This document shows positions 1 through 61,572 of a stretch of DNA of 61,572 bases, piece after piece. A model generated the notes under the pieces. That model saw only the letters and a list, made by a program, of their open reading frames with translations. It was not told the DNA's origin and did not search any database. The DNA lies in NCBI RefSeq assembly GCF_002843175.1, contig NZ_PJEO01000040.1, positions 1 to 61,572 of the forward strand. Reading direction: 5' to 3'. The stretch is from Confluentibacter flavum (GTDB taxonomy: Bacteria > Bacteroidota > Bacteroidia > Flavobacteriales > Flavobacteriaceae). The translations under genes were made by a program, and so were the position numbers. How positions within the stretch are numbered: position 1 is the stretch's first letter; each line of letters starts with the position of its first letter.

Positions 1-591
1 GAATGAGTCCTTTTGTGTTTTTAGCATGATATAAAGCTTTGTTAAGGGCCCTCACGCATCCGTTTAGTTCCAGGCTATCACTAAGGTCATAACCAACAAT
101 CTTTCTTGAATACATATCAGTTATTAACGCCAGGTAACAAAATCCTTTTACCGTTCTGATATAGGTTATGTCAGAGGCCCACACTTGGTTAGGTCTTGTA
201 ACCTCAATATCTTTAATGATGTTTTTATACTTATAGAACCTGTGCAAAGAGTTAGTTGTTCTAGAGCTATATTTCTTTCTAAGTGTTAGCATTTGATGTT
301 TTCTAAGGACGTTAAACAAAGTATCCCTGCCGACTTTAAGGTTGGCTTTGGTAAACTCATCATCTAAGGATTTAACAAGTTTACGCACGCCTTCCCTTGG
401 AAGGGACTTGCGTCTTTTCTTAACTATCCCAATAATCTGCTGTTCTAGTTTTAAACGCTTATCAGCTCTATTTTTATACTTATAGTAAGCATTGCGTTTA
501 TGTCCAAAAAATTGGTTATAGTAGTTAAAGAAGCAAATCCCTTACCTTTTTCTTTGGCTTTGATCAAGGCTTTATACTTAGCTTTTTTTTT
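1..591 (-). pseudogene. IS3-family transposase OrfB (integrase core), partial and probably frameshifted
   Basis: The minus-strand reading below base 511 gives a typical IS3 OrfB: a basic N-terminal region, then WASDITYI and ALITDMYSRKIVGYD, which carry the first two acidic residues of the DDE triad. The window ends before the glutamate. In IS3 elements OrfB is reached by a -1 slip from OrfA. A run of nine A on the coding strand at 583-591 is a suitable slippery site. After that slip the frame reads FASLTTITNF and then goes out of register at a run of six T (506-511). One extra T would join it to FGHKRNAYYKYKN. I infer a one-base deletion, or a homopolymer sequencing error. Confidence 0.6.
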
Positions 592-935
592 AGTTCAGCC
601 ACAGATTTGTAGCCCAGGTCTTCTGCTGCGACTTCCAAGTATGAATCCAGTACCAATGCATCCAAATCCTTTTTTAGGAGTAGCTTTTTAAGCTGTCCGA
701 TCTCTTTTTGCAGTTCCTTGATTCGTGTTATCTCGTCTTTTGTTTCCACTTTTACCCTTGTGTTCATTAGGTTCTTACGGTTGTACTTCCTGATCCATTC
801 GTTAATGGTGGTAGGCGCAATGCCATAAAGTTTGCCTAGTTGGTTTTTGTTAAGTTTTCCAGTTGTGATTTCGTCCAGAATTTTCAGTTTAAAAGGTTCC
901 GAATACCGTCTGATTACTTTGTCATTTTTGTACAT
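564..935 (-). CDS. IS3-family transposase OrfA (helix-turn-helix protein)
   Basis: A 123-residue protein starting MYKNDKVIRRYSEPFKLKIL. Residues about 10-55 form the HTH_Tnp_1 type helix-turn-helix (KNQLGKLYGIAPTTINEWIRKY), which binds the terminal repeats of the element. Residues about 68-95 form a leucine/lysine-rich coiled coil (ITRIKELQKEIGQLKKLLLK) used for multimerisation. It ends at a stop just past an A9 slippery run, where a -1 frameshift would give the OrfAB transposase. Length and layout are normal for the family. It is expected to be weakly expressed from a promoter inside the terminal region. Confidence 0.88.
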   Translation of the reverse strand: MYKNDKVIRRYSEPFKLKILDEITTGKLNKNQLGKLYGIAPTTINEWIRKYNRKNLMNTRVKVETKDEITRIKELQKEIGQLKKLLLKKDLDALVLDSYLEVAAEDLGYKSVAELKKKLSIKP

Positions 936-991
936 AATGTTTAAAATTATGTAGCCTTATTTCAGGACGGGTCAAAATGTGCTACAACAAT

Positions 992-1017
992 TGGATATAG
1001 ACAATTGTCTATATCCA
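992..1017. other. 26-bp perfect palindrome beside the IS end
   Basis: TGGATATAGACAA and its exact reverse complement meet without a spacer between 992 and 1017. The palindrome starts 18 bases outside the inferred IS terminus at 974. It could be a binding site for a dimeric regulator, the stem of a bidirectional terminator (there is no T tract), or a preferred insertion target. The rest of 975-1224 is AT-rich and contains no gene I can support. Confidence 0.6.
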
Positions 1018-1224
1018 CATTATATACACTCTCAAAAATAGCTAAAAAACTTACGGAAATTACTTTTAATAATAATTTTTCTTTGGAATAATTAAACAAA
1101 AAGAATGACTAACTAACTCAAGCGAGTTTGTTGGATGGGTAGATTAAGAATATTATAGTCACCTATTTGAGCTAAATACCAAACAGGTGCCTATGAATAT
1201 TTTGTAGATAATTTTATGAAGGGT

Positions 1225-2475
1225 TTAAGTGCGCTCTAGCTGTTTTTTAATCTTTTCAATGGCTGTTTCAATAGATTTTTCTGGTTCAATAATATTGTAT
1301 TCGCCCCAAAACGCGGGATCGGAAAAGCCAGAAACCTGCTCTGTTAAAATAGTGGAGGGGAATAACATGCTATTGTTTTTAACCAATTTAGTGTCCATAA
1401 TTTTCCAATCGGTTACCGCCATTTCACTACTTAAAGTGTAAACACTATTAAAGAGTTTTCCTTGCCAATTTACTTTAAATGTTAGCAAAATATTACTGTA
1501 GGCATAATGCCATTTACCATTTTGGGTTCTGTAATTAACCCTATATGTGGCTTCGGTGGGATACACCTCTGCTTTCCTTGGTTTTTTGCGCACGTACATC
1601 TCGCTAGCTAATTTTTTATTCTCTACATTTAAACTGTATACGGCACTTTTAAGTGCTAAATTTTCCGCATCTATATAAAGTTTTCCATAATATAGAGGGG
1701 TTTCTATCCCCGGATTTTGTTCGAAATTTACAACGTAAACAAGGGCATTATCTATTTGAGTAGATTCGCCAAAACTAAATCTATAATAATCAAGGTTTTC
1801 AACGTCAAATATATACTCAGGATATTTAATAATATCAATATATAAATTGCTGAATGGGCCTCCTTGCAATTTCATGGCTAGGGTGTCTAGCCTTGAATAA
1901 TCGGTTTTCTTCCTTGCTTTTATAAGCTCTATATTATCATTTCTTGAGTTTTTATAGGGTTGTTTGTGTATTTGAACAACAGCCTCAGATAAGGAAGCGT
2001 TTTTTTTTCTTTTCTTGATGGTTTCCCTGTAAAAAGCAGTCATTAACATGTTGTCATCATTGTACAACGTATTCTTTTTGCTTAGTGTTTCCATAACCAA
2101 GGCTTTGGCATTTTTGAATTTAGATGCAATTTTTATTTCATCTAATTGAATTATTGAGGGTTCTAGATAAATTTTTTCATCATTAGAAATTTCAGAAATC
2201 CTAAGTTCTATTTTTTGGTAACCCAAGTGACTGATGGTTATAGTGCCTTCTAAAAGATGATTGGGTATTTTTAGTGAAAATTCACCGTCTGTATTTGTAA
2301 CGGTGCTAATGTTCGAGCCATTAATAACCAAATCGGCAAACACCAATTTGTCTTTGCTTTTTTGATCAATGACGGTGCCATTTATCTCTTTAAATGAAGA
2401 AATATCTTGGGCATATACAAGAGAGCAATTTATAAGAAGGATACAGACTGCTCTAAAAAAAACATCTCTTTTCAT
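1225..2475 (-). CDS. Exported carboxypeptidase-like regulatory domain protein
   Basis: A 416-residue protein with a signal peptide (residues 1-22, ending VYAQD). Residues about 30-115 form a CarboxypepD_reg-like beta-sandwich: INGTVIDQKSKDKLVFADL, then TNTDGEFSLKIP and ISHLGYQKI. The remaining 300 residues are beta-rich and resemble the region that follows this domain in DUF5686-type envelope proteins of Bacteroidota. No TonB plug or barrel is evident. The likely location is the periplasm or outer membrane, and the exact role is unknown. The start is supported by the signal peptide and by the 96-bp leader repeat that ends exactly at this ATG. It stands alone on the minus strand. Confidence 0.8.
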   Translation of the reverse strand: MKRDVFFRAVCILLINCSLVYAQDISSFKEINGTVIDQKSKDKLVFADLVINGSNISTVTNTDGEFSLKIPNHLLEGTITISHLGYQKIELRISEISNDEKIYLEPSIIQLDEIKIASKFKNAKALVMETLSKKNTLYNDDNMLMTAFYRETIKKRKKNASLSEAVVQIHKQPYKNSRNDNIELIKARKKTDYSRLDTLAMKLQGGPFSNLYIDIIKYPEYIFDVENLDYYRFSFGESTQIDNALVYVVNFEQNPGIETPLYYGKLYIDAENLALKSAVYSLNVENKKLASEMYVRKKPRKAEVYPTEATYRVNYRTQNGKWHYAYSNILLTFKVNWQGKLFNSVYTLSSEMAVTDWKIMDTKLVKNNSMLFPSTILTEQVSGFSDPAFWGEYNIIEPEKSIETAIEKIKKQLERT

Positions 2476-2571
2476 ATGTAGATAATTATTAGTTTTTTAA
2501 AGGTCATATGTTATCGCCTTATTTTCATTGATGTTTGTTTGCAACAAACTTGTTATTAATGGCGATTTCAA
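2476..2571 (-). repeat. 96-bp leader repeat, unit A (proximal)
   Basis: On the minus strand this unit starts TTGAAATCGCC and ends ...TACAT directly before the ATG at 2475. It is 96 nt long. By hand alignment it is about 80% identical, without gaps, to unit C upstream of mnmA. From position 1 it encodes a short frame (TTG start, KSPLITSLLQTN..., stop after 24 codons). ATCGCC near the start can pair with GGCGAT in the middle of the unit. It may be a leader-peptide or RNA regulatory element, or a dispersed repeat. Confidence 0.75.
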
Positions 2572-2667
2572 ATGTGTGTATTTATTGTTTTTTAAATGTC
2601 ATATGGTATAGCCTTCTTTTTCATTGGTGTTTTTGAATGAAAAATTTTTTGTTGATGGCGATTTCAT
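2572..2667 (-). repeat. 96-bp leader repeat, unit B (distal)
   Basis: This unit lies directly upstream of unit A in tandem on the minus strand and is also exactly 96 nt. It starts ATGAAATCGCC and ends ACACAT, immediately before the TTGAAATCGCC of unit A. It is more diverged, with GGCTAT in place of GGCGAT and small compensating indels. Its short frame begins MKSPSTKNFSFKN and stops after 22 codons. It looks like a decayed duplicate of the unit next to the gene. Confidence 0.7.
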
Positions 2668-2962
2668 ATCATATATAGCTTATCCAACTATTAAAGTACA
2701 AAATATTTGTGTAACTTTCTAATAATTAAGGGGTTTTAACAAATTGAAAGGTTTGTTTGTTTGATGGGGTGTTTAAAAGTATGTTTTATTTATAAGTATT
2801 CTTTTTAATATTGAGAACTGTAATAAAGGAACCGTTATATTTAATCAGAAAATGATGAATTGTTTTTGATTTGGATTTTAACCAGAATTCTTAACTAAAT
2901 TTTTAGAATTTAAAAATGTATTAACAGTATATTTATGCGCTTAATTATTTTAAAAATCAACT
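2668..2962. other. AT-rich intergenic region between divergent genes
   Basis: The divergent gap between the minus-strand gene at 1225-2475 and bshC runs from 2476 to 2962. Beyond the two 96-bp units, this part contains no reading frame or hairpin that I can support. It must hold the promoters of both genes. A near-consensus box on the minus strand lies around 2698-2706, but no full TAnnTTTG match was found for either gene. Confidence 0.5.
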
Positions 2963-4573
2963 ATGGCATTGGAAGATATTTCATTTAAAAAAACAGGCTA
3001 TTTTTCTTCATTAATCTGTGATTATTTAGATGAAAAACCAGAGTTGAAACCGTTTTATAATAGATTCCCATCTTTAGAAAATTTTAAAAAGCAAATACAG
3101 GAAAAAGAGCAGTCTAAATTTATTTCAGAATCCCAGCGTCATGTTTTGGTATCGGTTTTAAAAAAGCAATACGCACAGATTGAAACTTCGGAAATGACGG
3201 TTGAAAACATTGCAAGTTTAAAATCCAATAACACCTTTACGGTCACCACAGGACACCAATTAAATTTATTCACGGGTCCTTTATATTTTTTATATAAAAT
3301 TGTTTCCACCATTAATCTTACCGAAACATTAAAATCAGCCTATCCAGGTTATAATTTTGTGCCAATCTATTGGATGGCCACAGAGGATCATGATTTTGAG
3401 GAAATAAATTATTTCAATTTTAAAGGGAAAAAAATCCATTGGGAAAAAGAATCAAATGGTGCTGTGGGCGACTTGTCCACTGAAGGCTTAAAAGCTGTTT
3501 TTGATTTGTTTTCTTTAGAGTTGGGACAGACCCAAAATGCCGATTATTTAAAGTCTCTTTTCAAAAATGCTTATTTAGAACATTCAAATTTGGCTGATGC
3601 GACCCGCTATTTGGCGAATGAATTATTTAAGGACTATGGTTTGGTGATTCTGGATGCGGCTGATAAGGACTTAAAAAAAGGGTTCATTCCATTCATGGAA
3701 AACGAATTGGTACACGAAACATCATTTAAGTCGGTCTCCAATACCAATGAGCTCATAAATGATTTACCAAATCAACCTTATGGTATTCAAGTAAATCCTC
3801 GAGGTATTAATTTGTTTTATGTAACTGAACATTTTAGGGAGCGTATTGTTTTTGAAGGAGGCGTTTATAGTGTGGTTAATACCGACATGACTTGGGTTAA
3901 AGAAGCCATTTTAGAGGAACTCAACTCACATCCTGAGCGTTTTAGTCCCAATGTTATTATGCGCCCATTATACCAGGAAGTCATACTGCCAAACCTATGT
4001 TACATTGGCGGTGGCGGCGAGTTGGCGTATTGGTTGCAGTTAAAGGCATTTTTTAATGAGGTAAATGTGCCATTTCCTATATTGTTATTAAGGAATTCGG
4101 TTTTGATTAAAACCCAAAAACAAGCTGATAAACTGGAAAAGTTAGGAATTTCCAATGAAGATTTGTTTTTAAAACGGAATGCCTTCATCAATAAAAAGGT
4201 TAGGGAGATTTCCAATATTGATATTGATTTTTCAACCCAAAAAGCATTATTAAAACAAGAGTTTGAAGCGTTATATAAACTTGCAGAACAAACGGATAAG
4301 TCATTTTTAGGAGCTGTAAAAGCTCAAGAAGTCAAGCAAATAAAGGGACTTGAAAATCTTGAAAAACGTTTGTTGAAAGCTCAAAAAAAGAAATTGTCAG
4401 AACAAGTTTCCAGAATGACCGAGCTTCAAAACGACTTATTTCCCAATCAAGGCTTACAAGAGCGAAACACTAATTTCTCTGAATTTTATTTAGAGTACGG
4501 CGAGGAACTTATTCCTAGCCTTATCAAAAATTTACAACCTTTAAGAAGTGAGTTTCTGGTTATAACACTATAA
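2963..4573 (+). CDS. bshC: Bacillithiol biosynthesis cysteine-adding enzyme BshC
   Basis: A 536-residue cytoplasmic enzyme assigned to the last step of bacillithiol synthesis, adding cysteine to glucosamine-malate. It is full length for the family. Diagnostic segments are TTGHQLNLFTGPLYFLYK (about 97-114), YWMATEDHDFEEINYF (about 139-154) and NLCYIGGGGELAYW (about 345-358). The C-terminal third holds the family's coiled coil (LEKRLLKAQKKKLSEQV). bshA and bshB are not in this window. The next gene, a PLP decarboxylase, follows after 85 bases on the same strand, so co-transcription is possible. The biochemical role of BshC rests on genetics in Firmicutes rather than on this sequence. Confidence 0.95.
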   Translation: MALEDISFKKTGYFSSLICDYLDEKPELKPFYNRFPSLENFKKQIQEKEQSKFISESQRHVLVSVLKKQYAQIETSEMTVENIASLKSNNTFTVTTGHQLNLFTGPLYFLYKIVSTINLTETLKSAYPGYNFVPIYWMATEDHDFEEINYFNFKGKKIHWEKESNGAVGDLSTEGLKAVFDLFSLELGQTQNADYLKSLFKNAYLEHSNLADATRYLANELFKDYGLVILDAADKDLKKGFIPFMENELVHETSFKSVSNTNELINDLPNQPYGIQVNPRGINLFYVTEHFRERIVFEGGVYSVVNTDMTWVKEAILEELNSHPERFSPNVIMRPLYQEVILPNLCYIGGGGELAYWLQLKAFFNEVNVPFPILLLRNSVLIKTQKQADKLEKLGISNEDLFLKRNAFINKKVREISNIDIDFSTQKALLKQEFEALYKLAEQTDKSFLGAVKAQEVKQIKGLENLEKRLLKAQKKKLSEQVSRMTELQNDLFPNQGLQERNTNFSEFYLEYGEELIPSLIKNLQPLRSEFLVITL

Positions 4574-4658
4574 CTATTGAAGTCTTAAATTTCCAATAAT
4601 CTGGTAGTTAATCACTAAATTTATACAAATTTAAAGTCAAATTTATTTGTAAAAAACC

Positions 4659-6032
4659 ATGCATAAAATAGATATTGAATTGGTGGAAATGACCATGGAT
4701 GTTATGAAATATGCCATTGATAGGATTTCTGCTTCCAATCGCCATATAGGTCATCCAAAAACAGCTCAAGAATTAAAGGCTTTGGTAGGTGAGACCATCA
4801 CCCAAAAAGGTATTGGAGGCGAGGTCGCTTTTAACTTATGGAAGAAGCATTTAATGAATGCCAACGTGTCCATAGACCATCCCAGACATTTAGCGTTTGT
4901 TCCTGCATCTCCTACAAGAGCAGCTATTATGTTCGATTTGGTAACATCGGCCTCAAGCATCCACGGAGCTTATTGGATGGAAGGGGCTGGAGGTATTTTT
5001 TGTGAAAACGAAGCCATGAAGTGGATGGTATCCTTAACGGGTTTACCAGAAGGAGCCTTTGGTGTATTTACAAGTGGCGGAACGGCAGCAAATCTATCGG
5101 CTATCGTAACGGCAAGGGAATATTGGCGAAGTTTGAATAAAAAAAATAAAAATGAAAAAGGATTGATTCTCACATCCATTGGGGCGCACTCATCCGTAAA
5201 AACCATGGCAAAAGTGGTTGATGCCGATGTGTTGTATGTGGAAACCGAAGATAGAATGCATGCATCCAACCTCCAAAGTAAGATTGATTCACTAACAGAA
5301 AATCAACGTAAACGTCTTTTTGCCATAGTGGCAACGGCCGGAACAACCAATGCGGGGATTATAGATGATTTAGAAGGGATTGCGGTAGTCTGTAAGAAAG
5401 AAAAACTTTGGTTCCATGTAGATGCTGCTTATGGTGGTGGTGCGCTATTGGCGGATTCGGTTAAGCATTTGTTTGTGGGCATAGAAGATGCGGACAGCAT
5501 TACCATCGATCCTCATAAATGGCTATTTTCTCCCTACGATTGTGGCGCTATTATTTATAAAAATCCAGAATTGGCAAAACGGGCACATGAACAAGAAGGC
5601 TCTTATTTGGATATTTTTAAAGATGAAGGCTCGCAAGGTTTCAACCCAGCTGACTACCAAATACAATTAACAAGAAGAGTTAGGGGATTGCCCTTGTGGT
5701 TTTCGTTGGCCATGCATGGTACAGATAGATACAAACAAGCCGTGGAACGCGGTATAGAATTGGCGCAAATAGCTGGTAAATTAATAGAAGAAATGCCACA
5801 TGTGGAATTGGTTAGGGAACCAAGCTTGTCCTGTGTTTTATATAGAAGAATTGGGTGGTACCCTGAGGATTATACAGAGTGGACTTACGAAAATCATAGA
5901 AAAGGATTTGCATTGGTAACACCGACCAAATGGAAAAAAGAAGACACTTTTGAAACCGTGTCACGTTTCTGTTTTATAAACCCCGATACGACTGAAAATG
6001 ATATAAAAATAATTTTGGATTCAATGGTTTAA
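4659..6032 (+). CDS. Pyridoxal-phosphate-dependent group II decarboxylase
   Basis: A 457-residue member of the group II decarboxylase family (aromatic amino acid, glutamate and related decarboxylases). The PLP lysine is K287 in DPHKW. H253 and D255 in FHVDAAYGGG form the usual coenzyme-binding stretch. FTSGGTAANLSAI (about 137-149) is the phosphate-binding region. The substrate cannot be assigned from sequence. The fold and length fit aromatic-L-amino-acid decarboxylase-like enzymes better than GadB. It lies between bshC and guaA on the same strand. A role connected to thiol metabolism is only a positional guess. Confidence 0.88.
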   Translation: MHKIDIELVEMTMDVMKYAIDRISASNRHIGHPKTAQELKALVGETITQKGIGGEVAFNLWKKHLMNANVSIDHPRHLAFVPASPTRAAIMFDLVTSASSIHGAYWMEGAGGIFCENEAMKWMVSLTGLPEGAFGVFTSGGTAANLSAIVTAREYWRSLNKKNKNEKGLILTSIGAHSSVKTMAKVVDADVLYVETEDRMHASNLQSKIDSLTENQRKRLFAIVATAGTTNAGIIDDLEGIAVVCKKEKLWFHVDAAYGGGALLADSVKHLFVGIEDADSITIDPHKWLFSPYDCGAIIYKNPELAKRAHEQEGSYLDIFKDEGSQGFNPADYQIQLTRRVRGLPLWFSLAMHGTDRYKQAVERGIELAQIAGKLIEEMPHVELVREPSLSCVLYRRIGWYPEDYTEWTYENHRKGFALVTPTKWKKEDTFETVSRFCFINPDTTENDIKIILDSMV

Positions 6033-6083
6033 AAATTAATTTAAAAAATTTAGAATCCTAAATCGAAATTATAAAATCATTGT

Positions 6084-6091
6084 TATTTTTG
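6084..6091 (+). promoter_or_regulatory. Flavobacterial -7 promoter box for guaA
   Basis: TATTTTTG matches the Bacteroidota -7 consensus TAnnTTTG. Only three bases separate it from the guaA ATG at 6095. The start site would therefore fall at or next to the start codon, giving a leaderless or nearly leaderless mRNA. Confidence 0.6.
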
Positions 6092-6094
6092 CGC

Positions 6095-7630
6095 ATGCAA
6101 CATAACAAGGTACTTATTTTAGATTTCGGTTCGCAATACACACAGCTTATTGCCCGCAGAGTTAGAGAACTCAATATTTATTGCGAAATTCATCCCTACA
6201 ACAAAATTCCCCAAACAGTTTCAGAATACAATGCTGTTGTGCTTTCTGGAAGCCCGTTTTCGGTAAGAGGAGCAGATGCACCACATCCAGATTTATCCCA
6301 TATTCGAGGCAAAAAACCAATATTGGCGGTATGTTATGGCGCGCAATATTTAGCGCATTTTTCGGGAGGGGAAGTAGCGCCTTCAAATACTAGGGAATAT
6401 GGTCGTGCCCATTTATCTTTTATAAAAAAGGATGAGCCATTTTTTAATAAAATAAATGAAGGAAGCCAAGTTTGGATGAGCCATAGCGATACGATTAAAC
6501 ATCTACCAACAAATGGTGTTTTGATAGGAAGTACCAACGATGTGACCAATGCTGCTTATCGAATTGAAGGAGAAGAAACCTATGCCATTCAATTCCACCC
6601 TGAAGTATATCATACAACCCATGGAAAACAATTATTGGAAAACTTTTTAGTGCATATTGCAGGGGTTAACCAAGATTGGACGCCACAATCGTTTGTTGAA
6701 GAAACGGTGGAAGCGCTTAGAGAAAAGGTTGGTGATGGTAAAGTAGTATTGGGACTTTCAGGTGGTGTGGATTCTACCGTAGCAGCCGTACTTTTAAATA
6801 AAGCCATTGGAAAAAATTTATATTGCATTTTTGTAAATAATGGTTTGCTTCGTAAAAATGAATTTGAAAATGTACTGAATCAATACGAGGGCATGGGACT
6901 TAATGTGAAAGGTGTAGATGCCTCAAGCCGATTTTTGGATGCGCTTGCAGGCATAGAAGACCCAGAGAAAAAGCGAAAAGCCATTGGCAATGCCTTTATT
7001 GAAGTTTTTGATGATGAAGCTCATAAACTTACGGACGTCAAATGGTTGGCACAAGGTACTATTTATCCTGATGTTATTGAAAGTGTATCGGCTACAGGTG
7101 GGCCTTCAGCAACCATAAAAAGTCATCATAATGTGGGCGGATTGCCAGATTTTATGAAACTTAAAGTTGTGGAACCATTACGGGCGTTGTTTAAAGATGA
7201 AGTAAGACGTGTAGGTGCCACTTTAGGTATTGATCCTGAACTTTTAGGACGTCATCCGTTCCCAGGACCTGGTTTAGGAATTCGTATTTTAGGGGATATC
7301 ACTGCCGAAAAAGTGCGTATTTTACAAGAAGTGGATGCTATTTTTATTAACGGTTTAAAAGCATGGGGGCTGTACGACAAGGTATGGCAAGCAGGTGCTA
7401 TGTTGTTGCCAGTAAATAGTGTAGGTGTAATGGGGGATGAGCGTACTTACGAAAAATGTGTCGCCCTAAGAGCTGTTGAAAGTACCGATGGTATGACAGC
7501 CGATTGGGTAAATTTGCCTTATGAATTTCTTCAAAAAACATCAAACGATATAATAAATAAAGTAAAAGGCGTTAATAGAGTAGTTTACGATATTAGCTCA
7601 AAACCACCAGCCACTATTGAGTGGGAATAA
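6095..7630 (+). CDS. guaA: GMP synthase (glutamine-hydrolysing)
   Basis: A 511-residue enzyme converting XMP to GMP with ATP and glutamine, the last step of guanine nucleotide synthesis. The class I amidotransferase domain (about 1-195) has its nucleophile C80 in AVCYGAQ and its partners H168 and E170 in FHPEV. The ATP pyrophosphatase P-loop is SGGVDST (222-228). The C-terminal dimerisation domain ends PPATIEWE, as in the family. I start at 6095 ([14 protein letters not shown]) rather than the in-frame 6080, because the upstream codons overlap the promoter box and lie outside family homology. Confidence 0.97.
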
Positions 7631-7806
7631 TTTTTTTTAAGTTATATTTATACATATATGGACAGTCTTTTTAATAAGATCATCCGTATATAAAATAGTT
7701 TAAAAAAAATTATTCTTAAATTGTATGCTATTTCTTTGGCATGCTATATGCATAGTTATTAAAGAACGTTATTTATAAAACATAATGCCATTTTAAAATA
7801 GATTAT

Positions 7807-9732
7807 ATGATTAAATTCTTTACCGTATTCAGTTTTGTATTGGTTTTTAGTTTCAATACAACTTATGCACAAAATTACAGTACCCACCAAGTTAAAGAAG
7901 GTGAAACCATAGAGAGCATTGCTAAGCGTTATTATGTGACACCTTTTGATATTTATGGCTTAAATCCAGAAGTAAAAAAAGGATTGAAAGCTAATACGGT
8001 TTTAATTATTCCTATTTCAAAAGCAGTAAAACCCACCGTAACAACTACCAAAGAACTACAAGGTTTTAAAAACCACAGAACATCTCGTAAGGAAACCTTA
8101 TATGGTATTGCAAAGCAGTATGGTGTTACCGAAGATGAGATAAAAAAGCATAATACATTTTTGTATGCAAATACTTTAAATAAAGGCGATAAACTTCAAA
8201 TACCTGTATTTAAAGAAATGCAAGTAGTAGCGTCCGAAGAACGCACTAAAACATATATGGTTCAGCCTAAAGAGGGTAAATGGCGTATTGCCTATAAGTT
8301 TGGCATTTCTGTTGAGGAACTTGAGACGCTTAATCCTAATATGGGAGAAACACTTCAAGAAGGACAACAAATATATGTTCCGAATATTGAAAAAACAGAT
8401 GAAAAAATTGTAGATGAAAAGTACAGTTATTATGAAGTATTGCCTAAAGAAGGGTTTTACCGATTGAAAATAAAATTAGGGCTAGAACAAGCTGAATTGG
8501 AAGCTTTAAATCCAGGTTTAAAAGAGACTGGTTTAAAGGTTGGGATGGTCTTAAAAATTCCATTTACTACATCCGTAGGTATTGGTAATGAAGGAACCAC
8601 TACTGATTTATCAACGAAAATTAAGGACTCTAAAACAAAGCACATAGCTGTCATGTTACCTTTTAGATTGAATCGGGTTGATTTTGATTCTATTTCTGGG
8701 ACAAAAAACAGCATAAATAAAGACCGTTATTTGCAAGCATCATTAGATTTTCATTCGGGGATTTTAATGGCCATAGATTCATTGAAAAAGTTAGGAGTAT
8801 CACTTAAAGTAGATGTGTATGACACTAGATATGAAGTCAGTGAAGTATCTAAAATCATTCAATCCCATGATTTTAAAAGTGTAGATGCGGTTATTGGTCC
8901 GTTAACGCCCAATTGTTATGAAAAAGTGGCTTCTGAGTTAAGAGCATTTAATGTTCCTGTAATTTCTTTAATTGGATCCAATTTGCAATTAAGGGATAAT
9001 GAATTCCAATCGTTACCTGCAGATGATTTATTAAAAGCCAAGGTTATCAATTACGTGAAAGCTGATACCACAGTTGATAATGTCGTAATTATATCCGATT
9101 CCGAGAATGTGGCAGTTTCCAACGAACTTAAAAGAGAATTTTTTTCTGCGAAACAGGTATTTTCAAGAAAAAATAAAGAAGGTAAAGACAGTTATTTTGT
9201 AACGGTAGAGGATATTAGGGCTCACTTAAAACAAGGTAAAAACTTGGTTTTTTTAGAGACAAAAAATGCTGGGTTTATATCTAACGTGACTAGTTTATTA
9301 AATTCATTGATGCAGAATGGCAATAGGGAAGAAAACAATGAAGGGATAAGAATTGTTTTAACTACAACAAATAAAAATGCGGCTTTTGATGGTGACGATA
9401 TCAACAACAACGAATTATCTGCACTTCATTTTACATTTGCAGCAAACTCAAAAATGTATAACGAAAGTGATAATAATTCCTTTGTAAATGCCTATACCAA
9501 AGTTTATAATATAACGCCTAACAAAAGAGCCACTAGAGGATTTGATTTAACTATGGATGTGGTATTACGTTTGGTAACGTCTGAAGATATGTATCTATCT
9601 GTAAATGAAACGCCTTTAACAGAGTATGTGGAGAATAAATTTGCATACAAAAAGAAACTGATTGGTGGTTATTATAATGATACAGCTTATTTGTTAAAGT
9701 ATCACGATTTGGATATTGTTGAGGTAAAATAA
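7807..9732 (+). CDS. LysM-repeat protein with periplasmic-binding-protein-like domain
   Basis: A 641-residue exported protein. The signal peptide covers residues 1-21 (TTYAQ). Four LysM-type peptidoglycan-binding repeats follow (about 25-70, 88-135, 150-197 and 208-255). The first is clearest, with VKEGETIESIAKRYYVTPFD and LNPEVKKGLKANTVLIIP. From about residue 277 to the end it resembles a type 1 periplasmic binding protein (HIAVMLPFRLN, then AVIGPLTPNCYEKVASEL). Such hybrids are common in Flavobacteriaceae. The ligand is unknown, and a role in cell-wall sensing or turnover is inferred. The DUF3820 gene follows after six bases. Confidence 0.85.
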   Translation: MIKFFTVFSFVLVFSFNTTYAQNYSTHQVKEGETIESIAKRYYVTPFDIYGLNPEVKKGLKANTVLIIPISKAVKPTVTTTKELQGFKNHRTSRKETLYGIAKQYGVTEDEIKKHNTFLYANTLNKGDKLQIPVFKEMQVVASEERTKTYMVQPKEGKWRIAYKFGISVEELETLNPNMGETLQEGQQIYVPNIEKTDEKIVDEKYSYYEVLPKEGFYRLKIKLGLEQAELEALNPGLKETGLKVGMVLKIPFTTSVGIGNEGTTTDLSTKIKDSKTKHIAVMLPFRLNRVDFDSISGTKNSINKDRYLQASLDFHSGILMAIDSLKKLGVSLKVDVYDTRYEVSEVSKIIQSHDFKSVDAVIGPLTPNCYEKVASELRAFNVPVISLIGSNLQLRDNEFQSLPADDLLKAKVINYVKADTTVDNVVIISDSENVAVSNELKREFFSAKQVFSRKNKEGKDSYFVTVEDIRAHLKQGKNLVFLETKNAGFISNVTSLLNSLMQNGNREENNEGIRIVLTTTNKNAAFDGDDINNNELSALHFTFAANSKMYNESDNNSFVNAYTKVYNITPNKRATRGFDLTMDVVLRLVTSEDMYLSVNETPLTEYVENKFAYKKKLIGGYYNDTAYLLKYHDLDIVEVK

Positions 9733-9738
9733 TAACTA

Positions 9739-9966
9739 TTGATACCCGATAAAAACGTTTTAATAGAACTAGCGCATACCAAAATGCCTTTTGGTAAATA
9801 CAAAGACCATTATTTAATAGACTTGCCCGAATATTATGTGGTTTGGTACCACAGTAAAGGTTTCCCAAAAGGAAAGTTGGGCGATATGCTCAGGCAGATA
9901 TATGAAATAAAACTTAATGGTCTGGAAGAATTGATTAGGACTATTAAAAAGCAGTATCCTAAATAA
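9739..9966 (+). CDS. DUF3820 family protein (TTG start)
   Basis: A 75-residue cytoplasmic protein matching DUF3820: TKMPFGKYKDHYLIDLPEYY, then GFPKGKLGDML and EIKLNGLEEL. The family is sometimes labelled a putative quorum-sensing-regulated virulence factor, but its biochemical role is not established. The start is TTG. An in-frame stop at 9733-9735 excludes anything further upstream, and the first ATG (9784) would remove conserved residues. It follows the LysM gene by six bases and is probably in the same transcript. Confidence 0.8.
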   Translation: MIPDKNVLIELAHTKMPFGKYKDHYLIDLPEYYVVWYHSKGFPKGKLGDMLRQIYEIKLNGLEELIRTIKKQYPK

Positions 9967-10036
9967 GGTTTTTTAGAGGTTGTTTAAGGTTGTCCGATAA
10001 CGTTTCAATATGGTGTTAGTTTATTTTTTTGGGCAA

Positions 10037-10768
10037 TTACCCTTTGATTACTATTTTTAAGAACAGTTGAACAGTTTCAGATTTCCCTATAGGTTCTAAT
10101 AATAATATAAAAAGATTAACTCCTAAAGCGATGTAAGTATCGGGATGTTTCAGCTTGCCGTATTTCCAGGCCCCAAGATATAGCATTCCTATAATCAGGA
10201 TTTGTGTAAAGTAAATGGGAAGCATAATATCAATTTCTGGCCAATCGTTACTATTTATGTCCACATATACGTTTTGTATTCCACGAGCAAGGGCTGGCAT
10301 CATAATGATGAATACAGTGGAAATTAGCCACCAAGCATGATTTTCGATTTCTTTTCTGTGTAGGATGCTTTTAATTACCGCATATCCGAAAGCTGACATC
10401 ATTACAATTTCTACAGCAGCCACACCAAAAAAGAACCATGGTTCGAATGGTCCAAATTGAACTGGACTAGCCAAAGACCTTTCAGTTGTCTCTATATCTC
10501 TGTGCATCATACTCAAAGCAGTTAAGCAAACACCGCCCGCCAAGAACATGCCTATTATCCCATTGGTTCTATGCTTGGATATCTGTCCATGAGTAGCAAA
10601 ATATGGTTGAATGATTAGATAAATATACCAAATCGTACCCGTCCAATAATGTATATGAACAGACCATGCATTATCAGTAAAGTCACCCCAATAATTTCTA
10701 AAAATGCCAAATTGCATAAACAGCATGGGGACGAACATCCATAAGTAAAGTGTTTTGTAGTTGTTCAT
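10037..10768 (-). CDS. Multi-pass membrane protein of unknown function
   Basis: A 243-residue protein with about seven hydrophobic segments (for example 8-22, 45-58, 71-86, 110-128, 145-160 and 180-198). Histidines sit at regular places near membrane edges: HIHYWTGTIWY, YFATHGQISKHRTNG and SMMHRDIE. This pattern resembles DUF2306-type heme-associated or redox membrane proteins, but I cannot assign a family confidently. It is followed on the same strand by no close partner. The exported deiminase gene upstream ends about 100 bases away. Confidence 0.6.
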   Translation of the reverse strand: MNNYKTLYLWMFVPMLFMQFGIFRNYWGDFTDNAWSVHIHYWTGTIWYIYLIIQPYFATHGQISKHRTNGIIGMFLAGGVCLTALSMMHRDIETTERSLASPVQFGPFEPWFFFGVAAVEIVMMSAFGYAVIKSILHRKEIENHAWWLISTVFIIMMPALARGIQNVYVDINSNDWPEIDIMLPIYFTQILIIGMLYLGAWKYGKLKHPDTYIALGVNLFILLLEPIGKSETVQLFLKIVIKG

Positions 10769-10865
10769 TTTGCTTTCCTAAAACTTTTAAATAAATCAAT
10801 GTTCACTTAAATTTAAGATAGCAGAAAAATTTTATAAAATCAAGTGTTATTAACTGATATTCAAT

Positions 10866-12224
10866 TTAATGAAGTACAAATTTTTCAGGCATTTTATGTA
10901 AAGGTTCCTGTAGTGTAATGCAGTGTATGCCTCCACCTAAACGGTTCAGTGGCAAGGCATCAATCCAAACTTGTTCTAGGTTAGGAAATACGTCTTTGAA
11001 TATGGCTTTTACTTTTGCTTCATAGGTTGCCGATGTCCCATGATTGGTATAATACGCGTTTATAATAACACCATTTGACACTAAAAAATTAAGATAGGAG
11101 ACTGATGCCACTCGGGTTACTTTTTCCCCTATAGTCCTAACGTCGTCTGGAGCAAGCCTATTGGCTTCCAGTTTATCATATTCCATATTGCCGGCTTTCT
11201 CTACAATTTCCGCAGTCCATTCAATCACAGTAGGCAAGGGTACTTTAATAATTCTAAATGGTTTGCCATCTTTGTCGGTAGCGTCTTTTAGTATGTTATA
11301 GTTTTCTAGCATCCTTTCATAATTTATTCTATTTAAAGGATGTTTGTTAATATCTTCTTCATCCACCCAAGCCAATAAAATGGTATTGGCATCCGCAAAC
11401 CTGACAAACTCATCGGTATGTCCGCCTGTTCCTAAAGACACATAGTCGTTGTTTGGGATGAAGGACCTAGTGTCATCTACAGTTCCATTCTTTAACCAGA
11501 TCACTTTTTTTATATTCATAATCCTCAGGTATTCTTGCTCTATGTCTTCCTTGGTCCAATCTGGGTTACGTTGCAAAGTGACTTGTTCGGATTGCAGTAA
11601 AATACCTTTGCCATTAATTTCTAGTGAGCCACCTTCCATTACCAATTCCGATTTTATTCGTCTTGCTCTCATGAGACCAGCCATTTCTTTATCCGCATTA
11701 CTAAACAGATTTTCTTTAGAATTCATTTTCATGGCCAAAAAGTAAAGCGCTAATTGGGGTCTGGTACTAAGCAACCAATCATAATAACCATAATTGCTCC
11801 AATTAAAATCTACTGCAGCAATATCTTTGTCATCGTTTACCAAAAATTGGGCGCCATTATCCCGAAGCCAAAGCCTTGCTCCTGGAAGTATCAGGAATTG
11901 TATGATACTAACATCTATCCCCATTTTATTCAGAGTTACTTTGGCAGATTTTTGAATTTGGGCTGTTGGAGTCGCGATTTTTATGGGTACCCTCCCTGAA
12001 AGGCCTTTTATAATATTTCCGATTGTTGCTTGTACTGTGGCATCTTCTTCTTCCCAGCTAAGCCATACGGCCTGATGCTGTTCAAATTCTGCTGGAAAAC
12101 GAAAGTCATTGCCTTTGTTTTGTGAGATTGAATTATTTGTGAATAGTATTAGGGCTATTAAAAACAAAGTAAAACTATGTCTGGATAATGACTTCTGTCC
12201 GAAAAAGAATGTTGCTGTAGGCAT
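10866..12224 (-). CDS. Exported agmatine deiminase / peptidylarginine deiminase family protein
   Basis: A 452-residue member of the Porphyromonas-type PAD/agmatine deiminase family, which hydrolyses guanidino groups to ureido groups and ammonia. Visible motifs are AVWLSWEEED, LWLRDNGAQF (substrate-binding region), VMEGGSLEINGKG, GTGGHTDEFVRF (catalytic His/Asp region) and LGGGIHCIT with the nucleophile C435. Residues 1 to about 34 are hydrophobic and look like a signal peptide, so the enzyme is probably exported, unlike classical cytoplasmic agmatine deiminases. The substrate, free agmatine or a peptidyl arginine, cannot be decided from sequence. Confidence 0.85.
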   Translation of the reverse strand: MPTATFFFGQKSLSRHSFTLFLIALILFTNNSISQNKGNDFRFPAEFEQHQAVWLSWEEEDATVQATIGNIIKGLSGRVPIKIATPTAQIQKSAKVTLNKMGIDVSIIQFLILPGARLWLRDNGAQFLVNDDKDIAAVDFNWSNYGYYDWLLSTRPQLALYFLAMKMNSKENLFSNADKEMAGLMRARRIKSELVMEGGSLEINGKGILLQSEQVTLQRNPDWTKEDIEQEYLRIMNIKKVIWLKNGTVDDTRSFIPNNDYVSLGTGGHTDEFVRFADANTILLAWVDEEDINKHPLNRINYERMLENYNILKDATDKDGKPFRIIKVPLPTVIEWTAEIVEKAGNMEYDKLEANRLAPDDVRTIGEKVTRVASVSYLNFLVSNGVIINAYYTNHGTSATYEAKVKAIFKDVFPNLEQVWIDALPLNRLGGGIHCITLQEPLHKMPEKFVLH

Positions 12225-12385
12225 AACGAAGTCCTAATGATTTGGTTATAAGAATTTTCACAAAAATAGTTGAAAATTTTACTGCAAAAAATCATTTAAC
12301 AATACTTTATCTTAAATCAGTTTATTGTTAATAAGAACCATTTAAATAACTAAAAAACTATTCGGTAATAACTGTTTTAATTTTG

Positions 12386-12393
12386 TAAATTTG
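12386..12393 (+). promoter_or_regulatory. -7 promoter box for pyrG
   Basis: TAAATTTG matches TAnnTTTG and ends 20 bases before the pyrG ATG. The short leader CCTGCGTTTATAAGCGCAAC contains GCG and CGC arms but no clear attenuator. Confidence 0.6.
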
Positions 12394-12413
12394 CCTGCGT
12401 TTATAAGCGCAAC

Positions 12414-14054
12414 ATGACAAATAAAGCAAAATACATATTTGTAACCGGTGGGGTTACGTCTTCTCTAGGTAAAGGTATCATAGCCGCATCTCTGGCTAAA
12501 TTACTTCAGGCTCAAGGCTATAGAGTAACTATACAAAAACTAGATCCCTATATAAATGTAGATCCAGGAACATTAAATCCTTATGAACATGGGGAGTGTT
12601 ATGTTACGGAAGATGGCGCAGAAACAGACTTAGACTTAGGGCATTATGAACGATTTTTGAATGTGCCAACCAGCCAAGCAAACAATGTAACCACTGGGCG
12701 TATTTACCAAAGTGTTATTGAAAAAGAGCGTCGTGGTGAGTTTTTAGGCAAAACGGTACAGGTAGTTCCCCATATTACAGACGAAATTAAACATCGCATT
12801 CAAATTCTTGGCAAATCTGGGGATTATGATATTATTATTACAGAAATAGGCGGAACGGTGGGTGATATTGAGTCATTGCCATACATAGAGGCTGTTCGTC
12901 AATTGCGATGGGATTTAGGGGAAAATAATGGTATTGTTATTCATTTAACCTTAGTGCCATATTTATCTGCAGCGGGCGAATTGAAAACAAAACCAACACA
13001 GCACAGTGTTAAAACACTTATGGAAAGCGGTGTAATGGCCGATATTTTGGTTTGTAGAACAGAACATCATTTACCAAATGAATTACGCAAAAAACTGGCA
13101 TTATTTTGTAATGTTAGGGAAGAAGCAGTGATTCAATCTATTGATGCATCTACCATTTACGATGTGCCTAATTTAATGCTTAAAGAAGGTCTTGATAAAG
13201 TGGTTTTGAAAAAATTGGGATTACAATCCAGTGTTCCAGATATTACCAAGTGGAATCAATTTTTATTTAAACATAAAAACCCCAAAACTGAAGTCACCAT
13301 TGGTCTTATTGGTAAATATGTAGAATTGCAAGATTCATACAAATCCATATTGGAATCCTTTATACATGCTGGGGCAGAAAATGAAGTGAAGGTGAATATA
13401 GAATCCATTCATTCTGAATATTTAAATGACGATAACATCAAATTAAAGTTATGCCATTTAGATGGTGTTTTGGTGGCTCCAGGTTTTGGAGAGCGTGGTA
13501 TTGAAGGGAAAATTACTGCTGTAAAATTTGTGCGTGAACATAACGTGCCATTTTTAGGAGTATGTTTAGGGATGCAAATGGCGGTTATTGAATTTGCAAG
13601 ACACGTTGTGGGTATCTCAAATGCCAATTCAACAGAAATGGATCCCAATACCCCAAACCCCATTATAGATTTAATGGAAGATCAAAAAACAATCACTCGC
13701 AAAGGTGGTACGATGAGATTGGGTGCTTGGGATTGTGAATTGAAAAGCAATAGTTTGGCAAGCAAAATCTATAAAACGGACATTATAAGAGAGCGTCACA
13801 GGCATAGATATGAATTCAATAGTGCATACAAAGCACAAATGGAAGCGGCCGGTATGATGGCTACAGGATTTAATCCTGATACAAAATTGGTTGAAATTGT
13901 CGAGATTCCTAGTCACCCATGGTTTGTTGGCGTTCAATACCATCCAGAATATAAAAGTACCGTTGCCAGTCCACATCCACTTTTCGTGGCGTTCGTTAAG
14001 GCATCATTAACGCATAAAAAAAGTAAAAAAGATGCCAAGGTGTCACAACATTAA
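12414..14054 (+). CDS. pyrG: CTP synthase
   Basis: A 546-residue enzyme aminating UTP to CTP with glutamine and ATP. The N-terminal synthetase domain starts KYIFVTGGVTSSLGKGI (P-loop) and contains DPYINVDPGTLNPYEHGE. The C-terminal class I amidotransferase domain has its nucleophile C384 in FLGVCLGMQ and H510/E512 in YHPEY. The length is normal for the family. It begins a plus-strand run with yidC, 78 bases downstream. The basic tail (KKSKKDAKV) is usual in Bacteroidota. Confidence 0.97.
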   Translation: MTNKAKYIFVTGGVTSSLGKGIIAASLAKLLQAQGYRVTIQKLDPYINVDPGTLNPYEHGECYVTEDGAETDLDLGHYERFLNVPTSQANNVTTGRIYQSVIEKERRGEFLGKTVQVVPHITDEIKHRIQILGKSGDYDIIITEIGGTVGDIESLPYIEAVRQLRWDLGENNGIVIHLTLVPYLSAAGELKTKPTQHSVKTLMESGVMADILVCRTEHHLPNELRKKLALFCNVREEAVIQSIDASTIYDVPNLMLKEGLDKVVLKKLGLQSSVPDITKWNQFLFKHKNPKTEVTIGLIGKYVELQDSYKSILESFIHAGAENEVKVNIESIHSEYLNDDNIKLKLCHLDGVLVAPGFGERGIEGKITAVKFVREHNVPFLGVCLGMQMAVIEFARHVVGISNANSTEMDPNTPNPIIDLMEDQKTITRKGGTMRLGAWDCELKSNSLASKIYKTDIIRERHRHRYEFNSAYKAQMEAAGMMATGFNPDTKLVEIVEIPSHPWFVGVQYHPEYKSTVASPHPLFVAFVKASLTHKKSKKDAKVSQH

Positions 14055-14132
14055 TTTTGGATAACTTATTGCTTAGCTATTTATCATTCCGTTAAAAGCG
14101 GACATTTTTTAAGAGATACTATTTAAGACTAC

Positions 14133-16028
14133 ATGGAAGAAAAAAAATTAGATATTAATTCGATATTGGGATTTGTCCTGATTTTCGGAATATTAATGTA
14201 CATGCTTTGGCAAAATCAACCAACGCCAGAAGAACTAGAAGCTCAAGAAAAAGCAAAGCAAGAACAGGTTGAAGCAGAAAAGAAAGCAAAAAATACAGAG
14301 CAAACCAAAGTCACAACTACTGAAGATTTTTCAACTCAAGGTGCTACAGATTCTCTTAAACTAGTAGGATTAAAGAATAAATTTGGCGCTTTTGCTTATT
14401 CAGCAGCTCAGGCCAGTGTAGAAGAAACGGTTGTAGAAAGTGATTTATTGGCTTTAAAATTCAATAATAAAGGTGGTTATCTTTCAGAAGTAAAGCTTAA
14501 GAATTATGTTGACTTCAAAGGTAATCCAATTTATTTGGTAAAAGACAATAATGCCTCTTTCAATATTAATTTTGGAACGACTGATAGCAGAATTCTTAAT
14601 ACTAAGGATTTAAACTTTCATCCAACAGTCACTAAAAATGGGGGCAACACAGTTGTTTCCATGAAACTTAAAGTGTCTGAAAGTAAATTTTTAGAGTATC
14701 GTTACGAGTTGAAAGAAGGTGATTATATGATGGATTTCACCATTCGTTCACAAGGTTTAAGTGATGTTATCAATGGTTCTCAACCCATTAATTTAGACTG
14801 GGATTTAAAAGCATATCGTCATGCTAAAAGTGTGTCATACGAGAATAGATATACAGAAGTTGTTTTTGAATATGAGGATGGTAAAGATGATTATCTTGGG
14901 CAACAAGAAGAGACAGATGATGTTGCTGAGGGGTTAACGTACATAGCTTTTAAACAGCACTTTTTTACCTCTGTATTGTTGGCAGATTCACCTTTTAAAA
15001 CATCAAAATTAGTATCTAAAAATCTGGTAAAAGATGATACTATTGATACCTTATACACCAAAGCCTTTGCTGTTACACTGCCTTTAGAACTTACTGGAGG
15101 CGAGATAAACAAATCAATGGATTGGTATTACGGACCAAGCGACTATAAAATTTTAAATAAATACGATAGAAATTTAGATGAAATTGTACCACTAGGTTGG
15201 GGTATTTTTGGTTGGATAAACAAATATCTGTTCATTCCGTTTTTTGCATTCTTGGGAGGCTTTTTACCTTACGGAATTGCCATTATTGTAATGACCATTG
15301 CCATCAAGTTATTAATGTCTTTTGTTCAGTATAAGCAGTTCTTGTCTCAGGCCAAGATGAAAATTCTAAAACCGGAATTGGATGCTATACGCGAGAAACA
15401 CAAAGACAATAAAATGAAAGCGCAACAAGAAACCCTGGCATTACAAACCAAGGCAGGGGCAAGCCCCATGGCAGGTTGTATGCCAGCTTTAATACAATTG
15501 CCTGTGTTTTATGCACTATTTCAATTTTTCCCTTCGGCGTTCGATTTACGTCAAAAAAGTTTCCTTTGGGTAGAAGATTTATCGTCTTATGATACCATTG
15601 CTAGTTTACCGTTCAATATCCCATTTTATGGTGACCATGTTAGTTTGTTCCCCATATTAGCGTCATTTGCCATTTTCTTCTATATGAAATTGACCACGGG
15701 GGACCAAATGATGTCCCAACCAACACAGGAAGGCATGCCAGATATGGCGAAAATGATGAAGTATATGATGTATCTCTCACCAGTTATGATGTTGTTTTTC
15801 TTTAATAACTATGCATCAGGGCTGAGTTTGTATTATTTTATTTCGAATGTCATTAGTATAGGTATCATCTTGGTTATTAAAAATTATATTCTTGATGAGG
15901 ATAAAATCCATGCTCAAATTCAAGAGAATAAGAAGAAGCCTAAAAAGGAAAATCGTTTTCAAAAGAAAATGGCTGAAATGATGGAGCAGGCAGAAAAGCA
16001 AAAGCAACTTCAACAAAAGAAAAAATAA
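14133..16028 (+). CDS. yidC: Membrane protein insertase YidC
   Basis: A 631-residue inner-membrane insertase. It has an N-terminal anchor (residues about 8-24), a large periplasmic beta-sandwich domain (about 80-350) and the conserved 60KD_IMP core from about 360 to 590 with five membrane segments, including PLGWGIFGWINKYLFIPFF and PMAGCMPALIQLPVFYALFQ. The C-terminus is very basic (KKPKKENRFQKKMAEMMEQ), which fits ribosome contact. It follows pyrG, an arrangement typical of Flavobacteriaceae, and ends at a strong terminator. Confidence 0.96.
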   Translation: MEEKKLDINSILGFVLIFGILMYMLWQNQPTPEELEAQEKAKQEQVEAEKKAKNTEQTKVTTTEDFSTQGATDSLKLVGLKNKFGAFAYSAAQASVEETVVESDLLALKFNNKGGYLSEVKLKNYVDFKGNPIYLVKDNNASFNINFGTTDSRILNTKDLNFHPTVTKNGGNTVVSMKLKVSESKFLEYRYELKEGDYMMDFTIRSQGLSDVINGSQPINLDWDLKAYRHAKSVSYENRYTEVVFEYEDGKDDYLGQQEETDDVAEGLTYIAFKQHFFTSVLLADSPFKTSKLVSKNLVKDDTIDTLYTKAFAVTLPLELTGGEINKSMDWYYGPSDYKILNKYDRNLDEIVPLGWGIFGWINKYLFIPFFAFLGGFLPYGIAIIVMTIAIKLLMSFVQYKQFLSQAKMKILKPELDAIREKHKDNKMKAQQETLALQTKAGASPMAGCMPALIQLPVFYALFQFFPSAFDLRQKSFLWVEDLSSYDTIASLPFNIPFYGDHVSLFPILASFAIFFYMKLTTGDQMMSQPTQEGMPDMAKMMKYMMYLSPVMMLFFFNNYASGLSLYYFISNVISIGIILVIKNYILDEDKIHAQIQENKKKPKKENRFQKKMAEMMEQAEKQKQLQQKKK

Positions 16029-16051
16029 TTTATAGTAACTATTAAATTAAT

Positions 16052-16085
16052 TATAAGCTGTCAAAATATTTTGGCAGCTTATTTG
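16052..16085 (+). terminator. Terminator hairpin after yidC
   Basis: ATAAGCTGTCAAAA pairs with TTTTGGCAGCTTAT across AT with one G-T pair, followed by TTTG. The gap here carries no other feature. Confidence 0.7.
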
Positions 16086-16114
16086 TTATATATATCAGAC
16101 ATTACTTTCTAAAT

Positions 16115-16789
16115 ATGAAATACATAGTTACCTATATATTACTAATATTGGTTTTTTCGGTTTCCGCACAAACGATTAATCAGTTGGATGAAAACGGCAA
16201 GCAACATGGTGTTTGGAAAAAGAATTTTGATGGTACAAATATTCTAAGGTTTGAAGGTGAATTTCATCATGGGAAAGAAATAGGCTTATTTAGGTTTTAT
16301 CAAAACATTAATGGTAAGGCTGTTTTAGCTGCAACGAGGGAATTTTTGGAACCTGGAACAAAAGCTAATGTGACCTTTTTTGCTTCTACCGGAAAGTTAA
16401 TAAGCGAAGGACAAATGAATGGTAAAACGTATGTTGGTGAGTGGAAATATTATCAAAAGGATTCAAACAAATTACTGACTTTAGAACATTTTGATGACAG
16501 TGGAAATTTAACTGGTGAACGTTTTATTTATTACACTACAGGACAAGTATCTCAAAAAGAAAACTACAAAAAAGGGAAACTTGACGGCATATCGGTTTGG
16601 TATTCAGAAGATAATGTGGTTATTAAAGAATACACGTATGTTGATGGGGTGTTGCATGGACCTTCCAAATTTTATGATCCAAAAGGACAATTGATAGCAG
16701 AGGGTTTTTATAAAAAAGACCAAAAGGATGGCATTTGGAAATATTATGAAAATGGTAAACTTATAAAAGAAAAAAAGACTTCCAATTAA
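16115..16789 (+). CDS. Exported MORN-repeat (YwqK-like) protein
   Basis: A 224-residue protein with a signal peptide (1-18, FSVSAQ). It is made of repeated GxW/F-x-x-Y-x-x-x-G units typical of MORN/YwqK proteins: GVWKKNFDGTN, GEWKYYQKDSN, GISVWYSEDN, GPSKFYDPKGQLIAEG and GIWKYYENGKL. In databases this family is often called 'toxin-antitoxin system YwqK family antitoxin'. No toxin partner is present here, so that name should not be read as function. Similar proteins in Bacteroidota are thought to be cell-surface or periplasmic scaffolds. Confidence 0.75.
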   Translation: MKYIVTYILLILVFSVSAQTINQLDENGKQHGVWKKNFDGTNILRFEGEFHHGKEIGLFRFYQNINGKAVLAATREFLEPGTKANVTFFASTGKLISEGQMNGKTYVGEWKYYQKDSNKLLTLEHFDDSGNLTGERFIYYTTGQVSQKENYKKGKLDGISVWYSEDNVVIKEYTYVDGVLHGPSKFYDPKGQLIAEGFYKKDQKDGIWKYYENGKLIKEKKTSN

Positions 16790-16867
16790 AAACATTTTTA
16801 CTGGAATCATTACGATAGATAGTAGAGCGCTATGCTTTTCAACTATGGAATTGATTTTAAATATATG

Positions 16868-16875
16868 TATCTTTG
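16868..16875 (+). promoter_or_regulatory. -7 promoter box upstream of the mnmA leader
   Basis: TATCTTTG matches TAnnTTTG. If used, transcription starts near 16880, so the whole 96-bp unit C (16893-16988) would lie in the 5' untranslated region of mnmA. Confidence 0.55.
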
Positions 16876-16892
16876 TAGCCTAATTTTGGATT

Positions 16893-16988
16893 ATGAAATC
16901 GCCACTAACAACAAGTTTTTTGCAAAATAACACCCACAAAAATAAGGCGATACCATATGGCCTTAAAAAAAACAATAGATAGTTACAT
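16893..16988 (+). repeat. 96-bp leader repeat, unit C, ending at the mnmA start codon
   Basis: The unit starts ATGAAATCGCC at 16893 and ends GTTACAT directly before the mnmA ATGAAACG. It is 96 nt, the same length as units A and B at 2.5 kb. Its frame reads MKSPLTTSFLQNN... for 29 codons, then TAG, then six bases to mnmA, in the same frame. A leader peptide with translational coupling is one reading. A dispersed DNA repeat is the other. Confidence 0.75.
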
Positions 16989-18176
16989 ATGAAACGTGTT
17001 ATAGTAGGACTTTCGGGAGGTGTGGATTCTAGCGTTGCTGCCTTTTTATTAAAGGAGCAAGGTTATGAAGTGATTGGCTTGTTTATGAAAAACTGGCACG
17101 ATGATTCCGTTACCATTTCAAATGAATGTCCTTGGCTAGATGATAGCAACGATGCCATGTTGGTTGCGGATAAATTAGGAATTCCTTTTCAAACCATTGA
17201 TTTAAGTGAGCAATACAAAGAACGTATTGTTGATTATATGTTTAATGAGTATGAAAAAGGAAGAACTCCCAATCCAGATGTGCTTTGCAATAGGGAAATA
17301 AAATTTGATGTCTTTATGAAAATAGCCATGGAACTTGGAGCCGATTATGTGGCTACGGGTCATTATTGCAGAAAAGGCACCATTCAAAAAGATGGTAAAG
17401 ACATTTATCAATTGTTAGAAGGTGTTGACGATAATAAAGATCAATCCTATTTTTTATGCCAATTATCACAAGAACAATTAGCAAAATCATTGTTTCCGAT
17501 AGGTGAGTTAACAAAACCGCAAGTACGGGAGATTGCCACCAAATTGGATTTGGTAACAGCAGAGAAAAAAGATTCCCAAGGACTTTGTTTTATAGGTAAA
17601 GTTAAGTTGCCGGATTTTTTACAACAACAACTCAAACCAAAAGAAGGTATTATTGTTGAAGTTCCGAAAGAAAACATCATTTATAGCAAAAGCACACCGA
17701 CGTTTGATTCTAAGCAAGAGGAACTTCGATATTTAACCCAAAAAATTGATTATCATCTTGAAGATGGTACCATTGTTGGAAAACACCAAGGAGCGCATTA
17801 TTTTACAAAAGGGCAACGCAAAGGGTTGGCCGTTGGAGGTACAGCAGAACCTTTATTTGTTATTGAAACCAATGTGGATACGAATGTGATTTACACAGGA
17901 CAAGGTAAAGAACACCCCGGATTATATAAGAAAGCCTTATTTGTAACTAATGAAGAGTTGCATTGGATTCGTGAGGATTTAGCACTCAAAATAGATGACA
18001 CCATGCAAGTCATGGCTAGAATCCGTTACCGTCAACCATTACAAAAATCAACTTTATACAAAGTTGATAGAGGTTTGTATGTGGAGTTCGAACAACCACA
18101 ATCTGCCATAACAGAAGGGCAGTTCGTTGCTTGGTATTTAGATGAAGAGTTAGTAGGTTCTGGAGTAATTTCGTAA
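16989..18176 (+). CDS. mnmA: tRNA 2-thiouridylase MnmA
   Basis: A 395-residue enzyme that thiolates U34 of tRNA-Lys, -Glu and -Gln. The PP-loop [10 protein letters not shown] sits at about residues 8-17. Catalytic cysteines are C100 ([10 protein letters not shown]) and C200 (SQGLCFIGK). The tRNA-binding and beta-barrel domains follow, with [11 protein letters not shown] at about 275. The sequence after SGGVDSSVA includes [10 protein letters not shown], the usual variant in Bacteroidota. The start at 16989 sits exactly at the end of the 96-bp leader repeat. A subtilase gene follows after 26 bases. Confidence 0.95.
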
Positions 18177-18202
18177 CTTGCTATCACCTAAATCGATAAG
18201 CG

Positions 18203-19813
18203 ATGAAAAAAGGCCTACTGTTTTTGATATTGCTGTTCTTTCAGATATATGTTAACGCCCAGCAAGATGCTTGGATATATTTAGCCGATAAGCAAAATGT
18301 CGCGGCTTCCGTTGCAAATCCCATTACCATTCTAACCCAAAAAGCAATCGATAGAAAAAACGGTCATGGCATAGCTATTGATGATCGTGATGTGCCTGTA
18401 AACGAAAGTTACATCACTCAGCTAAAAAACTCAGTAGGAATAACGGTTATGGCAAAATCCAAATGGTTTAATGCAGTACATATTAGAGGAAGTCAAACTG
18501 ATATTGAAGCACTGACAGGCTTGGGTTTTATTGCGTCAATAGATTTTGCCGATACAAGTTTAAACACAGCAAAACCAGTTTCGCAAAAGCATGCTTCTAA
18601 ACTTGAAAGTGAATTAATAACATTCAACTATGGAAATGCTTTCAACCAGATAGATATGATTAATGGCCATGAGTTACACCTTTTAGATTACACAGGGATG
18701 GGTATGACGGTTGCCGTTTTAGATGCCGGTTTTCCAAATGTCAATACAATGTCCGCTTTTCAAAGATTAAGAAATGCTACAAATATTATAGATGGCTATG
18801 ATTTTGTAAATAGAAATGCTAATGTGTATGCCAACACCACAAGTAGTCACGGCACATGGGTATTAAGCACTATGGCTGGTTATGTTCAAGATCAATACGT
18901 GGGAACAGCGCCTGATGCATCGTATTATTTATTTATAACCGAGGATGCTTTAAGCGAAAACCCAGTTGAAGAAAGCTATTGGGTTGAAGCAGCTGAACGT
19001 GCCGATAGTTTGGGAGTTGATGTGATCAACTCTTCTTTAGGCTATGGGAGTTTTTATGATAACACAAATTATAATTTTCCTGCATCTGATTTTGATGGAA
19101 ACACAACCTACATAACAAAGGGGGCTAACATTGCTTTCGAGAAAGGGCTATTGATTGTTAATTCTGCTGGGAACGAGGGAAGCGGTGGCATCAATGCGCC
19201 TGCCGATTCACCAAATGTATTGTCTATTGGAGCCGTAACCGCTGCTGGAACATATGCGTCTTTTAGTTCCGTAGGAAGCACCATTCAACCCACACAAAAA
19301 CCAGATGTTGTGGCACAGGGTCAGGCAAGTTATGTTGTAGATATCAATGATGTTATTGGCACGCTCAATGGCACCTCTTTTAGTTCACCTATTTTGGCTG
19401 GAGGCATTGTGTGTTTATGGCAAGCTTTACCAAATAAAACAAATGCTGAAATCATGCAGTTGGTAAGAGAATCGGCATCACAATATAATAATCCAGATTA
19501 TTTTTTAGGATATGGTATTCCTAATTTGTTAGCTGCATTGAATACAGAACTTTCAATTGATAATGATGAAGACAATCCCGAAGAGATTTTATTATTTCCA
19601 AATCCAAGTTCGGGAGAGGTGTACTTAAAATTACCTTCGGAAGAACCCTTCTGGACATTTAGTCTATATGATATTTTAGGAAGACAAGTCAATACGTTTC
19701 CGATTTTAGATGTGACTGATCCCATTGATGTTTCTTCATTATTAGATGGTTTATATATCGTAAAAATTGAATCCCCAAAAATTTCAAAAACGTTCAAACT
19801 CATTAAAAAGTAA
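18203..19813 (+). CDS. Subtilisin-like (S8) peptidase with T9SS sorting domain
   Basis: A 536-residue secreted serine protease. The signal peptide covers 1-19 (YVNAQQ). The catalytic triad is D174 (AVLDAGFPN), H216 (SSHGTWV) and S392 (NGTSFSSP). An inhibitor-like propeptide segment is likely before residue 130. Residues about 455-536 form a type A C-terminal domain of the type IX secretion system, with LLFPNPSSGEVYLKLP, LYDILGRQV and LDGLYIVKI. The protein should therefore cross the outer membrane and be surface-attached or released. The stop codon overlaps the next ATG by one base (TAATG). Confidence 0.93.
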   Translation: MKKGLLFLILLFFQIYVNAQQDAWIYLADKQNVAASVANPITILTQKAIDRKNGHGIAIDDRDVPVNESYITQLKNSVGITVMAKSKWFNAVHIRGSQTDIEALTGLGFIASIDFADTSLNTAKPVSQKHASKLESELITFNYGNAFNQIDMINGHELHLLDYTGMGMTVAVLDAGFPNVNTMSAFQRLRNATNIIDGYDFVNRNANVYANTTSSHGTWVLSTMAGYVQDQYVGTAPDASYYLFITEDALSENPVEESYWVEAAERADSLGVDVINSSLGYGSFYDNTNYNFPASDFDGNTTYITKGANIAFEKGLLIVNSAGNEGSGGINAPADSPNVLSIGAVTAAGTYASFSSVGSTIQPTQKPDVVAQGQASYVVDINDVIGTLNGTSFSSPILAGGIVCLWQALPNKTNAEIMQLVRESASQYNNPDYFLGYGIPNLLAALNTELSIDNDEDNPEEILLFPNPSSGEVYLKLPSEEPFWTFSLYDILGRQVNTFPILDVTDPIDVSSLLDGLYIVKIESPKISKTFKLIKK

Positions 19814-20754
19814 TGGCTAATAGAATTACGGAATTGTTCAATATCAAATATCCTATAGTTCAAGCAGGTATGGTGTGGAATAGTGGTTGGCGGTTGGCTT
19901 CGGCATCAAGTAATTCAGGTGTTTTAGGACTTATTGGGGCTGGCTCCATGTATCCTGAAGTGCTACGCGAGCATATTCAAAAATGTAAAAAAGCAACCCA
20001 TAAACCTTTTGGGGTTAATGTGCCATTGTTATATCCTAATATCCAAGAGATTATGGATATTATTGTAGATGAAGGCGTTAAGATTGTATTTACTTCAGCA
20101 GGAAATCCTAAAACGTGGACACCTTGGTTAAAGGAACGTGGTATCACTGTAGTGCATGTGGTAAGCAGTGTGAAGTTTGCTCTTAAAGCGCAAGAAGTGG
20201 GTGTTGATGCCGTGGTTGCTGAAGGTTTTGAAGCTGGAGGCCATAACGGAAGGGATGAAACTACTACTCTGACATTGATTCCTATGGTTAAGGAACACCT
20301 CCAAATCCCGTTGATTGCGGCAGGTGGGATTGCTACGGGGCAAGCTATGCTGGCGGTCATGATTTTAGGGGCCGATGGGGTGCAAGTCGGAAGCAGATTT
20401 GCAGCCAGTGAGGAAAGTTCGGCCCATATAGATTTCAAAAAATTAATTACCAGTACCAAAGAAGGTGGTACGCAGCTAACGTTAAAAGAATTAGCCCCGG
20501 TAAGATTGATAAAAAATAAGTTTTATAACGAACTACAGGAGCTATATAAAACGACACCAACTCCAGAACAACTACAAGAGTTATTGGGTAGGGGACGAGC
20601 AAAAAAAGGTATGTTTGAAGGCGATTTAGAAGAAGGTGAGCTAGAAATTGGCCAGGTTGCTGGATTGATACACGATATAAAGCCAGTTGCCAAAATTGTT
20701 GAAGATATGATTAAAGAGTTTGACCTTGCTAAAACTAGGGTTAAAGGTTTATAG
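19813..20754 (+). CDS. NAD(P)H-dependent flavin oxidoreductase (nitronate monooxygenase family)
   Basis: A 313-residue FMN-dependent TIM-barrel enzyme of the nitronate monooxygenase/FabK-like family. Visible motifs are PIVQAGMVWNSGWRLASA near the N-terminus, AEGFEAGGHNGRDE (catalytic-histidine region, about 135-148) and IAAGGIATGQAMLAVMILGADGVQVGSRF (phosphate-binding part of the barrel). The natural substrate is uncertain: nitronates in some members, enoyl-ACP in FabK. FabI is encoded elsewhere in this window. Its ATG overlaps the subtilase stop, so it is translationally coupled, although no functional link is evident. Confidence 0.85.
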   Translation: MANRITELFNIKYPIVQAGMVWNSGWRLASASSNSGVLGLIGAGSMYPEVLREHIQKCKKATHKPFGVNVPLLYPNIQEIMDIIVDEGVKIVFTSAGNPKTWTPWLKERGITVVHVVSSVKFALKAQEVGVDAVVAEGFEAGGHNGRDETTTLTLIPMVKEHLQIPLIAAGGIATGQAMLAVMILGADGVQVGSRFAASEESSAHIDFKKLITSTKEGGTQLTLKELAPVRLIKNKFYNELQELYKTTPTPEQLQELLGRGRAKKGMFEGDLEEGELEIGQVAGLIHDIKPVAKIVEDMIKEFDLAKTRVKGL

Positions 20755-20759
20755 AAACA

Positions 20760-20785
20760 AAAAGGGGAAATATATTTCCCCTTTT
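20760..20785. terminator. Perfect-palindrome terminator after the NMO gene
   Basis: AAAAGGGGAAATA and its exact reverse complement form a 26-bp palindrome six bases after the stop codon, ending in a T run. It should stop transcription in both directions. The rest of the 281-base gap is AT-rich and carries the MATE gene promoter. Confidence 0.85.
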
Positions 20786-21023
20786 ATACAAAAACCTCTA
20801 AATAGCTTTTGATCCCCTAAAATAAATAAAAAAATAAAATATTAACAAATCCTTCCGCAAGATTTGTCTCAAAAGCTGTGCGAATTTATACAAAAAAACT
20901 TACTTAAACACATAACTTAGTTAAAATTATTAACATTTGTTAATTTTTTTTAAATTCTTAGAAAAGCGTTTTTAAATTATTGAAAAAGTAATGATGAGTT
21001 CATTATAAGCAAAGTTTAAGAGT

Positions 21024-21031
21024 TACTTTTG
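21024..21031 (+). promoter_or_regulatory. -7 promoter box for the MATE gene, nearly leaderless
   Basis: TACTTTTG matches TAnnTTTG and is four bases from the ATG at 21036. As at guaA, transcription would start at or next to the initiation codon. Confidence 0.6.
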
Positions 21032-21035
21032 CAGC

Positions 21036-22412
21036 ATGCAATTAACACATTATACCAAAGAATTTAAATACAATTGGAAGTTAGCAGCCCCTGTTATGTT
21101 AGGTATGTTGGGGCATACTTTTGTAAGCTTTGTAGATAATATTATGGTGGGGCAATTAGGAACGGCCGAACTTGCTGCGGTTTCATTAGGCAATAGTTTT
21201 ATGTTTATTGCTATGTCTTTAGGAATCGGGTTTTCTACAGCTATAACACCTTTAATTGCTGAAACGGATTCTGAAGGTGATTTTATCAAAGGAAAATCAT
21301 CATTTAAACATGGTTTGTTTTTATGTACGGTTTTAGGTGTTTTACTTTTTCTAATGGTATTTTTTGCAAAACCGCTTATGTATTTAATGAAGCAACCAGA
21401 AGAGGTTGTTACGTTGGCAATTCCATATTTGGATTTAGTGGCAATTTCATTAATACCCTTAATTATTTTTCAAGGGTTTAAGCAATTTAGTGATGGTTTG
21501 TCTATGACTAGATACCCTATGTATGCTACAGTTTTAGCAAACATCTTAAACGTTATTTTTAATTATTTACTCATTTTTGGAAAATTCGGATTTCCAGAAT
21601 TAGGCATAGTTGGGGCAGCTTACGGTACGTTAATTTCCAGAATCATAATGGTATGGTGTTTATGGTGGATTCTAAAAAATAAAGAAAAATCGAAACCTTT
21701 TGTGACCCAGATCAAGTTTTTTGTTTTGGAAAGATCAATGCTAAAAAAAATCATAAACCTTGGAGCACCAAGTGCCATGCAAATGTTTTTTGAAGTGGCC
21801 ATTTTTACGGCAGCTATTTGGCTGAGTGGTTTGTTGGGGAAAAATCCACAAGCGGCAAATCAAATTGCATTAAACTTGTCATCCATGACATTTATGGTAG
21901 CTATCGGTTTAAGCGTCGCTTCCATGATTCGCATTGGAAACCAAAAAGGATTACAGAATTATGTTGAGTTAAGACGCATTGCTTTTTCTATATTTTTATT
22001 AGGCATTATTTTGGCTATTGGTTTTGCGATTTTGTTTTTTAGTTTAAATAATTTTTTACCAAAATTATATGTTGATTATAATGATGCTGAAAATTTAATT
22101 GATAATATGGAAGTGGTAAACATCGCCTCTAAATTATTGATTGTAGCTGCTATTTTTCAAATAAGCGATAGTGTTCAAGTGATTTTTTTAGGGGCTTTAC
22201 GTGGACTTCAAGATGTTAAAGTTCCAACCATCATAACGTTTATTTCCTATTGGCTTATTGGGTTTCCGGTGAGTTGGTTTTTAGGCAAAGAAGATGCTTA
22301 TGGCAGTATTGGTATTTGGTTAGGTTTGTTGGCAGGACTTTCAACTGCCGCTATTTTATTGTATATTCGATTTAATTATTTGACAAAAAAGTTAATTTTG
22401 TCCAACAACTAA
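21036..22412 (+). CDS. MATE family efflux transporter
   Basis: A 458-residue inner-membrane antiporter of the MATE family with 12 predicted membrane segments. Family signatures include the N-terminal APVMLGMLGHTFVSFVDNIM, GQLGTAELAAVSLGNSF, and PSAMQMFFEVAIFTAAIWLS opening the second half. Members export cationic drugs or metabolites using Na+ or H+. Substrate and ion cannot be assigned from sequence. The length is normal. A 75-residue conserved gene follows after 30 bases. Confidence 0.92.
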   Translation: MQLTHYTKEFKYNWKLAAPVMLGMLGHTFVSFVDNIMVGQLGTAELAAVSLGNSFMFIAMSLGIGFSTAITPLIAETDSEGDFIKGKSSFKHGLFLCTVLGVLLFLMVFFAKPLMYLMKQPEEVVTLAIPYLDLVAISLIPLIIFQGFKQFSDGLSMTRYPMYATVLANILNVIFNYLLIFGKFGFPELGIVGAAYGTLISRIIMVWCLWWILKNKEKSKPFVTQIKFFVLERSMLKKIINLGAPSAMQMFFEVAIFTAAIWLSGLLGKNPQAANQIALNLSSMTFMVAIGLSVASMIRIGNQKGLQNYVELRRIAFSIFLLGIILAIGFAILFFSLNNFLPKLYVDYNDAENLIDNMEVVNIASKLLIVAAIFQISDSVQVIFLGALRGLQDVKVPTIITFISYWLIGFPVSWFLGKEDAYGSIGIWLGLLAGLSTAAILLYIRFNYLTKKLILSNN

Positions 22413-22442
22413 CAACCATCAACGAATAACCAATAACTAAAC

Positions 22443-22670
22443 ATGAGTCTTCCAAAATTTATTTTAGGTGATAACACCAATTATCCAAGTGCTATTTATG
22501 TCATTCATACCGAATTCCCCAGGTTTATTATTAATCTAGAAGACGATGAGGTAGAATGGTTTGAGGATTTTGATCAAGAAGATGAAAAGGAACTTGAGAT
22601 GGAAACGGAGAACATGATTAAACTTGCCACCGAGTTTTACGATAGTGAAATAGCTAAATATGAAGAGTAA
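22443..22670 (+). CDS. Conserved small acidic protein, function unknown
   Basis: A 75-residue very acidic protein: LEDDEVEWFEDFDQEDEKEL in the middle, FYDSEIAKYEE at the C-terminus. I do not recognise a characterised family. It looks like a conserved flavobacterial hypothetical found near envelope genes. The A/C-rich leader (ACCAATAACTAAAC) resembles other flavobacterial translation starts here. It lies between the MATE and PAP2 genes with short gaps on both sides, so it is probably in their operon. Confidence 0.7.
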   Translation: MSLPKFILGDNTNYPSAIYVIHTEFPRFIINLEDDEVEWFEDFDQEDEKELEMETENMIKLATEFYDSEIAKYEE

Positions 22671-22689
22671 TGCTTTTTAATTTTAATGA

Positions 22690-23280
22690 ATGATTGATAA
22701 AATTATAGAATACGACAAGCAACTGTTCTTGTTTTTAAACAATTTAGGCTCTCCAACTTGGGACTTACTATGGTTAATTATTACGGACGAACTTACTTTT
22801 ATTCCGTTGTATGCGATTTTATTGTTTTTGTTATATAAAAAGTTCGGAGTAAAAGTATTGTTGCTTTTTATTGTCATTGTTGCGGTCATGATCACTTTTA
22901 CCGACCAAATCACCAATGTTTTTAAGCGTGGTTTTGAGCGTCCCAGACCGTGTAGGGCAGAAGGTGTTATGGAGTACACACGTTTTATAGCTAAACGCTG
23001 TGGACTTTATGGTTTTTTCTCTGGGCATTCATCAAATTCTATGGCAGCTGCTGTATTTGCTGGCTTGTTATTAAAGCCCTATTATAAAAACCTACTGATT
23101 GTTTTATTAATTTGGAGTTTTATAGTGGCTTACAGTCGAATTTATGTTGGTGTGCATTATCCACTGGATATTGTGTGCGGACTAACATTTGGCGCTATAA
23201 CAGGATTCGCATTTTATAAGGTGAGCGTGTATATAATTCGACGTTATGTAGGAGAAATTAGATTAGATTCAGAGAATTAG
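22690..23280 (+). CDS. PAP2 superfamily phosphatase
   Basis: A 196-residue membrane phosphatase with five to six membrane helices. The three motifs of the PAP2 active site are present: KRGFERPRPC (about 77-86), SGHSSNSMAA (about 115-124) and YSRIYVGVHYPLD (about 148-160), which supplies the nucleophile histidine. Likely substrates are undecaprenyl pyrophosphate or phosphatidic acid or PGP-type lipid phosphates, and the sequence does not say which. It starts 19 bases after the small acidic gene. Confidence 0.88.
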   Translation: MIDKIIEYDKQLFLFLNNLGSPTWDLLWLIITDELTFIPLYAILLFLLYKKFGVKVLLLFIVIVAVMITFTDQITNVFKRGFERPRPCRAEGVMEYTRFIAKRCGLYGFFSGHSSNSMAAAVFAGLLLKPYYKNLLIVLLIWSFIVAYSRIYVGVHYPLDIVCGLTFGAITGFAFYKVSVYIIRRYVGEIRLDSEN

Positions 23281-23344
23281 GGACTGCATTAAATCTATAA
23301 GATTTTTATGCAACCTACCTTTATCGAAAAAATCACAAGATTTA

Positions 23345-23923
23345 CTACTGTTCTTCTGGAACTTCTTCTATAGGTACGGCAACTTTCACATCATCCCAAG
23401 CCATGGTTAAGGACAAATCCCCTGTAGTACTATCAAAACCTATGGTAAATTGTTCAACCGTTTTGTCAAGTTTATGCACAGGCACTTCAACATCTAAAAC
23501 ATCATAATTCGGGTCCCACATCGGTTTCATTTCGGTATCTACACCCCAAGAATATTGTTTGGAATTAAAAATAACGGTCCAAACCGTGTCTTTTGGTACC
23601 GACCATAAGGTATATTTCCCTACTGGTAGAGGCATGCCGTTTATTTCAAGAGGCTTGTTGGTCTCAAAGGTCGTCGCTTCATTAGCTCCAGTTCGCCAAA
23701 CTTCATTTAATGGCACTAAACCCCCAAAAATTTCACGTCCTTTTTTAGAGGGTCTGTTATAGAAAACCTCTAGTCTTAAATCGTTAAATTTATAAGCAAT
23801 CGTGTCTTTAGGGCTCAATCGGGCTGAAAAAATGTTTTCAACAAAATAAGAATATAAAAATAGGCCTACGGCTATTAATGATAAAAAAATTAAAAGTCGT
23901 TTTAAAAAGGTGTTCATAAGCAA
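23345..23923 (-). CDS. DUF2911 domain protein, membrane-anchored or exported
   Basis: A 192-residue protein with one N-terminal hydrophobic segment (about 6-24). Residues about 36-180 match DUF2911: LRLEVFYNRPSKKGREIFG, VPLNEVWRTGANEATTFE, then LPVGKYTLWSVPKDTVW and WGVDTEM. The family is common and uncharacterised in Bacteroidota, and the beta-rich domain is periplasmic or lipoprotein-associated. It is transcribed divergently from the ECF sigma operon and shares a 171-base gap with it. Confidence 0.85.
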   Translation of the reverse strand: MLMNTFLKRLLIFLSLIAVGLFLYSYFVENIFSARLSPKDTIAYKFNDLRLEVFYNRPSKKGREIFGGLVPLNEVWRTGANEATTFETNKPLEINGMPLPVGKYTLWSVPKDTVWTVIFNSKQYSWGVDTEMKPMWDPNYDVLDVEVPVHKLDKTVEQFTIGFDSTTGDLSLTMAWDDVKVAVPIEEVPEEQ

Positions 23924-24027
23924 TGTTTTATTTAATGGATAAAGATACTTTAAAAAGTATTAAATTATAAAATTCAAACGCAGATTTCATAGCTTTGATA
24001 TACCAACACAAAAAAAAAATATGTTTT

Positions 24028-24056
24028 TTGCAACACGCCACTTTTTTTGTCGTCTT
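24028..24056 (+). promoter_or_regulatory. Candidate ECF-type (autoregulatory) promoter
   Basis: TTGCAAC (24028-24034) and CGTCTT (24051-24056) are separated by 16 bases. An AAC-containing -35 element with a CGTC -10 element is characteristic of ECF sigma factors. Its position, about 40 bases before the sigma gene, suggests autoregulation. Confidence 0.5.
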
Positions 24057-24094
24057 TTAAAATGAACTAACTTAAAACCAAAAGTAAGGCTAGC

Positions 24095-24646
24095 ATGTTT
24101 CAAGTTGACATTATAGAACAATGTAAACAAAACAATAGGAAGGCACAATTGCAGGTATACAACCAGTACTGCAACGGGATGTATGTTGTTGCCAAACGAT
24201 TTTTGAATGATGCTGCCGATGCTGAAGATGTTGTGCAGGAAGCGTTTATTAAAGCGTTTTCTAAACTAGATCAATATAAAGCGGAAGTTACTTTTGGGGC
24301 TTGGTTAAAACGTATTGTTATCAATAAAAGTATCGATTTTTTAAAATCCAAAAAGCAACATTTGGTTGCATTGGATGAGGTGCACCTGAAAATTGTTGAT
24401 GCTACAAACGATGACAAATGGTTAGTTGACGATGCAATTACTATAAACGATGTAAAGGAAGCGATTAGTAAATTACCTGAGACCTATCAATATGTGGTAA
24501 TGCTTTATTTAATTGAAGGCTATGACCATCAAGAAATTTCAGAAATTTTAAATATTACAGAAGTCGCTTCACGTACACAATTATCTAGAGGTAGAGTAAA
24601 ATTACAAGAACTGTTAAAATTAAAAAAGAATGGCACGAGATATTAG
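24095..24646 (+). CDS. ECF-type RNA polymerase sigma factor
   Basis: A 183-residue sigma-70 family member of the extracytoplasmic-function type. Region 2 lies at about 20-85 (YNQYCNGMYVVAKRFLNDAADAEDVVQ, then FIKAFSKLDQY). Region 4 lies at about 120-175 (LPETYQYVVMLYLIEGYDHQ, then the helix-turn-helix EISEILNITEVASRTQLSRG). It overlaps the next gene by 17 bases, so the two are coupled. A candidate ECF promoter sits upstream. The natural signal is unknown. The downstream genes suggest an envelope function. Confidence 0.92.
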   Translation: MFQVDIIEQCKQNNRKAQLQVYNQYCNGMYVVAKRFLNDAADAEDVVQEAFIKAFSKLDQYKAEVTFGAWLKRIVINKSIDFLKSKKQHLVALDEVHLKIVDATNDDKWLVDDAITINDVKEAISKLPETYQYVVMLYLIEGYDHQEISEILNITEVASRTQLSRGRVKLQELLKLKKNGTRY

Positions 24647-25196
24647 GGACTTATTTAAAGATGAGGGGATACAACATGAAACCATGTATGAAAACCATCA
24701 AGAGAGATTTCTTAAAAAATTAGATAAGGCCTTGCCTGTTTCAAACAAACGCCACTTTAATTGGCTTCGAGTCGCTGCAAGTATTGTAGTGTTTTTGGGG
24801 TTGTCTTTTGGAGCTTACAATTATTTTAAAGCAACACCATTTGCAAATACAACGGTTGCTGAAACTAAACCTTTTGTTGTTAAAACGTTGGGCGATGTAT
24901 CTCCAGGACTTAAAAAAGTGGAAGATTATTATTTGGCGAGTATCAATTTAGAATTGTCTAAAATGGCATACACACCAGAAACCAAAGATTTGTTTGATGG
25001 ATATCTAGACCAGTTGGAAGGGCTTGATAAAGAATACCAACGTTTGTCTGTAGAATTAACAGAGTTGGGGCCAAACGAGTTAACCGTAAATGCCCTGATA
25101 GATAATTTAAAACTTCGTTTAAATCTTTTGTACCGTTTAAGATCGCAATTACAAGAATTACCTAATGATGTTGAAGACACATCAAAATCAATCTAA
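24630..25196 (+). CDS. One-pass membrane protein, putative anti-sigma partner
   Basis: A 188-residue protein with a short N-terminal cytoplasmic part (about 1-45), one membrane helix (about 47-66, ASIVVFLGLSFGAYNYF) and a C-terminal periplasmic part rich in helix (about 85-180, LKLRLNLLYRLRSQLQEL). The topology and the 17-base overlap with the sigma gene make it the likely anti-sigma factor. No zinc-binding ASD motif (HxxxCxxC) is visible, so this is inference from position and topology. Confidence 0.65.
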   Translation: MARDIRDLFKDEGIQHETMYENHQERFLKKLDKALPVSNKRHFNWLRVAASIVVFLGLSFGAYNYFKATPFANTTVAETKPFVVKTLGDVSPGLKKVEDYYLASINLELSKMAYTPETKDLFDGYLDQLEGLDKEYQRLSVELTELGPNELTVNALIDNLKLRLNLLYRLRSQLQELPNDVEDTSKSI

Positions 25197-25208
25197 AAAA
25201 ATCAAAAA

Positions 25209-26654
25209 ATGAACAGTAAAATCATGAAACAATCCTTATTTGTGCTCAGCTTTTTTATAGTTGGAAGCATCATGGCGCAACAAAAATTAACCAAATTATC
25301 CCAATCCATTAAAGTGGACAACGGTGTAATTTTAAATTTAAATACCAGCAATTGCAATATCGAATTTGATACTTGGAACAAAAATGTTGTGGAGATTGAA
25401 GCCTATATTGAAGGTGAAAAACTTTCCAAAGAAGAATTGGAAAAAGCCCTAAAAGCATGGGGCGTTAGTGTAGATGCCACCTCCAAAGAGATTTCCATAA
25501 CCACAAAAGGGAATGCGCCGGCTACTTGGATTCAAAACGATGGTCATCATGTTGATGTGAACGCCATCCTCGATGAGTTAAAATATAATTTGGCATATGC
25601 CCCAGAAATGAATTTCAACTTCGATTTTGATATGCCCGAAGTCCCAGAAATTCCTGAGATGCCCGAATTGCCCGAATTGCCCGAAGGCATCAATAACATA
25701 CAATTTGATTATGAAGCCTATAAAAAAGACGGTGAAAAATATATAGAGCAATGGTCTAAAAATTTTGAATCGAAAATGGGTGATGATTACGCCAAAAAAA
25801 TGGAAGCATGGGGCGAAAAATTCGGAAAAGAATGGGGTGAAAAGTATGGTAAACAAATGGAAGCTTGGGGCGAACGTTTTGCGGCACAAATGGAAGCCCG
25901 TGCCGAGCGTATGGAACATTTGCAAGAGCAACGAGAAGAGCAAAAAAAGCAAGTCATTATCATTAGGGAACAACGCGAAAATGAGCGTGAAAAAATAGCT
26001 AATGAACGTGAAAAACTGGCTAACGAAAGACGTATGGTTGTGGAGAAAATAATCAATACAGGATCCAACTCAAACGTTAAAAAAACGATTAAGATTAGAT
26101 TGCCAAAAGATGCCAAAATTAAAGTGGACGTGAAACATGGCGAACTTAAATTTGTATCCAATGTGGATAATCTTAAGGCTAACTTATCGTACACCAACTT
26201 TATAGCAAATAGCATTAATGGAAGCAAAACTTCCATTAATGCATCTTATTCGCCAGTTAATATAGCATATTGGAATGTAGGCGAGCTTAACTTAAATTTT
26301 GTTAAGACTGCCGAGCTAAAAACCGTAAAACGCTTGGTATTGACCTCTAATTCCTCCAATGTAAAAATTGAAAACGTCACAGACAATGCGGTTATTAATG
26401 GCAGTATAGGCAATTTAAAAATCTTAAATGTAGGGGATGGGTTTACCAATTTAAATGTTAACCTTCAAAATAGCGATGCCGTTATTTCGCTTCCTAAAGT
26501 TGATTATAATTTCCAGTATAAAGGCACACGCTCTCGCTTAAAACACCCAAAAAAAACATCCAATGATAATGTGTCTACATTCTCAACAAACAATTCAAAT
26601 ACTAAAAAAACCATTGTGGTAAATGCGAAGTACAGCAACGTCGTTATGCAATAG
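25209..26654 (+). CDS. Exported DUF4097-like protein with long charged helix
   Basis: A 481-residue protein. The most likely start is the second Met at 25224, which gives the signal peptide MKQSLFVLSFFIVGSIMAQQ. The beta-rich part (about 25-125) begins as in DUF4097-like proteins (IKVDNGVILNLNTSNCNIEF). A Pro/Glu-rich stretch (MPEVPEIPEMPELPELPE) leads into about 130 residues of highly charged helix with repeats of the MEAWGE(K/R)F type, followed by a second beta-repeat region to the end. The sigma/anti-sigma genes precede it by 12 bases. It is probably a target or output of that system. Confidence 0.75.
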   Translation: MNSKIMKQSLFVLSFFIVGSIMAQQKLTKLSQSIKVDNGVILNLNTSNCNIEFDTWNKNVVEIEAYIEGEKLSKEELEKALKAWGVSVDATSKEISITTKGNAPATWIQNDGHHVDVNAILDELKYNLAYAPEMNFNFDFDMPEVPEIPEMPELPELPEGINNIQFDYEAYKKDGEKYIEQWSKNFESKMGDDYAKKMEAWGEKFGKEWGEKYGKQMEAWGERFAAQMEARAERMEHLQEQREEQKKQVIIIREQRENEREKIANEREKLANERRMVVEKIINTGSNSNVKKTIKIRLPKDAKIKVDVKHGELKFVSNVDNLKANLSYTNFIANSINGSKTSINASYSPVNIAYWNVGELNLNFVKTAELKTVKRLVLTSNSSNVKIENVTDNAVINGSIGNLKILNVGDGFTNLNVNLQNSDAVISLPKVDYNFQYKGTRSRLKHPKKTSNDNVSTFSTNNSNTKKTIVVNAKYSNVVMQ

Positions 26655-26683
26655 TTTCTTATTTTTGAGGAAACACTTTTTCT

Positions 26684-27376
26684 ATGTCCTCAACCCATTT
26701 TAAGGATTTTTTAAAAAACAGTAGTTCCAAACCACTTCGGGTGTTAAATCCCGACATTCCAAACTCAAAATACATTCCCATAGACCTGTCGGTAAATAAT
26801 GCGCAACTCCATACTTTGGATGTTAGCAAGGTCTCTGTGTTGCAAAACTATATTCAAAACCAAGTCAACCAACACAGCGGACTGCTTGCATATGGTGGTT
26901 ATAATGAAGTCAGGGATATTTACAAACGCAGCCATCATTTTAATGAAAACGGCGCTACCGAACGTAACATCCATTTGGGAGTTGATTTATGGATAGCAGC
27001 CGAAACACCCATATTTTGCCCTTTAGATGCCATAGTGCACAGTTTTAAAAACAACACCAATTTTGGTGATTATGGCCCCACCATTATTTTAAAACACACC
27101 ATAAATGAGGTTGAATTTAACACCTTATACGGACATTTAAGCTTAGCGTCTCTAAATAATATAGAAACAGGAAAACCCATAAGGCAAGGCGAACCGTTTG
27201 CCACTTTGGGTGATACTACTGTAAATGGCGATTACCCACCACATTTGCATTTTCAAATCATAAAAGATTTACAGGGTTATAAGGGCGATTACCCGGGTGT
27301 TTGTAACAAAAAGGATTTGGAATTTTATTTAGATAATTGTCCGAATCCGGAGGTTCTTTTGAGGTTGGAATTATAA
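26684..27376 (+). CDS. M23 family zinc metallopeptidase
   Basis: A 230-residue protein with an LytM/M23 peptidase domain (about 85-215). Zinc ligands are visible in HLGVDLW (HxxxD), YGHL and PPHLHFQ. Members cut peptide cross-links of peptidoglycan. No clear signal peptide is seen at this start (MSSTHFKDFLKN), so it may be cytoplasmic, be exported by another route, or have a different start. It follows the DUF4097-like gene by 29 bases and is likely part of the ECF operon. The attC-like inverted repeat begins ten bases after its stop. Confidence 0.82.
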   Translation: MSSTHFKDFLKNSSSKPLRVLNPDIPNSKYIPIDLSVNNAQLHTLDVSKVSVLQNYIQNQVNQHSGLLAYGGYNEVRDIYKRSHHFNENGATERNIHLGVDLWIAAETPIFCPLDAIVHSFKNNTNFGDYGPTIILKHTINEVEFNTLYGHLSLASLNNIETGKPIRQGEPFATLGDTTVNGDYPPHLHFQIIKDLQGYKGDYPGVCNKKDLEFYLDNCPNPEVLLRLEL

Positions 27377-27385
27377 GGTTCATTT

Positions 27386-27517
27386 GACGTTTAGCGCACA
27401 AGTTTTCCTTGTGGTGAGACGAACTAAGTTTTCTCCGGCAAGTTAAAGTTTTTTTGAAAGGAAAATGTTCTGGCTAATAAAATCCAGCAATGAAACTTGT
27501 GCGTTGTTGTGTAATCA
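27386..27517 (-). repeat. Long imperfect inverted repeat, attC-like ends
   Basis: The left arm CGCACAAGTTTTCCTT (27395-27410) pairs with AAGGAAAA (27458-27465) and CTTGTGCG (27496-27503), the right arm being split by a 30-base insertion that can form its own CTGG/CCAG hairpin. On the minus strand the ends read ACACAACAACGC and GCGCTAAACGTC. They resemble the ends of the element at 61131-61261 and the AAC...GTT layout of integron attC sites. It starts a few bases after the response regulator stop (minus strand). Confidence 0.5.
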
Positions 27518-27522
27518 TGCTT

Positions 27523-27948
27523 TTATCCCGTATAATCTGGGGAAACACATATTTTCCAGTATTCAATTATAATTTTCATCATCGCTTTGATTTGGTTATA
27601 GTCTGATGGCTTTATGAAAAATCCCTGTATTGATTTCGAGTATGCATCAATCACGTTTTTTTGTTCGGCAGTAGTTGTAAAAAATAAATAAGGGATAGAT
27701 TTTATTTCGAGTTCCTTGTTTTCACGAACTTTATCTCTTAATTCCATGCCATTAAGTTTTGGCATATTAATGTCCGAAAAAATAATAAATGGTTTGATTT
27801 TCGTTGCAGTTAAATATTCTAAAGCTTTTTCAGATTCAGAAAAAAATATAATTTCATTGTTATAATCAAGACTTTTAAAAACGTCTGCTAAAATATCTTG
27901 ATCTTCTAAGTCATCTTCAATAAAAATAATGGGACCTTGCTTATTCAT
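27523..27948 (-). CDS. Single-domain response regulator
   Basis: A 141-residue receiver (REC) protein with no output domain. The N-terminal acidic pair is EDD (residues 11-13). The phosphoacceptor aspartate is in FSDINMPKLNG (about residue 60). T/S and K are in FFTTTAEQ and FFIKPSD. Such stand-alone receivers relay phosphate or bind partners. No kinase gene is adjacent. It lies alone between DUF2254 (same strand, upstream) and the convergent M23 gene, followed by the attC-like inverted repeat. Confidence 0.88.
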   Translation of the reverse strand: MNKQGPIIFIEDDLEDQDILADVFKSLDYNNEIIFFSESEKALEYLTATKIKPFIIFSDINMPKLNGMELRDKVRENKELEIKSIPYLFFTTTAEQKNVIDAYSKSIQGFFIKPSDYNQIKAMMKIIIEYWKICVSPDYTG

Positions 27949-28056
27949 TTTTTTTATAAAGGTAGGGTAATTTATTTATTCACAATTTTATGCATTATAA
28001 TTTTAGCATGTTGCACAACTACAATAATATAAAACTGTTTTAATGTTTTAAATCAG

Positions 28057-29361
28057 TTAATTTAATATCTTTTTTGACCTTTTAATTAGGTCTTCGAGAT
28101 CATGTTCTTCCTTTATGGTTTGCTTGCCGATATTTAAAACCATTTCAGCATGCTTGAGCACTGCTTTTTTGTGCTTTTCATTGGTTGTAAATCCACTTAT
28201 GGTTGTCAATGCATCCATCAATCTTATAATAACAGAAGGACTTCCCCCTGAATACTGTCGAATTTGATTGTATGCAGCATCTAAAACACCTTCGAACTCT
28301 AAGGTGTCGGCAATAATCCTAAGAGTTCCTCCATCATCGAAACGGTATTTTGAAGGAAATTGAGCTTGGGCTAAATAGCACATAGTAGCCGAAAGGTTAT
28401 CAATAGAGGTGATTGCTGTGAATGGGTCGTTAATTCCGGGAGAGAGCGCACGTGATGCTATTTCAACCATTTGGAGAATTGAAAATTCAAGATCTTGTTG
28501 AGAGGTTTTGATTTTTCCGATTTCTAACTGTTTAAAAATAGTTTCTAACTCCTCTTTTTCCCAAAGGTCATTTGAATAAAGCAAACCTATTTCCCCGCCT
28601 TGCACCAAATGCCTTCCTGGTCTAGGATATAACTCCAATAATGAATCTTTTTTGGTTATGATTTTTATTAAAGCTTCACTATCAATATATTGAAGATAAC
28701 CGCTTTTAGGCGCTTTTATGTAAATGCGCTGTTTATAACCTGAAATCGTAGTAGAGATATCCAAGTTTTCTTCTTTTTTTACATCTCCCATTTTTTCAGG
28801 GAACAGCGTTTCTAGTTGTTTGAAGATAAAGTCTGAAATATCAGATATCACTTTATCTGCTTGAAGACTGATGGCAATCTGGTGGATAAAAACAATTAGT
28901 AAAATAATATTTGTTATAGCGGCTATAATGGCCACAAGTATGGATATAGAAGGTATGAACGTATAATCGTTGTCATCTTTTACTGCAATTAAAACAAGCA
29001 GACAATATAGGTAGGTTGAAATATACGATCCCAACACTACTTGATTGAGGCGCACATACATAAAATTTTTGATAAGTCGCGGGCCGAATTGCGATGAGGC
29101 GAGCGTCAAGACTACCAGTGTAATAGAAAAAACTGTGCCTGCTACACCCATCATCGCTGCAGAAATAGTGGATAATATACTGCGGGCGGAATCTGAACTG
29201 TTCACAAAAAAGAAGCGACCTATGCCGTCTTGTGAAAAATTGAAACTGCCATCAATATAGACCAGGCCTATTGATAACAGGATTGAAGAAATAATTATAA
29301 TGACCGGAATAAACCAAAAAGTGGCTTTCAATTCACTCCATTTAAATATTAGTTTTTTCAT
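28057..29361 (-). CDS. DUF2254 domain membrane protein
   Basis: A 434-residue predicted inner-membrane protein. Four hydrophobic segments lie in the first 170 residues (about 15-35, 60-85, 105-125 and 138-160). The soluble C-terminal part contains GRHLVQGGEIGLLYS and LEFSILQMVEIASRALSPGINDPFTAI, the most recognisable signature of DUF2254. The function is unknown. It is on the minus strand downstream of a coiled-coil membrane protein, from which a terminator separates it. Confidence 0.85.
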   Translation of the reverse strand: MKKLIFKWSELKATFWFIPVIIIISSILLSIGLVYIDGSFNFSQDGIGRFFFVNSSDSARSILSTISAAMMGVAGTVFSITLVVLTLASSQFGPRLIKNFMYVRLNQVVLGSYISTYLYCLLVLIAVKDDNDYTFIPSISILVAIIAAITNIILLIVFIHQIAISLQADKVISDISDFIFKQLETLFPEKMGDVKKEENLDISTTISGYKQRIYIKAPKSGYLQYIDSEALIKIITKKDSLLELYPRPGRHLVQGGEIGLLYSNDLWEKEELETIFKQLEIGKIKTSQQDLEFSILQMVEIASRALSPGINDPFTAITSIDNLSATMCYLAQAQFPSKYRFDDGGTLRIIADTLEFEGVLDAAYNQIRQYSGGSPSVIIRLMDALTTISGFTTNEKHKKAVLKHAEMVLNIGKQTIKEEHDLEDLIKRSKKILN

Positions 29362-29584
29362 TTATTCGTAATGCCATAGTTATAATAAATGAAAGGAAGT
29401 GTCTTTATCCATCTATTCCAGAGCTAATTTATATTGACCACCTTCTGCTATATTTTACATTGGCGACAACTACAATCCTATGAAGTCGTTAATATTTTAT
29501 ATTGGCAGTTACCGACACAAGTTCAATATATAAACGAAGATAGCTGTAAAATTTTACAAAACCAATACGGTTTGGGTAATAACA

Positions 29585-29615
29585 AAAAAATCCGTAAGGT
29601 TAATTACAGATTTTT
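29585..29615 (-). terminator. Terminator after the coiled-coil membrane protein gene
   Basis: On the minus strand AAATCTGTAA pairs with TTACGGATTT (one mismatch) across TTAACC, followed by a run of T. It separates the gene at 29642-30262 from DUF2254. The remaining gap up to 29361 holds two imperfect direct copies of ATATTTTAYATTGGC and no supported gene. Confidence 0.65.
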
Positions 29616-29641
29616 AAAAGTGTGTATGTCATTATTAAAGG

Positions 29642-30262
29642 TTATTTATTGCCTTTAGTTGTTTTTTGTTTGTTTATTTCGTCTTGCAATTGGCGTCTTA
29701 CTTTTTGCTCGCGTTCTACAGCTGTTTTGCGGTGTTCTTCAAATTCTTCTTCAATGTCCGCAAGGTTCTTTTTAGCTTGTCTTGTAATGGCATTACTGTT
29801 GTTGAATTTGTAAATAAATAAAGCTAATAAGGCCAATAAACAGCCAATAATAAGCCACATGATGGTTTTGTAACTGCCTTTACTCATTTGTGCGCCAAAC
29901 AAGCCGATGTTATCTTTTTCACTTCGGGTGTTTTCCAAATTTGCTTGGGTGCTTTCTAAGCTCGATTTTAAATCGGAAATCTCCTTGGCTTGCGTATCAA
30001 CAAGGATTTTGGTATCTGCTAAATCGTTATGTACGGCTTTTAAGGAATCTATGGTATGGGCTTTAAGGGTGTAAAGCCAGGTTTTTTTAACGACTTTGAA
30101 ATCTTGGTAATTATTAGAGCGTGTTATAACATATTCAAATTGATTGTCTATGGATCCTTTATCTAAAGAGAGTTCATCTTCTTCTGTGTTATTTTGCGAA
30201 AATGCTGTAAAAGAACAGGTTAAAAGAACGGCTATAACTAGTAGGTATTTAATGCATTTCAT
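29642..30262 (-). CDS. Exported coiled-coil membrane protein, unknown function
   Basis: A 206-residue protein with a signal peptide (1-22, FTAFSQN). A heptad-rich coiled coil covers about 72-115 (LADTKILVDTQAKEISDLKS, then LESTQANLENTRSEK), followed by a membrane helix (about 133-150, IMWLIIGCLLALLALFIY) and a charged cytoplasmic tail (about 155-206) that is again helical. This topology suggests a periplasm-to-cytoplasm linker. It lies downstream of htrA on the same strand, with a terminator between them. I do not recognise a characterised family. Confidence 0.7.
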   Translation of the reverse strand: MKCIKYLLVIAVLLTCSFTAFSQNNTEEDELSLDKGSIDNQFEYVITRSNNYQDFKVVKKTWLYTLKAHTIDSLKAVHNDLADTKILVDTQAKEISDLKSSLESTQANLENTRSEKDNIGLFGAQMSKGSYKTIMWLIIGCLLALLALFIYKFNNSNAITRQAKKNLADIEEEFEEHRKTAVEREQKVRRQLQDEINKQKTTKGNK

Positions 30263-30334
30263 CTAGGTAGATTTTAAAATGGTTATGTTTGGATTACGAA
30301 GTTAAAAAAATTATGCTTTAAAAGGACATATTTA

Positions 30335-30363
30335 TAAAAAAAGCCTCAATTTATATGAGGCTT
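30335..30363 (-). terminator. Terminator after htrA
   Basis: On the minus strand AAGCCTCA pairs with TGAGGCTT around TATAAAT, and a T run follows. Confidence 0.8.
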
Positions 30364-30397
30364 CTATATATACGAACGGAAATTTTAATTAGATGTT

Positions 30398-31801
30398 TTA
30401 TCTAAAGCGATAAGTTATTCTTTCACCATTGTTTTTTACAATTCCAATACTATATGGGAATTTATAACCTCGATTTGATTTAAGGTTTTCAATATCCTCT
30501 ATAGATTTTAATTCTTTACCATTTAAAGCAGTGACAATACTTCCTTCTTTAACGCCATCTTCTTCCCAATCTTCTTTATTGTCTTCATTTAAATTTATAA
30601 TGACTAATCCATATTTTAAATCGTATTTTTTTAATTGCTCTTTAGAGGCATTCTTTAATGTGCCAATCACGGGTAAAATAGTAGTTTCATTTCTGGTCAA
30701 CGTAACATTTACTGTTTTTAATTCGCCGTCCCTGTAAACTTTAAGAAGCACCTTATCGTTTACACGTTTAGCATTAATATGTCCCGTTAAATCGGCAAAT
30801 TTAGATACTTTAATGTTATCAATTTCCTTAATAATGTCGCCTTTTTGAATACCAGCTTTTTCAGCTCCAGAGGCTTCGATCACACTATCTACATAAATAC
30901 CTTCGGTATCCGTTACGCCAAATTCTTTAGACAATGCGCTATTTAAAGCAGTACCACTAATACCAAGAATCCCATTTTGTACATTGCCATATTCCATAAT
31001 ATCTTCTATAACCCTGCGGGCAATATTACTAGGTACAGCAAATGAATAGCCCACATAAGATCCTGTTTGTGATGAAATGGCTGTATTAATTCCTATAAGT
31101 TCACCTCTGGTATTTACTAATGCGCCACCAGAATTTCCTGGGTTAACAGCGGCATCTGTTTGAATAAAAGATTGAGAGCTAGTACCCGATAAATCCCTGG
31201 CTTTGGCGCTAATAATCCCCGCCGTAACGGTTGATGTTAAATTAAACGGATTTCCAACTGCCAATACCCATTCGCCTACTTTAACCTCGTCTGAATCAGC
31301 AAAGGTCACAAAGGGCAAATCCTCATCGGCATCAATTTTTAAAAGGGCAATATCTGTTTTGGAATCCGAACCTACTATTTCTGCCTTATAGGTTTTGTTG
31401 TTGTTTAACGTCACCGATAGTTCATTGGCATTGTTAATCACATGATTATTGGTAATAATATACCCGTCCGCATTTACAATAACGCCAGAACCTGTACCCA
31501 TTTGAGCACGCGGGGTACTTCTTCCCATAAATAAATCTTGCATGGTCATTTGTCCGGAACTAATAGATACGTTTTTTACGTGTACCACAGCATTTATAGT
31601 ATTTTCGGCAGCTAAGGCAAAATCGGGAGCCTCGCTTATTGCTGAAAGTCCAGCCACATTGCTAGTCGGTAAAAATGTTGGATTAGCAGATGCAGAGGTT
31701 ACAATAACCTGGTTTTCCGGTTCTAAAAATAATTTGTAGGCACCAAGTGTTAAGGCACCACCTAATGCTGAAACCAACACTAATAATAAAATCTTCTTCA
31801 T
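30398..31801 (-). CDS. HtrA/DegP-like periplasmic serine protease
   Basis: A 467-residue trypsin-like protease with two PDZ domains, involved in periplasmic protein quality control. The N-terminal hydrophobic segment (about 4-24) acts as signal or anchor. The catalytic triad is H120 (TNNHVIN), D150 (SKTDIALLKID) and S224 (NPGNSGGALV). PDZ1 lies at about 285-375 and PDZ2 at about 385-467. The gene is preceded by a 112-base divergent gap shared with dapF. No stress promoter was recognised. Confidence 0.93.
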   Translation of the reverse strand: MKKILLLVLVSALGGALTLGAYKLFLEPENQVIVTSASANPTFLPTSNVAGLSAISEAPDFALAAENTINAVVHVKNVSISSGQMTMQDLFMGRSTPRAQMGTGSGVIVNADGYIITNNHVINNANELSVTLNNNKTYKAEIVGSDSKTDIALLKIDADEDLPFVTFADSDEVKVGEWVLAVGNPFNLTSTVTAGIISAKARDLSGTSSQSFIQTDAAVNPGNSGGALVNTRGELIGINTAISSQTGSYVGYSFAVPSNIARRVIEDIMEYGNVQNGILGISGTALNSALSKEFGVTDTEGIYVDSVIEASGAEKAGIQKGDIIKEIDNIKVSKFADLTGHINAKRVNDKVLLKVYRDGELKTVNVTLTRNETTILPVIGTLKNASKEQLKKYDLKYGLVIINLNEDNKEDWEEDGVKEGSIVTALNGKELKSIEDIENLKSNRGYKFPYSIGIVKNNGERITYRFR

Positions 31802-31908
31802 AATTTTCAGTTTTATTTTTAATTATAACGATTAAAATTAAAAATTTATTGAATGGAAATTTCAACTTTAACGACGATTTAACAATGAAAAAAACGGTTT
31901 TATATTCA

Positions 31909-31916
31909 TATATTTG
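31909..31916 (+). promoter_or_regulatory. -7 promoter box for dapF
   Basis: TATATTTG matches TAnnTTTG and ends nine bases before the chosen dapF ATG (31926). This supports that start over the in-frame ATG at 31914, which lies inside the box. Confidence 0.6.
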
Positions 31917-31925
31917 CCCTTCATT

Positions 31926-32699
31926 ATGCAACAGGTTTTTTATAAATATCAAGGAACAGGAAACGATTTTGTGATGATTGATAATCGTCAGCAAACGTTC
32001 AATAAACAAGACACCAAACGTATTGCATTTTTATGTGACAGGCGATTTGGTATTGGAGCGGACGGACTTATTTTACTTGAAAATCATCCAGATTTAGATT
32101 TTAAAATGGTGTACTATAATGCCGATGGCAATGAAAGCAGCATGTGTGGTAATGGCGGACGTTGTTTGGTTGCATTTGCAAAGCATTTGGGCGTTATTAC
32201 CGAAAATGCGGTTTTTGAAGCCATCGATGGTTTACACCATGCGGTTGTAGATGGTGACATTATTAGATTGCAAATGCAGGATGTTAATACCATAGAGAAA
32301 CATTCAAAACACGTTTTTTTAAACACGGGTTCACCGCACCATGTACAATTTGAAGAGCAGATAGAAGATTTTGATATCAAAACAAAAGGCGCTACCATTA
32401 GATATGGTGAACCATATAATGAAGCAGGCAGTAACGTTAATTTTGTAAAAAAAATAAGTAATCAAATTTTTGCCGTCAGAACCTACGAACGTGGAGTAGA
32501 AGATGAAACGCTTTCTTGTGGAACTGGGGTTACCGCCGTAGCTTTGGCGATGCATGCTCTTAATGAAACTGATAAAAACCTGATAACCTTACAGGTTCAA
32601 GGTGGTGAATTACAAGTTAGTTTTGATGTTGAAAATGGAATTTACAAAAATGTATGGCTCATAGGGCCTGCAACGTTTGTTTATAAAGGGAGTATATGA
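31926..32699 (+). CDS. dapF: Diaminopimelate epimerase
   Basis: A 257-residue cytoplasmic enzyme interconverting LL- and meso-diaminopimelate for lysine and peptidoglycan synthesis. The two catalytic cysteines are C74 (SMCGNGGRC) and C198 (LSCGTGVTAVA). YKYQGTGNDFVMIDN at the start is the family N-terminus and fixes the ATG at 31926. Its TGA overlaps the ATG of the next gene. dapA is 17 kb away in the same window. Confidence 0.95.
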   Translation: MQQVFYKYQGTGNDFVMIDNRQQTFNKQDTKRIAFLCDRRFGIGADGLILLENHPDLDFKMVYYNADGNESSMCGNGGRCLVAFAKHLGVITENAVFEAIDGLHHAVVDGDIIRLQMQDVNTIEKHSKHVFLNTGSPHHVQFEEQIEDFDIKTKGATIRYGEPYNEAGSNVNFVKKISNQIFAVRTYERGVEDETLSCGTGVTAVALAMHALNETDKNLITLQVQGGELQVSFDVENGIYKNVWLIGPATFVYKGSI

Positions 32700-33220
32700 T
32701 AACATTAAAAGGAAGTGAGATATATTTACGTGCTTTAGAGCCAGAAGATTTGGAATTTGTGTATGCGGTTGAAAATGATGAATCTGTTTGGGAAATAAGC
32801 AATACCCAAACACCGTATTCAAAATTTTTGATTAAGCAATATCTTGAAAATGCCCATAAAGATATTTTTGAGGTAAAACAATTACGATTAGTTGTTTCGA
32901 GTTATGACAATAGACCATTAGGCTTAATTGATATTTTCGATTTCGATTTTAAAAACAGAAGGGCAGGTATTGGCATTTTAATTAAAGACTCAAAAGATAG
33001 AGATAAAGGCTATGGCAGGGAAGCTTTGCAATTATTGATCAATTATAGTTTTTCGCATTTGGGATTACATCAGTTATATTGTAACATTTCAGAAGAAAAT
33101 AAAGGCAGCGTAAAACTTTTTACCAATCAAGGGTTTGTAAATGTAGGCCTTAAAAAAGATTGGAATCAGGTTAATGGCGCTTACAAAAACGAATATCTGT
33201 TTCAGCTTATAAATAATTAA
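32696..33220 (+). CDS. GNAT family N-acetyltransferase
   Basis: A 174-residue acetyltransferase of the RimJ/RimL-like type, with LRALEPEDLEFVYAVEND at the start and the acetyl-CoA-binding segment DKGYGREALQLLINYSF (about 100-116). The conserved C-terminal NEYLFQL is typical of this subgroup. The substrate is unknown: an amino group of a protein, a metabolite or an antibiotic. It overlaps dapF by four bases and directly precedes mltG, so it is expressed with the cell-wall genes. Confidence 0.85.
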   Translation: MITLKGSEIYLRALEPEDLEFVYAVENDESVWEISNTQTPYSKFLIKQYLENAHKDIFEVKQLRLVVSSYDNRPLGLIDIFDFDFKNRRAGIGILIKDSKDRDKGYGREALQLLINYSFSHLGLHQLYCNISEENKGSVKLFTNQGFVNVGLKKDWNQVNGAYKNEYLFQLINN

Positions 33221-34264
33221 ATGTATATAAAGAAGATACTTTTGACCATCGTATTTATTGGTTTAGCAGTGGCAGCTTATTTTGCTTACTATGTTTATAA
33301 TGCCATGTTTGTATCCAATACAAACTTTAATAATGATGTGGCCTATGTGTATGTGCCAACCAACGGCACCTATGCCGATGTAAGGGAACAACTGAAGCCA
33401 CTTTTAAAAGATATTGATACGTTTGATGCTTTAGCGGAACAAAAAAAGTATGTCACTAATATAAAAGCGGGACGTTTTGCCATTAAAAAAGGCATGAACA
33501 ATAACGATATTATTAATTCCATACGAAGCAATAATCTACCTATAAGACTGTCTTTTAATAATCAAGAATCACTTGAAAAACTAGCAGGACGCATCAGTGT
33601 TCAAATAGAAGCCGATAGCTTGTCGTTATTAAATACGATGAAGGACTCATCGTTCCTGCAAAAAAACAATTTCAACTTGGCTACGAGTTTGGGGATGTAT
33701 ATTCCAAATAGTTATGAGTTTTTCTGGAATACGTCTGCAGAGCAATTTAGGGATAGAATGTTGAAAGAGTATAACAGATTTTGGAACGATAGCCGAAAAG
33801 CAAAAGCCGAAGCCCTTAATTTATCGCCAAACCAAGTGATTGCTTTGGCATCTATTGTTCATGAAGAATCTAAAGCAGTTGATGAACAGCCAAGAATTGC
33901 TGGGGTATATTTAAATAGATTACGCATAGGAATGCCCTTGCAGGCAGATCCAACATTAAAATTTGCAGCCTATCAACTGCCAAAATACAAGAATACCATT
34001 ATAAAACGCGTTTTGAACATTCATAAAGAGATTGACTCGCCTTATAATACTTATAAAAACTTGGGGTTAACCCCAGGTCTTATTGCCATGCCAGACGTCT
34101 CTGCCATTGATGCCGTTTTAAATTACGAAAAGCATGATTATCTTTATTTTGCCGCCGATGCGAAACGTTTGGGATATCATAAATTTGCAAAAACTTTAGC
34201 CCAGCATAATGTCAATGCGAGGGAATATCAAAGGTATTTGTCATCTCAAGGCATTAATAGATAG
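33221..34264 (+). CDS. mltG: Endolytic transglycosylase MltG
   Basis: A 347-residue inner-membrane-anchored enzyme that cuts nascent glycan strands and sets their length. It has one N-terminal membrane helix (about 5-27), a LysM-like subdomain, and the YceG core with the catalytic glutamate in IVHEESKA (about residue 217). Other family marks are GMPLQADPT and SPYNTYKNLGLTPGLIAMP. It starts directly after the acetyltransferase stop and its TAG overlaps the GTG of the DUF2279 gene by one base. Confidence 0.94.
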   Translation: MYIKKILLTIVFIGLAVAAYFAYYVYNAMFVSNTNFNNDVAYVYVPTNGTYADVREQLKPLLKDIDTFDALAEQKKYVTNIKAGRFAIKKGMNNNDIINSIRSNNLPIRLSFNNQESLEKLAGRISVQIEADSLSLLNTMKDSSFLQKNNFNLATSLGMYIPNSYEFFWNTSAEQFRDRMLKEYNRFWNDSRKAKAEALNLSPNQVIALASIVHEESKAVDEQPRIAGVYLNRLRIGMPLQADPTLKFAAYQLPKYKNTIIKRVLNIHKEIDSPYNTYKNLGLTPGLIAMPDVSAIDAVLNYEKHDYLYFAADAKRLGYHKFAKTLAQHNVNAREYQRYLSSQGINR

Positions 34265-35175
34265 TGAGGTGTTCTAAACTTAAATATATCCTCCCTCTCT
34301 TTTTTGTTGCCTTTTTTTCATTTTCACAATCTAAACTAGACTCTTTTCTAACACCAAGCGATACCCTAAACAAACCAAGACGGAATGCCATTGTGATTGG
34401 CGAAGCGTCTATAATAGGAGTATCTTTAATCGGTTTGAACCAACTTTGGTATGCCGACTATCCTAAATCTAAATTCCACACGATTGATGATAGTGAGGAA
34501 TGGCTTCAAATGGATAAAATAGGCCATGTTTTTTCTTCCTATCAAATGGGAAGAATGGGTGCGCAAGGTCTTAATTGGTCTGGTGTAAACAAAAAAGACC
34601 AATTAATATATGGAGCCACTTTAGGGTTTGGATTTTTAACTGCTGTAGAGGTTTTTGATGGTTTTTCTGAAGAATGGGGCTTTTCATGGACAGATGTTTT
34701 AGCCAATGCAGTGGGCACGGGATTGTATGTTGGACAAGAATTATTATGGGAAGAACAGCGAATGATGTTGAAATTTTCATTTCATCAAACGCAATATGCG
34801 TCGCAGCGTCCAGATAAGCTAGGCGACAGTTTTTTAGAGCAGGTTTTGAAAGACTACAACGGACAAACCTATTGGTTAAATATAAATCTGCATTCTTTTT
34901 TTAAACAAAGCAATATCCCTAAATGGCTTGATTTGTCAGTAGGCTATGGTGCTGACGGTATGTTGGAGGGGATGAAAGATGTTGACAATCAGTTGTTAAC
35001 AAATAATGAGAGGGTTAGGCAGTTGTACTTAAGTTTTGATTTAAATTTGAGTAAAATAGAAACAAAGTCACGGGTATTGAGATCCATATTAGATGTTTTT
35101 AACGTAATTAAGTTGCCGTTTCCAGCCATTGAATTTAGTAAAAATGGGTATGTATTTCATCTATTGTACTATTAA
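34264..35175 (+). CDS. DUF2279 family protein (GTG start)
   Basis: A 303-residue protein with a signal peptide (about 1-22, FVAFFSFSQS). The YfiM-like core contains DKIGHVFSSYQMGRMGA (about 85-101) and SEEWGFSWTDVLANAVGTG (about 139-157). These marks fit DUF2279, a lineage-typical outer-membrane-associated family of unknown function. The GTG at 34264 overlaps the mltG stop, and the first residues (RCSKLKYILPLFFVAFFSF) make a good signal peptide. Confidence 0.8.
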   Translation: MRCSKLKYILPLFFVAFFSFSQSKLDSFLTPSDTLNKPRRNAIVIGEASIIGVSLIGLNQLWYADYPKSKFHTIDDSEEWLQMDKIGHVFSSYQMGRMGAQGLNWSGVNKKDQLIYGATLGFGFLTAVEVFDGFSEEWGFSWTDVLANAVGTGLYVGQELLWEEQRMMLKFSFHQTQYASQRPDKLGDSFLEQVLKDYNGQTYWLNINLHSFFKQSNIPKWLDLSVGYGADGMLEGMKDVDNQLLTNNERVRQLYLSFDLNLSKIETKSRVLRSILDVFNVIKLPFPAIEFSKNGYVFHLLYY

Positions 35176-35220
35176 AAAGAGCACATAAACGAGTAATTTT
35201 GAATTAACGATTAAAATGTG

Positions 35221-35228
35221 TAATTTTG
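35221..35228 (+). promoter_or_regulatory. -7 promoter box for the lysozyme-like gene
   Basis: TAATTTTG matches TAnnTTTG. A TTTTG about 25 bases upstream could serve as the -33 element. The box is 58 bases before the ATG at 35287. Confidence 0.55.
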
Positions 35229-35286
35229 CACCCTCAAATTTTCAGGTATATTTTTTATTAAATATGCTGAAGAAATTTAAAAAATT

Positions 35287-35952
35287 ATGAAGAAAAGTAT
35301 TGCAAGTTATCTGATTTTATCACTTACAGTATGTGTTCTATTGTATGTTTCGTTGTCTTCGACAGACACGATCGATTTAAGTAAATATTCAACAAAGGGC
35401 TTAGAGTTGAATTATACAGTGAGCCCAGAGCCAAATACTCACGAGAGCGATTTGGCATTAAACGAAGGAAACAGATTATTTTCACCTTATCTTGGGAAAT
35501 CTTTTGTAGGATTTAAAGAGGCTTTAGCCTTTAAAGAATCCAGAGGTGATTATTTTTCGGTGAACACCTTGGGGTATTTAGGAAAATACCAATTTGGAAC
35601 GGAAACCTTAAAGATGATTGGAATTTATAATCCAGCACATTTTTTAAGCAATCCAGAACTTCAGGAAAGAGCATTTATAGCTAATGCCGAGCGCAACAAA
35701 TGGATTTTACGACGTGATATTAAAAATTTTGTTGGCAAAAAGATTAACGGCGTTGTTATTACGGAGTCTGGAATTTTAGCGGCAGCACATTTAGCAGGCC
35801 CTGGAAGTGTTAAACATTATTTAAGAAGTTACGGTGTTGATGATTATGAAGATAGTTATGGAACATCAGTTCAGTATTATATCAAAAAGTTTTCTGGATA
35901 TGATACATCTTTTTTAAAGCCGAATAAAAAAGCTAAGGCAACTTCTATTTAA
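35287..35952 (+). CDS. Exported lysozyme/transglycosylase-like protein
   Basis: A 221-residue protein with a hydrophobic N-terminus (about 6-25) that is a signal or anchor. The core around FKEALAFKESRGDYFSVN (about 78-95) and LGYLGKYQFGTETLKMIG has the catalytic-glutamate pattern of goose-type lysozyme and lytic transglycosylase folds (ESxG, then GxxQF). It probably acts on peptidoglycan. No LysM is present although such genes are often named after it. The convergent methyltransferase starts four bases beyond its stop. Confidence 0.75.
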   Translation: MKKSIASYLILSLTVCVLLYVSLSSTDTIDLSKYSTKGLELNYTVSPEPNTHESDLALNEGNRLFSPYLGKSFVGFKEALAFKESRGDYFSVNTLGYLGKYQFGTETLKMIGIYNPAHFLSNPELQERAFIANAERNKWILRRDIKNFVGKKINGVVITESGILAAAHLAGPGSVKHYLRSYGVDDYEDSYGTSVQYYIKKFSGYDTSFLKPNKKAKATSI

Positions 35953-35955
35953 GAA

Positions 35956-36672
35956 TTAAAATTTATGGATAATGAAAATGGTAGGTCTTTTATGAAGGTC
36001 TACCTTTTTTTTGTTCCATTCGTTTACGGAAAGTGTTTTTATGTACTCTGTTGGCAACGTGATATCACAAGCCACACAAATACTGGTATTTTTTTCTAAA
36101 ATGTTGCAAATATCTTCCAGCATTTTATTGTTTCTATAAGGGGTTTCAATAAAAATTTGAGATTGATTTAGCTCAAAAGATAGGCGTTCCAATCGTTTAA
36201 TTTCTTTTTTCCTTTCGTCTTTGTCTATGGGTAAATACCCATTAAATGTAAAGCTTTGTCCATTCATTCCAGAACCCATCATAGCCATTAAAATAGAGGA
36301 TGGGCCTACTAACGGCACGACTTTTATATCTAATTGATGTGCTAATTTTACAACATCGGCACCTGGATCGGCTATGCCAGGGCAACCAGCTTCAGAAAGT
36401 AAGCCAACATCAATGCCTTTGCAGCAGGATTCTAAAAATTTGGGCAGTTCGGTATCGTCTGTATATTTATTTAGAAGATGTATTTTTAAAGCGGATTGTA
36501 ATTTATCTGGAGTTATTTTTTTTATAAAATGCCGTGCTGTCTTTTCGTTTTCAACAATGAACGTGTTAGTTTGTTCAATGATGTTTTTTACAGTTAAAGG
36601 CAAAACTTCTAAAGGGTCGTTATCTCCTAGGGTTGTTGGTATCAGATATAATTTTCCTTTGGCAGTATTCAT
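35956..36672 (-). CDS. Tetrapyrrole-methylase-family SAM-dependent methyltransferase (RsmI-like)
   Basis: A 238-residue member of the TP-methylase fold related to RsmI (16S rRNA C1402 2'-O-methyltransferase). Family marks are GKLYLIPTTLGDNDPLEVLP at the start, VGLLSEAGCPGIADPGADVV (about 89-108), VVPLVGPSSILMAMMGSGMNG, and FIETPYRNNKML. It lacks the C-terminal extension of standard RsmI (about 280 residues), so it belongs to the short subgroup common in Bacteroidota, whose target may differ. It forms a minus-strand set with the phosphatase and dnaA. Confidence 0.85.
   Translation of the reverse strand: MNTAKGKLYLIPTTLGDNDPLEVLPLTVKNIIEQTNTFIVENEKTARHFIKKITPDKLQSALKIHLLNKYTDDTELPKFLESCCKGIDVGLLSEAGCPGIADPGADVVKLAHQLDIKVVPLVGPSSILMAMMGSGMNGQSFTFNGYLPIDKDERKKEIKRLERLSFELNQSQIFIETPYRNNKMLEDICNILEKNTSICVACDITLPTEYIKTLSVNEWNKKKVDLHKRPTIFIIHKF
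35980..36012 (+). terminator. Plus-strand terminator inside a convergent gene
   Basis: GGTAGGTC pairs with GGTCTACC (one mismatch) around TTTTATGAA and is followed by eight T. It serves the lysozyme-like gene but lies within the last codons of the minus-strand methyltransferase gene (35956-36672). Confidence 0.75.
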
Positions 36673-36709
36673 TTGGTAGCCTTTCTAATATGTTAATTTT
36701 TAAAAATAA

Positions 36710-37162
36710 TTAAAGTAATGACTTAGCAATTGTCGAACATGCCTCATCTAACAGTTTATAAACGTTTTCAAATCCTTCACTGCCGCCATAATAAGGGTCG
36801 GGCACATCATAATTCTGATTCGGATATATTTCGTTTAATATGAGCTTGACCTTATCTTTATCATTCTCATGTCTTGCAAGCGCTATCACATGGTTATAGT
36901 TATACTCATCCATTACATAAATATAATCGAATGTGTCAAAATCCGCAACACCAAATTGCCTTCCTGATAAACCAGAAATATCCAATCCGTATTTTTTAGC
37001 GACGGCTATAGCACGTTTATCGGGTGGACTACCTATATGATAATGTGCGGTTCCAGCAGAATCAATTATGAATTTATTGTTTGGGAGTTTGGATTTTAAA
37101 ATACCTTCGGCTAATGGCGATCGGCAAATATTACCTAAACATACCATTAAAATTTTAATCAT
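36710..37162 (-). CDS. Low-molecular-weight protein tyrosine phosphatase
   Basis: A 150-residue cytoplasmic phosphatase. The active-site loop is VCLGNICRSP with the nucleophile C8 and R14. The general acid is the aspartate in VPDPYYGG (about residue 120). The length is normal. In other bacteria these enzymes dephosphorylate tyrosine kinases or arginine phosphate, and no kinase is nearby. It follows dnaA by 12 bases, an arrangement common in Flavobacteriaceae. Confidence 0.92.
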   Translation of the reverse strand: MIKILMVCLGNICRSPLAEGILKSKLPNNKFIIDSAGTAHYHIGSPPDKRAIAVAKKYGLDISGLSGRQFGVADFDTFDYIYVMDEYNYNHVIALARHENDKDKVKLILNEIYPNQNYDVPDPYYGGSEGFENVYKLLDEACSTIAKSLL

Positions 37163-37174
37163 TGAAAAGGGAAT

Positions 37175-38602
37175 TTAAATAGAGAGTTTTTTGGTGATGT
37201 CCTCCACGTATTTTTTGAATTGCTTATCTGTAGAAGACAAGTTGTCAACAGTCTTACAAGCGTGAAGCACAGTGGCGTGATCTCTTTTTCCTATTTGGGA
37301 ACCAATGCTGGCTAAAGAGGCTTTAGTGAATTTTTTAGCAAAAAACATGGCTAATTGCCTCGCTTGCACAATATGACGTTTTCTGGTTTTAGATTGTAAT
37401 GTATCTATGTCCATTTGGAAATAGTCAGACACAATTTTTTGTATATAATCTATAGACACCTCACGTTTGGTATTCTTAACAAATTTCTCAACAATTTGTT
37501 TTGCCAAATCAATGGTGATCTCCTTTTTATTGAAAGACGATTGGGCGATTAAAGATATAATAGCACCTTCTAACTCTCTTACATTCGTTTTAATGTTTTT
37601 GGCAACATATTCAATAATATCGTCTGGCATTTCAACACCATCGCGATATAATTTGTTTTTCAAGATAGAAACACGGGTTTCAAAATCGGGGTTTTGCAAT
37701 TCAGCTGAAAGTCCCCATTTAAAACGGGATAATAAACGTTGCTCAATATCCTGCATGTCAACTGGCGCCTTGTCACTGGTTAAAATAACCTGTTTGCCAT
37801 TTTGGTGCAAGTGGTTGAAAATATGGAAGAACACATCTTGGGTTCCAGATTTTCCTGATAAAAATTGAACATCATCAATGATTAATACATCAATAATTTG
37901 GTAAAAATGAATAAAGTCATTTCTATTGTTCTTTTTTACTGAATCTATGTATTGTTGTGTAAATTTTTCAGCAGAAATATATAAAACGGTTTTTTCAGGA
38001 TACTTGTCTTTAATATCAACACCAATAGCATGTGCTAAATGGGTTTTCCCTAAACCAACACCACCAAATATAAGTAACGGATTGAACGATGTGCCACCTG
38101 GTTTTGTCGCAACCGCTAAGCCAGCGCTTCTTGCCAAACGATTGGAGTCGCCTTCAAGGAAATTTTCAAAACTGTAATTAGGATTTAGTTGCGATTCAAT
38201 TTTTACATTTCTAATGCCTGGAATCACAAACGGATTTCGCAATTCCGGATTTTTATTTTGGAGTGGAATATCAACTTCTTGTGATTTTAAGCCACTTCTA
38301 TTAGAGCTTGGAATTTTTTCGGTAAAAGGATGTTTGTTACCATACGTGTTTTCCATTTTTATAATGTAAACAAGCTTGGCTTTTTCTCCAATCTCTTTAG
38401 TTAATGATACTTTTAGGATTTTTACATAGTGCTCTTCAAGCCATTCATAAAAGAATTTACTTGGCACTTGAATGCTTAAAGCATTGTCTGTAAGTTTAAC
38501 GGGAATAATAGGCTCAAACCAAGTTTTATACGCTTGCGGTTGTATATTATCTTTTATGAATTCAAGACAGTTATTCCAGACCGATTGCGCAGTTACACTC
38601 AT
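37175..38602 (-). CDS. dnaA: Chromosomal replication initiator DnaA
   Basis: A 475-residue initiator. Domain I (about 1-85, VWNNCLEFIKDNIQPQAYKTW) is followed by a variable linker, then the AAA+ domain with Walker A GGVGLGKT (180-187) and Walker B VLIIDDVQFL, and domain IV with the box-binding signature GKRDHATVLHAC. It opens the minus-strand dnaA, phosphatase, methyltransferase set. The upstream gap (38603-38791) has no clear DnaA-box cluster. Confidence 0.97.
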   Translation of the reverse strand: MSVTAQSVWNNCLEFIKDNIQPQAYKTWFEPIIPVKLTDNALSIQVPSKFFYEWLEEHYVKILKVSLTKEIGEKAKLVYIIKMENTYGNKHPFTEKIPSSNRSGLKSQEVDIPLQNKNPELRNPFVIPGIRNVKIESQLNPNYSFENFLEGDSNRLARSAGLAVATKPGGTSFNPLLIFGGVGLGKTHLAHAIGVDIKDKYPEKTVLYISAEKFTQQYIDSVKKNNRNDFIHFYQIIDVLIIDDVQFLSGKSGTQDVFFHIFNHLHQNGKQVILTSDKAPVDMQDIEQRLLSRFKWGLSAELQNPDFETRVSILKNKLYRDGVEMPDDIIEYVAKNIKTNVRELEGAIISLIAQSSFNKKEITIDLAKQIVEKFVKNTKREVSIDYIQKIVSDYFQMDIDTLQSKTRKRHIVQARQLAMFFAKKFTKASLASIGSQIGKRDHATVLHACKTVDNLSSTDKQFKKYVEDITKKLSI

Positions 38603-38791
38603 TATTGTATTTATGGTTTGTTTGTTAGTTAGTTAACGTAAAGAAGAATATTACTTTTTCCCCCTAATTATTGTTAGGCAAATATGTGAACAAAATTCTT
38701 AAAAAAAAAATGAAATAGTATTGAATTTTCAGAATTTTTTCATCATGTTTAACCCGTAGCCGAAACTACAAAAAATTATTTAATAAACCTT

Positions 38792-39190
38792 ATGAAATTC
38801 GACAAAATACAAATAAGAGTGAGATATGGTGAAACCGACCAAATGGGGGTGGTGTATCACGGAAACTACCCATTATATCTTGAAATGGGGCGTATTGAGT
38901 GGTTACGAAAATTAGGGATTTCTTATAAAGATATGGAAGAAAGTGGTGTTATGTTGCCAGTAGTTTCTCTTTGCATAAATTATAAAAAATCAGCGGGTTA
39001 TGATGATGTAATTAATGTAAAAACACAACTAAAAAATAAGCCCACGGCGAAGATTGAATTTGAGTATGAAATTACCAATGAAAAAGATGAAATTTTAACA
39101 ACCGCTAGTACCATTTTGGTATTTATAGATATGAAAACGAACCGACCGGTGAAAGCCCCGCAATATATTTTGGATGCAATAGGCGATTAA
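38792..39190 (+). CDS. Acyl-CoA thioesterase (YbgC/FadM hotdog family)
   Basis: A 132-residue hotdog-fold thioesterase. The 4-hydroxybenzoyl-CoA thioesterase-type motif is YGETDQMGVVYHGNYPLYLE with the active aspartate. The physiological acyl-CoA or acyl-ACP substrate is unknown. It is transcribed away from dnaA. Its 3' end overlaps the convergent YigZ gene by four bases. Confidence 0.88.
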   Translation: MKFDKIQIRVRYGETDQMGVVYHGNYPLYLEMGRIEWLRKLGISYKDMEESGVMLPVVSLCINYKKSAGYDDVINVKTQLKNKPTAKIEFEYEITNEKDEILTTASTILVFIDMKTNRPVKAPQYILDAIGD

Positions 39191-39801
39191 TTTTTTATTT
39201 CCGTAATTTTTATTTCGAAAAGATTATTGAATATGTCATAAAGGGATGGAGCATCTTTTTTCCTGACTGAAATATAGATGTTGCAGTCCAATGCCAATTT
39301 TTGGTTATTAATGGTAATGTTGTTTTCTTTGATGACCCGCATCACTTTATTCATATTCTTATATTCAAATGTGATGCAGAATTCAATATTGATGGTTTTT
39401 TCAACAATTTTAGAGGCTTCTAACGTCAATTGTGCAGTGGTTCTGTAAGCATTAATAAGTCCACTAACGCCCAATTTAACACCGCCAAAATAGCGAACCA
39501 CAACGATTAGGATATTGGTAACATCAAAAGATTGTATTTGTCCATATATAGGCATGCCAGCAGAATTGTTGGGTTCACCATCATCATTGGCTCTGAATGA
39601 TGTCGTTTCTGTTCCCAATTGGTAAGCAAAGCACCAATGTCTAGCCGCATGGTGTTTCTTTTTTAAAGCGTCTATATATTGTTTTACGTCGTTTTCACTT
39701 TGTATTGGATATGCAAATCCATAAAACTTACTATTTTTATCTTTGAATAAAATAGCCTCAGTAGGGGTTTCAATGGTTTTGTATGTGTCTTTTTCAGTCA
39801 A
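39187..39801 (-). CDS. YigZ/IMPACT family protein
   Basis: A 204-residue protein. The N-terminal UPF0029 domain includes KNSKFYGFAYPI, HHAARHWCFAYQLG and FRANDDGEPNNSAGMPI, the family signature. The C-terminal part (about 135-200) is the DUF1949-like half. The family is linked to translation control in eukaryotes (IMPACT), but the bacterial role is uncertain. It is the last gene of a minus-strand set with the HAD enzyme and ribD, ten bases after the HAD gene. Confidence 0.88.
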   Translation of the reverse strand: MTEKDTYKTIETPTEAILFKDKNSKFYGFAYPIQSENDVKQYIDALKKKHHAARHWCFAYQLGTETTSFRANDDGEPNNSAGMPIYGQIQSFDVTNILIVVVRYFGGVKLGVSGLINAYRTTAQLTLEASKIVEKTINIEFCITFEYKNMNKVMRVIKENNITINNQKLALDCNIYISVRKKDAPSLYDIFNNLFEIKITEIKN

Positions 39802-39811
39802 AAAAAGGGAA

Positions 39812-40423
39812 TTAAAACAAGTGGCTTTTTACTTTAAAAAGCGTCGTAATATCTTCAGTTTCGGGGTTGATATGCCACGTATTTATATGTAAAGCGTTTG
39901 CGGATTTAATATTGTCTTTATTATCATCTACAAACAAACAGTCTTCAGCGTTTAAGTTATTTTTATTTAAAACAAATTCAAAAATATCCCGATTTGGTTT
40001 TCTTAAATGAATGTCGTGCGATAAATAAAATGCATCAAAGCAATTTTTGAATTCCTCATAAAAAGACACATTTTTTTTAATCCATTCGATATGAAGTTCG
40101 TTGGTATTGCTTAACAAAATCAATTTATATTTAGAGGTTTGTTTTAAATCCTTTATAAAATCCAAACGATGTTTCGGAAAATCTTTCAGCATAAAATTCC
40201 AAATACCAATAAGATCTTCTTCGGAAAGTTTGGGGAAGTTTTCAGTATAAAATTCCAAAAATTCGTCCGTAGAAATTAAACCTTGCTCATAAAAACTATT
40301 GAACGCCATCATTTCTTCTGAAAGTTCATCAATTTTAAAATGTTTGAAAGCATTTTGTGTAAAGCCTTCAATATCTAAATTGATGAACACATTACCAAAA
40401 TCAAAAATAATCGTTTTAATCAT
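39812..40423 (-). CDS. HAD-superfamily hydrolase (YihX-like)
   Basis: A 203-residue phosphatase of HAD subfamily IA. Motif I is IIFDFGNVFINLD with nucleophile D8. Motif II is LILLSNTNELHIEW. Motifs III/IV are RKPNRDIFEFVL and CLFVDDNKDNIKSA. FGNV in motif I matches the YihX alpha-D-glucose-1-phosphate phosphatase subgroup. The true substrate is unknown. Its start overlaps the ribD stop region by eight bases. Confidence 0.87.
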   Translation of the reverse strand: MIKTIIFDFGNVFINLDIEGFTQNAFKHFKIDELSEEMMAFNSFYEQGLISTDEFLEFYTENFPKLSEEDLIGIWNFMLKDFPKHRLDFIKDLKQTSKYKLILLSNTNELHIEWIKKNVSFYEEFKNCFDAFYLSHDIHLRKPNRDIFEFVLNKNNLNAEDCLFVDDNKDNIKSANALHINTWHINPETEDITTLFKVKSHLF

Positions 40424-41420
40424 TTCTATACGTTTTAAGAATATCGTCCATAATGTTTTCTTCAGAAATTAACCTGCCATGTAAAGGTGGTGCTTCAAGT
40501 CCTGAGTTGAATAGTGTGTTACCTGTAAAAACTCTAGCTTCATCCCATAAATTTTCATCAATAAACGTCTGTAGCATGTGTTTTCCACCTTCAATAATTA
40601 CAGAGCTTATATTATTTTCATATAAGATATCACAAATTTGTGAGGCGACCTGTTTTGAGAAATCCATATCGTTTTTTGAGATGACGATTGTCTGGGCTTC
40701 GTAATTAAAAATGGCCAAGGTTTTAGGGAGTTTTAAATCTTTATCTACAACAATACGAATGGGATTTTGTCCCGTCCAATCCCTTACGGTTAAACTCGGA
40801 TTATCCTGCAAAACTGTATTAGTGCCAATTAGAATGGCTTGTTCTTCGGTTCTCCATTTATGGACTAATTGTCTGGAATATTGGTTGCTAATCCAAACAG
40901 GTTTTTGCTCATTTTTTGTTTCAGGAGCTAGGAAGCCGTCCTTGGTTTCTGCCCATTTTAAAATAATATAAGGACGTTTTTTGTTATGGAAAGTGAAGAA
41001 ACGTTTATGGTGTTCCCTGCATTCATCTTCTAAAACACCAACAGTTACTTTACAGCCAGCGTTTTTTAGTTTTTCAATACCTTTTCCGGCAACTTTAATA
41101 TTGTCATCGATACATCCTATAACCACGTTAGGTATGTTGCTTTTATTGATGAGGTCGCTACAAGGAGGCGTTTTGCCAAAGTGGGAGCAAGGTTCTAAAG
41201 TCACATAAAGCGTCGCTTCTTTTAATAGATTTTTATCAACAACCGCATTTATAGCGTTTACTTCGGCATGGTTGCCGCCATAAGCACTGGTAAAACCTTC
41301 GCCAATAATGGTATTGTTGCGAACAATCACACAGCCTACCATAGGGTTGGGGCGCGTGCTTCCCAAACCATTTTTGGCAATCTCAATACAGCGTTTTATG
41401 TATTTTTCATGTATATTCAT
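40416..41420 (-). CDS. ribD: Riboflavin biosynthesis protein RibD
   Basis: A 334-residue bifunctional enzyme for two steps of riboflavin synthesis. The N-terminal deaminase (about 1-145) has its zinc site in GGNHAEVNAI and EPCSHFGKTPPC. The C-terminal reductase (about 150-334) contains SNQYSRQLVHKWRTEEQAIL and the NADPH-binding SSVIIEGGKHMLQTF. No FMN riboswitch was seen in the 35-base leader. The leader instead holds the CCTGATATTTATCGGG palindromic repeat and a -7 promoter box. Confidence 0.95.
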   Translation of the reverse strand: MNIHEKYIKRCIEIAKNGLGSTRPNPMVGCVIVRNNTIIGEGFTSAYGGNHAEVNAINAVVDKNLLKEATLYVTLEPCSHFGKTPPCSDLINKSNIPNVVIGCIDDNIKVAGKGIEKLKNAGCKVTVGVLEDECREHHKRFFTFHNKKRPYIILKWAETKDGFLAPETKNEQKPVWISNQYSRQLVHKWRTEEQAILIGTNTVLQDNPSLTVRDWTGQNPIRIVVDKDLKLPKTLAIFNYEAQTIVISKNDMDFSKQVASQICDILYENNISSVIIEGGKHMLQTFIDENLWDEARVFTGNTLFNSGLEAPPLHGRLISEENIMDDILKTYRND

Positions 41421-41437
41421 CCCGATAAATATCAGGA
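41420..41437. repeat. Flavobacterial palindromic repeat in the ribD leader
   Basis: TCCCGATAAATATCAGGA: CCCGATA pairs with TATCAGG with one mismatch. On the minus strand it reads TCCTGATATTTATCGGGA. It abuts the ribD start codon and belongs to the same family as the perfect copy inside prmC. Confidence 0.55.
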
Positions 41438-41445
41438 CAAAAATA
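41438..41445 (-). promoter_or_regulatory. -7 promoter box for ribD
   Basis: On the minus strand TATTTTTG matches TAnnTTTG. It sits 17 bases before the ribD start codon, so the repeat between them would be transcribed as part of the leader. Confidence 0.5.
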
Positions 41446-41455
41446 AGATTAAATA

Positions 41456-41943
41456 ATGGGTATAAACAATATCATTATTAGAGAAATTCAACCAGGGGAT
41501 AATCAGCAAATTGAGCAGGTAATACGCGATTGTTTTCACGAATTTAAAATCCCTTTGGAAGGGACTGCCTATTCGGATATTGAAACAACCAAGATGTTTG
41601 AATCTTATCAAAATGATAATGATGTTTATTTTGTTATTGATGCTAATGGAAAAGTGGTCGGTGGTGGCGGAGTTAAACCGTTAAAGGATTTCGAAACCGA
41701 GGTTTGCGAAATTCAGAAAATGTATTTTTCGCCAGACATTAGAGGAAAAGGATTTGGTAAACAATTATTCGAAACATGTTTACAGTCTGCAAAAAATTTA
41801 GGTTATAAACAATGCTACATAGAATCTGCACCACAACTAAAAGCGGCCATACACATCTATGAAAGTTATGGGTTTAAACATATTGCAGGTGCATTGGGAA
41901 ATACAGGACATTATTCTTGTGGTGTTTGGATGATAAAAGATTT

Positions 41944-41947
<4 letters not shown>
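41456..41947 (+). CDS. GNAT family N-acetyltransferase
   Basis: A 163-residue acetyltransferase. The acetyl-CoA-binding segment is MYFSPDIRGKGFGKQLFETC (about 90-109), and the C-terminal YESYGFKHI is usual for the fold. The substrate is unknown. Its TGA overlaps the prmC ATG (ATGA), so the two are translationally coupled. RimI-like acetyltransferases are sometimes found with prmC, but this one is not clearly RimI. Confidence 0.85.
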
Positions 41948-44828
<2,881 letters not shown>

Positions 44829-44834
44829 TTTATA

Positions 44835-44850
44835 ATTTTATCGATAAAAT
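44835..44850. terminator. Weak palindrome after ligA, possible terminator
   Basis: ATTTTATCGATAAAAT is a perfect 16-bp palindrome followed by GTATTTTTT, seven bases after the ligA stop. The stem is AT-rich, so this is a tentative call. Confidence 0.4.
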
Positions 44851-44883
44851 GTATTTTTTAATCGTTTAATTGTAATAATATTT

Positions 44884-44891
44884 TATATTTG
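44884..44891 (+). promoter_or_regulatory. -7 promoter box for the first of two membrane protein genes
   Basis: TATATTTG matches TAnnTTTG. It is 25 bases before the ATG at 44917. Confidence 0.5.
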
Positions 44892-44916
44892 CAGGGTAAC
44901 AATTTTAATATCTCTC

Positions 44917-45630
44917 ATGAACAAATCTATAATCTTGGTTGGTACGATTGTGTTAATTTATACACTTTTTGTTATTTTTCAATTTGGTGGTAATGAATTA
45001 ATAGCCTACAATTTAAGATCTTTAATATTCCCTTTTGTTGCTTTAACCTATTTTATATCTATTAGGGAAAAGTCCATTTTCTTTAATTTGTTTTTGATTT
45101 TTTACTCTTTATCTGAACTTTTAGCTATAATTTCAGATAAATTAAGTCCTGGTGTTGATTATTTATTAGGAAACTCACTATATATACTTGCGTATTTAAT
45201 GTTATTCATTAAAATTTGTAAATCAATTAGTTTAATGCATGTGCTAAAAAATTTCAAAATACATTTAGTAGTATTAACAGCATTGAATATTTATATTGTT
45301 TATGTTATGCAGATTATTATAGACCCACTTGTAGAACTGAACTATGAGTATTTTGTTGAGCTAATTTATAATATCGTTATGCTTTTACTCTTATCCAGTT
45401 CTCTTATAAATTATTTTTATAGAGATAATAAAAAGTCCTTATATTTATTTGTTGGCTCTCTGTGCATTGTGTTTTCTGAAGTAATAAGCGTTGCATATTT
45501 ATATGTGGCCAAACAAGACTTACTTAATTTCATTGCAGTTTCACTAGCGCTAATCGCTTTTTATTTCTTTTATCAACAGTCTAAACTAGGTAACGAGGAA
45601 TCAATTAATAACAATATGCTAATTGATTAG
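44917..45630 (+). CDS. Multi-pass membrane protein, possibly YhhN-like (1 of 2 tandem)
   Basis: A 237-residue protein with about eight hydrophobic helices spanning nearly its whole length. The layout resembles YhhN/lysoplasmalogenase-like membrane proteins, but the key motifs are not clear, so this is a weak suggestion. The next gene (45844-46605) encodes a protein of similar size and topology. Both end with an aromatic-rich helix (AFYFFYQQ here, FFAFQYI there), so they may be diverged duplicates. Confidence 0.6.
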   Translation: MNKSIILVGTIVLIYTLFVIFQFGGNELIAYNLRSLIFPFVALTYFISIREKSIFFNLFLIFYSLSELLAIISDKLSPGVDYLLGNSLYILAYLMLFIKICKSISLMHVLKNFKIHLVVLTALNIYIVYVMQIIIDPLVELNYEYFVELIYNIVMLLLLSSSLINYFYRDNKKSLYLFVGSLCIVFSEVISVAYLYVAKQDLLNFIAVSLALIAFYFFYQQSKLGNEESINNNMLID

Positions 45631-45843
45631 CTTCTTTTCTTAAAGGATGGTTTTTATTTACATATGGAGTAATTAGCTTCAGGGATAAAAAAAACCAGTG
45701 ATAGATTAAATTCCAATACCACTTAGTTTGATCTACATTTCATTTTGGGTATACAACCTCAAAATTTAACAATATAATCGATAAACTGTTTGTTTTAGAC
45801 GATGTAATAAAGTACATTTGTCCACCTACTTATATTTATTACC

Positions 45844-46605
45844 ATGAACAATACATTCAAAATTGGCTATGATGCCATGTTTTTTTTCGCTTTATTGTTA
45901 TTGATAACTTTAAATGTTTTTGCTGCTTACAGTGAAAATCCGTTATTTTTAAATGCTTCTAAAGTTATATTCATTCCTTTTTTCTTAATAGCTTTTTGTA
46001 TCAAGAAAAGAATAGTGAATTTGGTGTTTATTGCTTTTTTAGTGTTCTCATTTTTTGGTGACGCTTCTGGATTGTTTTTGGTAAATGATTTTGGAACAAC
46101 TAGCTCAAACACTATGTATATGTTTAGTTATATAGGTTTAATTGTGATTGGTGCTTCCAAATTCAAACTTGTGAATATTGATAAGGTGGTTGGTTTTTAT
46201 TTACTGGGTATTCTATTAATTAATGGTTATTTTCTATACTCATTATGTAGTATGTTGAACGCTTTAATAACAGACGGCACGGAAATGATTTTGTTTGGAA
46301 CAAAAAGTATGGCTTTAATACTTTTGGTTTTTATCTCATTTGCAGTATATCTAGGTAAACAAACAAAAGCATCCATTCTTTTTTTAATAATGGCAATATG
46401 TTTTGCTTTTTCAGATGTTCTAGAATATGTAGTACATTATTATGTTTATAATTGGAGCATTTTGATGTTAGATAGATTATTACATATTGCTGGACTGTTC
46501 TTTGCCTTTCAATACATCATTGAAACCAATAAAGTATCTAAAGGCATATATGATGAAAAGGATATTCTGGAAAAAACGTTTTCGAGAGAGAAGATTATGG
46601 CTTAA
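45844..46605 (+). CDS. Multi-pass membrane protein, possibly YhhN-like (2 of 2 tandem)
   Basis: A 253-residue protein with about eight hydrophobic helices. LVFSFFGDASGLFL is near the FSLxGD pattern of the YhhN family, and AFSDVLEYVVHYYVYNW comes late in the sequence. This is a better YhhN candidate than its neighbour. In known YhhN proteins the enzyme cleaves vinyl-ether lipids (lysoplasmalogenase), but this is not shown here. The gap before it (45631-45843) has no supported feature. Its end overlaps the convergent metallophosphatase gene by four bases. Confidence 0.6.
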   Translation: MNNTFKIGYDAMFFFALLLLITLNVFAAYSENPLFLNASKVIFIPFFLIAFCIKKRIVNLVFIAFLVFSFFGDASGLFLVNDFGTTSSNTMYMFSYIGLIVIGASKFKLVNIDKVVGFYLLGILLINGYFLYSLCSMLNALITDGTEMILFGTKSMALILLVFISFAVYLGKQTKASILFLIMAICFAFSDVLEYVVHYYVYNWSILMLDRLLHIAGLFFAFQYIIETNKVSKGIYDEKDILEKTFSREKIMA

Positions 46606-47519
46606 ACGGTTATAGCCACTCCATTAGCAGTTATTTTTTTTTCAGAATCAAAATAAAAATCGATTCGTCCCAAATTAATACCATAACAACCAACTTGGTT
46701 TACAAGCATATTTTTGTCTTCTATATTTTTCACTATAGTTGGTTTTGATAAAAAGGTGTGGGTATGGCCACCAATAATTAAGTCAATGTTTTTAGTTGCC
46801 GCGGCCAATTTTAAATCACTTATTTTATTTGGATTATCTCTAAAATCGTATCCTAAATGAGATAAACAAATAATTAAATCACAAGTTTCATCATCCTTTA
46901 AAATTCGAGTCATCTCTTGCGCCGTTTCTATTGGGTCTAAATATTTGGTTTCTTTATACATATTTTTATCAACCAAACCATCTAATTCAATACCTAGTCC
47001 GAAAACACCTATTTTAATGTTATCTTTTTTAAATATTCTATATGGTTTTACATGCATGTTCATAACTGTATTTGAAAAATCATAATTTGAACAGATAAAA
47101 TCAAATTTGGCATGAGGCAATTGGGCATATAAACCATCTATACCATTGTCGAAATCATGATTTCCAATAGTTGAGGCATCATATTTTAGCATGCTCATTA
47201 ACTTAAACTCCAGTTCGCCTCCATAATAATTAAAGTATGGTGTACCTTGAAAAATATCACCGGCATCCAATAAAAGCGTATTAGGATTTTCATTTCTAAT
47301 AGATTCTATTAAACTGGCTCTACGGGCAACGCCACCTTTATTAGCATTTCGTCCATCTTCTGGCCCAAACACGTCAATATGGCTGTGCACATCGTTAGTA
47401 TGTAAAATAGTTATTTTTGATGTTTTAGATGTGGTTGTAAACGACTGTAACCCCAAGCCGCCAAGTGTTAATGCCCCAGTTGCTACAGACGTTTTTTGTA
47501 AAAAATCTCTACGTTTCAT
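46602..47519 (-). CDS. Metallophosphatase (5'-nucleotidase N-terminal domain), exported
   Basis: A 305-residue protein equal to the metal-binding half of a UshA-like 5'-nucleotidase. Metal-ligand motifs are ILHTNDVHSHID, LLDAGDIFQG, IGNHDFDNG and IIGGHTHTF. It begins with a Tat-like signal (MKRRDFLQKTSVATGALTLG), so it probably acts in the periplasm. The C-terminal substrate-binding domain is encoded separately by the gene just upstream (47529-48290), nine bases away. The two products probably work together. Confidence 0.87.
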   Translation of the reverse strand: MKRRDFLQKTSVATGALTLGGLGLQSFTTTSKTSKITILHTNDVHSHIDVFGPEDGRNANKGGVARRASLIESIRNENPNTLLLDAGDIFQGTPYFNYYGGELEFKLMSMLKYDASTIGNHDFDNGIDGLYAQLPHAKFDFICSNYDFSNTVMNMHVKPYRIFKKDNIKIGVFGLGIELDGLVDKNMYKETKYLDPIETAQEMTRILKDDETCDLIICLSHLGYDFRDNPNKISDLKLAAATKNIDLIIGGHTHTFLSKPTIVKNIEDKNMLVNQVGCYGINLGRIDFYFDSEKKITANGVAITV

Positions 47520-47528
47520 AAGTTAATC

Positions 47529-48290
47529 TCAATTGTTTTTTTGAATGAACCTGTCGTCTTTAACCGGGTTTATAGTGTCAACTTTTTTAAAATTATCGAT
47601 CAAAGCATTTCTGACTTTATAATTTAAATCGTGAACGCCATCGTTTGGCTTAAAGAACGTCATATTATCACCACCATTGTATAAATAATCGTTAGTGGCG
47701 ACATAATAGGTGTTGTTATCTTCAATGTTTTTCCCATCTATGGTGGCTTTAATAACATTAAAATCGGTATCAATAATTAGTTTTAATTTCGAAATGGGAT
47801 GTGCTTTTTTGGACTTACTTAAATAAGCAACCAAACTATCCATTTGTGTTCCTTTCATTTCAACTACCAAGAGGCTGTTTTCAAAAGGCATCAATTCAAA
47901 AGCTGTTCTGGTTGTAATGTTTCCTTTTGAAATGATGGAACGTATACCGCCATGGTTTAATAAAACCATATCTATATTTTTTCCGGTTCGGCTTTTAAAA
48001 ATCGGGTTGGCTTCATTATAAACGGCATCAGCCATAAAGTTTCCAATAGCCGTATTAAAATCGCCATCAGTTTTGGTATAAGTGTCTGCCGAATATGCCA
48101 ACACGCTATCCAAATCTTTCTGTATATGGGTTCTGTAAGGCTTTATAAACACTTCTATATCATTGTCTGTTGAAATACTATCTGAAATGGAGATTTGTTT
48201 TCCTTCAATTTTAGCCAAATGTAAATGTGTTTCTTTACAGCTAAAAAAGAATAATAAAAATAAACAGAAAAAAAGATGTTTAAATGTCAT
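47529..48290 (-). CDS. 5'-nucleotidase C-terminal domain lipoprotein
   Basis: A 253-residue lipoprotein with the signal LFFCLFLLFFFSC and a lipobox cysteine at about residue 17. Residues about 50-240 match the substrate-binding C-terminal domain of 5'-nucleotidases: GNFMADAVYNEAN, MVLLNHGGIRSII, LMPFENSLLVVEMKGTQ and YYVATNDYLYNGGDNM. It precedes the metallophosphatase gene, so the domain order along the operon is the reverse of that in the single-chain enzyme. Confidence 0.87.
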   Translation of the reverse strand: MTFKHLFFCLFLLFFFSCKETHLHLAKIEGKQISISDSISTDNDIEVFIKPYRTHIQKDLDSVLAYSADTYTKTDGDFNTAIGNFMADAVYNEANPIFKSRTGKNIDMVLLNHGGIRSIISKGNITTRTAFELMPFENSLLVVEMKGTQMDSLVAYLSKSKKAHPISKLKLIIDTDFNVIKATIDGKNIEDNNTYYVATNDYLYNGGDNMTFFKPNDGVHDLNYKVRNALIDNFKKVDTINPVKDDRFIQKNN

Positions 48291-48336
48291 AAGAGATACT
48301 TGTGAATTTTTGCTGATATTTTGAATCTACTTTTGC

Positions 48337-48344
48337 TACCTTTG
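48337..48344 (+). promoter_or_regulatory. -7 promoter box upstream of the dapA operon
   Basis: TACCTTTG matches TAnnTTTG, and a second match, TACTTTTG (48328-48335), lies just before it. They are 18 and 27 bases before the ATG at 48363. Confidence 0.55.
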
Positions 48345-48362
48345 CGCAAAGTATAAAGGTAA

Positions 48363-48887
48363 ATGTTTTTAAGGGCTTTTAAAGAGAATTCAAATAAAAA
48401 GTATTTAAATAAAATATTATCAAATCGTTACGTAAACGTTGATGATAGTAAGGTTGAAAGCCTAGGTATTATCTTTAATTTGTTTGAAAATGAGGATTTT
48501 ACCTTATTCAAGGATTTAGCCGCAAAAATAAAAATACACCCTAATAATGTTAAGGTTATAGGTTTTTCTAATGATAAAAAAGCCGATTTAAATACTTGGG
48601 ATTTATGTTTTAATCCAGATGATTTTGGATGGAATGGCGGGATAAAGCATGTAGAATTGCAATCTTTTCTTGATAAAAAATTTGATGTTTTAATCAGTTA
48701 TTATCTGGCAGAGGATTTAGAATTGAAATTGATGACAGCCACATCGAAAGCCAAATTTAAAGTTGGCATTTTGCAGAGTGATCCCAGATTGAACGATTTA
48801 ATTATTAATACCAATTTAAAAGAATTTGATGTATTTGAAAATGAAGTTTTTAAATACTTAACTATATTAAATAAAATTAAAAAATGA
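48363..48887 (+). CDS. DUF6913-like hypothetical protein
   Basis: A 174-residue cytoplasmic protein of unknown function. Segments such as [39 protein letters not shown] and [15 protein letters not shown] make it a conserved flavobacterial family that I associate with DUF6913. No catalytic motif is seen. It overlaps dapA by four bases and starts the plus-strand run dapA, bamD, rpoZ, coaBC. Confidence 0.7.
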
Positions 48888-49762
48888 ACAGTAAGTTTCT
48901 AGGAACTGGAGTTGCTCTGGTTACACCATTTAAAACGGATTTAAGTGTAGATCATGAGGCGTTAACAAACATTGTTAACTTCAATATAGATAATGGAACA
49001 GATTATCTTGTAATTTGTGGTACAACAGGAGAAAGCGTAACCATTACAAAGCAAGAAAAACAAGATATTATAGAAACTATTTCTAAAGCTAATAATGGTC
49101 GAGTGCCTTTAGTATTAGGTATTGGCGGAAGCAATACCATGCAGGTTATTGAAGAAATAAAAACGACCAATTTAAACGGTATGGATGCTATTTTATCCGT
49201 ATCACCATACTATACAAAGCCAACACAAGAAGGCATTTATCAACACTTTAAAGCAATTTCGGAGGCATCACCTATTCCTATTATTTTATATAATGTTCCT
49301 GGGCGTACATCTAAAAATATGGAGCCAGAAACCACGTTAAGATTGGCAAACGATTTTGATAATATTATAGGTATAAAAGAAGCTTGTAATAATGTGGCCC
49401 AATATTTAAAATTATTGAAAGACAAACCAGAAGATTTTTTAATTATTTCTGGAGATGATGATTTAGCGCTTGGAGTTGTTTTAGCAGGTGGCGCTGGAGT
49501 TATATCTGTGATAGGACAAGCATTTCCTAAAGAATTTTCTAATATGATACGTTTAGGTTTAGAAGGGCATGCTAAAGAGGCGTACAAACTTCATTTTAAA
49601 TTAATGGATGTCATTGGTTATATTTTTGAAGAGAATAATCCTTCTGGTATTAAAGCCGTTTTTGAAGCTTTAAATTTATGCCAGGATACCGTAAGATTAC
49701 CATTAGTTCCTGCATCAAAAGGCTTAAAAGATAAAATTGTTGGCTATATAAATCAATACTAG
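48884..49762 (+). CDS. dapA: 4-hydroxy-tetrahydrodipicolinate synthase
   Basis: A 292-residue aldolase-fold enzyme condensing pyruvate with aspartate semialdehyde, the first committed step of lysine and diaminopimelate synthesis. The Schiff-base lysine is in GIKEAC (about residue 165). The catalytic tyrosine is in LYNVPGRT (about 137). CGTTGESVT (about 45-53) binds pyruvate. The length is normal. dapF is in the same window. No lysine riboswitch is seen, since it is coupled to the preceding gene. Confidence 0.95.
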
Positions 49763-49850
49763 TGTTAAATATAACTTAAACCTTATTTATACTGTATTTT
49801 AGAGGCTATTTTCGTGTAAAATTATATTTTTAAAATCCATTAAAATAACT

Positions 49851-49858
49851 TAATTTTG
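49851..49858 (+). promoter_or_regulatory. -7 promoter box for bamD
   Basis: TAATTTTG matches TAnnTTTG, 108 bases before the bamD ATG. The leader between them contains no hairpin that I can support. Confidence 0.5.
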
Positions 49859-49966
49859 CCTCTTGTTTGAAATTTATGAAATGAGCGTCGTTAGGTTATG
49901 GTAATAAAACTTTAATTTAATTAAGCACATTACATCTGACAGATAAAAAGCAAAGAATACAAACAG

Positions 49967-50809
49967 ATGAAGCATTTTCTTTATATAGTAATATTACTTT
50001 CAGTTTTAAGCTCTTGTAGCGAATATCAAAAGGCCTTAAAATCTGAAGATATTGCTGAAAAGTTTAAACTGGGTGATTCTCTTTATAGCCAAGGTAAATA
50101 CGAAAAGGCAAACAAACTTTTTGCACAAATTGTTCCAAGTTACAGAGGAAAACCTCAAGCGGAAAAATTGATGTACTTGTATTCCAATACATTTTACAAA
50201 ATGAAAGATTATCATACATCTGCTTATCAATTTGAACGTTTTGCATCTAGCTATCCTGCTAGTGAGAAAGTTGCAGAAGCTGCCTTTTTAAGTGCAAAAA
50301 GTTATTATATGTTATCTCCAGAATATGCGAAAGATCAAACGGAGACAAAAGATGCCATTGAAAAATTACAAAATTTCCTTAATTTATATCCTGAATCTGA
50401 ATATTCAGCAGAAGCAAACAAACTTTTTAGGGAACTAGATTACAAATTAGAGAAAAAAGCATATGAAATTGCCAAGCAATATGCATTGATTGCGCCTGGA
50501 TATACAAAGGATTTTAATGCCGCCATAAAATCTTTCGATAATTTTATTTTTGAGTTTCCAGGTTCTGTATTAAGAGAAGATGCCTTGTTTTATAAATTTG
50601 ATGCCGCTTACCAACAAGCCATGAATAGTGTGGAGAATAAAGTTGTTTCAAATATGATTGTTCCTTTAAGGAAGAACCGTTTGGCACAAGCAAAAGAGTA
50701 TTATACAACGTTTAAAAAAAGCTATGGAAATTCAAAATATATAGCTGAAGCCGATAAAATGGCAGTTACATTAGAAGAGGAATTAAAAAATTACAGCAAT
50801 AAAAGTTAA
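49967..50809 (+). CDS. bamD: Outer membrane assembly lipoprotein BamD
   Basis: A 280-residue lipoprotein of the BAM complex that inserts beta-barrel proteins into the outer membrane. The signal peptide ends SVLSSCSEY with the lipobox cysteine at about residue 17. Five TPR-like helix pairs follow: YSQGKYEKANKLFAQIVPSY, YHTSAYQFERFASSYPASEK, EKLQNFLNLYPESEYSAEAN, and two more. The length is normal. It is followed by rpoZ after 11 bases, as in other flavobacteria. Confidence 0.93.
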   Translation: MKHFLYIVILLSVLSSCSEYQKALKSEDIAEKFKLGDSLYSQGKYEKANKLFAQIVPSYRGKPQAEKLMYLYSNTFYKMKDYHTSAYQFERFASSYPASEKVAEAAFLSAKSYYMLSPEYAKDQTETKDAIEKLQNFLNLYPESEYSAEANKLFRELDYKLEKKAYEIAKQYALIAPGYTKDFNAAIKSFDNFIFEFPGSVLREDALFYKFDAAYQQAMNSVENKVVSNMIVPLRKNRLAQAKEYYTTFKKSYGNSKYIAEADKMAVTLEEELKNYSNKS

Positions 50810-50820
50810 ATAGCAATACC

Positions 50821-51150
50821 ATGGATTTAAAAAGAACGAATGCTCCAGTTAATACCATAACTTACGATAGAAACCAAATTGATGAGCCAACAGAGAACAT
50901 CTACGAGTCAATTTCCATCATTGCAAGACGTGCCGAGCAAATTAATACAGAGATTAAAAGAGAACTAATCGACAAGTTGGAAGAATTTGCAACTTACAAT
51001 GACAGTCTTGAGGAAATCTTTGAAAACAAAGAACAAATTGAGGTGTCTAAATTTTATGAAAAATTACCTAAACCTCATGCGTTGGCTGTTCAAGAATGGT
51101 TAACAGATAAAATCTATTTTAGAAATACAGAGGAAGATTCCCAGGAATAA
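50821..51150 (+). CDS. rpoZ: DNA-directed RNA polymerase omega subunit (Bacteroidota type)
   Basis: A 109-residue protein similar to the omega subunit of Bacteroidota. The conserved segment is YESISIIARRAEQINTEIKR (about 29-48). It assists folding and assembly of the beta' subunit. It is longer and more diverged than the Proteobacterial form. It lies between bamD and coaBC; omega genes are often near coaBC in Bacteroidota, which supports the call. The 170-base gap after it has no feature I can support. Confidence 0.85.
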   Translation: MDLKRTNAPVNTITYDRNQIDEPTENIYESISIIARRAEQINTEIKRELIDKLEEFATYNDSLEEIFENKEQIEVSKFYEKLPKPHALAVQEWLTDKIYFRNTEEDSQE

Positions 51151-51320
51151 TTTTTAAAATGTCAATTTACTCATAGTAAATAGCTTTCAGGAGAATTTAG
51201 CTCATTTATTTTTTATTTTATCAAGGCATAAATTTCCAAGCATAGCCACGGTTACGATTGTAAATTTTAACGAAGAGAAAAGGAAAAGGAAACAGATAAA
51301 AACCTTGAAAGCTATTTTTT

Positions 51321-52532
51321 ATGAGTATTATAAGCGGCAAAAATATACTACTGGGCATAAGTGCTGGTATTGCCGCTTATAAAACTGCTTCTTTAGTAAG
51401 GTTATTTGTTAAAGCTGGTGCTAACGTAAAAGTCGTTATGACACCTGCTTCCAAAGACTTTATTACGCCTCTAACCTTATCAACACTTTCAAAGCACCCT
51501 GTATATTCATCTTTTACAAACGATGAAGACGATAATGCTGTGTGGAATAGCCACGTTGATTTAGGGCTTTGGGCGGATATCTTCATCATCGCTCCAGCAA
51601 CCGCCAATACCTTATCAAAAATGGCAAATGGTATCTGCGACAATTTATTGTTAGCTACCTATTTATCGGCTAAATGTCCGGTTTATTTTGCCCCGACGAT
51701 GGACTTGGACATGTATAAACATGAAAGTACGTTAAGATCTTTTAGTGTATTAAAAACTTATGGCAATATTATGATTCCTGCCACCAGTGGCGAATTGGCT
51801 AGTGGTTTGGTAGGAGAGGGCAGAATGGCAGAGCCGGAAGATATCATTCAATTTATTGAAAATGATATCTTAAACAAATTGCCTTTAAAGGGAAAAAAAA
51901 TACTTATTACGGCTGGCCCAACTTATGAAGCTATAGATCCTGTTCGGTTTATTGGCAATCATTCTAGCGGGAAAATGGGTTTTGAAATTGCCAAAGCTTC
52001 AGCCAATTTAGGCGCTGAGGTTATTTTAATTACGGGACCAACCCATGAAAATGTATCACATAGCTTAATACATATCGTTCCTGTGGTAAGTGCGGAAGAG
52101 ATGTATAATGCAACACATACTTATTTCAAAGAAACGGATGTGGCCATTTTATCGGCAGCTGTGGCCGATTTCAAACCAAAAGATGTCGCTAATCAAAAAA
52201 TAAAAAAGATAGTTGATACGTTAACATTAGAGTTAGAAAAAACCAAGGATATTTTAGCATCTTTAGGAACCATTAAAACCCATCAATTTTTGGTTGGTTT
52301 TGCTTTAGAAACCCATAATGAAGTTGAAAATGCAAAAGACAAACTTAAAAGAAAGAATTTAAACTTAATTGTCTTAAATTCGTTAAATGACTCGGGTGCT
52401 GGTTTTAAAAGCGACACTAATAAAGTGACTTTTATAAATGATAAAAACCAAATAACCGAATATCCATTAAAGTCGAAAGCTGAAGTTGCCAAAGACCTAT
52501 TAAACGAAATTATAAAACAACTGGATGCGTAA
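51321..52532 (+). CDS. coaBC: Phosphopantothenoylcysteine synthetase/decarboxylase CoaBC
   Basis: A 403-residue bifunctional enzyme of coenzyme A synthesis. The N-terminal FMN-binding decarboxylase (CoaC, about 1-175) starts KNILLGISAGIAAYKTASLV and contains the active histidine in NSHVDLG and PTMDLDMY. The C-terminal ligase (CoaB, about 185-403) contains TAGPTYEAIDPVRFIGNHSS and AAVADFKP. coaE, the last CoA gene, is 6 kb downstream. It overlaps the DUF4835 gene by eight bases. Confidence 0.95.
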   Translation: MSIISGKNILLGISAGIAAYKTASLVRLFVKAGANVKVVMTPASKDFITPLTLSTLSKHPVYSSFTNDEDDNAVWNSHVDLGLWADIFIIAPATANTLSKMANGICDNLLLATYLSAKCPVYFAPTMDLDMYKHESTLRSFSVLKTYGNIMIPATSGELASGLVGEGRMAEPEDIIQFIENDILNKLPLKGKKILITAGPTYEAIDPVRFIGNHSSGKMGFEIAKASANLGAEVILITGPTHENVSHSLIHIVPVVSAEEMYNATHTYFKETDVAILSAAVADFKPKDVANQKIKKIVDTLTLELEKTKDILASLGTIKTHQFLVGFALETHNEVENAKDKLKRKNLNLIVLNSLNDSGAGFKSDTNKVTFINDKNQITEYPLKSKAEVAKDLLNEIIKQLDA

Positions 52533-53415
52533 TATTATATTTATTCTATTTGTATGCTTTACAACTTTTATAGGGTTCTCTCAAGAGTTAAACTGTAATG
52601 TTGTAGTTAATGCGCGCCAAACGGGAAATGAGAATTTGCAGATTTTCAAAACACTCGAAAATCAGCTGACCGAGTTTGTTAACAATACAACATGGACCAA
52701 TAGAACATTTTCTGCCCAAGAGCGTATCAATTGCAGTATGAATATTACCATTACTGATTATAGCGGTGAATCTTTTCAAGGTACCATTCAAGTACAATCT
52801 TCACGCCCAGTTTTTGGGTCCTCTTATACCACACCTATTTATAATTTTAACGATAGGGATTTTTCGTTTAGATATTTGGAGTTTCAGAATATAATCTTTA
52901 ACGCAAACCAATACGAATCTAATTTAGTGTCTGTTATTGCTTTTCATGTATATATGATTTTAGCTTTGGATGCAGATTCGTTTACCAAAGGTGGCGGAGA
53001 GACATATTTTAAACAAGCCCAAACCATAGCCAATTATTCCCGACAGGAAAATTATAGAGGTTGGAAATTAGAAGATGGTTTACAAAGTAAATTTGCTTTA
53101 ATAGACAATGTATTGTCTTCAACTTTTCAAGAGTTTAGGGATGTGCTTTATACCTATCATAGGGAAGGCTTAGATGTTATGAGTGACAACCCAAAAGCAG
53201 GAAAAGAAAAAATAGCTGCTACTTTAAAACAGTTTGAAGCTATGAATAGCAGACGGCCAAATTCTTTTTTATTACGGACGTTTTTTGATTCTAAAGCAGA
53301 TGAAATAGAACAAATTTTCAGTGATGGCCCCAATGTGAATATTGCCAGCGTTAAAGAAACCTTGCAAAAAGTAGCCCCCATGCACAGTAGCAAATGGCAA
53401 AATATTAAGTTTTAA
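52525..53415 (+). CDS. DUF4835 family exported protein
   Basis: A 296-residue protein with a signal peptide (1-19, FIGFSQE). The mature part follows the DUF4835 layout: LNCNVVVNARQTG, RINCSMNITITDYSGESFQG and NFNDRDFSFRYLEFQNIIF. The family is Bacteroidota-specific, has no assigned function, and is usually encoded between coaBC and recN, as here. The overlap with coaBC suggests coupled translation. A periplasmic location is inferred from the signal peptide. Confidence 0.88.
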   Translation: MRNIIFILFVCFTTFIGFSQELNCNVVVNARQTGNENLQIFKTLENQLTEFVNNTTWTNRTFSAQERINCSMNITITDYSGESFQGTIQVQSSRPVFGSSYTTPIYNFNDRDFSFRYLEFQNIIFNANQYESNLVSVIAFHVYMILALDADSFTKGGGETYFKQAQTIANYSRQENYRGWKLEDGLQSKFALIDNVLSSTFQEFRDVLYTYHREGLDVMSDNPKAGKEKIAATLKQFEAMNSRRPNSFLLRTFFDSKADEIEQIFSDGPNVNIASVKETLQKVAPMHSSKWQNIKF

Positions 53416-53445
53416 GTTTCAAAGTTTCAAAGTTTCAAAGTTTCA
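53414..53445 (+). repeat. Four perfect AAGTTTCA octamers before recN
   Basis: AAGTTTCA occurs four times head to tail and a fifth copy is degraded (GAGTTTTT). It begins at the DUF4835 stop codon and ends about 50 bases before the recN ATG. The following A/C-rich leader (CAACCAATAACCAA) resembles that of the gene at 22443. Confidence 0.85.
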
Positions 53446-53496
53446 GAGTTTTTAACCAACAACTAGCAACCAATAACCAAGACCCTTAGCCAAAAC

Positions 53497-55149
53497 ATGT
53501 TAATATCACTTTCCATAAAAAATTATGCTTTAATTGATAATCTCCAAGTTAGTTTTAACGATGGGTTTTCAATAATTACAGGTGAAACCGGAGCAGGAAA
53601 GTCCATACTTTTAGGAGGCTTATCGTTGGTTTTAGGGAAGCGTGCCGATTTAAGCAGTTTAAAAAACACCGATGAAAAATGCGTGATTGAAGCCATTTTT
53701 AATATTTCAAACTACCATTTGAAATCGCTTTTTAAGACAGAGGATTTTGATTATGAAGAGCAAACCATCATCCGTAGGGAAATTTTGCCTTCAGGAAAAT
53801 CCAGGGCATTTGTAAATGATTCTCCAGTAAATTTGAATAGTCTACAACTTTTAGGGGAACGATTGATTGATATTCATTCCCAACACCAAACGTTGGAATT
53901 AACAAGTAACGATTTTCAATTTCAAATTATTGATGCCTTGGCAAATAACGAAACTGAACTTCAAAACTATAAATCAGAATTAAAGCTTTATAAATCACTT
54001 CAAAAGGAATTAAACGAATTGCTTCACTTTCAAGCAGAAGCGATTAAAGAACACGATTATAATTCATTTTTACTGAATGAATTGGTTGAGGCCAATTTGG
54101 TTGTCGGCGAAATTGAATTGCTGGAAGAAGAATATGAAACCTTAAATAATGTTGAGTCCATCAAGGAAAAACTGGCAGAATCTTATCAGCTTTTGGGTGA
54201 AGAACAAATCGGTATCATTTCAACATTAACCTTATTGAAAAACAGTCTTCAAAAATTAGCTGGGATGTCTTCAAAATATGAAGATTTATATAATCGAGTC
54301 AATAGTAGTTTGATTGATTTAGATGATGTTTTTGCTGAAATTGACGGACTTCAAGAAAATCTAGAAGCAAATCCAAGTAGATTGGAAGAAGTCAATCTAA
54401 AACTACAAAAGCTTCATAATTTGATGCAAAAACATGTGGCGACAGATGTTTCAGAATTAATTACTATAAAAAATAGTTTAGAAGAGAAAGTGTCGTACAC
54501 CGAAAATCTAGATGATACTATTCAAAAAAAGCAAATTGAAATTTCAAAGAAACATGAAGAATTGAACATTATTTCTGAAGTTATTCATAATAAACGTTCT
54601 GAAGTAATTCCAACCTTAGTTAACCAATTACAGGATATTTTAAAAGATTTGGGAATGCCCAATGCCCAATTTAAAATTGAGGTGAGTTACGGCAATGATT
54701 TTTTTGCTAACGGAAAAGATGCGTTGTCCTTTTTGTTTTCTGCCAATAAGGGCGGTAGTTTTAATGAATTGAAAAAGGCAGCTTCTGGAGGAGAATTGTC
54801 TCGGATTATGCTCGCCATAAAATCGGTTTTATCAAAATATATTCAGTTACCAACCATCATGTTTGATGAAATTGATACAGGTGTTTCTGGTGAAATTTCC
54901 AATAAAATGGGCGATATCATGTTAGAAATGAGCAAAACCATGCAAGTGTTTTCCATTACCCATTTGCCGCAGATTGCAGCCAAAGGCCATTCGCATTATA
55001 AAGTCTTTAAAGAAGATGTTAATGAGGTAACACAAACCAATCTTATGAAACTGAATCATGATGAGCGCATTGTTGAAATCGCGCAAATGCTGGGAGGTTT
55101 GGAAATGTCGTCCTCTGCCATTGCACACGCCAAAGAATTATTGAATTGA
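53497..55149 (+). CDS. recN: DNA repair protein RecN
   Basis: A 550-residue SMC-like ATPase for double-strand-break repair. Walker A is GETGAGKS (29-36). Coiled-coil arms span about 150-380. The C-terminal signature/Walker B region includes ASGGELSRIMLAIKSVLS and PTIMFDEIDTGVSGEISN, followed by VFSITHLPQIAAKG. The length is normal. Short tandem repeats flank it on both sides. Confidence 0.95.
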   Translation: MLISLSIKNYALIDNLQVSFNDGFSIITGETGAGKSILLGGLSLVLGKRADLSSLKNTDEKCVIEAIFNISNYHLKSLFKTEDFDYEEQTIIRREILPSGKSRAFVNDSPVNLNSLQLLGERLIDIHSQHQTLELTSNDFQFQIIDALANNETELQNYKSELKLYKSLQKELNELLHFQAEAIKEHDYNSFLLNELVEANLVVGEIELLEEEYETLNNVESIKEKLAESYQLLGEEQIGIISTLTLLKNSLQKLAGMSSKYEDLYNRVNSSLIDLDDVFAEIDGLQENLEANPSRLEEVNLKLQKLHNLMQKHVATDVSELITIKNSLEEKVSYTENLDDTIQKKQIEISKKHEELNIISEVIHNKRSEVIPTLVNQLQDILKDLGMPNAQFKIEVSYGNDFFANGKDALSFLFSANKGGSFNELKKAASGGELSRIMLAIKSVLSKYIQLPTIMFDEIDTGVSGEISNKMGDIMLEMSKTMQVFSITHLPQIAAKGHSHYKVFKEDVNEVTQTNLMKLNHDERIVEIAQMLGGLEMSSSAIAHAKELLN

Positions 55150-55166
55150 AAAAGAATAAAACAGTC

Positions 55167-55187
55167 AAGTTAAAAGTTAAAAGTTTA
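55167..55187 (+). repeat. Three AAGTTAA heptamers after recN
   Basis: AAGTTAA, AAGTTAA and AAGTTTA lie head to tail in the 101-base gap between recN and fabI. The rest of the gap is an A/C-rich leader for fabI. Confidence 0.7.
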
Positions 55188-55250
55188 GTATTTTTAACCT
55201 TTTAATTTTAACCAATTAAACGAATCAACACATAAACAAATAAACGCAGT

Positions 55251-56069
55251 ATGTCATACAATTTACTTAAAGGAAAAAAGGGAATTATTTTTGGGGCTTT
55301 AGATGCAAACTCTATCGCTTGGAAAACCGCAGAGCGTGTTCATGAAGAAGGCGGCCAATTTGTATTAACCAATGCACCGGTGGCTATGCGAATGGGACAA
55401 ATAAACGAACTGGCCGAAAAAACAGGTTCTCAAATTATTCCTGCTGACGCCACCTCTGTGGAAGATTTACAAAATTTAATTGATCAATCTATGGAGATTC
55501 TGGGAGGTAAATTGGATTTTGTGTTACACTCAATAGGAATGTCCATCAACGTGCGTAAAGGCAAACATTATACCGATCAAAATTATGAATGGACCCAAAA
55601 AGGAACCGATGTGTCGGCAATGTCTTTTCATAAATTGATGCAAACCTTATATAAATCCGATGCCATGAACGAGTGGGGAAGCATTGTGGCGTTAACCTAC
55701 ATGGCGGCGCAACGTGTATTTCCAGATTATAACGATATGGCTGATAACAAAGCGTATTTAGAGAGTATTGCACGTAGTTTTGGATATTTCTTTGGAAGAG
55801 ATAAAAAGGTGAGGGTTAACACCATTTCGCAGTCGCCAACACCAACGACCGCTGGAAGTGGGGTTAAAGGCTTTGATGGTTTTATTGCGTATGCCGATAA
55901 AATGTCGCCACTAGGTAATGCCACAGCTTTAGATTGCGCCAACTATACCGTAACCTTATTTAGCGATTTAACAAAACGTGTTACGTTACAAAACCTTTTT
56001 CATGATGGTGGTTTTAGTAATATGGGTGTGAGCGATGCTGTTATGTCTACCTTTATGGGAGAAGAATAA
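55251..56069 (+). CDS. fabI: Enoyl-ACP reductase FabI
   Basis: A 272-residue NADH-dependent short-chain dehydrogenase for the last step of fatty-acid elongation. The nucleotide-binding start is GKKGIIFGALDANSIAW. The catalytic Y160 and K167 fit the FabI Y-x6-K spacing (DYNDMADNKAYLE). The C-terminus NMGVSDAVMSTF is family-like. It is probably transcribed alone or with recN and ends at a strong terminator. Confidence 0.95.
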   Translation: MSYNLLKGKKGIIFGALDANSIAWKTAERVHEEGGQFVLTNAPVAMRMGQINELAEKTGSQIIPADATSVEDLQNLIDQSMEILGGKLDFVLHSIGMSINVRKGKHYTDQNYEWTQKGTDVSAMSFHKLMQTLYKSDAMNEWGSIVALTYMAAQRVFPDYNDMADNKAYLESIARSFGYFFGRDKKVRVNTISQSPTPTTAGSGVKGFDGFIAYADKMSPLGNATALDCANYTVTLFSDLTKRVTLQNLFHDGGFSNMGVSDAVMSTFMGEE

Positions 56070-56090
56070 TATATTTAATTCAGATAAATG

Positions 56091-56117
56091 AGCCACCCAT
56101 AAAACGGTGGCTTTTTT
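56091..56117 (+). terminator. Rho-independent terminator after fabI
   Basis: AGCCACC pairs with GGTGGCT across CATAAAAC and is followed by a T run. Confidence 0.9.
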
Positions 56118-56141
56118 GTATGGATTGGTTACATTTGTGTT

Positions 56142-57143
56142 ATGCATCTACAATTCTCATTCATAATCCCTGTTTATAATCGTCCGGACGAAATACAAGA
56201 ACTTTTACAAAGTTTTGAAGCCTTGAAAACTAAAGAGGCATTTGAGATTGTTATTGTTGAAGATGGTTCTACAATCCCCTCAAAAGATAGTATTGAGTTG
56301 TACAAAGACAACCTCAATATTTCTTATTTTTTTAAAGAGAATACGGGGCCTGGGGATTCTAGAAATTTTGGGATGACACATGCCAAAGGCAACTACTTTA
56401 TCATTTTAGATAGTGATTGCATACTGCCAGAAAATTATTTAGAGACCGTTGTTAAAAGCTTGAAAGAAGATTATGTCGACTGTTTTGGCGGTCCCGATGC
56501 GGCAAATGAGTCGTTTAGCAATATTCAAAAAGCCATTAATTTCTCCATGACGTCTTTTATTACCACTGGCGGTATTAGGGGAGGAAAAAAAAGTATTGAT
56601 AGATTTCAACCTAGAAGTTTTAATATGGGCATTTCAAAAGAAGCCTTTATAAAGTCTGGCGGATTTGGAAATATCCATCCAGGCGAAGACCCCGACTTGT
56701 CCATCAGGTTATGGGATTTGGGTTTTAAAACCAAACTTATTCCAGAAGCATTTGTGTACCATAAACGTAGAATTTCCTGGGAAAAATTTTATAGGCAAGT
56801 TTATAAATTCGGATTGGTGAGGCCGATTTTAAATTCATGGCATCCAAAAACAAAAAAAATAACTTATTGGTTTCCAACACTGTTTTGTTTAGGGTTTTTA
56901 GTAGCATGGGTGCTTTATTTTTTTCAAATAAAGTTTTTTATGCAACTGTATTTGTTGTATTTTATAATAGCATTTATTGTAGCATTAATAACAACTAAAA
57001 ACGTTTTAGTATCGTTATATTCCATACTCGCGATTGTCATACAGTTTTTTGGATATGGCTTTGGTTTTTTAAAATCTACCATCGTTGTTACCATTTTAAA
57101 AAAAGACCCGAAGCAGTTTTTTTCAGAATTATTTTTTAAATAA
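56142..57143 (+). CDS. Family 2 glycosyltransferase, membrane-associated
   Basis: A 333-residue GT-A fold glycosyltransferase. FSFIIPVYNRPDEIQELL opens the nucleotide-sugar domain. The metal-binding DxD-type motif is ILDSDCILP (about 92-100). HPGEDPDLSIRLWDLGFKT is the ED-type acceptor motif. Two to three membrane helices follow at about 255-315. Sugar and acceptor are unknown, and polysaccharide or lipid glycosylation is likely. It precedes the YbbR gene by two bases. Confidence 0.87.
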   Translation: MHLQFSFIIPVYNRPDEIQELLQSFEALKTKEAFEIVIVEDGSTIPSKDSIELYKDNLNISYFFKENTGPGDSRNFGMTHAKGNYFIILDSDCILPENYLETVVKSLKEDYVDCFGGPDAANESFSNIQKAINFSMTSFITTGGIRGGKKSIDRFQPRSFNMGISKEAFIKSGGFGNIHPGEDPDLSIRLWDLGFKTKLIPEAFVYHKRRISWEKFYRQVYKFGLVRPILNSWHPKTKKITYWFPTLFCLGFLVAWVLYFFQIKFFMQLYLLYFIIAFIVALITTKNVLVSLYSILAIVIQFFGYGFGFLKSTIVVTILKKDPKQFFSELFFK

Positions 57144-57145
57144 AC

Positions 57146-58111
57146 ATGATACAAAAATTAAAAAAAGAAATACTCATCTCTATCAGAAACAGAAAAATAA
57201 ATGTCTTTTTTTTGTTTCTGTTATTAGCATTTATCATTTTAATTTTCACCAAACTATCCAATGAATTTACCAATACCATAACATTCGATATTAATAAAAT
57301 AAATGTGCCGCAAGAAAACGTTGTTCTTAACGATTCCAATGCAAAATTAAAGGTGACATTAAAAACACATGGGTTTAAATGGCTAACCTATTATTTTTCC
57401 CAACCAAAAATCAACATAGATTTTTCTAAAGATGTTGTTAAAACAAAATCTGCGTTTATTTGGGATAAGTCTAAAGCCTATATGTACACTGACGAACAAT
57501 TTGGAAATAATGTGCAATTATTAAATATTTCTCCAGATACATTGGTTTTTAAGTACGATGTAAATTTAGTCAAGAAAATACCCGTGATCCTTAATACAGA
57601 GGTTGGGTTCACTGCTGGTTTTGATATCACAGGTAATTACAAATTAGTGCCAGATTCCATAGTGGTGGTGGGACCAGAAATCATTGCTTCAAAAGTTAAA
57701 AGTGTTCAAACAGAAAAACTGACTTTAAATGAAGTAAGATCAAATATATCAAGTGCGGTGAAACTTAAATTACCAAAAAACAATAAAGATTTAAAATTCT
57801 CTGCCAACGAGATACAAGTGTCTGCTACCGTAGAAAAGTATACTGAGGGCACGCTTAAAATTCCGGTTTCGGTTATAAACGTACCTAATGATATGACCTT
57901 AAATTATTTCCCAAAGGAAGTAAATGTTGCCTATTACACCAGTTTAAAGGATTTTAATGCCATAAAAGCTGAAGATTTTATTGTTGAATGTGATTTTAGT
58001 ACTGTTGAGAATCAACAAGCTTATTTAACACCAAAACTGACCATAATATCGAAATTGGTTAAAAGTGCAAAAGTGAATCAACAACATATTGAGTTTATAA
58101 TTTTAGAATGA
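57146..58111 (+). CDS. YbbR-domain protein, membrane-anchored
   Basis: A 321-residue protein with a membrane helix (about 17-36, INVFFLFLLLAFIILIF) and a periplasmic part containing YbbR-like beta repeats, for example VNLVKKIPVILNTEVGFTAG and GTLKIPVSVINVPNDMTL. In Firmicutes such proteins (CdaR) regulate cyclic-di-AMP synthase. No cyclase gene is adjacent here. It overlaps coaE by four bases. The order YbbR, coaE, kinase, regulator is typical for Flavobacteriaceae. Confidence 0.8.
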   Translation: MIQKLKKEILISIRNRKINVFFLFLLLAFIILIFTKLSNEFTNTITFDINKINVPQENVVLNDSNAKLKVTLKTHGFKWLTYYFSQPKINIDFSKDVVKTKSAFIWDKSKAYMYTDEQFGNNVQLLNISPDTLVFKYDVNLVKKIPVILNTEVGFTAGFDITGNYKLVPDSIVVVGPEIIASKVKSVQTEKLTLNEVRSNISSAVKLKLPKNNKDLKFSANEIQVSATVEKYTEGTLKIPVSVINVPNDMTLNYFPKEVNVAYYTSLKDFNAIKAEDFIVECDFSTVENQQAYLTPKLTIISKLVKSAKVNQQHIEFIILE

Positions 58112-58701
58112 TAATAGTAGGACTTACAGGTGGAATTGGTAGTGGTAAAACTACCGTAGCTAAAGAGTTTCAGGCTTTGGGAGTCCCTATTTATATTGCA
58201 GATGAAGAAGCTAAAAAACTCATGAATACCTCTAAAGTTTTAAAACGTCAACTCACCAACTTATTTGGCGAACAGGCTTATGTTGATAATGAATTGAACA
58301 GACCTTTTATAGCAGATATTATTTTTAAAAATGAATCCTATTTGCAAAAAATGAATGCTATTGTGCACCCAAAAGTGGGGATGCATTTTAAAAAATGGGC
58401 ATCAAAACAGCGGACGGATTATGTTATTAAAGAAGCTGCTATTTTGTTCGAAAACAATGGGTATAAACAATGCGATTTTGTTATTACGGTAACAGCGCCC
58501 AAAAATATAAGAATAGAGCGTTTGTTAAAAAGGGAATCTACCACCAAAGAAAAAATAGAAGCCGTGATGAATAATCAATGGCCCGATGACGCTAAAGTAA
58601 AGTTGTCCCATTTTGTTATAGACAACATAACTATTGAAAACACTAAGGAGCAAGTGCTAAAAATCCACCATGAAATCTTAAAACATTGTGGGAAATCTTA
58701 A
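58108..58701 (+). CDS. coaE: Dephospho-CoA kinase
   Basis: A 197-residue kinase for the last step of coenzyme A synthesis. The P-loop is GLTGGIGSGKTT (about 5-16). The remaining marks are DADEEA-like IADEEAKKLM and KEAAILFENNGYKQCDF. The length is normal. It overlaps the YbbR gene by four bases. Confidence 0.95.
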   Translation: MIIVGLTGGIGSGKTTVAKEFQALGVPIYIADEEAKKLMNTSKVLKRQLTNLFGEQAYVDNELNRPFIADIIFKNESYLQKMNAIVHPKVGMHFKKWASKQRTDYVIKEAAILFENNGYKQCDFVITVTAPKNIRIERLLKRESTTKEKIEAVMNNQWPDDAKVKLSHFVIDNITIENTKEQVLKIHHEILKHCGKS

Positions 58702-58770
58702 ATTTTAACATATTTGTTAATGTAAGGTTAAAAGTAGGAGTGCTAAATGTTAAAATGTTAATTTTGAGTG

Positions 58771-60342
58771 ATGAGCAAAAAGATATTTGTCCTATTAATT
58801 ATTTTCATGAGTTTATCTCTAATAGGCATAATTTTATTACAAGCTTATTATATTAAAGGAGCAGAATTAAACCAAAGGGAACGTTTCGAGTCTAATGTCA
58901 AGAAAACGTTGGCAAATGTGTCAAATGCCATTGAATCGAATGAATTAGATGGTTATTTTGAGATGTTCCAGAGTTTGGATAGTGAAAAAAGAGTTGATAC
59001 AGCTGTTGTATCTAAACTATTTACTTCTTTACAAAATAAAAGTACAAATGAAACTATAAATTATACACAAATCATATTAGAAGAAAACTATAAGTTGTCT
59101 TCGCCGCTCTTTGACATTGGTTTAGATAGTATCGATATAAAAAATATTATAGGTAGTTCTAGCATTGAGGTTTTTAATAATTCTGATCAATCAGATAAAG
59201 ACATCAAGAGAACACCTATTTTAAATATTGTTAACAGCAGTCGTTTAAGTGAGGCTGAAAGGAATTATTTTAATAAAAACCTTAAAACTTATGTTAAAAC
59301 AATACCTATATACAAGCGTGTTTCAAAACAACAAATAGATAGCTTGCTCTCTAAAAAATTGAAAGAAAATAATGTTGATATTGCTTATGAGTTTGCTATT
59401 TATAGTAACGATTTATCAACAAAAGTGCATACTGATAATTTTGAGAATCATAAATTAGATACTTATAAAGTACCTATTTTTTATGATGAAAATAACCAGA
59501 GCAATTACATGCTTTTAGTGAATTTTCCAGAAGATAGAAAGTTCATTTTGTCATCAATTTCCAGTATGATTACATTGTCGGTTATTTTCACATTGGTCAT
59601 TCTATTAACATATACTAGTGCCTTGTATCAATTATTAAAACAGCGTAAAATATCTGAAATTAAAACAGATTTCATCAATAATATGACGCATGAGTTTAAA
59701 ACACCCATAGCCACTATAAATTTAGCTTTGGATGCCATAAGAAATCCTAAAATAATTGATGATAAAGATAAAGTGCTCCGCTATCTTAATATGATAAAGG
59801 AAGAAAATAAACGAATGCATGCCCAAGTTGAAAACGTATTGAGAATATCTAAACTAGAAAAAAACGAACTTAACATAAGTAAGGACAAAGTTGATTTACA
59901 TGACTTAGTAGAAGATGCCTTAGGCCATGTAGAACTTATTGTTGAAGACAGGCAAGGTTATATTAAAGCCCATTTAGGGGCGTTAAAATCGACCGTGTTG
60001 GCAAACGAAACGCATTTTACAAATGTCATCGTTAACGTTTTGGATAATGCCATTAAGTATTCTCCAGATGCCCCAAAAATAGATGTATACACAGAAAATG
60101 TGGGAACAAATATTTTATTGAAAATTAAAGACCAAGGTAGTGGCATGAGTAAAGCAGCTACTAAACGTGTGTTCGAAAAATTTTATAGAGAACACACAGG
60201 GAATATACATAATGTTAAAGGCCATGGTTTAGGTTTGGCATATGTAAAAAGAATTGTAGAAGACCATCAAGGTTACGTAAGTGTAGAAAGTGAAAAAGAC
60301 AAAGGAAGTATATTTACCATAAAACTTCCCTTAATATCATAG
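58771..60342 (+). CDS. Sensor histidine kinase (RprX-like)
   Basis: A 523-residue two-component kinase. A membrane helix (about 4-25), a periplasmic sensor domain (about 26-255) and a second membrane helix (about 262-285) lead into the HisKA domain with H307 in MTHEFKTPIATI, and HATPase_c with NVLDNAIKYS, GSGM and KGHGLGLAYV. I start at the ATG at 58771; a GTG one codon earlier (58768) is the alternative. The response regulator follows after five bases. The arrangement is like RprX/RprY of Bacteroides. Confidence 0.93.
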   Translation: MSKKIFVLLIIFMSLSLIGIILLQAYYIKGAELNQRERFESNVKKTLANVSNAIESNELDGYFEMFQSLDSEKRVDTAVVSKLFTSLQNKSTNETINYTQIILEENYKLSSPLFDIGLDSIDIKNIIGSSSIEVFNNSDQSDKDIKRTPILNIVNSSRLSEAERNYFNKNLKTYVKTIPIYKRVSKQQIDSLLSKKLKENNVDIAYEFAIYSNDLSTKVHTDNFENHKLDTYKVPIFYDENNQSNYMLLVNFPEDRKFILSSISSMITLSVIFTLVILLTYTSALYQLLKQRKISEIKTDFINNMTHEFKTPIATINLALDAIRNPKIIDDKDKVLRYLNMIKEENKRMHAQVENVLRISKLEKNELNISKDKVDLHDLVEDALGHVELIVEDRQGYIKAHLGALKSTVLANETHFTNVIVNVLDNAIKYSPDAPKIDVYTENVGTNILLKIKDQGSGMSKAATKRVFEKFYREHTGNIHNVKGHGLGLAYVKRIVEDHQGYVSVESEKDKGSIFTIKLPLIS

Positions 60343-60347
60343 AAACT

Positions 60348-61049
60348 ATGGAAGAACAAAAAAAGAAAATTTTATTAGTAGAAGACGATCCCAATTTCGG
60401 AACGGTTCTTAAAGATTATTTAATGATGAATGATTATGATGTTGTTCATGCCAAAAATGGTATGGAAGGCTTCGAAAAATTTAAGAAAGGCGATTTCGAT
60501 TTATGCATCCTAGATGTTATGATGCCATATAAAGATGGGTTTACATTGGCAAAGGAAATAAGAGAAAAAAACACCGATATCCCTATTGTGTTCTTAACGG
60601 CGAAAGCTATGAAAGAAGACGTTTTAAAAGGCTATAAAGTGGGAGCGGACGATTATTTGAATAAGCCATTTGATAGTGAAGTGCTATTGATGAAAATCAA
60701 GGCCATTATTCAAAGAAAAGCGACTGAAACCATTTCGGATAGTAAACAATTTGAGTTTAAAATTGGTGGTTTCGACCTGAATTCCAAATTGCGTTTTTTA
60801 CGTTACAATGGTGGTGATCCCATTAAATTATCGCCAAAGGAAAACGAATTGTTGCGCCTATTGGCATTGCACGAAAACGATTTAATGCCCCGTGAGTTGG
60901 CACTTACCAAAATTTGGAGAGACGATAATTATTTCACCTCTCGCAGTATGGACGTATATATTGCCAAATTACGCAAGTATTTAAAACTGGATGATAAAGT
61001 AGAAATACTAAACATTCACGGTGAAGGGTTTAGATTGGTTGTAAACTAA
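60348..61049 (+). CDS. OmpR-family response regulator (RprY-like)
   Basis: A 233-residue response regulator. The receiver domain (about 5-120) has acidic residues in LLVEDDPNF, the phosphoacceptor D56 in CILDVMMPYKDG, and the conserved K in LNKPFD. The C-terminal winged-helix DNA-binding domain (about 135-230) contains LSPKENELLRLLALHEN and SRSMDVYIAKLRKYL. Targets are unknown. A terminator follows. Confidence 0.94.
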   Translation: MEEQKKKILLVEDDPNFGTVLKDYLMMNDYDVVHAKNGMEGFEKFKKGDFDLCILDVMMPYKDGFTLAKEIREKNTDIPIVFLTAKAMKEDVLKGYKVGADDYLNKPFDSEVLLMKIKAIIQRKATETISDSKQFEFKIGGFDLNSKLRFLRYNGGDPIKLSPKENELLRLLALHENDLMPRELALTKIWRDDNYFTSRSMDVYIAKLRKYLKLDDKVEILNIHGEGFRLVVN

Positions 61050-61073
61050 AAATAAACATTATTGTATAAATTT

Positions 61074-61100
61074 AAAGCCAGCTAGTTGCTGGCTTTTTTT
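61074..61100 (+). terminator. Rho-independent terminator after the response regulator
   Basis: AAAGCCAGC pairs with GCTGGCTTT across TAGTT, followed by a T run. Confidence 0.9.
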
Positions 61101-61130
61101 AATGGGGATTTTAAGGGGATTTTGTGGTTC

Positions 61131-61261
61131 GTTTAACGTTCTCGGCTTTGAAACGTAGGGCATTTCGGAGCAGCAAGCTTGTACACCGAGACAAAGCTTG
61201 CGAAGAAACCGAAACTTGCGGAAACCCTTGTCCGTCCTATGTTTTATACCCATTGTTATGC
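61131..61261 (-). repeat. 131-bp attC-like inverted repeat
   Basis: The ends are GTTTAAC (61131-61137) and GTTATGC (61255-61261), so that TAAC and GTTA face each other. Inside, AACGTAGG pairs with CCTATGTT (one G-T pair), TTTCGG (61163-61168) pairs with CCGAAA (61209-61214), and GCAAGCTTGT (61173-61182) pairs with ACAAAGCTTGC (61191-61201) with one bulged A. On the minus strand, RYYYAAC...GTTRRRY-type ends and imperfect nested stems recall integron attC sites. It lies 23 bases after the stop of the minus-strand methyltransferase gene. Confidence 0.5.
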
Positions 61262-61284
61262 CAAGTTAATTATGTAGTTCAAAT

Positions 61285-61572
61285 TCATTTGCGACAAAGT
61301 CGATACCATTGTTCATTTGCTTTCAAAATTTTATAGATTGCCTCTGGCTTATCAGCAGCAGGTTCCACATGAGTTATCGCCCAATTGGGAAAGCACATTT
61401 CAATTTCTTTACGACTTGCTCCGCTCGGCAAAAAGGCTCGCCATTTAGGGTCCCATACAAGTAAAAGTATTATCGCATCTTGAGCAGCAATATTATTTAT
61501 TGCCTTTCCCATTGCAATTCGTTGTGAACTACTCAATCCATGGAAAGTTCCGGTGTCTAAAAGTAATTTATA
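61285..61572 (-). CDS. Class I SAM-dependent methyltransferase, C-terminal part
   Basis: The reading frame enters from the right edge. Visible residues begin YKLLLDTGTFHGLSSSQRI and go on AMGKAINNIAAQDAIILLLV. These match the C-terminal half of small class I methyltransferases (LDTGTFHGL is motif IV-like). About 95 residues are in the window; the N-terminal SAM-binding part lies outside. The Met at 61536 is internal, not a start. The attC-like repeat follows it directly, as in a gene cassette. Substrate is unknown. Confidence 0.75.
   Translation of the reverse strand, partial: YKLLLDTGTFHGLSSSQRIAMGKAINNIAAQDAIILLLVWDPKWRAFLPSGASRKEIEMCFPNWAITHVEPAADKPEAIYKILKANEQWYRLCRK

Follow-up and report, generated by a model that had tools for sequence, protein, structure and literature searches.

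Directly upstream of a 416-aa gene in the window (by which we mean the whole stretch of 61,572 nucleotides of Confluentibacter flavum DNA that was analysed), two similar units of 96 nt follow each other on the minus strand, and the second one ends exactly where the gene begins. What these units are, and how they came to sit so precisely on a start codon, is the question addressed here; an earlier note made from the letters of the window had offered a leader-peptide regulator, an RNA element, or a repeat that spreads by duplication around start codons as possible answers. The comparisons described below make it very probable that the two units are head-to-tail copies of a small mobile element without any protein of its own, about 85-96 nt in length, that occurs in many Flavobacteriales.

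Unit A, the 3' copy (2476..2571, minus strand), scores 110.3 bits with covariance model R1, which was built from 19 copies of the repeat, and 91.8 bits with model R2, built from 72 copies. Unit B, the 5' copy (2572..2667, minus strand), scores 83.4 bits with R1 and is absent from the R2 match list, where the match on unit A overlaps unit B by five bases. Read towards the gene, unit B (2667 to 2572) opens with ATGAAATCGCC and unit A (2571 to 2476) with TTGAAATCGCC, its first ATG position reading TTG. The matches of both models on unit A extend through an ATGAA (2471..2475, minus strand) that is at once the 3' end of the repeat and the start codon, and thereby the insertion site, of the 416-aa gene (1225..2475, minus strand; an ORF with a match to the CarbopepD_reg_2 domain). 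The coordinates and junctions that the earlier note had given for the two units, with unit A directly abutting the ATGAAA start at 2475, are correct. Its further argument was that a whole number of 32 codons and an exact junction are not expected of chance similarity. The similarity does go far beyond chance, given that 77 of 99 aligned columns are identical in units A and B and that this score was reached by none of 2,000 single-base shuffles. The length carries no such weight: The alignment requires three gap columns in each unit, so that the equal 96 nt are a coincidence, and unit lengths vary across the family, being commonest at 89-91 nt among 186 distinct copies. Two more copies lie on the plus strand of the window, one (16893..16993; 100.2 bits with R1 and 82.0 bits with R2) whose terminal ATGAA opens a presumably MnmA-like 395-aa ORF at 16989, the other (49876..49971; 65.4 bits with R2; TGAGC subfamily) whose terminal ATGAA opens a 280-aa ORF (49967-50809). 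The window also contains an insertion sequence remnant at positions 1-935 (minus strand), whose 123-aa ORF (564-935) matches HTH_Tnp_1.

A search of flavobacterial genomes, as the earlier note had proposed, revealed dispersed copies in the genome of origin, in its congeners, and elsewhere in the Flavobacteriales. With the unit pair as query, blastn returned 45 matches at E ≤ 1 in the own 4.14-Mb genome (G000), and model R1 gave at least 50 matches at E ≤ 1 and at least 40 at E ≤ 0.01; in four congeners, it found at least 20, 19, 13, and 14 copies, respectively, at E ≤ 0.01, with scoring confined to 150 candidates in each genome. With model R2, copies were found at E ≤ 1e-5 in 11 out of 41 genomes from the same bacterial family, the own one included, and, under strict filters and with 14 scored candidates for each genome, in at least 15 of 296 genomes drawn from across the phylum (E ≤ 1e-6), 12 of them from the same bacterial family (again including the own genome) and three from the same order. 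An exact pattern of the 3' end matched at least 116 stretches, and the 80 of these that were listed all come from Bacteroidota (Flavobacterium, Chryseobacterium, Lutibacter, Arenibacter, Bizionia, Flavivirga, Salegentibacter, and others, with one Pedobacter). In 74 of 80 named loci taken from these stretches, R2 found a total of 83 matches. Six exact matches to the 5' end in G000 that lie outside elements appear by eye to be coding coincidences. Plasmid and phage sequences contained no match to unit A, and no title describing such a repeat was found in the open-licence literature.

Copies are not always solitary or evenly spread. Three tandem units with a spacing of about 90 nt were seen in L223 and L231 (G017:C18, 43-317), and in the single 4.1-Mb contig of G228 (C1), the copies are spread unevenly, as the stretch from 3.0 to 4.0 Mb holds 11 of the 14 listed. 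The element copies of L058, L107, L109, and L123 have a different small repeat (GCTTCGCC..GTTCGCTATCGCTCG, in either orientation) nested within them, and the same insertion of roughly 50 nt occupies the same position inside the elements of L064 and L096, in front of different downstream genes, as if a cargo-bearing element had itself been copied.

Whether the repeat had arrived at these sites can be read from relatives that lack it. We took 59 orthologous regions upstream of 18 own-genome loci from the congeners and aligned them; the flanks of L060, L069, and L107 were not alignable. At 10 of the 18 loci, including the window gene, the leader of the relatives continues straight into the start codon and the repeat is absent. 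In two congeners, the window gene is preceded by neither unit, and its junction reads ...GAT|ATGAAAAGAG; taken singly, G001 has ...GAT|ATGAAAAGAGATG and G002 has ...AAATT|ATGAAAAGAGATG, which is the same junction with the last base or two differing, while G000 reads ...GAT|ATGAAATCGCC, then the two units, then ATGAAAAGAGATG. The flank in G003 has diverged and holds no copy, and the regions from all three relatives (L155-L157) contain ATGAA once and no copy of the repeat. The other clean empty sites are those of L043, L049, L051, L058, L061, L063, L065, L097, and L103, where in the last case G001 carries a copy and the other three relatives have none at the start. Over all 59 regions, R2 found six copies at E < 0.05 (L161, L172, L173, L194, L207, and L213) and five weaker ones at E 0.2-0.52, and in the 33 empty regions of the ten clean loci, it found no match at E ≤ 1 in 32, the exception (L208, E 0.3) lying away from the start.

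Some loci record more than one event. At L053, two relatives carry an older copy that the model recognises (L172 and L173), a third relative has one that is visible only by eye (L174, no model match), and in G000 a further copy stands between this old copy and the gene, so that new copies can evidently insert next to the gene. Among the relatives of L047, one has a decayed copy (L161), one a doubtful copy (L162, E 0.2), and two have no copy and start with GTG or TTG. At L070 (G000:C53), which precedes an ORF that we take to be IleRS-like, the relatives (L199-L202) start with ATGAGCGC, ATGAGCGC, ATGAACGC, and ATGAGTGC before AAATTTCC, one of them with ATGAA, and G000 has two stacked elements and the gene start ATGAAATTTCC, so that here the start codon has moved. 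The older of the two elements has, by eye, a different helix 1 of 10 bp. An ATGAA start is found in 21 of the 33 empty orthologues from the ten clean loci, the share being 0/4 at L058, 0/4 at L097, and 1/3 at L063. ATGAA is found at both ends of the element and once in most empty sites, which may reflect a target duplication, but it may also be borne by the element at L058 and L097, where the absence of ATGAA from all relatives implies that the element may sometimes supply the AA; as second codons drift, the ancestral start may still have been ATGAA.

A recent episode of movement is preserved in G010, a genome from another genus of the same bacterial family. Here, 25 copies share 92-100% identity, with 11 of them identical over 96 nt (among the 40 of 53 matches that were scored), and their flanks are unrelated on both sides right up to the ATGAA; no longer, split, or gene-carrying version appeared among these 40 of 53 scored blastn matches. 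For 12 G010 loci, the homologous start in three congeners of G010 carries ATGAA in 28 of 33 orthologues; on inspection, two of the remaining ones have it as well, and three, all of L239, do not. R2 found no copy in 26 of the 28 ATGAA-bearing orthologues and none in 31 of all 33, the two exceptions being relatives of L233 (L279 and L293) that carry another copy. Precise empty sites and near-identical copies in unrelated flanks together show that the repeat moves and leaves ATGAA at both ends. The element inserts at ATGAA, usually at the ATGAA of a gene start, after which the gene keeps its start codon and about 90 nt have been added between the old leader and the ORF, and further copies can stack at the same site. 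The idea of a repeat that spreads by duplication around start codons was therefore right in substance, in view of the empty sites and the burst of identical copies at ATGAA starts.

How strictly the copies keep to start codons was scored by hand for 51 own-genome copies (the 50 of the R1 search and one further), with exceptions inspected singly; counting by hand was appropriate since cmsearch, in removing overlaps, drops the upstream members of the tandems in the window and in C19. Neither random distances and phases relative to start codons nor a lack of copies elsewhere, which the earlier note had named as findings that would speak against it, was seen: The 3' end of the repeat coincides with the start codon of a gene in 42 of the 51 copies, scored with a covariance model that favours a terminal ATGAA and requires no ORF. 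In 38 of these 42, the ATG opens at least 58 codons, and the other four comprise one GTG start, one 38-aa ORF (presumably ribosomal protein L36-like), and two copies that hold a nested insertion and open the gene with their true 3' end. The remainder of the 51 consists of three upstream tandem members, five copies in sense 10-61 nt upstream of a start, and one ambiguous copy. The downstream genes of the own genome include, as we assume from their likeness, IleRS and Fmt. Congeners show a similar picture, with 56 of 65 copies at starts, five at most 100 nt upstream, one running off a contig end, and three elsewhere; two orthologous copies (L122 and L136) appear by eye to lie antisense to the 3' end of a convergent gene, and another (L143:1501-1769) stands immediately upstream of a SAM riboswitch ahead of an ORF that we take to be metH-like. 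Three of the 83 matches in the named loci were set aside (one cut, two off the locus end); of the 80 that could be scored, two of them from congeners, 66 stand at a start, and six further copies are, by eye, followed by another unit.

Two observations concern individual genes. In L068 (G000) and L119 (G001), the element ends at a conserved 8-codon ORF, MK(F/V)RFYFN, and a 446-aa ORF follows about 60 nt further downstream. Furthermore, elements of different subfamilies stand at the same gene in different genera, once at a presumably sugar-isomerase-like gene (L061 in G000 and L233 in G010) and once at a presumably ArgG-like one (L145 in G003 and L252 in G010), which suggests repeated insertion at favoured genes.

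The recent copies of G010 were examined for the same bias. Of its 25 near-identical copies, 24 were inspected, and 17 of these are at starts and 7 are not, the latter including L243 between convergent genes and L255 in antisense. No inspected copy lies, in our judgement, inside a gene, with L260 arguable; an ORF across the joined L260 site and a 61-aa ORF across the L255 site were taken as spurious. Of the ATGAA sites in the window, 25 belong to the first 30 codons of a predicted ORF and are in its frame, 233 fall in other parts of genes, and 26 are intergenic. The start share of 17/24 is a modest excess over the 25/51 of tolerated sites, that is, start and intergenic ones (binomial p = 0.026, Fisher p = 0.062), the baseline being derived from the window and not from G010, with every in-frame ATGAA among the first 30 codons of a predicted ORF treated as a start. 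Since the excess is modest, the strong start bias of the older collections can come largely from survival, and we do not claim start-codon targeting as such.

Two helices were read on MAFFT alignments made without structure and compared with 500 shuffles and a sliding control. Helix 1 is formed by AUCGCC and GGCGAU in the subfamily of the window (2561..2566 and 2513..2518 in unit A, minus strand, letters checked) and elsewhere by AUCACC/GGUGAU, ACACCC/GGGUGU, ACAUCC/GGAUGU, AUGCCC/GGGCAU, or AUGAGC/GCGAAU, the last with a tandem G.A. Helix 2 pairs CAUnUG with CAn'AUG, in which AUG is the start codon and n/n' is A-U, C-G, or G-C; in unit A, CAUAUG at 2505..2510 (minus strand) pairs with CAUAUG at 2478-2473 (feature 2473..2478, minus strand, covariation, letters checked), made up of the CAU of the repeat and the AUG start codon. 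In the 72 aligned copies, 92.4% of cells are paired against 78.9% after shuffling, with 86 double-change cells against 22.7 and a covariation score of 0.315 against 0.109. For a second set of 62 copies, all from named genomes of other genera, the respective values are 88.6% against 75.8%, 107 against 37.3, and 0.318 against 0.122, and all three measures were reached by 0 of 500 shuffles in both sets. The second set comprises 62 of the 83 named-locus matches; rows that had long inserts, were cut, or came from Confluentibacter were left out, along with a few more. Its search pattern holds neither strand of helix 1, so that helix 1 was not preselected there, the copies still being delimited with the model. 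Two other measures, which are the least inflated by relatedness, did not go beyond shuffling, as the number of pairs with double changes was equalled or exceeded by 14 and 298 of 500 shuffles in the 72-copy and 62-copy sets, respectively, and that of further pair types by 234 and 213. The sliding control, in which relatedness is kept, gave 7-51% paired cells against the 92.4% and 19-45% against the 88.6%. Single copies fold weakly, with z values from -0.6 to -4.2 in six of them and -1.8 and -2.1 for the window units. By three of the five measures, the two helices are shown to be conserved by covariation, the 3' strand of helix 2 including the start codon, and they could equally form in single-stranded DNA.

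The earlier note had proposed to weigh covariation against conservation of codons, and the answer is divided in that two helices covary and no reading frame is conserved. A leader peptide or attenuator, for which the short frame beginning (M/L)KSP would be translated and regulate the gene, draws on the openings of both window units, and we give it almost no credence. Unit length leaves remainders of 0, 1, and 2 on division by three in 66, 69, and 51 of the 186 distinct copies (p = 0.22) and hence ignores the reading frame; the first ORF runs for 2-34 codons in the 165 copies in which it reaches a stop, only two codons in 48 of them, and another 17 copies have no start codon and four no stop. 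With neither frame nor length conserved across the family, we rejected the leader peptide. The suggested RNA element fares better as far as the two covarying helices go, but the same pairs are possible in single-stranded DNA, Rfam had no match in the window at the gathering threshold (a weak PreQ1 match lay far below it), and in nine further loci its only match was the separate SAM riboswitch of L143. An RNA leader of regulatory function, riboswitch-like or bound by a protein, that was inherited vertically and lost in relatives would explain the covariation and the fact that the same gene can keep a copy in several species, as one presumably encoding an Fmt-like protein does in four of five Confluentibacter genomes and in Mariniflexile. 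It would leave unexplained the eleven identical copies in unrelated flanks, the precise empty sites, the lack of a common pathway among downstream genes (by eye), and the repeat's lack of an Rfam match; the identical copies of G010 together with the ATGAA at orthologous starts strongly disfavour it as the origin, so that we regard it as very improbable, a regulatory RNA leader being possible as a later role of individual copies.

In our view, the units by far most likely represent a mobile element of the non-autonomous kind, with ATGAA as its target and start codons as the places where it survives. Its target would be the ATGAA pentamer at the level of DNA, used by a trans-acting enzyme on a folded single strand or through the 5-nt core; copies inside genes would be purged, those at start codons would persist since the start is preserved and an A-rich initiation region comes with the element, and some copies may later have been retained as translation-tuning leaders. 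No mobilising enzyme was identified, and the element has neither an ORF nor terminal inverted repeats, its ends ATGAA-ACATCC and AACAC-ATGAA not being inverted copies of each other as those of a DDE-type MITE would be. A Y1 (HUH) transposase might mobilise the element in trans, in the way proposed for REPs and for miniature elements derived from IS200/IS605, with ATGAA as left target and right cleavage site and the CAU motifs as guides, which we consider a serious if minority possibility. It would fit the fixed short target, the foldable single strand, and the lack of terminal inverted repeats, and CAT is found at positions 11-13 in 40 of 72 aligned copies. G000 and G010 are moreover the two genomes with 13 Y1 matches each, and Y1 occurs in 19 of 24 genomes with the element against 12 of 31 without (p = 0.0056; G123-G125 left out, "without" meaning no match under the search filters), an association that may reflect only transposon load. 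Yet the Y1 elements examined have ends of their own, namely left flanks ending in ATT or GC-rich hairpins, and at 20 Y1 loci from G000, G010, G042, and G023 these ends differ from the repeat. In 24 loci, 23 of them around Y1 (G000, G010, G042, G123, and G023, several cut by contig ends), the sole confident copy was in L317, which had been chosen around a G010 copy, and three more loci (L453-L455) had no repeat match below E 0.3. Five genomes (G001, G002, G009, G025, and G324) carry the element and yet lack a Y1 match at the threshold of E ≤ 1e-5, genomes free of the element can have Y1 too, and the 11 clustered copies among the 14 listed in G228 split 5 to 6 by strand of the contig, counted without reference to an origin, with no sign of the lagging-strand bias that movement as single-stranded DNA would bring. 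Given their own ends and the lack of a confident copy beside the loci examined, Y1 transposases were rejected as the parent element.

Targeting could instead act on RNA, with element RNA entering mRNAs at AUGAA and being copied back, or with insertion coupled to translation initiation; start codons would then be selected as targets and not simply be where copies survive. This is in line with the 50 of 51 own-genome copies that are in sense at a start, at most 61 nt upstream of one, or the upstream half of a tandem, with the pairing of the helix 2 CAU with the AUG start, and with a start share in G010 that exceeds the window baseline. The recent intergenic copies of G010 (L243 between convergent genes and the antisense L255) argue against it, as do the congener copies L122 and L136 with their apparent antisense position (by eye) at the 3' end of a convergent gene, and we think it unlikely. 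A bolder version of the mobile-element reading, which we hold to be rather doubtful, has the elements homing to start codons through an internal CAU(n)UG guide and copying themselves in as portable initiation leaders; dozens of unrelated genes, probably including essential ones, would in this way have had their initiation regions rewritten throughout an order that largely lacks Shine-Dalgarno sequences.

A gene should normally suffer when DNA is inserted at its start codon; in this single genome, some 42 genes have absorbed such an insertion. For annotation, this means that start codons in these genomes can move, as seen at L070 with its presumably IleRS-like gene. The element would be a mobile translation-initiation region, and sister-species pairs with and without it make an effect on expression directly testable. 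The mRNAs of this phylum are naturally devoid of Shine-Dalgarno sequences, and in Flavobacterium johnsoniae, A is over-represented at positions -14 to -11, A at -12, -13, and -3 is favourable to translation, and genes that are translated well show less pairing near the start (PMC6847099). In the element, the loop of helix 2 is rich in A, position -3 is C, and the AUG is paired, so that it is not simply an optimal initiator, and a damping or tunable leader is conceivable.

Among known systems, the REP/RAYT pairs come close in that REPs are short, foldable, dispersed repeats without genes for which mobilisation in trans by an HUH enzyme has been hypothesised (PMC3733652, PMC8266576). REPs are described there as palindromes of 20-40 bp, most of them tagged with GTAG or CGTC and found mainly downstream of coding regions (PMC3733652, PMC8266576), whereas the present element has about 90 nt, two helices, and ATGAA at both ends, and sits on start codons; moreover, no Y1 locus examined was flanked by a confident copy. 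With IS200/IS605-type elements such as IS608 it shares a fixed short target; IS608 identifies its target through base pairing, and the choice of target can be re-programmed (PMC5934647). The present element differs from them by carrying no transposase gene, by ends unlike those of the Y1 elements in the same genomes, and by helix sequences that vary among subfamilies with pairing kept. The IS200/IS605 family is not known to have terminal inverted repeats, and a fixed short target without such repeats is also what we find (ATGAA at 28 of 33 orthologous starts for the G010 loci and 21 of 33 for the clean G000 loci). As the defining features of REP/RAYT and IS608-type systems are only partly present, we file the element under neither. 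The TAACTGA heptamer repeats of Beggiatoaceae, Cyanobacteria, and some Bacteroidetes likewise lie close upstream of the start codons of unrelated genes, presumably essential ones included (PMC4679880), but they are a 7-nt tandem motif of other sequence, reported with no evident transfer mechanism, and the abstract mentions neither empty sites nor a two-helix fold (PMC4679880). IStrons, which combine a group I intron with an insertion sequence, resemble the element in a design that makes insertion harmless (PMC4227781), yet they splice out of the RNA, whereas the present element remains part of the leader and preserves the start codon. What is new here, as far as the open-licence literature shows, is the landing site of a small non-autonomous mobile repeat, together with the fact that this site is left usable.
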